From contig JAKQAH010000002.1 of NCBI GenBank assembly GCA_029568545.1, positions 1 to 32,129 on the forward strand: a DNA stretch of 32,129 bases, given 5' to 3'. The notes under the pieces are model-generated. The model made no database searches. It had not been told where the DNA came from and saw nothing but the letters and a program-made list of their open reading frames with translations. This document shows, one piece after another, positions 1 to 32,129 of the stretch (positions are counted from its first letter, which is position 1; the number at the start of each line of letters is the position of its first letter). Both the position numbers and the translations under genes were made by a program. Origin of the DNA: Candidatus Omnitrophota bacterium (lineage in GTDB: Bacteria; Omnitrophota; Gorgyraeia; Zapsychrales; Zapsychraceae).

Positions 1-2068
1 TTACATTTGCCAAATAGGTTGGATAACGCTTGCGGATGATCTCGCGGATATAACGATTATGCTCTTTTGCGAGCTGCGGATCCTCCTCGGTCAAGAGCAT
101 CGCTTCTTTTCTGGCCAGTTCCAGGATATTTAACTGCGTCATGGGATTTGCAACTTTCAGTTCGTTGAGCCCGTGTTGATGCCGGCCGAAAAAACGCCCG
201 GGGCCGCGGATCTCTAGATCTTTCTGGGCGATCTCGAATCCATCGTTGGTCGAAAGAATAGCCTTGATGCGTTCCGAAGACTCCTCCGTTTGAGCATCAG
301 CCACGAGCACGCACAAGCCGTCCGTTTCTCCCCGGCCGATGCGCCCGCGCAATTGATGGAGTTGCGCCAGGCCGAAACGGTCCGCGTGCTCGATCACCAT
401 GACGTTGGCGTTGGGCACGTCAACGCCGACCTCGATCACCGTCGTCGCGACCAAGATATCGATCTCCCTCTTCTGGAACTTAGTCATGACGTCCTGGCTT
501 TCTTTGGGCTTCATCTGCCCGTGGATGAGCCCAACGCGCAGTTCCTTGAATTCCATCATCTGGAAATATTTGAACATCTGCTTGGCCGCCTTCAGGTCCA
601 GCTTCTCGCATTCCTCGATGATCGGATAAATGACATAAACCTGCTGGCCGCCCGCGACCTTTTGGCGGACCATCTCATAAACGTCCTTGGCATGCTCATG
701 GTCGTAAAGAACCGTCCGCACCTTGCCGCGGCCCGGCGGCATTTCGTCGATAATCGAGATGTCCAGGTCACCGTACAACGTGATGCACAAGGTCCGCGGG
801 ATCGGCGTCGCTGTCATGATCAGAACGTCCGGATTGCGGCCCTTTTCCGTCAAGAGCGCCCGCTGGCGCACGCCGAACTTGTGCTGCTCGTCAATGACTG
901 CAAAGCTCAAGTCTTTAAAACCGACCTCCTCGTTGATCAGCGCGTGGGTCCCGATCACGAGATCGATCCTGCCATCCTTGATCTGGCGAAGGATCGTCTC
1001 CTTCTTGTCGATGCCGCTGACCAGAAGCGCGATCTTCATGTCTTTGTAAGGCCCTCGGGCGGTCATTTGCCGGATGTTCTCGTAATGCTGCCTCGCGAGG
1101 ATCTCCGTCGGAGCCATCACACAGGATTGCTTTTTGTTCTCGAATGCCATGACACAACCGAACAGGGCGACCAGCGTCTTGCCGCAGCCGACATCGCCCT
1201 GCAGGAGCCGCAACATCGGCGTGTTCTTCGCCATGTCCGTGCGGATCTCGTGGATGACCTTCCGCTGCGCGCCTGTCAGCTCGAAATCAAAAGCGTTCAA
1301 GAACCGCAGCGCCGCCACATCGCTGATCTGGTGGGCCACGCCTTCCTTATGCGTGATGCTCAGCCGCCGCAGAATGATCGAGATCTGGAAGAAATAAAAT
1401 TCCTCGAACGAGATGCGGTTGAGCGCTTCCTGCTGCTCCTCAAAACTTTCAGGAAAATGAAGATTGCTTATGCTACGCTTGATATTCGATAGGCGGTGCT
1501 TGTTGCGCAGCGGCACCGGAAGGTGCTCCTGCAGCTGCTCTTTATAGCGGTCCAGGCTCGCCTTGATCGTCTTGCGCAGATACCTTTGGCTGACGCCGCG
1601 CGTCAGCGGATAGATCGGCACGATCCGCCTGATGCTGAGGCTTTCATCGTCGTCGCTTTCGAGAATCTCGTATTCCGGCGAGACCATCTGAAGGCGGTCC
1701 TTATAGACATCGACCTTGCCGTAGCAGACGACCTTTTTATCCTCGGTGAAATACCGGTCCAGGTAGGGCTGGTTGAACCAGACGCAATCGATCCGCCCCG
1801 TGCCATCATCAACGGTCATTTGGGAAACATGCTTCTTGGTGTACCAGCTCCGACGGGACGCTTTGGCCAGGATCTTACCGCTGATCGTCTGCCATTCTCC
1901 GACCTTCGTTTGCGCGATCGAGACGACGTTGCGGCGGTCCTGATAACGGCGCGGAAAAAAATACAGCAGATCTTCAATGGTCTCGATCCCGAGCTGAGCC
2001 AGGAGTTTTTTCCTGGCTGGCCCGACGCCTTTGACATACTGGACGGAAATATCTTCGAGAGATTGCAT
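1..2068 (-). CDS. recG: ATP-dependent DNA helicase RecG (C-terminus clipped by window edge)
   Basis: Minus-strand frame starts at the ATG at 2068 (MQSLEDISVQYVKGVGPARKKLLAQLGIETIEDLLYFFPRR...) and runs open to position 1, ending ...HNRYIREIIRKRYPTYLANV with no stop yet. Both ends read as RecG. The plus-strand ORFs here are shadows. Confidence 0.93.
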   Translation of the reverse strand, partial: MQSLEDISVQYVKGVGPARKKLLAQLGIETIEDLLYFFPRRYQDRRNVVSIAQTKVGEWQTISGKILAKASRRSWYTKKHVSQMTVDDGTGRIDCVWFNQPYLDRYFTEDKKVVCYGKVDVYKDRLQMVSPEYEILESDDDESLSIRRIVPIYPLTRGVSQRYLRKTIKASLDRYKEQLQEHLPVPLRNKHRLSNIKRSISNLHFPESFEEQQEALNRISFEEFYFFQISIILRRLSITHKEGVAHQISDVAALRFLNAFDFELTGAQRKVIHEIRTDMAKNTPMLRLLQGDVGCGKTLVALFGCVMAFENKKQSCVMAPTEILARQHYENIRQMTARGPYKDMKIALLVSGIDKKETILRQIKDGRIDLVIGTHALINEEVGFKDLSFAVIDEQHKFGVRQRALLTEKGRNPDVLIMTATPIPRTLCITLYGDLDISIIDEMPPGRGKVRTVLYDHEHAKDVYEMVRQKVAGGQQVYVIYPIIEECEKLDLKAAKQMFKYFQMMEFKELRVGLIHGQMKPKESQDVMTKFQKREIDILVATTVIEVGVDVPNANVMVIEHADRFGLAQLHQLRGRIGRGETDGLCVLVADAQTEESSERIKAILSTNDGFEIAQKDLEIRGPGRFFGRHQHGLNELKVANPMTQLNILELARKEAMLLTEEDPQLAKEHNRYIREIIRKRYPTYLANV

Positions 2069-2094
2069 GATAATGCGGAACGTTCCCTTTTAAG

Positions 2095-2130
2095 AAATAA
2101 AAAAAGACAAGGCTGATTCTACCTTGTCTT
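2095..2130 (-). terminator. Rho-independent terminator downstream of the Minf_1886-like gene
   Basis: Perfect 9-bp inverted repeat AAGACAAGG-N9-CCTTGTCTT (2104-2130). On the minus strand it is followed by a T-run (CTTTTTTTATTTCTT). Confidence 0.75.
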
Positions 2131-2171
2131 GCGCCTTTTGTCCAGTCTCGGCGAACAGCCCAAAGACGGGC

Positions 2172-2570
2172 CTAGACGGACCGCATGCGGCTGATCTTTT
2201 TGGCCAACTGCTTGCGATACCCGGAATCGAAGACCTCCTCAAAATCATAGCCGTTGCGGAATTCCTCGATATTATCGTCTTCCGTCTTGCTTAAAACCTG
2301 GTTCTCCACCAGATTGAAAACGATATTCCCGAAGTCCTCGGTATTCTTGATCCCCCAATACCTTAAAACAGTCATCGTCATGGGGCCGTATTTATCCAGA
2401 AGATAGCCCCTCATCCCTTGGAGCAGCTCCTCGCCTTTCACGTGCTTGGCAAGCTTGTATTTCTTTTGTGTATAAGCCAAGGCCTCCATGACAAAGATAT
2501 AGGCGTCCTCTTTGTACCGGCAATCCTTCTCGTAAATCTCCTCGATGATCGTCTCGAACCGTTTTTTCAT
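2172..2570 (-). CDS. Conserved protein resembling the Minf_1886 family
   Basis: 132-aa ORF, MKKRFETIIEEIYEKDCRYKEDAYIFVMEALAYTQKK...; sequence pattern recalls the small conserved Minf_1886 family. Confidence 0.75.
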   Translation of the reverse strand: MKKRFETIIEEIYEKDCRYKEDAYIFVMEALAYTQKKYKLAKHVKGEELLQGMRGYLLDKYGPMTMTVLRYWGIKNTEDFGNIVFNLVENQVLSKTEDDNIEEFRNGYDFEEVFDSGYRKQLAKKISRMRSV

Positions 2571-2679
2571 GATGATTTTATTTTAGCAACCACAAAAGCA
2601 AAAAGCAAAGCATTTTCGGAAAATTTCGCATTTCGTCGCCGCCAAAATCAAAATAGTGCGTGATTTCGCCGGAAAACTT

Positions 2680-2688
2680 TGGCATAAT
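2680..2688 (+). promoter_or_regulatory. Extended -10 promoter element (TGG-CATAAT)
   Basis: TGGCATAAT at 2680-2688 lies directly upstream of the ATG at 2695; -35 is weak. Confidence 0.4.
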
Positions 2689-2694
2689 ACCCGC

Positions 2695-3147
2695 ATGTCC
2701 AAACGCATGCCATGGCTGTGGATGGTTTATGCGGTCCTTGTTGCCGTATTTACCGTCAGAGAAACTTACTATTTGTTTGTGCCGGACTCGGAAATCTCCC
2801 TTTATTTTCTTATCCTCAGGGCCTTTGATCCCGTTTTCTATTTAGCCTATGCCGCCTACGTCCTGCGCTTGTTATTAACCCTCATTCATTGTCTTCCGAT
2901 ATGGCTGTACGCTTACCGCATCCGGTTTTTGCCGACGGCATTCTGGCAATACCTTTTCTTCGGGCGATGCCTTTTTGAAATCCTTGGCAATGCTTACGAA
3001 ATCACTTCGCTAGTAGCGTTCTCCCATAACAATCCGAAACTGGTATGGATCGCCCCGGCTATTATGCTCTCGCCGCTTATCCCCTCGTATATTGTCTGTT
3101 ATTGGTACGCCTTCGGGCAGGAAAAGGTCTTCGCCAAAATGGAGTGA
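2695..3147 (+). CDS. Small multi-pass membrane protein of unknown function
   Basis: ORF is hydrophobic with several TM-like segments. Start chosen at MSKRMPWLWMVYAVLV... (M14 of the listed ORF). Only plus-strand gene I support in the window. Confidence 0.6.
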   Translation: MSKRMPWLWMVYAVLVAVFTVRETYYLFVPDSEISLYFLILRAFDPVFYLAYAAYVLRLLLTLIHCLPIWLYAYRIRFLPTAFWQYLFFGRCLFEILGNAYEITSLVAFSHNNPKLVWIAPAIMLSPLIPSYIVCYWYAFGQEKVFAKME

Positions 3148-3168
3148 TTTTCTTCCTCTCCGGAGTCT

Positions 3169-3843
3169 TCATTTATCCTGCAACAATTCCGGATGATGCT
3201 TGACGACTCTTGCTTCGATCATATAAATGACATCTTCCGCGATGTTTGTCGCATGGTCGCAAATCCGCTCCAAATGGCGGGCCACCAGCAAAAGCGGGAG
3301 CGCGCGGGGCGCAGTGGTAGGGTCTTTCATCATATAATCTTCCAGCAGTTCTTTTTGAACAAAATTCCTCAGCTTGTCCGCTTCGTTGTCGAGCAGAATG
3401 ACCCTCTTGGCCATTTCGGCATCTTTCCGAACAAAAGCGTCCAGAGCTTCTTTGGTCATCCGCTGGGCCAATTGGGCCAATTTTGGGATATCAACGAGAG
3501 GTTTCAGCAGCGGCTTGCCGGTCAATTCCAGAACGCGTTGGGCGATATCCACGCCCAGATCCGCTATGCGCTCCAAGTCCGTCGTGATCTCCAAGACCAT
3601 CGTAATGAACCGCAGGTCCGCGGCCATCGGCTGGTATAATGCCAGCAGGTCAACGCACATTTCGTCAATGGCATTCTCCATTTGATCCACCATCTTATCG
3701 TGCGCAATGACTTTCCGAGCCCGCTCTTCACTGAGCTGTTTTAAGGATTCGACCGATTCAGCGATCGAATTCTCCACTAAAGCCCCCATTTTTAATATCT
3801 CGCTTTTTAAAGCGTCCAATTCCTGGTCAAAATGTTTTTCCAT
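3169..3843 (-). CDS. phoU: Phosphate signaling complex protein PhoU
   Basis: MEKHFDQELDALKSEILKMGALVENSIAESVESL... with PhoU repeats (LLALYQPMAADLRFITMVLEITTDLERIADLGVDIAQR; ARHLERICDHATNIAEDVIYM). Internal start at 3843 chosen over the listed 3879. Confidence 0.93.
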   Translation of the reverse strand: MEKHFDQELDALKSEILKMGALVENSIAESVESLKQLSEERARKVIAHDKMVDQMENAIDEMCVDLLALYQPMAADLRFITMVLEITTDLERIADLGVDIAQRVLELTGKPLLKPLVDIPKLAQLAQRMTKEALDAFVRKDAEMAKRVILLDNEADKLRNFVQKELLEDYMMKDPTTAPRALPLLLVARHLERICDHATNIAEDVIYMIEARVVKHHPELLQDK

Positions 3844-4261
3844 GTGAGCCCTTTCCCTGCGCTGGTGTTCTGATGTCATCCATAAGCTTCAAAAGATTTA
3901 ACGTGATCTCATCGCGGACTTTCCGGAAGAACGCCATATCCCGTCCCTTGGGATCCCTGATAATCCAGTCGACGCGGTGCCTGGCTTCAACGAATGGGCA
4001 TTGTTCGCCGCAGCCCAACGTGACCACATAGTCGAATTTCTCAAAGGGCAACTCCTCAAATCCTTTTGGCTTTTGCCGCGAAATATCAATATTCTTTTCC
4101 TGCATCACTTTAACGGCCTTGGGATTGATGATACTGGCCGGTTTTGAGCCGGCACTATAAGGCTCAACGATATCCTTCCCCAAGACGCGCGCCAGGCCTT
4201 CGGCCATTTGACTGCGGCAGCTGTTCTGAACGCATACAAAAAGCAATGTCTTCTTTTTCAT
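3827..4261 (-). CDS. arsC: Arsenate reductase, LMW-phosphatase/thioredoxin-linked type
   Basis: N-terminal P-loop CVQNSCRSQMAEG (CX5R) and second redox cysteine pair LGCGEQCPF; DPKG motif near C-terminus. Confidence 0.88.
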   Translation of the reverse strand: MKKKTLLFVCVQNSCRSQMAEGLARVLGKDIVEPYSAGSKPASIINPKAVKVMQEKNIDISRQKPKGFEELPFEKFDYVVTLGCGEQCPFVEARHRVDWIIRDPKGRDMAFFRKVRDEITLNLLKLMDDIRTPAQGKGSHGKTF

Positions 4262-5139
4262 TAACCGAACCTCCCGGTAATATATTCTTCCGTGATCTTT
4301 TTCGTCGGCTTGGTAAAAATATCCTTTGTTACCCCAAATTCCACCATCTCCCCCTGCATTAAAAACGCGGTTTTATCTGAAATACGGGCCGCTTGCTGCA
4401 TATTGTGGGTTACAATCACTATGGTATATTTTTCCTTGAGCCGAACAATAAGTTCCTCTAATTTTGCCGTCGCAATGGGATCCAATGCCGATGCGGGCTC
4501 ATCCATCAAAACGATCTCCGGCTGGATGGCTAAGGCCCGCGCCACGCACAACCGCTGCTGCTGCCCGCCGGAAAGCGATAATCCGCTATCCGTTAGCCGG
4601 TCTTTGACCTCCTCCCAAAGCGCCGAATCCCGCAGGCTCTGTTCGACTCTTTGAATAATTTCGCTTTTCTGTCTGATCCCATTGATGCGCAACCCATAGG
4701 CAATATTATCAAAGATCGTCTTTGGAAACGGATTGGGCTTCTGGAAAACCATACCGACTTTTTTGCGTAACTCCACGACATCCACTCTCGGATCATAGAT
4801 ATCCTGGCCTTCGATAAGAATGTTTCCATCGGCCCGGGTTCCAGCAATCAGGTCATTCATCCGGTTAAAACAACGCAGGAGCGTCGACTTCCCGCAGCCC
4901 GAAGGCCCAATGATGCTGGTCACTTCGCGCGCTCGGACATTCAGCGAAACATCCTTGAGAACTTTGTTCGCGCCGTAACGAAAAGAAAACCGTTCCACTT
5001 GGATCTTCGTATCGCCGTTGCGCATATTTGCAGAATTTCCCGCATAAATATGATCGGTAATTTTTATGGAAGGTTTTGATTGTTCGGCGGCAACAAGCAT
5101 CTTTTTTTCCCTTTCCTGAAAATAAGGCTTCATGGTCAT
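4261..5139 (-). CDS. pstB: Phosphate ABC transporter ATP-binding protein PstB
   Basis: Walker [13 protein letters not shown], signature [15 protein letters not shown], Walker [13 protein letters not shown]. About 35 aa N-terminal extension; an alternative start MLVAAEQ at 5100 has a good RBS-like AGGAAAGGG upstream. Confidence 0.96.
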
Positions 5140-5141
5140 CC

Positions 5142-6029
5142 TTACCAGTTTTTTTGGTGTTTATGGCGCAAATAAATCGCGGCGCCATTCAAACATAATG
5201 TAATGATCAACAAAACGATGATCCCGGCCGCCGCACAAATCAAAAATCCTTTTTGAGGCCGTGATACCCAATTAAAAATTTGTATCGGCAGAACCGTAAA
5301 CGGATCAAGAAGCCCTTTGAGACTGAAGTTCACATACGGAAATGATGGTGAAACAGATACCGGTGGAGTCGGCAAGAATGGAATGTAGGTCAGCGCCCCT
5401 AAAGTCACCAGCGGCGCGGTCTCTCCGATCGCGCGGGACATCGCCAGAATAATGCCGGTCAGGATGTTCCCGAATGCAGCCGGCAAAACCTGACCACTGA
5501 TCGCTTGCCAGCGTGTTGCTCCGACGGCATAAGCAGCCTCGCGAATCGAGGATGGTACCGCCCGCAACGCTTCTCGAGTTGATAAAATAACGATCGGCAG
5601 AACCAATAAAGCCAAGGTGCAACTTCCGGCCAGAACGCTGCGGTCCATATGCAACGCGCGGACAAACAATCCTAATCCCAGGATCCCGTAAACCACCGAG
5701 GGCACACCCGCCAAATTCGCAATATTGATTTCAATAAAGTCCGTCCAGCGGTTTTTGGGAGCGTATTCTTCCAAATAAATGGCCGCGCCGATTCCCAGAG
5801 GGATCGTCAATGCCGCCGTCGTCAGCATAATCCATAGGGTGCCGACCCAAGCGGAAAGGATCCCTGCCTGCTCGGGCTTACTCGATGGATAACTCGTGAA
5901 AAAATCCCACGTCAAACGGGGGAATCCGTCACGCACCACATCGAGGACCAAGACGGCTAAGACGATTAATCCCAAAAGGACTGCGCCAATACCGATATAT
6001 TTAAATATTCGATCTAGAATTTTAATCAT
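5142..6029 (-). CDS. pstA: Phosphate ABC transporter permease PstA
   Basis: TM protein with permease motif [44 protein letters not shown]; adjacent to pstB and pstC. Confidence 0.95.
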
Positions 6030-6921
6030 AAACTTCCTGAAACCTCTTTCGCAGTTTAAAGCTCATCATATTCAGAAAAAAAGTCATCATAAAAAGCGTC
6101 ATCCCGCAGACAAAAATCGTCTTATATTCCAATGTTCCGTGCGGCGTATCGCCCAGACTGATCTGTACGATATAAGCTGAGATCGTTTCAATCGGCACTA
6201 ACGGATTCAATGTCAGATGCGGTTGTTGGCCGGCCGCGATCGCCACAATCATAGTTTCACCGATAGCGCGAGAAACGGCCAGAATGATAGCGGCCGAAAT
6301 GCCCGACAGCGCCGCCGGCAACACAATGTTAAAAGCCACCTGAATCTTTTGTGAGCCGACCGCATACGCGCCTTCGCGCAGACGCATTGGCACCGCATGC
6401 ATCGCATCCTCGCTCAACGAAGAAACCAAAGGAATGATCATGATGCCCATGACCAAACCCGCCGATAAGGAATTAAATCCCGAGATATCCGGAAAGATTT
6501 TCTTTAAGACCGGCGTGACAAATAACAACGCAAAATACCCGTAAACAACCGTGGGAACGGCGGCAAGGACCTCCAAGATCGGCTTAACGATCTTCCGGAC
6601 GCTGGCCGAGGCATATTCGCTTAAATACACCGCGCTGATCAGTCCGGTCGGCACCGCCACCATCAGCGCAATGACCGTTGTGAGCATGGTCCCGCACAGT
6701 AACGGCATGATTCCAAAATGCTTGATCGTAAAGAGCGGAGTCCACTGAGTGTCCGTCAGGAATTCCCAAAGGGAGACTTTTTGGAAAAATCCCCATGTTT
6801 CGGACATCAAAATATAAATGATCGCCATGGTCGTGAAAACGGACAAGAGGCTGCAGAACTGAAGCAGCCTCTCGACCATCATCTCTTTGACCCGAACGGC
6901 CGTGTTGCGTGTTTCGAACAT
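6022..6921 (-). CDS. pstC: Phosphate ABC transporter permease PstC
   Basis: [42 protein letters not shown]; overlaps pstA start by 8 nt. Confidence 0.95.
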
Positions 6922-7922
6922 TATTTCTCCATCATCAAAAGATCGGCCATTTTCACGCCCACCGTCTTGATCCCGCTGCCGAAAACCGTTCCCTTGATGC
7001 CCTGATTGAATCTTTGTACGGCGGCATCATACGATTCCGGCTGCAAGGGAATGTAGCCGACTTCCTCGACAAGAGAAGGCGCATTCTTCAGATAATAGTT
7101 GATGAACTCTTTGATCGCCGGGCGTTGCGTCGCCTTGGCGCTGACATACACAAAGATCGGGCGCGCCAAGGGTTGGTAGGTAGCATCCATGACCGTTTCC
7201 ATCGACGGTGCAATAGGCCCAGCGCCGTTGGACGGGTTTTCATCATCAATCGGAACCAACTTGAGTTTATCTTTGTTCTGTTCATAATAGGCCAAGCCGA
7301 AATATCCGATCGCCCCTTCATCCGAGGCAATCCCTTCGACCAAAACATTGTCATCTTCACTGGCCGTATAATCGCCGCGGCTGGCTGCTGATTTACCGTT
7401 AATGGCTTCGGTAAAATAATCAAAGGTCCCGGAATCCGTTCCCGGACCAAAGAGCACGATCGGCTTATCCGGGAATCCCGGACGAACCTGGCTCCAATTC
7501 ATGATGTTTCCTTGAGCCGACGGCTCCCAAATCCTATTAAGCTCCTTGACGGTCAAATGATCAACCCAGGTATTCTTGACATTGACCATAACGGCCAAGC
7601 CATCATACGCTACCGGCAACTCGATGTATGTAATACCGCTTTCCTTACAAAGCGTCCGCTCGCTATCCTTGATCGGGCGTGACGCATCACTGATATCGGT
7701 CTCTCCACGGCAAAAACGTTTAAACCCGCCTCCCGTACCGGAAATACCTACCATCACTTTAGCCTGGCCGCCCGAGTTCTTGAACTCCTCCGCCACAGCC
7801 TCGGTAATCGGAAAGACCGTACTGGAGCCGTCCACCTTAATAAGATCGGCATCGGCCGGCCCGATCAGAGCTGCGAGCAAAAACATCACTCCTATACTCC
7901 ACAATAAACTGATTTTTTTCAT
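6921..7922 (-). CDS. pstS: Phosphate ABC transporter substrate-binding protein PstS
   Basis: Signal peptide, then [21 protein letters not shown]...[26 protein letters not shown]...[16 protein letters not shown]. Confidence 0.95.
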
Positions 7923-7962
7923 TTGATTCTCCTATTAAAAGTTAAATAGTTTCTGTTTCATT

Positions 7963-9237
7963 CTAGAACTTGAAACTGATATCCGCCTGTAACAATTTCT
8001 GGCGGTTCTTGGTTCCTTTGATCACATCATCCTGGTAATAATCCAATCCCAATATGACATTCTTGGCGAGCCCATATTCTATGATCCATTCATGGCCACG
8101 GACATTCGTCGCCCCGCCCAGACGGTCAGAATCGGGAAAAGTATCCGGGAAAGCATCCCGGCCCAAATACGAATACTGATATTTCATCTGCCATTGATTC
8201 TGGCCGTTGACTTTAGCGTCTCCGAACTTAACGCCGGTCGCCCAGCCGTTCTCATCATCCTCAGGATCAAAATTATGGATGAAATCACTGAAAAAGGCCA
8301 AGCGTTCGATGTTAGCGCCCAAAGGCTTATTAATACCAAACTCTGCCGAGACTCCGGCTGAATCATAATCATAGATTAACGTCCCTGTGCAGGAACTGGA
8401 AGAGCCGGAAAGCCCGCTATTTGTGCAGGCGCGGTTATCAAGGAGAATATCCTCGATCCCATTAAACCCGTAATAGATCCCTGCCAAAGTCGCATCAAAG
8501 GCCTTATTCTTATCTTTCCATTTGGCTCCAACCTGGGTATAGGCCAAGAACGGATCCACACGATCCACTTTCCCGTTCTCATCCATAATCCATATACCCG
8601 TATTGTTAAAGAGGCTCCACTGATCGCCTAATTTTTTCTCAAGATGGACGGAGCTCCCGGCAGGATTGATATCTGAATCCCACAAAAGATCGGTTGGGCT
8701 CCACAGATAATCGCTCCGAAGAAATTTGCCTCCGACGATTTTTGCCCACGGAGCTGGCACATATTCCGCGAACGCATAATCCAGTCGGATACTGCCGCGG
8801 TCGAACATGTTTTGCAGCGTTTGATTGGTGGAACGGGGATCATCGGAATTCGACGAGCTGCTATTTGAGGAAGCCAGTCCGGCCCCAACTTTGACCATAT
8901 CATTAATTTTGGTCTCCAATCCCAGCCGGTAACGGATCCGGCCGCGGGTCTGAGCCTCTGCATCGTTTTTCTTTCGCTCGTATTGATAACGCAGCCGCAA
9001 ATCGCCTTTGAGTTTTGTTTTTTGAACCCATTCCGGCATGCTTTGCTTCAAACCTTCTTCCCTTAATAATTTCTCATCGGCCACAACCTCGGCCTTGATG
9101 GATCGGGCTTCTTCGCGGTCGAGAATGCCCTTTTCTACGAGTTTCTCAATCAAAGAATCTATTTGAGTTGTTGCTGCGAACGACGAAGATATCCCTAAAA
9201 AAATAAACATTATTCCCAACAGAATTGCTTTTTTCAT
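7963..9237 (-). CDS. Outer-membrane beta-barrel porin (putative porin family), probably phosphate-starvation induced
   Basis: Signal peptide (MKKAILLGIMFIFLGISSSFA), N-terminal helical segment, many alternating amphipathic strands, C-terminal ...LLQADISFKF ending in Phe as in OMPs. Immediately upstream of pstS with a 40-nt gap. Confidence 0.82.
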   Translation of the reverse strand: MKKAILLGIMFIFLGISSSFAATTQIDSLIEKLVEKGILDREEARSIKAEVVADEKLLREEGLKQSMPEWVQKTKLKGDLRLRYQYERKKNDAEAQTRGRIRYRLGLETKINDMVKVGAGLASSNSSSSNSDDPRSTNQTLQNMFDRGSIRLDYAFAEYVPAPWAKIVGGKFLRSDYLWSPTDLLWDSDINPAGSSVHLEKKLGDQWSLFNNTGIWIMDENGKVDRVDPFLAYTQVGAKWKDKNKAFDATLAGIYYGFNGIEDILLDNRACTNSGLSGSSSSCTGTLIYDYDSAGVSAEFGINKPLGANIERLAFFSDFIHNFDPEDDENGWATGVKFGDAKVNGQNQWQMKYQYSYLGRDAFPDTFPDSDRLGGATNVRGHEWIIEYGLAKNVILGLDYYQDDVIKGTKNRQKLLQADISFKF

Positions 9238-9277
9238 ACTCCTCTTTCCTTTTTTATAAATTGGTGAATATATAAGA

Positions 9278-9319
9278 ATTGGTCAAGCCCTTTTGCAAAC
9301 TCTACCGTCCTTAACCAAT
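9278..9319 (-). other. Predicted 5'-UTR stem-loop of the porin transcript
   Basis: Minus-strand ATTGGTTAAG-N22-CTTGACCAAT: 10-bp stem with one G-U wobble, inside the predicted ~125-nt leader. Confidence 0.45.
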
Positions 9320-9369
9320 GGGTTTGTTTCTCCATCTCTTCCATTCATCGGCCTCTTTCTGACATTGTT

Positions 9370-9423
9370 AGTATAGAAAGGTCCTGTGAAGGACAAATTA
9401 ACGTTATGTGAATTTTGTGTGAA
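9370..9423 (-). promoter_or_regulatory. Pho box (four repeats) plus -10 for the porin-pst-arsC-phoU block
   Basis: Minus strand 9423->9385: TTCACA-CAAAA-TTCACA-TAACG-TTAATT-TGTCC-TTCACA (11-bp periodicity), then 9 nt, then TATACT at 9375-9370. Confidence 0.8.
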
Positions 9424-9442
9424 TACATTTCTGTCGCGTTCT

Positions 9443-9835
9443 TTACAAAACATGGGCTGCCCTTGCCAGGATCCGGTTAACGCGAGCTACGAGCTCTTTG
9501 GGGCTAAACGGTTTCATAACATAATCGTCGGCCCCCATTTCGAACCCTTTGAGCCTGCTTTCGATTCCCACTTGGGCTGTCAGCATAATGATGGGAATAT
9601 CCTTGATATTCGGATTGGCACGAATACGCCGACAAACTTCCAGACCATCAATCTCTGGAAGCATTAAATCCAGAATGATCACATCCGGTTTCTTTTCTTC
9701 GGCCGAAAGCAATCCCTGCTCCCCGTCTAAAGCATAAATGGGGTCGTGCCCAGCCATCCGTATATGCAGAGCAACTAACGCCACAAGATTCTTCTCGTCG
9801 TCAATGATCAAAACTTTTTTCTTTTTATCAGGCAT
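9443..9835 (-). CDS. Receiver-domain-only (CheY-like) response regulator
   Basis: 130 aa: VLIIDDEKN, IILDLMLPEIDG (phospho-Asp), MLTA, VMKPFSPKEL; ends after the receiver with no output domain. Confidence 0.88.
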   Translation of the reverse strand: MPDKKKKVLIIDDEKNLVALVALHIRMAGHDPIYALDGEQGLLSAEEKKPDVIILDLMLPEIDGLEVCRRIRANPNIKDIPIIMLTAQVGIESRLKGFEMGADDYVMKPFSPKELVARVNRILARAAHVL

Positions 9836-9858
9836 GCCTCTTGTCTCCTTTCAACAAA

Positions 9859-9912
9859 AGCATACACCTGTGATGTGACAGGGAAATGAACGGACTGTGA
9901 ACTTCTGGTGAA
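9859..9912 (-). promoter_or_regulatory. Pho box (four repeats) plus -10 for the receiver-only regulator
   Basis: Minus strand 9912->9874: TTCACC-AGAAG-TTCACA-GTCCG-TTCATT-TCCCT-GTCACA (11-bp periodicity), then 9 nt, then TATGCT at 9864-9859. Same geometry as the porin box. Confidence 0.72.
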
Positions 9913-9933
9913 TTGGTGAATTATGGAGAGAAC

Positions 9934-11697
9934 TTAGGCAATCGGGAGGGTAAAGCTAAACGTGGAGCCGCGGCCAAGCTGCGACCGAACAGAAACCTGG
10001 CCGCCGTGGGCCAGAACAATATGTTTTACAATCGAAAGGCCAAGCCCTGTTCCGCCGAGTTCGCGGGAGCGAGCTTTGTCGACCCGGTAAAACCTCTCGA
10101 AAAGACGCGGCAGGTCTTCTTCCGGAATACCGATACCGGTATCCGTGACATCAACACGAAGGAATCCCCCTTCTTCCTGGGCAGAAAGAGCAATGCGATT
10201 CCCTTGAGGCGTATATTTGACTGCATTCTCGATCAGATTCAGAAAAACTTGCGCGATCCGGTCTTCATCCGCTCTGACCTTTGGCATGGTCTCAACAATG
10301 TCATTGCGGATATTCAAAGATTTTTCATTGATCTGCCTTTGCAGCCCTTCCAGAATACCATCCGCCACTTCATGGATTGCGACCGGTTGAAAGTCCAGCT
10401 TGAGATTTCCGGACTCGACCTTCGATAGATCGAGGATATCCTGGATGAGCCGCGCGAGCCGCTCGGCATCCATGTGAATGATCTTCAAGAATTCCTCCGC
10501 ATGAGCTTTGTCGGCTAAGGCGCCGTCCAAGAGCGTCTCAGCGTATCCCTTGATGCTGGCCAACGGGGTCCGTAATTCATGAGAAACGTTCGCCACGAAT
10601 TCTTTGCGGACCCGCTCCATCTTCCGCAGCTCGGTAATATCATGGAAAACAACGACGATCCCCTCGAGAGAGGATGCCCGCAGGATCGGGGCCGCGTAGA
10701 CCAGAACGATCTTTTCCTCAGGCAGCAGAACGGAGATCTCCGCCGATTCAACGCCCTGAGGCTGCCGCAAAACCTGATCAATAATCTCCTGCACTTTGAT
10801 ATTCCTGATGACTTCAAGTGTATTTTTGCCGATCGGTTCCTCGGTCACATGGAAAATTTTCTTAAAAGGCCCATTCATTAAGAGAATGCGTCCTTCTCGG
10901 TTAATGACCAAGACCCCCTCAGACATGCTCAGCAACACCGCTTCTAATTGGGATTTTTCCTTGGCCACGTCCTCAATACGCATACGGACCTGCTCCGACA
11001 TGTAATTGATCGAATCCGCCAGAACGCCCAGAACATCCTTGTTTGGCAGAAAAATTCGCTGCGAGAAATCGCCCGACGCAATCTTCTGGGCAACCTTGGA
11101 CATCTCGATCAAAGGCCGGGAGAAATAAAGCGAGGCGACCCAGCTTAAAATCACGGCAATGACAAATGCGGATAATAGAGAAACAACCAGAACTTCGGAA
11201 AGATGCCTGGAAACCACGCTGATATGATCCAGCGGCATGGCGAGACGAATAAAGGCATCCTGGCCTTTGAGCTGAAAAGCGGATGCCATGTAAAGCATGT
11301 TCTTCTTGATCGTCGTACTGAAACGGCGGCTCTCCCCCAGGCCGGATTTCAACGCCTTCTGGAGCTCGGGCCGCTGAAGATGATTTTCAACGCTCTTAAG
11401 CTCCTCAGAAGACAGGTCGGAATCTCCCAGGATCGTTCCATCCACTCCTACGATTGTAGTCCGTAATCCCGAAGCCTCCCCCATCAGGTCTGCAACGGTA
11501 TCCCAATCCTCGGAAAGCCTATCTGCCTTTTCAACATAAATTTTACTTAAGAGCAGTTCCCGTTCGAGACTCTCGCGGATCTGGCGGTAAGCATCTTCCG
11601 TCAAGGTCCTGTGCAAATACGCGTAAATCCCCAAAAAAACAATGGCAAAAATGACACCGAAGATCAATGTTAAACGCTGATGAATTTTATATGCCAT
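9934..11697 (-). CDS. phoR: Phosphate-regulon sensor histidine kinase PhoR
   Basis: N-terminal TM, extracytoplasmic segment, second TM, HAMP, PAS, then H-box [25 protein letters not shown]-box [14 protein letters not shown]-boxes [11 protein letters not shown] and [13 protein letters not shown]. Adjacent to phoB. Confidence 0.9.
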
Positions 11698-11702
11698 TAT
11701 TC

Positions 11703-12395
11703 TTATGCCTCATCATCAATCTTATAACCGATTCCACGGACCGTTTCGATTTTATCTCCGATTTTGCCCAATTTCTGACGGAGCAGTTTCACATGCGTAT
11801 CAATAGTGCGGGTCGTGACCTCTGACGATAATCCCCACACATCCGTCAAGAGCTGCTCGCGGGATTGGACGCGCCCTTTGCGTTCGACAAGGATCGCTAA
11901 AAGGTTGAATTCCATCGGCGAAAGCTCGACTACCTTCTTGTGCACCGTGATTTTATGGCGCGGAAGATCGACCACAATATCGCCGGCGCTTAAGATCTCT
12001 TTCGCATTCCCTTCTTTCGGCTGGCCCCGGCGCAAGACCGCCTTAGCGCGCAGGACCAGTTCGCGCGGGCTAAAAGGTTTAACAATATAATCATCCGCGC
12101 CCAGCTCTAAACCGACGACCCGGTCCACTTCCTCCCCTCTGGCTGTCAGGATCATGACGGGGATCGCGGCGAACCGTCGGTCCTGCTTCAGCAGTCGGCA
12201 GGTCTCAAATCCGTCCATCTTGGGCAGCATGACGTCGAGAATGATCAAGTCGAACGAGTCCTTGTCCAAAATGTTCAAGGCTTCCTCGCCCGTAATGGTC
12301 GTTAGGCAAGAAAATCCCGCCTTCTCAAAATTGTATTTCACCAATTTTGAAATATGCGGGTCATCCTCGACGACCAGAACGCGCGCTTCAGGCAT
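11703..12395 (-). CDS. phoB: Phosphate-regulon response regulator PhoB (OmpR family)
   Basis: Receiver ([54 protein letters not shown]) plus winged-helix ([31 protein letters not shown]...[14 protein letters not shown]...TVRGIGYKI). Confidence 0.93.
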
Positions 12396-12429
12396 TAACG
12401 ATCTCCTTGATCAACGAAAGATTTTTCTT

Positions 12430-12458
12430 AGTATACTCTTTCCCAGACGATTTGTGAA
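12430..12458 (-). promoter_or_regulatory. Sigma70-type promoter for phoB (TTCACA-N17-TATACT)
   Basis: Minus strand -35 TTCACA (12458-12453), 17-nt spacer, -10 TATACT (12435-12430), 35 nt upstream of the phoB start codon. Confidence 0.6.
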
Positions 12459-12511
12459 GCAGCCAAAAGCAGAATTCACCAAAAATTCACATGAAGGTTT
12501 TGGCAACTCCT

Positions 12512-13717
12512 TCAGAGCCCCCAGCGATAGAAACGGGCGACGGTCCCTTTTGGAAAGTGAAATGTATTGGCAGGAAGCTCAACAAATCCGTCCGTCCTGC
12601 TCAGACAGGGATAATCCCCGGAATTATGGAAGAAGACGGGAGCCCCCATGAGCCGGCCATCGTGCTGGCACTTAATCTTGACGGGCAAAAAATAGGTCAG
12701 GTTTGTTTTGATCTCAACATTCTCGCTGAGACAGACAAATTCTTTGCGCGGCTCTTTGAGGCCAACCGATCTGTTAAGATAAGGAAGAACATAGCGGTAA
12801 AGGCAAACCTGGGTTGATATGGGGTTGCCCGGTAACCCGAACACTGGCTTCCCTTTTTTGTTTTTTCCGAACCATAAGGGTTTTCCAGGGCGCTCTTTGA
12901 CTTTATGAAAGATCTCCTTCACGCCGAGCGCCGTCAATATTGCCGGAACATAGTCGAACCGTCCCATCGAAACGCCGCCGCTCAGGATCACCACATCAAA
13001 GCCTTTCAGCACTTTCTTGAAACACGATGTTAATTTTGCCTTATCGTCCCGGACATGGAACCGCTCAACCTGGTCATATCCGCAAAGTCTCAACGCCGCC
13101 TCGATCGCGTAGGCATTGGATTGGCGTATTTGATACGGTTTGACTTTTTGGCCGATGGCAATAACCTCATCACCTGTTCCGACGATTGCGATCCTCGGGA
13201 TACGCGAGACCAAAACTTGTTTTTTCCCGACAGATGCGGCAAAAGCGACTTGGGACGTCATCAACCGGGTCCCGCCGGGAACAAGCCGCGATCCCTTCTT
13301 GCCATCGGAACCCTTGCGATGGACATTTTGCATCCGTTTCAAGGCAAACCCATTGTTGATAACAGCTCGCCGATTCTTCAATTGAATATCTTCAAAGGGA
13401 ATGACACAATCGCATCCGACGGGAAGAAGCGCGCCTGTCATGACCTCGAGGCAACCGGCGGGATCCTTTAAGACCAGAGCCGGCGTTCCCGGCTTTTGAA
13501 TGCCTCGGACAGGAAATGCCCTGTTTCCTTCTTTCCATGAGCGCAGATCGATCGCGATCCCATCCATCATCACGCGATCGAAAGGCGGCAGATCGCGGTC
13601 CGCGATGAGATCTTCGCGCAAAATCTTGCCGAAAGCGCCTTCCAACGGAACGCGGACAGAGGGATACTTTTTGATATCTTTGGAAATCAGTTTATCAGCT
13701 TGCCGGACAGTGATCAT
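12512..13717 (-). CDS. moeA: Molybdopterin molybdenumtransferase MoeA
   Basis: PPFDRVMMDGIAID, VMTGALLPVGCDCVIPFED, VGTGDEV, LSGGVSMGRFDYVP, VFGLPGNPISTQV motifs. Confidence 0.93.
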   Translation of the reverse strand: MITVRQADKLISKDIKKYPSVRVPLEGAFGKILREDLIADRDLPPFDRVMMDGIAIDLRSWKEGNRAFPVRGIQKPGTPALVLKDPAGCLEVMTGALLPVGCDCVIPFEDIQLKNRRAVINNGFALKRMQNVHRKGSDGKKGSRLVPGGTRLMTSQVAFAASVGKKQVLVSRIPRIAIVGTGDEVIAIGQKVKPYQIRQSNAYAIEAALRLCGYDQVERFHVRDDKAKLTSCFKKVLKGFDVVILSGGVSMGRFDYVPAILTALGVKEIFHKVKERPGKPLWFGKNKKGKPVFGLPGNPISTQVCLYRYVLPYLNRSVGLKEPRKEFVCLSENVEIKTNLTYFLPVKIKCQHDGRLMGAPVFFHNSGDYPCLSRTDGFVELPANTFHFPKGTVARFYRWGL

Positions 13718-13724
13718 GATCGTT

Positions 13725-14780
13725 TTAGCAGATGCGTGGCAATTGTTCGCCGCTTAACATATCGACGATGCGGATCGCGCCAATCCTGCTTTTCATGGTA
13801 ACAAGCGGCTGACCGCCATTGATAACGTGGCCAATCACGCAGGAATCCTTGCCCAATGGATGTTTCCGCATGATGAATAAAGCTTTCTCTTGATCTTTCG
13901 CGGGAATGAATGCAGCCAGCCGGCCTTCATTGGCCACATAAAGCGGATCCAATCCCAGGATCTCACACGCTGCTGCAACATCTTCCCGAACTGGAATGGC
14001 CAATTCATCGATCTGTATACCGACTTTGGCAGCACTTGTGATTTCGTTGAGCGTTGTGGCTAGCCCACCGCGCGTCAAATCCCTTAAACAATGAATCTCA
14101 ATCCCTGCGTTCAATAATTTCAGGACCAGATCAGCCAGCGGCGCCGAATCGCTCTCGATCGAACTTTCAAAAGATAATCCTTCGCGCACCGCCATGACCG
14201 CCATCCCGTGCCTGGCAATATCGCCGTTAATGAGTATCACGTCGCCCTTACGCACGCTCGACGGTGCAATAACCTGATCGTGCTCGATCAATCCAACGCC
14301 GGAGGTGTTGATGAAGATCCCGTCACCCTTGCCTTTATCGACAACTTTGGTATCGCCCGTGACGATCCGAACGCAGGCCTCATCCGCCGCTTTTTTGATC
14401 GATTGGACGATCGTCCAGAGGGTTTCCATCGGAAGGCCTTCTTCCAGGATGCACGCCATGCTCAGATACGCCGGTTTTGCTCCGGACATCGCCAGATCAT
14501 TGACCGTGCCGTTGACCGCCAGTTTGCCGATATCTCCTCCCGGAAAGATCAGCGGGTGCACCACGTACGAATCGGTCGTAAAGGCAATCTTTCCCGTCGA
14601 GCATTGCAACACGGCGGAATCGTGCACATTCACCGTGTCCATCGGAACAAAAACGCCCTTGAACATCTTATCGATCATCTGGTGCATCAGCTTCCCGCCG
14701 CCGCCGTGCGCCAGAAGCACGTACGGATAATCCGCAATCGGGATCGGGCAAGACATCGAAAAATCTTTTTTCCTTTTCAT
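13725..14780 (-). CDS. hypE: Hydrogenase expression/formation protein HypE
   Basis: [18 protein letters not shown]..., [15 protein letters not shown]-terminal PRIC motif. Confidence 0.96.
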
Positions 14781-15868
14781 GGCCCCACCTTACGATAACG
14801 ATAATACGCTGCGCAGGCGCCTTCCGAGGAAACCATCGTCGCGCCCAAAGGTTTTTCCGGCGTACACTTCGTTCCGAAAGCGGAACATTCATGCGGTTTC
14901 TTCACCCCTTGAAGGATCAGCCCGCTGATGCATTCCGGACTCTCCTCCGTTTTGATCTTTCCGACATCAAAACGCTTCTCCGCATCGAAATCCTTGTAGG
15001 CCTTCTGCAATTGGAGCCCGCTTTTCGCAATCGTTCCGACGCCGCGCCACTTTCTCGACGCGACGCAGAAAACATCCTTGATCAGTTTCTGGGCCGGCGC
15101 ATTCCCTTTGCGATTGACAGAACGCGTATATTGGTTCTCGACTTCAAAACGCCCTTCTTCCAATTGTTTCACACACATGTAAATCCCCTGGAGAATATCC
15201 AGAGGTTCGAACCCCGTCACAACGATCGGCACTTTATATTTTTTCGCGATGGGGCCGTATTCCCAATACCCCATAACAGTGCAGACATGACCCGCCGCCA
15301 AGAATCCCTGCACGCGGTTATTCTTCGAGGAAAGGACCGCTTCCATCGCCGGCGGGACGAGAACATGAGAATTAAGAATAGAGAAATTTCTGACCTTTTG
15401 CTGTTTCGCCTGATAGACCGCCATGGCATTGCCCGGGGCGGTTGTCTCAAACCCGACGGCAAAGAACACAACCTGTTTTTGAGGATTTTCTTGAGCGATT
15501 TTCAGCGCATCGAGCGGAGAATAGACGATCCGGATATCGCCGCCTTCAGCTTTCACGGAAAACAGATCTTTCTTGGACCCCGGCACCCGCAACATATCTC
15601 CGAATGAACAAAAGATAACATCTCTGAGGCTGGCAATCTCAACAGCTTTGTCAATCAATTCCAGCGGCGTTACGCACACCGGGCATCCAGGGCCGTGGAC
15701 CAGTTCGATCTCTTTGGGCAAAAGCTCGTCAATGCCGAACTTGACGATCGCGTGCGTCTGCCCGCCGCAGACTTCCATCAAGACGTGCGGCTTGGTCGTG
15801 ATCTTCTTGATCTGCGCCGACAATTGCTGGGCCAACTTTGGATCGCGGTATTCATCCAGATATTTCAT
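14777..15868 (-). CDS. hypD: Hydrogenase formation protein HypD
   Basis: [63 protein letters not shown]. Confidence 0.97.
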
Positions 15869-16119
15869 GCCGGCCCCTCCTCAAGCTCCGCAAGATCCCC
15901 CATCTCCTTGAGATACTCAAACGTCTTCGCCGCTTCGTCTTCATCGACGATGCTGATCGCAAACCCGGCGTGCACGATCACATAATCGCCAATCTCCGCT
16001 TCCGGAACATAAGCCAGGGACGCTTCCTTGACGATCCCCCCAAAATTCACCTTGCCCATCCGGGATAACGGATCATTTCCGATAATCTTTTCAATTTTTC
16101 CAGGTATAGCTAAACACAT
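15865..16119 (-). CDS. hypC: HypC/HybG/HupF-family hydrogenase assembly chaperone
   Basis: [13 protein letters not shown]-terminus; [25 protein letters not shown]; 84 aa. Confidence 0.96.
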
Positions 16120-16143
16120 TAAGTAAGACTCCCAACTTGAAAG

Positions 16144-18459
16144 TTACTTAATTCTATTTATCGCACACACCGCCTGCCCTAAAGATATCCCGCCATCATT
16201 CGGCGGGACCAATTGATGCCAGTACGGCTTGAAGCCTTCTTCATTCAACCGTCGGACCATGCGTTCGGTTAAATATTTATTCTGAAAACATCCGCCGCTT
16301 AAGACGATTCTTTTCTCACCCACGCGTTTGGCGATATCGAGGGCCATCTCGACCAGCGTGTTATGGAACTTGGCCGATATCTTTGGCGCGGCCATTTTCT
16401 TACGGACATCTTTTATAATGCCTTGAACCGTCGTTGTCCAGTTTAATATATAGCCGCCATCAGGATTCCGATCAACCGCGTAATCATAAGCACTGTCCGT
16501 TCTTGCACCCTCAAGAATATATTCGAGCCCCATCGCGGCTTGGCCTTCGAACCGCAATACCTGCTTGATATCCATAAGCGACGCGACCGCATCGAATAGT
16601 CGCCCCATGCTCGTCGTCACCGGCGCATTGACCTTTTTACACATCATATCCTTAATCACCTTCCGTTCTTTGGAAGTGAATGACTTGATCGGCGCTAAGT
16701 CTTTGAATTCCTTCCAATCTCCTTCGGCAAGTTCATACAATATCGCCGCCGCAACTCGTCTTGGCTCCATGGCCGCTTTATCGCCACCGGGAAGCATGAA
16801 CGATTTGAGATGCGCAACACGTTCATAATCGGTCAACGTGGATTTTAGGAATTCCCCGCCCCAAACAGTCCCATCAGGCCCATATCCCGTGCCGTCCCAG
16901 GAAATCCCGAGAACTGTTCCGTCCAGACGATTTTCAGCCATACAGGAAACAATATGCGCGTGATGATGCTGGACTTTAATCAAAGGCAACTTGGAATCTT
17001 TCGCGAATTTGGTCGAAAGATAATCGGGGTGCATATCGCAGGCGATATAAGCCGGCGAAGTTGCATAGAGGCCTTGAAGATTCATGGCAGCCCGCCGAAA
17101 AGCCTGCAAAGATTGTTCCGTCTGAAGATCGCCGATGTGCTGACAGATAAAAACATTGCCTTTGACATTGAGCGCGACGGTGTTTTTCAGATGCCCGCCG
17201 ACCGCCAGAACGCTCGGCCCTTCTGTTCGCACCGTAACCGGCAGCGGCGCATAGCCGCGCGCGCGGCGGATGACCAGCGGACGGTTCATGACCACCCGCA
17301 CAACCGAGTCATCGATACTGCGGACGATTGGCCGGTCATGAACAAGAAAAACATCGGCAATTCCACCCAGCCTTTGCAAAGCCTCTTTCTCATCCGCACA
17401 GATCGGCTCCTCCGCCAGATTCGCGCTGGTCGCAACGACCGCCCTCCCCAATTCCTTCATCAGAATGTGGTGCAGCGGGCTATAGGGTAACATCGCTCCT
17501 AAACTGGGATTTCCCGGCGCGACAGAATTCGCTACGGCTTTTAATCGGCCGATCTTTCGCTTTTTTATCAGCAAAACAATCGGACTCTCGCCGGATAATA
17601 AAAGGGCTCTCTCTTGAGGCGAAACACGGCATTGCGCTTCGATGGATTTCAGCGTCGGGAACATCAGCGCAAAAGGTTTTTCTTCGCGGTGCTTGCGCTT
17701 GCGCAAGAGCTGAACGCTCTTTTCATTGTGCGCGTCGGCAAAAAGATGGAAGCCGCCGATGCCTTTCACGGCGGCAATCTTCCCTTTTTTGATATTGTCG
17801 ACAGCTTGCGAAACCGCTTCTCGGCGCGTTGCGATCACTTTTCCTTTGGCATCCCATAATTCAAGATGCGGACCGCATTTCGGGCAGGCGTTCGGTTGCG
17901 CATGGAACCGCCGGTCATCCGGATTATTGTATTCCTCAGCGCAATCCGGGCACATGCGGAATTTCTTCATGGACGTATTAACGCGGTCGTAGGGAAGCGC
18001 TTCGACGATCGAAAACCGCGGGCCGCACTGCGTGCAGTTCGTAAAAGGATAAAGATAACGGCGGTTCTGCGGATCAAAAATCTCGGCCAGGCATTGCGGA
18101 CAGATCGCGATATCAGGCAGGACCACCGCTGACTTTAACGACCCTTCATCGCTCTCCCGGATCACGAAATTTGAGAACCCGATGGGATCAAGCAGCGTAT
18201 ATTGATAGTTCTGGATAAAACTTAACGGCGGCTTTTCTTCTGGTATCCTCTTGAGAAAGGCTGCCACCTTTTGGGGAGAACCCTCCGCCTCAATAATCAC
18301 CCCGTTGGTACTGTTGCGGACAAATCCCGTTAAACCCAATTCTTGGGCCAGCCGGAAAACAAAGGGGCGAAATCCGATGCCCTGGACGGCGCCCGACAGA
18401 AAGACAGAAACATGCTGCTGTTCCCGAACCTTGAGCGGCATTGTTATCTTAGCGGTCAT
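16144..18459 (-). CDS. hypF: Carbamoyltransferase HypF
   Basis: N-terminal acylphosphatase domain (GAVQGIGFRPFVFRLAQELGLTGFVRN), zinc-finger CPQCLAEIFD...CTQCGPR, YrdC-like segment, Kae1-like C-terminus (VQHHHAHIVSCMAEN; LSGGCFQNKYL). Confidence 0.97.
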   Translation of the reverse strand: MTAKITMPLKVREQQHVSVFLSGAVQGIGFRPFVFRLAQELGLTGFVRNSTNGVIIEAEGSPQKVAAFLKRIPEEKPPLSFIQNYQYTLLDPIGFSNFVIRESDEGSLKSAVVLPDIAICPQCLAEIFDPQNRRYLYPFTNCTQCGPRFSIVEALPYDRVNTSMKKFRMCPDCAEEYNNPDDRRFHAQPNACPKCGPHLELWDAKGKVIATRREAVSQAVDNIKKGKIAAVKGIGGFHLFADAHNEKSVQLLRKRKHREEKPFALMFPTLKSIEAQCRVSPQERALLLSGESPIVLLIKKRKIGRLKAVANSVAPGNPSLGAMLPYSPLHHILMKELGRAVVATSANLAEEPICADEKEALQRLGGIADVFLVHDRPIVRSIDDSVVRVVMNRPLVIRRARGYAPLPVTVRTEGPSVLAVGGHLKNTVALNVKGNVFICQHIGDLQTEQSLQAFRRAAMNLQGLYATSPAYIACDMHPDYLSTKFAKDSKLPLIKVQHHHAHIVSCMAENRLDGTVLGISWDGTGYGPDGTVWGGEFLKSTLTDYERVAHLKSFMLPGGDKAAMEPRRVAAAILYELAEGDWKEFKDLAPIKSFTSKERKVIKDMMCKKVNAPVTTSMGRLFDAVASLMDIKQVLRFEGQAAMGLEYILEGARTDSAYDYAVDRNPDGGYILNWTTTVQGIIKDVRKKMAAPKISAKFHNTLVEMALDIAKRVGEKRIVLSGGCFQNKYLTERMVRRLNEEGFKPYWHQLVPPNDGGISLGQAVCAINRIK

Positions 18460-18928
18460 AGAGATCGAATTCTTTCGTTGCTAAAAGCCGGGAAAGAAAT
18501 GCCTCCGCCTCAAGCAGATTATCCTGGGCCCGGGAGGATAATTGTTCTCCAAATTCATCGAATTCATATCCCCGGATCGCCAGCACATAGCCTTTGGTCT
18601 TCGCCTTAAACAGATCACGGGCCAGTCCCAGAACTATGGCAGGATCGATGCTGTGACTGGAAAATGTTTGGACGGTTTGCGCGGAAAGGATCGGCTTGAA
18701 CGTAAAAGGTTCGTCGCCTTTGACGGACGCATCCGCGAAGATCGCCACATCGTACTCGGCGACTTTGGAGGCATCCTCGACAGTCAGAAGATAATTGGAT
18801 TCAACGGCCACACCTTCGAAGTTCTGGCGGGAGATTTCTTCGGCCAAAGCCGGACCCAAGCCATCGTCTGATTTGCCAACATTCCCGTAACCGATCAGCA
18901 AGATTTTCTTGGGACCCGTTGAGTTCAT
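18449..18928 (-). CDS. Hydrogenase maturation protease (M52/HycI-HybD-like)
   Basis: LIGYGNVGKSDDGLGPALAEEI, YDVAIFADAS, FSSHSIDPAIVLGLAR; start set at MNSTGPKK (18928). Overlaps hypF start by 11 nt. Confidence 0.88.
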   Translation of the reverse strand: MNSTGPKKILLIGYGNVGKSDDGLGPALAEEISRQNFEGVAVESNYLLTVEDASKVAEYDVAIFADASVKGDEPFTFKPILSAQTVQTFSSHSIDPAIVLGLARDLFKAKTKGYVLAIRGYEFDEFGEQLSSRAQDNLLEAEAFLSRLLATKEFDLYDR

Positions 18929-18953
18929 GTCGTTTTTCTCTGCGATTGACGGA

Positions 18954-19646
18954 TCATTCCGTAGCAAAACGGGCCTGGCGGCCGATGCCTTCCGTCCTCT
19001 TCGCCTTCAACCAATCCAACCATTGATCCATGCCCTGGCCGGTCTTGGACGATAATTCGATCAGCGTTGCCTTCGCGTTCAGCTTGGATAGATCCTCTTT
19101 GACCCGCTTCAGGTCGAAATCGAGCGCGCCCAAGAGATCCACTTTGGTCAGCAGGATCAGATCGGCGACGCGGAAGATCGTCGGATATTTCGCGACCTTG
19201 TCATCGCCTTCCGGAACGCTTAAGAGAATCACTTTGGCGTTCTCCCCCAGGTCGAATTCCCCCGGGCAGACCATGTTGCCGACGTTCTCAATGAAAACAA
19301 AATCGGCGCCTTTAAGATCGATGTCACTCAAGCTTTGCGCGATCTGATTGGCATACAGATGGCAGCTCATCCCCGTATTGATCTGAACAGCTTGCTGCGC
19401 TTGATCGCTGAGCCGATCGGCATCCCGTGTCGTCTGCAAATCTCCGACGATAACGATCGACTTGTGTTCCGGCTTGAGAGCGGGAATCGTTTTTTCAAGC
19501 AGCGTCGTTTTTCCGCTTCCCGGCGAACTGATCAGATTGAGAGCAAAAACCTTGTTTTCCTTAAAGACCTGGCGGTTCCTGCCCGCGACAAGATCGTTGG
19601 CCTGAAGAACGTTCTTGACGACATTGACTTTAATTTTCTTGTTCAT
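18954..19646 (-). CDS. hypB: Hydrogenase nickel incorporation GTPase HypB
   Basis: NLISSPGSGKTTLLEKT (Walker A), GMSCHLYANQI, FIENVGNMVCPGEFDLGE, LTKVDLL. Confidence 0.96.
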   Translation of the reverse strand: MNKKIKVNVVKNVLQANDLVAGRNRQVFKENKVFALNLISSPGSGKTTLLEKTIPALKPEHKSIVIVGDLQTTRDADRLSDQAQQAVQINTGMSCHLYANQIAQSLSDIDLKGADFVFIENVGNMVCPGEFDLGENAKVILLSVPEGDDKVAKYPTIFRVADLILLTKVDLLGALDFDLKRVKEDLSKLNAKATLIELSSKTGQGMDQWLDWLKAKRTEGIGRQARFATE

Positions 19647-20005
19647 TTTCCGTTTCCTTCCGAAAGGTTGCAGCTGACAGATTTGAGGATGATCTGGTCC
19701 CCTTCAAGGACTTTCGCGTCGGCGATCCGGCATTTCGGGCAGGTAAAATCATCAACGTGCGGCTCAAAGACCAGGGCGCATTGGTTGCACCGAACCTTGG
19801 CTTTCTTTTCCGTTAAAATGAGAGCCGCGCCGGCGGCGATTGTCTCGCGCGCCGCTTCCTGAAAGGCCGTCTGCATGATCTCCGGAACAACAAGCCGCAA
19901 GATCCCCGCTTCCAGCTCAATCTCATCCACGCGCGGCAATCGGTTGGCTTCAGCCGCCTCTACGATCTGACTGACCAGCTCCATCGCGATCGACAATTCA
20001 TGCAC
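19643..20005 (-). CDS. hypA: Hydrogenase maturation nickel metallochaperone HypA
   Basis: MHELSIAMELVSQIV N-terminus; zinc site CNQC...CPKC. Confidence 0.96.
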   Translation of the reverse strand: MHELSIAMELVSQIVEAAEANRLPRVDEIELEAGILRLVVPEIMQTAFQEAARETIAAGAALILTEKKAKVRCNQCALVFEPHVDDFTCPKCRIADAKVLEGDQIILKSVSCNLSEGNGK

Positions 20006-20055
20006 GGATGACCTCTTTATCTTTTGAACATGCCTGCAGAATACACGGGCGTTTC

Positions 20056-20084
20056 TTTATAACATTTCCGTCTTTTTTAAGCAA
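20056..20084 (-). promoter_or_regulatory. Sigma70-like promoter upstream of hypA (TTGCTT-N17-TATAAA)
   Basis: Minus strand -35 TTGCTT (20084-20079), 17-nt spacer, -10 TATAAA (20061-20056), ahead of the hypABFCDE-moeA run. Confidence 0.45.
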
Positions 20085-20192
20085 AACCTATTTTGTGGGC
20101 ACAACAAAACAAGGAGATCCAAAACCTACGGATAAGAAGATTGGCACAGCGAGGCCCGTTTAAGAAAACCCTTTAAGTGCGGTTAAATTCGA

Positions 20193-20828
20193 TTATAGGC
20201 CCAAGAACTTAATTCCGACGCCGCAAAAAATAATGATCATCCCGCTGGCAGCCGGCGCGAATCTCATAACCTGGCGGCCGCGCAAGAACCCCAGGCCGAA
20301 GGAAGCCGCGAAAACCGCCGCTAGCATGGTCATGATCGTTGTTGCGCCAAAGACGCCGATGAGAAGAAGAACGGCCGGAAGATTGCCGGCAAGCGAAGGA
20401 TAGGTCATCAGAAAGAATAGCGGTTCACACGGGCCGACGACAAAGATGACGAACAATATCCAGAGCATCGGATTATACGGCCGGACTATTTCCTGGACAT
20501 CCGACCGATAAATTCTTTTGAGGCCGGCAATCAGATAAACCAATCCGAAAGCGATCAAAGCCCAAGCGGTAAAATCAGACCGGTAAGAATCGATCACTTC
20601 CAGCAGGGTGAGGGAAAACCGCAAGCCAAGGGCCAAATAGGCGATCACCACAGAGCTCAAGATGTGCCCTAACCCGCAAAAGAAAGTAATCCACGCGGTC
20701 TTTTTTCTCGACCAGGATTGCGATTTTGCCAAAGCAATGAACGGCAGATAATGGTCCGGGCCCAAGAGCGTATGGGTAATTCCCGTAAAAGCGGCAATTA
20801 AAATGATCAGCATGAATTCTGAACTCAT
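20193..20828 (-). CDS. Multi-pass membrane protein, candidate metal (nickel?) permease of UreH/TauE-SafE-like type
   Basis: Several TM segments with GITHTLLGPDHYLPF near the N-terminus (H...DH motif) and GPCEPLFFLM; RBS AGGAG before ATG at 20828. Confidence 0.6.
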   Translation of the reverse strand: MSSEFMLIILIAAFTGITHTLLGPDHYLPFIALAKSQSWSRKKTAWITFFCGLGHILSSVVIAYLALGLRFSLTLLEVIDSYRSDFTAWALIAFGLVYLIAGLKRIYRSDVQEIVRPYNPMLWILFVIFVVGPCEPLFFLMTYPSLAGNLPAVLLLIGVFGATTIMTMLAAVFAASFGLGFLRGRQVMRFAPAASGMIIIFCGVGIKFLGL

Positions 20829-20934
20829 GATATTCTCCTTTATTTGATGGAAAGACGATGATTTTTCATAGAGTGTATCACTTCTCCCCAAAAAAATCTA
20901 TATTTTTTTGTGAAAGAAAGCACAATAAAAAGAG

Positions 20935-22314
20935 CTATGGCATTCGAGCCGCTTGATAAGCATTTTCGACGCAATCATTCAGCGAAATGCCTTTCAGGTA
21001 ATTAGCCGATAAATGAAGCCCCGGATAGCGCCCCAATCGGCGCTCTATAACCGGTAGAAGCTGACAATAACTCTGATTATATTGGGGAATGGCTTGTTCC
21101 CAGAGCACAAAAAAAAGCTCTTGGGGTTCAACCGTCTTGGCATCTTCCGTCATCATCGGCTTGATCTCGTCGAGCGCCAAACCAACCAGTTCCTCCCGGG
21201 ATTTTCTTATGATATCCGGATGACGCGCCCCGCCGATCATCACTCTCAACAAAACCTGGCCCGGGGCGCACCTCCCGGGAAAAATATCACTCTCAAAAAG
21301 AACACCTAGGACTTCTTTCTTTTCCAACGAAGGAATAAGATAGCCATACCCTCTCGGTTTCTTTGCGAAATATTTCTCGGAAAAAACCAGCCCGATAACG
21401 GCCATCGGCGCATACCGGATCTTCTCCAATTCCTCACAAAGACTTTGATCGATGTTTTTAAGCATCCGAGAGGCGCCATAGGCCGGAGAACATAAGAACA
21501 ATTGATCCGCGATATATTGTTTGCCATTAGCGCAATGGACTTCGTATCGGCCATCCTTTAAGAAAACAGTCTCAACCGGCGCCTGAAGACAGATATCTGC
21601 CTCATAGCGTCTCCCCGCGGCCTCCACGATCTCCGATAAGCCTCCCCGCAAAGACGTTAGCGTTCCCGTCGGGCTTCCGATAGCCGCACGCTGAGATTGT
21701 TTTTGGGTTTTCTTTTTGGCTTTTCTTATTTTGATCATCGCCTTAAAAAGCGATCCGTACTCTTGCTCCAGCTGATAAATCCTGGGGAACGCGGCTTTTA
21801 AATTGGTCTGCCGAGAATCTCCGCCACAAATCCCACTGACCATGGGATCTAAAAAGACCTGCGAAAACCGTTCTCCCAGACGGCGCTTTCCAAACTCATA
21901 AACGGTTTCCTCCGGATGCGTGGCGCGCGGGACAAAGAATTCACCCAGAATCCGGACTTTCTCAAAAGGATTGAGCAGTCTTGAAGAGCAGAAATTTTGG
22001 GGAGTTGTCGGAAAAGGATGCAGCGTTTGGCGAAGAGAAATATATCTGACCCTCGATGATTCATCGGCCCGGATCAGGGAAGATTCCAGCCCCAGTTCCT
22101 TGATCAAGGCCAACGTGCGGGGCTTGGAATCAAGAAATCCGTTGGGCCCGGTCTCAAAAAGGCATCCTTGTTTCTTGAGCGATCGTATCGTTCCGCCCAA
22201 ATGATCATTCTTTTCCAGAAGAACGATCTCCTCATGGCCACAGTTTTGCTTCAAATAATGTAACAGGGCTAACCCGCTGATGCCGCCGCCAACAATAACA
22301 ATCCGTCTTCTCAT
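20935..22314 (-). CDS. hemG: Protoporphyrinogen/coproporphyrinogen oxidase (HemY/PPOX family)
   Basis: FAD motif IVIVGGGISGLALLHYL; LFETGPNGFLDSKPRTLALIKELGL; DPMVSGICGGD; C-terminal LHLSANYLKGISLNDCVENAYQAA. The family is named hemG or hemY depending on the annotation source. Confidence 0.9.
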   Translation of the reverse strand: MRRRIVIVGGGISGLALLHYLKQNCGHEEIVLLEKNDHLGGTIRSLKKQGCLFETGPNGFLDSKPRTLALIKELGLESSLIRADESSRVRYISLRQTLHPFPTTPQNFCSSRLLNPFEKVRILGEFFVPRATHPEETVYEFGKRRLGERFSQVFLDPMVSGICGGDSRQTNLKAAFPRIYQLEQEYGSLFKAMIKIRKAKKKTQKQSQRAAIGSPTGTLTSLRGGLSEIVEAAGRRYEADICLQAPVETVFLKDGRYEVHCANGKQYIADQLFLCSPAYGASRMLKNIDQSLCEELEKIRYAPMAVIGLVFSEKYFAKKPRGYGYLIPSLEKKEVLGVLFESDIFPGRCAPGQVLLRVMIGGARHPDIIRKSREELVGLALDEIKPMMTEDAKTVEPQELFFVLWEQAIPQYNQSYCQLLPVIERRLGRYPGLHLSANYLKGISLNDCVENAYQAARMP

Positions 22315-23324
22315 CGCTTCCAGGGAAATGCGTGAACGTGTTCAACGATGAATTTGAGCTTGTCGACGTCGGTGTCCGGAAAGACGCCGTGGCTGAGATT
22401 AAAGATATAGCGGCCGTGTTTCTGCCCCCCGATAAGAACGTCGCGAACTTCTCTTTCCAGAACAGCTTCATCGGCATACAAAAGGCCGTTAAAAAGATTC
22501 CCCTGGATGCCTTTTTTCGTATGCTCGATGGTGGCCTGATGCCCCAGAATAACGGTGTGATCGACCGAGAGAAAATCGGCATGAGATTGATCCATCAGCG
22601 GCAACAGATGCCCGGAGCCCCGGGCAAAATAGATCGACGGCAAATCGACCGCATCAAAGACCCTTTGGACATACGGGATCACCCAAGCGGAAAAATCAGC
22701 CGCTCTTAAGATCCCGGCCCAGCTATCGAATAATTGAAAAACCTTGATCCCCGCTTCTTTTTGCAACTCAAGATATTTGATCGTATTGGCCGTCAGCATT
22801 TCCATGATCCGGCAGAAAGCTTCCGGGTGCTGGCGGAGAAAAGAAAAGGTCTTGGCAAAATTAACGGAGGAGCCGCCTTCAATCAAATACGTCAAGACCG
22901 TGAACGGCGAACCGGCAAAACCAATGAGCGGTATAGATTCCGATAACCGCTGATTGACCAACCGGATCGCCTTAGCGATATGCGAAAGATCGTCAAAATC
23001 ATGAACATCTTTGAGATCGCGTAATTGGTCAATACGCCCGACGATCTGTGGGCCTTTCTGATTATCAAAGGCAATGTCAAACCCCATTTGCGCCGGAAGG
23101 GTCAGGATATCGGCGAACAGAATCGCCGCATCAACCCCAAGAATATCGACGGGTTGACAGGTAATTTCGGCGGCCAATTCCGGCGTTCGGAACATCTGCT
23201 CAATGGGATATTTTTCCTTGATCGCCCGGTATTGCGGCAAATACCGCCCGGCCTGGCGCATGAACCAGACGGGCACGGTTTTATTCGCCCCTTCAAAGGC
23301 CTGCAATAATAACGGCTTCGTCAT
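22311..23324 (-). CDS. hemE: Uroporphyrinogen decarboxylase
   Basis: PVWFMRQAGRYLPQYRAIKEKY; FADILTLPAQMGFDIAF; LIGFAGSPFTVLTYLIEGG; FNLSHGVFPDTDVDKLKFIVEHVH. Confidence 0.96.
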   Translation of the reverse strand: MTKPLLLQAFEGANKTVPVWFMRQAGRYLPQYRAIKEKYPIEQMFRTPELAAEITCQPVDILGVDAAILFADILTLPAQMGFDIAFDNQKGPQIVGRIDQLRDLKDVHDFDDLSHIAKAIRLVNQRLSESIPLIGFAGSPFTVLTYLIEGGSSVNFAKTFSFLRQHPEAFCRIMEMLTANTIKYLELQKEAGIKVFQLFDSWAGILRAADFSAWVIPYVQRVFDAVDLPSIYFARGSGHLLPLMDQSHADFLSVDHTVILGHQATIEHTKKGIQGNLFNGLLYADEAVLEREVRDVLIGGQKHGRYIFNLSHGVFPDTDVDKLKFIVEHVHAFPWKR

Positions 23325-23331
23325 CGCTTGA

Positions 23332-23661
23332 TCATTTTATATTGTTATAAAATTCGGTAAACCGCTCAAACTCCAGCCCCTCTTTTTCCACGATTTGAAC
23401 GCCGACCGCGTATTTCCCGTTATTTCCGGTCTTGTTGATCCAAACAACCTTGACCGTAACGATCACGTCTTCGACGGTGTCCAGATCAACCGCCATCTGG
23501 ATCTTTTGACCCATCCTGAGCTTATGGTCCGATAAAAAGCAGAACCCGCCGGAGGATATGTTATTAATCTTCGCTTCACGCTTGGGGCCCAGGTCTTCCT
23601 CCATGCCAAACGAAGCGGCCAATTGTATGGGAGATCTTGTTTCAATTCTTTTTTCGATCAT
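23332..23661 (-). CDS. PilZ domain protein (c-di-GMP effector candidate)
   Basis: RIETR (RxxxR) followed by NISSGG (N/DxSxxG) and beta-rich remainder; 109 aa. Confidence 0.85.
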   Translation of the reverse strand: MIEKRIETRSPIQLAASFGMEEDLGPKREAKINNISSGGFCFLSDHKLRMGQKIQMAVDLDTVEDVIVTVKVVWINKTGNNGKYAVGVQIVEKEGLEFERFTEFYNNIK

Positions 23662-23690
23662 CAGTATGTCCTTCCTTGAGAGTGAATATT

Positions 23691-25070
23691 TTAAACGGTC
23701 CTGGAAAATCTGCCCGGGGCATCTTGTTTTCGTAAATACCGGTCAAAGCCCATGCAAATGTTCCGGATAAAGATCTTTCCAAGTTCCGTCGCTTCCACCG
23801 TTTCTCCGTCGACCTTCATCAATCCGTCTTTAACGCATCGGCCGATATGAGCTTGCTCCTCAGTAAAATACCCGTCAAAAGACGTTTCGAATTTCTTTTT
23901 AAATTCATTTTTATCGATCCGGAACCGGCACATCAAGGCGCCAATCGTCCATTGGCGGATTCGGTCGTCCATCGATAATATCTTCCCTCGTTCGACAGGC
24001 AACATTCCCGCGCGCAAAAGCCGGTAATACTCGGGCAGCGCTTTGTGATTGTGCGCGTAGATATCTTCCAGAAAACTGATCGACGTCAGCCCCAAGCCAA
24101 TGTACTCATCCGCCGGCTTGACGGTATACCCCATGAAATTCCGGTACAAGCCCCCTTCCCGAAAGGCTTTTGCCAATTCATCGCCTTCAAGAGCAAAATG
24201 GTCCATCGCGATCGCCTGATAGCCGGCATCCAGCAGCTGCGAACGGGCCTGAAGAAAAATATCGAGCTTGACATCGCTGGGCGGCAGCGTCGCCTCGTCA
24301 ATCTTTTTCTGATGTTTTTTCAGCCAAGGCACCAGCGCAAAACTGTAAAGCGCGATGCGGTCGGGCTTAAGGCCGATCACCCGGGAAACGGTCCGCGAAA
24401 AACTTTCCGTAGTTTGGAACGGCAGCCCGTAGATCAAATCAAAATTGATCGATCGGAAACCCGCCTGCCGGCAATACGCATAAAGATCCCCGATCATTTC
24501 ATACGGCTGCTCGCGGTTCACCGCCTTTTGCACGTTCGGGTCAAGATCCTGGATCCCCATCGACAAACGGTTGAACCCCAGCGCGCGCAACCGATCGATC
24601 TTCTCCTTCGTCGCCGTTCTGGGATCGATCTCAATGGCAATCTCGCCTTTGAGGTCGACATTAAAAACTTCCGCTGTCTTTTGAAAGAGCCGTTCGATCT
24701 GTTTTTCGCTTAAATACGTCGGCGTCCCGCCCCCCCAATGAAGCTGCCTGATCGTTTTCTTCCTGCCGATATACTGGGCCACCAGGTCCATCTCTTTAAA
24801 AAGGCAGCTAAGATACTCGTCGGCATACTTGTCGTCCTGCTTGCGGACAATCACGTTGCATCCGCAATAGGCGCACAGCGTCCGGCAAAACGGGATATGG
24901 ATGTAAAGGGAGAGGACTTTCTCTGATTGACCGAAAACCTTGAGACGCTCGATGTAAACGCGCTCATGAACCTCATCCGACCAAACGGGCGCCGTCGGAT
25001 AGCTCGTGTATCTCGGCCCGGCGACATCAAACTTGCGGATTGTCTCCCGATCGATTGCGACCGCCAGCAT
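23691..25070 (-). CDS. hemN: Oxygen-independent coproporphyrinogen III oxidase
   Basis: GPRYTSYPTAPVWSD; YIHIPFCRTLCAYCGCN (CX3CX2CXC); WGGGTPTYLS; FMGYTV. Listed ORF begins at 25091; MLAVAIDRET at 25070 has AAGGA upstream and is the likelier start. Confidence 0.94.
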   Translation of the reverse strand: MLAVAIDRETIRKFDVAGPRYTSYPTAPVWSDEVHERVYIERLKVFGQSEKVLSLYIHIPFCRTLCAYCGCNVIVRKQDDKYADEYLSCLFKEMDLVAQYIGRKKTIRQLHWGGGTPTYLSEKQIERLFQKTAEVFNVDLKGEIAIEIDPRTATKEKIDRLRALGFNRLSMGIQDLDPNVQKAVNREQPYEMIGDLYAYCRQAGFRSINFDLIYGLPFQTTESFSRTVSRVIGLKPDRIALYSFALVPWLKKHQKKIDEATLPPSDVKLDIFLQARSQLLDAGYQAIAMDHFALEGDELAKAFREGGLYRNFMGYTVKPADEYIGLGLTSISFLEDIYAHNHKALPEYYRLLRAGMLPVERGKILSMDDRIRQWTIGALMCRFRIDKNEFKKKFETSFDGYFTEEQAHIGRCVKDGLMKVDGETVEATELGKIFIRNICMGFDRYLRKQDAPGRFSRTV

Positions 25071-25121
25071 AAAGAGGCCATCCTTGAGCATTCAGGCGCG
25101 GCAGATCTTCCGATTACGGAA

Positions 25122-25895
25122 TCACCACGACCTTTTTGTTTTTTTCCTTTTTGGGTTCAGGAGAGCCGTGATATGGCCCCAAACTATTGCCATAACAGAT
25201 ATCAGGACGGATACGCCCATTCCCAGAAAACGCCACTGGCCCTCCAAGAAAAACGAAAGGCACATAACGCCTCCGGCCACCAGAGCGACCTTAGAGACCC
25301 GCATCCAATTGCCCGGATCGATCAGGATCAAAACATCCAGAACAAACACCATTAATAACAAAGTTGCCGCAACCGGATGAAAAAGAAAACCGAGGAATCT
25401 GTTGTCCATTGCCTGGATTAAGATCGGTCTATGCTTTTTGAGAACATCGTCGAACTTCGTGATAAATATATACGAGATTAAATGCTTGCATTGGTCTTTA
25501 TCCCAAAGGCCTTCCGCCCCCAATTCCCGGCAAGCAGACGACAGTTGTTGCGTGACCGTCTCAACCCCTGCCTGAAGGCACGCCTGATATTCCTTAGCGT
25601 CCTTGTTGGATTTCACCATGCAATCTTTAATAAAAGCCGAGGCGTCGTTTTCAAGCCATTCCTCCCCTTCGAAAGTAGCCAATTGGGCAAAATGTTCGGC
25701 AATACAAACCGTCTCGCGATTTTCATCGTTAACGCTATCGCCCCAATATTTTGTGTATGTCAAAGCATTGCCGGTCGCATTGCAGCGTTGTATCGCCTGC
25801 TCGATCCTCCATTTGCTTGTTACGCTCAGTTCGGCAATAGCAAGGTCCGGCAGGAGCAAAAAAAGAAATATTAAGTGGGAAAGTTTTAAGCGCAT
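25122..25895 (-). CDS. Secreted/membrane protein of unknown function: Cys-rich extracytoplasmic domain plus C-terminal TM helices
   Basis: Start corrected to MRLKLSHLIFLFLLLPDLAIA (25895, RBS GAGGG). Signal peptide, six cysteines over ~130 aa, then about three hydrophobic segments. Confidence 0.65.
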   Translation of the reverse strand: MRLKLSHLIFLFLLLPDLAIAELSVTSKWRIEQAIQRCNATGNALTYTKYWGDSVNDENRETVCIAEHFAQLATFEGEEWLENDASAFIKDCMVKSNKDAKEYQACLQAGVETVTQQLSSACRELGAEGLWDKDQCKHLISYIFITKFDDVLKKHRPILIQAMDNRFLGFLFHPVAATLLLMVFVLDVLILIDPGNWMRVSKVALVAGGVMCLSFFLEGQWRFLGMGVSVLISVMAIVWGHITALLNPKRKKTKRSW

Positions 25896-25913
25896 AAAAA
25901 CCCTCAAAAACAT

Positions 25914-25942
25914 CAGCACCCAGCCTTGTAGGCTGGGTGCTG
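25914..25942 (-). terminator. Rho-independent terminator downstream of acs
   Basis: Perfect 12-bp inverted repeat CAGCACCCAGCC-N5-GGCTGGGTGCTG. On the minus strand it is followed by ATGTTTTTGAGGGTTTTT. Confidence 0.82.
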
Positions 25943-25981
25943 CCATTAAACAACAACTATAGTCGGAATAAAAACTCGATC

Positions 25982-27949
25982 TTAGGTTTCATCGTCATAT
26001 TTCGTTTTCAGAGCTTCGACGACGCTGGCATCAGCCAATGTTGTCACATCGCCCAACGCGCGCCCCTCGCCAATATCGCGCAGGAGCCTGCGCATGATCT
26101 TGCCGCTTCGGGTCTTCGGGAGCTCGGCGCTGAAAATGATCTTCGATGGCCGGGCGATCGCCCCGATCTTGCCATCCACGTGCTTCTTTAAAACGTCCTC
26201 TAACTCTTTGCCGGCTTTGTTTCCTTCTTTCAAAATGACAAAGGCAGCAATCGCGGTCCCCTTCACATCGTCCTTGATACCGACAACAGCGGCTTCGGCA
26301 ACGCTCGGGTGATCGACCAGAGCGCTTTCGACCTCCATCGTTCCGATATTATGGCCGGCGACCAGCATAATGTCGTCAACGCGCCCCAAAAGCCAGAAAT
26401 AACCCTCCGGGTCGATCCTTGCTCCGTCGCCAGGGAAATAATAACCTTCCCATCGGCTCCAATAGGTATCTTTGTAGCGCTGTTCATTGCCCCAAATGCC
26501 GCGCAGCATGGACGGCCAGGGGTTCTTGATGGCCAGATAGCCGCCGCCTTCCGTGATCTCTTTTCCTTCAGCCGTCAAAGCTGTTGCCTCAATTCCCGGA
26601 AGAGGCCTGTAGGCTGATCCCGGCTTGGTCGTCGTGATTCCCGGGATCGGCGAGATCATGATGCTCCCCGTTTCGGTCTGCCACCACGTATCGACAATCG
26701 GGCATTTCCCTTTTCCGATAACTTCGTGATACCATATCCATGCTTCCGGGTTGATCGGCTCGCCGACCGTTCCCAAAAGACGCAGGCTGGAAAGATCGCA
26801 TCCCTCCGGCCATTGCGTTCCCCATTTCATGAAAGCGCGTATGGCCGTCGGAGCCGTATACAGGATCGTCACCTTGTATTTCTCGATGATCTTCCAGAAG
26901 CGGTTCCGCTCGGGATAATCCGGCGTTCCTTCGAACATCACCTGCGTGACGCCGTTGGACATCGGCCCGTAGGTAATATAGCTGTGGCCCGTGACCCATC
27001 CGACGTCTGCCGTGCACCAATATACATCGCTTTTTTTCAGATCAAAGACCCATTTGGCTGTTGCCGTAACGCTTGTCATATAGCCGCCGGTGGTATGAAT
27101 AATGCCTTTGGGCTTGCCCGTCGTGCCGGATGTATAGAGAATGAAGAGGATGTCTTCCGCATCCATTTTTTCCGGCTCGCAATAATCGGCAGCCTTCTCA
27201 ACGGCTTCATGGTACCAGATATCGCGGCCCGTTTTCATATTGACAGGGTTGGACGCATGCTTGACAACCAGAACATGCTTGATCGAAGGGCAACTGGCCG
27301 CCGCCACATCCGCGACCTCCTTCAACGGGACCATTTTCCCCCGCCGGGCGCCCCCGTCGGCCGTGATCAGCAATTTTGCCTGAGCATCATCAATGCGATC
27401 CTTAAGCGAATCCGAACTGAAACCGCCGAAGATGACCGTATGGATTGCGCCGATCCGGGCGCATGCCAGCATCGCAATGCTAGCCTCAGGGATCATCGGC
27501 ATATAAATAGCCACCCGATCGCCTTTCGCGACACCGAGAGCCTTGATCGCATTCGCCAGTTTATTGACAGCTTTGTACATATCCTCATAGGTCAGTGTTC
27601 TCTGCTCTCCCTCTTCGCCTTCCCAGAGAATCGCTGCCTTGCCGCCGTTGCCGGCTTTAACGTGCCGGTCCAAGCAGTTGTAGCTGGCATTCAGCTTCCC
27701 GCCGACAAACCATTTGGCAAACGGGGCTTTCCATTCCAGGACCTTATCCCATTTCTTATACCACTCGAGATCCTGGGCGTATTTCGCCCAAAACGCCTCA
27801 CGGTTCTTGCCAGCCTCTTTATAGATGGAGTCATCTTTGACATTAGCATTCTTTTTGAATTCTTCACTAGGCCGAAAAGTGCGGGTTTCTTCCAAAAGGG
27901 TCTTCATCGTCCCTTGGTTTTTTTGTTTATTTTCATCAGGCATAAACAA
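25982..27949 (-). CDS. acs: Acetyl-CoA synthetase (AMP-forming)
   Basis: [41 protein letters not shown]-terminal [14 protein letters not shown]. Confidence 0.97.
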
Positions 27950-27966
27950 TCCCTTCTTTTGTGATG

Positions 27967-28506
27967 TTATTTGATAAGATTAATGATCTCCCTGAATTTC
28001 GGATGTTCCGACGATCTCAACAATTCGCAAACAATCATCTCCGTGCTTGTGACATCGGCGCCCAAAGCCCGGACCCTTTCGATCGCAAAATTCTTATTCG
28101 CTTCGGTGCGAGAAGAAATGGCGTCGCCGACAACCTGGACATCGTACCGATTGCCGAGCAGATCATGAACGGTCTGATAAACACAGACATGCGCTTCGAT
28201 CCCCGCGACAATAACCTGCCGGCGGTTCAAAGCGCCCAGCCGCTCCATGAATTCGCGCTGCCCGCAGCAGCTGAACGATGTTTTCGCTATAGGCTGCTGG
28301 TCTTTCAATAAATCGCTGATGTCCGGAACGGTCGTTCCGATCTTCTCTGGAGCCTGCTCCGTGATGATAATAGGGATCGCAAGAAAGTGCGCAACGCGGA
28401 TCAGCCCGCCGATATGCCGGAACAATTCCTTTTTCTGATGCATGCGGTGGGCAAGTTTTCCCTGAACGTCAATGATCAATAAAACAGCGTTTTCCTGTAA
28501 AAACAT
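27967..28506 (-). CDS. Isochorismatase-family cysteine hydrolase
   Basis: [10 protein letters not shown] (Asp), KTSFSCCG (Lys), [16 protein letters not shown] (Cys nucleophile). Confidence 0.87.
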
Positions 28507-28562
28507 CGATAGATTCTACACCTTAAGTTGTGACATCGCAACAGAAAAATTCCGGCCTTTGC

Positions 28563-29108
28563 CTAATTATTCAGATTAATCGTGCCGCATCCGATGCCGG
28601 CCCCGGCGTTGCCGGCCGGCTGGGTGAAATCGTCTTCGTTTTCTTTTAAAATGACCGCATGGCCGACAATGCTGTTATTTTCATCCGTTATGCTTAACCC
28701 CGGAAGAAAAAGAAAAAGCACTCCCTGTCCGTTTTTGTCAATATCGATATTCCCCAAGTCGCCGGCGTGAACGTTGTCATAGCCGTCACTGACTAAGAAT
28801 CCGTGCCGTTCAGATTTAGCCGGATTGAAATGCCCCCCGGCCGCCTTGCCGCTATCCCCGCAGCTCCCTCCGGCATGGATGTGGATACCATGTTTTCCCG
28901 GCGGCGTAACGCCGGAAAGATTCGCGATCATCTCAACTCCGCCTTCCTTTTCAATGAAATTGACCGTGCCGCTCACGGGAGAATCCGCATCGCTCCCCAT
29001 GATGATTGCGGTCGCTGAAATTTTCTTAGCCTCTTCGCTCGTGCTGACCGCAACCGCAACGAACGAGCAGCAAAAGAATATCACTCCCCATACCATAATC
29101 TTTTTCAT
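28563..29108 (-). CDS. sodC: Cu/Zn superoxide dismutase family protein
   Basis: Signal peptide MKKIMVWGVIFFCCSFVAVAVS; GIHIHAGGSCGDSGKAAGGHFNPAKSERHG, VHAGDLGNI, VGHAVILKENEDD, GCGTI. Start set at 29108 (GGAG upstream); the longer listed ORF runs into xth. Confidence 0.9.
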   Translation of the reverse strand: MKKIMVWGVIFFCCSFVAVAVSTSEEAKKISATAIIMGSDADSPVSGTVNFIEKEGGVEMIANLSGVTPPGKHGIHIHAGGSCGDSGKAAGGHFNPAKSERHGFLVSDGYDNVHAGDLGNIDIDKNGQGVLFLFLPGLSITDENNSIVGHAVILKENEDDFTQPAGNAGAGIGCGTINLNN

Positions 29109-29124
29109 CATATCTCCTTTTCCA

Positions 29125-29886
29125 TTATTTGAGTTCAATGCCAACGGGGCAATGGTCCGACCCCGTGACTTTGTCCAATATAACAGCTTTTTTGATTTTG
29201 GGAAGCAGGTTCTCGCTGACGAAGAAATAATCGATCCGCCAGCCGATATTCCGATCCCGGGCGCTCGTTTTGTAATCCCACCACGTATAATGGCCGCCAT
29301 CCTTGTAAAAATGACGGAACGTATCCACATAACCACTGTTGATAAATTTTGAAACCCAGGCGCGTTCCTCGGGGAGAAACCCTGTGTTCTTTTCATTCTC
29401 CTTGGGCCTGGCCAGGTCAATCGCTTCATGGGCCGTATTGACATCGCCGCATAAAATAATGCCTTTGCCTTGTTTTTTCAGGGCATTGGCTTTTTTTAAG
29501 AAGGCATCGTAAAAATTCATTTTAAAAGGCACCCGTTTATTTCCCGCCCCGCCGTTCGGAAAATAGATATTGAAAAGGATGAAATTCCCGTAATCCAGCA
29601 TGAGCGTTCGGCCTTCCGAATCGAACTCCTTGACGCCCAGCCCTTCCCGCACAGTCTTCGGTTCAATTTTCGTAAAGACCGCTGTTCCGCTATAGCCTTT
29701 CTTCTCAGCAGCGGACCAATAGGTCCGATAGCCGTCGGGTGACCGCAATTCATCCGTCAATTGTTCCGGATGGCATTTTGTTTCCTGAACGCAGAGGATA
29801 TCCGGCGATTCTTTTTGGAGCCATTCCAGAAAACCTTTTTTCTGGACCGCCCGGATCCCGTTGACGTTCCAGCTCAAAATCCTCAT
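29125..29886 (-). CDS. xth: Exodeoxyribonuclease III
   Basis: MRILSWNVNGIRAVQKKGFLEWLQ; LCVQETK; GDVNTAHEAIDLARPKEN; WRIDYFFVSENL; GSDHCPV. Start corrected from 29955 to 29886. Confidence 0.95.
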   Translation of the reverse strand: MRILSWNVNGIRAVQKKGFLEWLQKESPDILCVQETKCHPEQLTDELRSPDGYRTYWSAAEKKGYSGTAVFTKIEPKTVREGLGVKEFDSEGRTLMLDYGNFILFNIYFPNGGAGNKRVPFKMNFYDAFLKKANALKKQGKGIILCGDVNTAHEAIDLARPKENEKNTGFLPEERAWVSKFINSGYVDTFRHFYKDGGHYTWWDYKTSARDRNIGWRIDYFFVSENLLPKIKKAVILDKVTGSDHCPVGIELK

Positions 29887-29906
29887 ACAGCCTCGCCCCT
29901 TTTTTC

Positions 29907-30989
29907 TTAATTGATCCTGACCGGCATCCGCTTCGATCCCCAGATTCCCGGACACTCGTCAAATTCTCCCGCGCAGACCGCGCCGCATTGGCGGCATTGG
30001 TTCTTATTTTTCAGATGATACGCTCCCAATTCATACCAATCCCGCTCGATCAAAAGCTGCCCGCATGTTCCGCAATACGTGCTGCCCCCCTGAGGATCAT
30101 GCACGTTGCCCGTGTAAACATGTTTCAAGCCTTTCGAGATCGCAATATCCCTGGCGCGTTTTAACGTTGCCGGCGGAGTCGCGGGATGATCCGTCATCTG
30201 AAAGTCAGGATGGAACGCGCTGAAATGCAGCGGCACTTCCATTCCAAGATCCTCCGCGATCCATTCGCTCATGGCGTGAAGCTCGTGGTCGCTGTCGTTT
30301 TCCCCGGGGATCAGCAGGGTCGTGATCTCAAACCAGACCTTCGTTTCCCTCTTCAAATATACCAAGGTATCCAGAACCGGCTGCAAAGCCCCCGACGAGA
30401 TTTTCCGGTAAAAATCGTCACTAAAGGCCTTAAGGTCCACATTCGCCGCATCCATCTTCCCCAAGAAATCGGCCCGGGCCTTATCCGTGATATATCCTGC
30501 TGTCACGGCCACCGTCTTGATGCCGAGCGCATGGCACGCGTCAGCAATATCCATCGCATATTCAGCAAAAATCACCGGGTCATTATAGGTGAACGCGACG
30601 CTTTTGCAATTTGTCTCTTTCGCGCAGCGCGCAATTGCTTCCGGCGACGCCTCGTCGGTCAGGCGGTCCCATTCGCGCGATTTGCTGATGTGCCAGTTCT
30701 GGCAAAACTTGCAGCCCAGATTGCAACCGGCCGTCCCGAAAGAAAGAACGCTGGTCCCCGGATAAAAATGGTGAAGCGGTTTTTTCTCGATCGGATCGAT
30801 ACAGAATCCGCTGCTGCGGCCATACGTCGTTAGAATCATTTCCCCGCCGATATTCTGGCGGACAAAACAGAATCCCCGCTGTCCTTCCTGCAGCGAACAA
30901 TACCTCGGGCACAGCTCGCAAAGAAGGCGGCCGGCCTCCTGTTTCTTCCAATAACGCCCGATGTAGCCCTTGGGATTTGCATCGCCCAT
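29907..30989 (-). CDS. amrS: AmmeMemoRadiSam-type radical SAM enzyme (AmrS)
   Basis: CELCPRYCSLQEGQRGFCFVR; radical SAM GTAGCNLGCKFCQNWHISK; TYNDPVIFAEYAMDIADACHALGIKTVAVTAGYI; C-terminal Cys pairs. Start set at MGDANPKGY. Confidence 0.88.
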   Translation of the reverse strand: MGDANPKGYIGRYWKKQEAGRLLCELCPRYCSLQEGQRGFCFVRQNIGGEMILTTYGRSSGFCIDPIEKKPLHHFYPGTSVLSFGTAGCNLGCKFCQNWHISKSREWDRLTDEASPEAIARCAKETNCKSVAFTYNDPVIFAEYAMDIADACHALGIKTVAVTAGYITDKARADFLGKMDAANVDLKAFSDDFYRKISSGALQPVLDTLVYLKRETKVWFEITTLLIPGENDSDHELHAMSEWIAEDLGMEVPLHFSAFHPDFQMTDHPATPPATLKRARDIAISKGLKHVYTGNVHDPQGGSTYCGTCGQLLIERDWYELGAYHLKNKNQCRQCGAVCAGEFDECPGIWGSKRMPVRIN

Positions 30990-31011
30990 ATCAGCCTCTT
31001 TACCATCCGGA

Positions 31012-31404
31012 TCATTTTCTTTTGCGCACAAACATCGGCAGCGAGGCCCTGCTTTTGGCGCCAATTGTCAGATCAATAGAATATTCGCCGCATTTATCGA
31101 CTTTCAGCCCCTGAATATTGAGAATGAGATTCGCCGAACTGGTTTTTTGCCCCTCGGAGTAATCGATCTTAATCACTCCGTGAGTGGCGGGAACAATGTG
31201 CTTTCCATCAGCGTCGATGAATTTCACGGATACATTATGTTCATTCCCCTCGCTCAAATGGAACCTGACCCGCAGCGCTACCGTACAGTGCGGATGCACG
31301 GCCGGCAATTTGCCCACCCAAAGCGTATCAAACGCCCCCAGCACGTTCAGCTTTCCGTTCTCCGTCGTTGCCGCATCGCATAAAGAAAATATCTCGATTT
31401 GCAT
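31012..31404 (-). CDS. DUF6941-like small protein
   Basis: LCDAATTENGKLNVLGAFDTLWVGKLPAVHPHCTVALRVRFHLSEGNEHNVSVKFIDADGKHI; pattern recalls the DUF6941 family. Confidence 0.65.
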   Translation of the reverse strand: MQIEIFSLCDAATTENGKLNVLGAFDTLWVGKLPAVHPHCTVALRVRFHLSEGNEHNVSVKFIDADGKHIVPATHGVIKIDYSEGQKTSSANLILNIQGLKVDKCGEYSIDLTIGAKSRASLPMFVRKRK

Positions 31405-31419
31405 CCTGCTCTCCTTGTG

Positions 31420-32129
31420 TTACGCTGCCGCTGCTCGATCCTGATGCTTCCGGATTTCTCTTAATGTTTTGACGTCCAAACCGAATTGATCGGCCTGTTC
31501 GAGAGCTCGTTTCAGGCGGTCCGGCGCGGCGCGCCCGATGCACTTATGGCTGAGATCGCCATGAAACGCTTTAACCATCCCGGCGATCAGATCTTCTCTC
31601 TTAAATGTCTTTCCAATCAAGCAAAATTGGATATCCATCACATCTTCAGCGACCGCCCGGGCGAATGCCTGATGCTTCTCCCAAAGATCCCCGACTGTTC
31701 CGCCGGTTTTTAATCCGGCAATATTGGCCGTTAAAATATAGACATTTTTGACAACGAGCTCGAAAAGCAATGCCTCCGCATTCTCGACAATAGAGCAAGG
31801 AATGTGAAGTGTGCCCAAGGCGTCTTTAACAAGGTGCGCGTGCGGGCCGAAGACAATGGACGGAATAAGCACCTTGGCGTCCTGCCCGATCTTTTTTTCA
31901 AACCACACGGAAATCACCGTCGGATCCTTGATCTGATGCGCCTGCCAATCCCGGGGAAGAAGTTCATTCTGGAGCAAAATCAACCGGTCATGCCAAGGCT
32001 TCGGAACGGCATCCAGAACGCTATGGAGATCTTTTTCGCCGACAGCGACAATAACCGCTTGCGGGTTGCCAACCTTTTCCTTCACTTCACTCAACGCCAT
32101 TCCCTGCTCCACCGGATAAACAGGATGGC
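31420..32129 (-). CDS. Uncharacterized Rossmann/ketopantoate-reductase-like protein (N-terminus clipped by window edge)
   Basis: Frame stays open beyond the listed GTG (...HPVYPVEQGMALSEVKEK). AVIVAVGEKDLHSVLDAVPKPWHDRLILLQNELLPRDW looks like a dinucleotide-fold strand-helix pattern; later TGGTVGDLWEKHQAFARAVAEDV. Confidence 0.5.
   Translation of the reverse strand, partial: HPVYPVEQGMALSEVKEKVGNPQAVIVAVGEKDLHSVLDAVPKPWHDRLILLQNELLPRDWQAHQIKDPTVISVWFEKKIGQDAKVLIPSIVFGPHAHLVKDALGTLHIPCSIVENAEALLFELVVKNVYILTANIAGLKTGGTVGDLWEKHQAFARAVAEDVMDIQFCLIGKTFKREDLIAGMVKAFHGDLSHKCIGRAAPDRLKRALEQADQFGLDVKTLREIRKHQDRAAAA

Follow-up and report, generated by a model that had tools for sequence, protein, structure and literature searches.

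A predicted PhoB-activated promoter ahead of the porin-pst genes of an Omnitrophota bacterium

Introduction

PhoB of E. coli binds as head-to-tail dimers, the proximal one of which substitutes for the -35 element and contacts sigma70. In Bacillus, the PhoP box is written TT(A/C/T)ACA, with gaps of about 5 nt. Pho units are 11 nt long and vary by species with the contacts of the regulator; the Streptomyces PhoP unit, for instance, is GTTCACC, arranged as 11-nt direct repeats (PMC4415409). The cyanobacterial SphR box is CTTAACCT, built as 8+3 nt, and in E. coli the Pho boxes are some 10 bp ahead of the -10 element (PMC1906773). Our full-text literature search found no paper joining Omnitrophota with PhoB.

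The DNA analyzed here, called the window, is a stretch of 32,129 nucleotides from a Candidatus Omnitrophota bacterium. It is contig 159 of its source assembly, which measures 1.4 Mb, is 78% complete and is the single assembly for this genome. The named genomes most closely related to it are Candidatus Omnitrophota MAGs.

Results

The array lies in the 205-nt gap between a stand-alone receiver gene and a porin gene. On the minus strand, from 9423 to 9370, it reads TTCACA-CAAAA-TTCACA-TAACG-TTAATT-TGTCC-TTCACA-GGACCTTTC-TATACT. The preliminary description had given four repeats in exact 11-bp phase followed by 9 nt and TATACT, which is correct to the base, and it had seen no good -35; none of the sigma70 type was found that pairs with TATACT. 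A Pho box has at least two direct repeats with an 11-bp period, placed about 10 bp before a -10 in the position of the -35. The porin array has four such units in exact phase, with N9 to TATACT and no -35. It stands upstream of phosphate-uptake genes in a genome that encodes a PhoB (scoring below its family cut-off) and a PhoR/PnpS kinase. The features of the locus are collected in Table 1.

Table 1. Positions of the Pho sites and genes of the locus within the window
Feature	Position	Strand	Basis or remark
Pho unit 1, TTCACA	9418..9423	-	sequence read
Pho unit 2, TTCACA	9407..9412	-	sequence read
Pho unit 3, weak form TTAATT	9396..9401	-	sequence read and alignment of relatives
Pho unit 4, TTCACA	9385..9390	-	sequence read
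9-nt gap, unit 4 to -10	9384-9376	-	
-10 element TATACT	9370..9375	-	starts exactly 9 nt past unit 4
Predicted second Pho promoter, TTCACC-N5-TTCACA-N5-TTCATT-N5-GTCACA-N9-TATGCT	9859..9912	-	conserved in G004
phoB promoter-like TTCACA-N17-TATACT	12430..12458	-	conserved in G004
Inverted two-unit site TTCACC-N5-TTCACA upstream of phoB	12475..12491	+	conserved in G004
phoB, OmpR/PhoB-type response regulator	11703..12395	-	top NCBIfam match TIGR02154 PhoB, 244 bits, below the 296 cut-off
phoR/pnpS sensor kinase (HAMP-PAS-HisKA-HATPase)	9934..11697	-	NF046044 PnpS, 454 bits, above the 400 cut-off
Stand-alone receiver domain, PhoB-like, without DNA-binding domain	9443..9835	-	
Porin (Porin_5)	7963..9237	-	
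pstS	6921..7922	-	TIGR02136, above cut-off
pstC	6022..6921	-	identified via homologous operons
pstA	5142..6029	-	identified via homologous operons
pstB	4261..5139	-	
arsC-like arsenate reductase (LMWPc fold), within the pst run	3827..4261	-	arsenate-reductase families are top matches, below cut-offs
phoU	3169..3879	-	

Two other readings of this upstream region were rejected. The hairpin GTCC-TTCACA-GGAC at 9394-9381 was considered as a terminator, but it has a stem of only 5 bp and is not kept in G004, a genome of the same genus. A structured leader was dropped as well: nothing in Rfam matched the window, and in relatives the array stands anywhere between 55 and 394 nt before the start codon.

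Written in the same register, the pstS promoter of E. coli K-12 (NC_000913.3) reads GTCATA-AAACT-GTCATA-TTCCT-TACATA-TAACT-GTCACC-TGTTTGTCC-TATTTT and shares with the porin array four 11-bp units, a weak third unit and an N9 gap to the -10. The same register and gap are found in the E. coli phoB promoter, TTCATA-N5-GTCATA-N9-CATAAT. These comparisons rest on direct reading of the sequences, as a TTCACA profile run on the E. coli promoter returns weak, shifted matches only. The Omnitrophota locus differs from E. coli in its unit, which is TTCACA rather than GTCATA, in the porin that precedes pstS in the run, and in an extra receiver with its own predicted Pho promoter.

The hexamer had been likened earlier to the Bacillus form rather than to the CTGTCAT form of E. 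coli. The likeness stands: TTCACA fits TT(A/C/T)ACA, and the three units found in the phylum (TTCACA, TTAACA and TTTACA) jointly spell that consensus. The contrast is probably one of register: most of the apparent difference between CTGTCAT and TTCACA comes from the differing registers in which they are written, and the layout equals that of E. coli pstS. Set against the Bacillus box, which was compared by its consensus only, the Omnitrophota arrays have a spacing of rigidly 11 and a -10 gap of rigidly 9, as in E. coli. With Streptomyces PhoP they have 11-nt units and the core TTCAC in common, but the Omnitrophota unit ends in A, an AT-rich spacer follows unit 1 and the -10 is fixed. The SphR box has the same 11-nt period and resembles the TTAACA type found with a VA-type PhoB helix, but is unlike the TTCACA type of the window.

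The genes on the minus strand run in the order moeA-like, phoB, phoR/pnpS, receiver, porin, pstS, pstC, pstA, pstB, arsC and phoU. Porin and pstS are 40 nt apart, the remaining downstream genes overlap or are separated by less than 10 nt, and no intrinsic-terminator-like sites were found in the gene gaps downstream of the array. The short gaps and lack of a terminator noted earlier are thus both confirmed, and for these reasons a single transcript from porin to phoU is plausible. Arsenate enters cells via phosphate transporters, which makes arsC and pst a sensible combination. In several genera an arsC-like reductase gene is part of the pst operon or adjoins it (in the window and at loci L121, L131, L140 and L115).

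Two side observations concern the proteins of this locus and its relatives. The window's pstS, pstC and pstA (5142-7922) are 29-38% identical to the genes in the same place in G004 (L115, 10062-12798), while phoB, phoR, pstB and phoU are 78-84% identical between the two; the window's pstSCA is about 70-79% identical to pstSCA of other families. This looks like an in-place replacement of transporter genes inside a kept operon. Separately, one family repeatedly has, close to phoBR, a protein that resembles PhoB weakly (26-31%; L136, L139, L143, L130) and is possibly an extra signaling part.

The porin array is not alone. A further array at 9912-9859, absent from the preliminary description, stands directly before the receiver gene and has the same layout. 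The sequence thus predicts at least two Pho promoters here, the receiver gene having its own. Upstream of phoB lie a promoter-like site and an inverted two-unit site (Table 1), the latter also missing from the preliminary description. The inverted site could repress.

Conservation was followed in 60 phoR/pst regions of relatives and in named loci, for which genes were called and upstream regions pooled. The upstream regions of 45 porin genes were searched, with no motif supplied, for any hexamer that recurs exactly at a spacing of 7 to 16. The commonest was TTCACA with a spacing of 11, which occurred in 12 of the 45, and its shifted frames took the next three places. Spacing 11 accounted for 47 exact repeats in these regions, against 2-5 at each other spacing, and upstream regions of unrelated genes had little of this signal. 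At spacing 11, arrays of four units with a score of 18/24 or more were present in 53% of porin, 26% of phoB and 10% of pst upstream regions and in 2% of others. At any other spacing they were found in 0% of upstream regions, and on the reverse strand in 0% of porin, phoB and pst regions. Among 60 genomes with a close PhoR, 36 gave profile matches (E<1e-3), as did 2 of the 32 without one. The test proposed at the outset, enrichment of the motif near pst genes in related genomes, therefore gives a strong signal at porin, pst and phoB and almost none elsewhere. This enrichment and the gene context support the Pho-box reading of the preliminary description, with binding predicted from sequence.

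Thirty-four porin arrays, selected without regard to the -10, align without gaps, and TAnnnT begins exactly 9 nt past unit 4 in all but one (33/34). Units 1 and 2 are almost invariant TTCACA, unit 4 has the consensus G/T-T-C-A-C/T-A, and unit 3 is weak throughout (G/T-C/T-C-A-T-N). Since unit 3 is weak throughout these arrays, the window's TTAATT is a conserved, position-specific feature and not a defect. The weak third unit is common to E. coli pstS, which suggests that grading the strength of binding from unit to unit is an ancient part of the design. In G004, the repeat arrays of the porin, receiver and phoB upstream regions are kept and the flanks are more diverged; the -10 is kept at receiver and phoB, and the porin has TACAGT where the window has TATACT.

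PhoB proteins of the relatives carry three types of recognition helix. At loci with TTRTxDTHxKRLR, the type found in the window, 104 of 130 units have C as base 3. For xDRAVDVHxRGLR, 25 of 31 units have A there, and for xTRTVDVHxRTLR 22 of 24 have T or A. Among loci with a detectable array, to which the comparison applies, C versus not-C at base 3 agrees with the helix type of the same-locus PhoB at every one (37/37); when the labels are permuted inside each taxonomic family, p=0.003, a value that is indicative, as the loci are related. Because base 3 follows the helix of the neighboring PhoB and matches cluster in genomes with PhoR, that PhoB is the likely reader of the array.

The sites might instead be operators of a different OmpR-family regulator, placed near pst genes by accident. 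Tandem direct-repeat operators of 10-11 bp are shared across that family, and the genomes here have many two-component kinases, with numerous first-look candidates in each. We nevertheless consider this very unlikely: a regulator of that kind is hard to reconcile with the tracking of base 3 by the same-locus phoB helix, which holds within families too, or with sites that cluster at porin, pst and phoB and are almost absent from genomes without a close PhoR.

A single-residue rule, in which a helix change from V to T gives C at base 3, was rejected, as E. coli has V in 'DVH' and yet reads GTCATA. Since E. coli joins a DVH helix with C, the helix-unit code cannot rest on a single residue. Three loci (L132, L138, L129) have two PhoB types side by side and boxes of mixed type, and are suited to a test of cross-regulation.

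Discussion

Sequence, conservation, layout, context and co-variation with PhoB together make it highly probable that the array at 9423-9370 (minus) is a PhoB-activated promoter. When phosphate is scarce, the adjacent PhoR/PnpS kinase would activate PhoB. By analogy with E. coli, two PhoB dimers would then line up head to tail across the four 11-bp units, and the promoter-proximal dimer would replace the -35 and recruit sigma70 RNA polymerase to TATACT. Transcription would start near 9363 and yield one transcript, porin-pstSCAB-arsC-phoU, while the twin promoter upstream would drive the stand-alone receiver gene.

PhoB could also act the other way, as a repressor or roadblock, with the box mainly repressing the porin-pst transcript. 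PhoB-type regulators are able to repress, and the phoB promoter of this locus has the inverted two-unit site, which could do so. Against this stand the fixed 9-nt gap to the -10, the lack of a -35 and a layout identical to that of the activated E. coli pstS promoter, and we give repression of the porin-pst transcript scarcely any credence. Activation remains the reading we prefer.

The four-unit array is far beyond chance. The 1.4-Mb assembly has a single TTCACA-N5-TTCACA pair; with at most one mismatch allowed there are five sites, three of them in the pho locus. With two mismatches, the 32-kb window holds 4 pairs against 2.3 expected, which is not significant, so significance requires the full array. 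When the whole assembly was searched with the profile, only the porin and receiver-gene promoters were returned. The training set of the R1 profile had included the window site, a circularity removed by a held-out matrix built from 32 other loci with the window and its genus excluded. This matrix scores the porin array at 47.4 bits and the receiver-gene array at 38.2 bits; the runner-up to these two in the window reaches -3.4, and 20 simulated windows reach 5.1 at most. A chance arrangement of AT-rich repeats can thus be set aside as negligibly probable, for although two-mismatch pairs by themselves are to be expected in a stretch of this size, the full matrix lies more than 40 bits above any simulated window, the array is conserved across tens of genera with footprint-like conservation inside the genus, and the hexamer search, the fixed -10 offset and the held-out matrix already refute it.

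The mechanism is ordinary; the interesting parts are the phylum-wide specificity series and the giant secreted proteins as an unexpected regulon member. We incline, by a modest degree, to the view that Omnitrophota are a natural PhoB specificity series, in which the helix types TTRTxDTHxKRLR, xDRAVDVHxRGLR and xTRTVDVHxRTLR read TTCACA, TTAACA and TTTACA in otherwise the same promoter geometry, and that the regulon captured one clade of giant secreted proteins, tying phosphate starvation to surface or predation machinery. The helix-unit series is the part of possible interest to specialists, as a unit sequence coupled to the recognition helix in related PhoBs is material on how OmpR/PhoB proteins choose DNA. 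Most Omnitrophota are without culture or genetics, and a Pho-box matrix lets the regulon be read from sequence; a TTCACA matrix does not cover the units of the other helix types.

Elsewhere in relatives, profile matches precede second porins and second pstS genes. They also precede the gene of a giant, secreted-looking protein in seven genomes from several genera. A role in adhesion or predation has been proposed for giant ORFs of Omnitrophota (PMC10066038). The frames found here reach about 3,000 aa, the family reaches tens of copies per genome, and the N-terminal domain of about 360 residues has no Pfam match. In G051, G068, G061, G042, G041 and G052, none of which was a seed source, the seed profile matches no copy in the genome better than the one with the box, and most other giant-protein paralogues examined are without a box. 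A degenerate scan of giant-protein promoters was dropped as evidence, since it has a high chance baseline and a likely unrelated locus scores 22/24. A phosphate link of the giant proteins would be new and is no more than a lead. The Pho boxes stand before one giant-protein clade, at L213, L214, L215, L216, L217, L221 and L222 (and L223 and L241).
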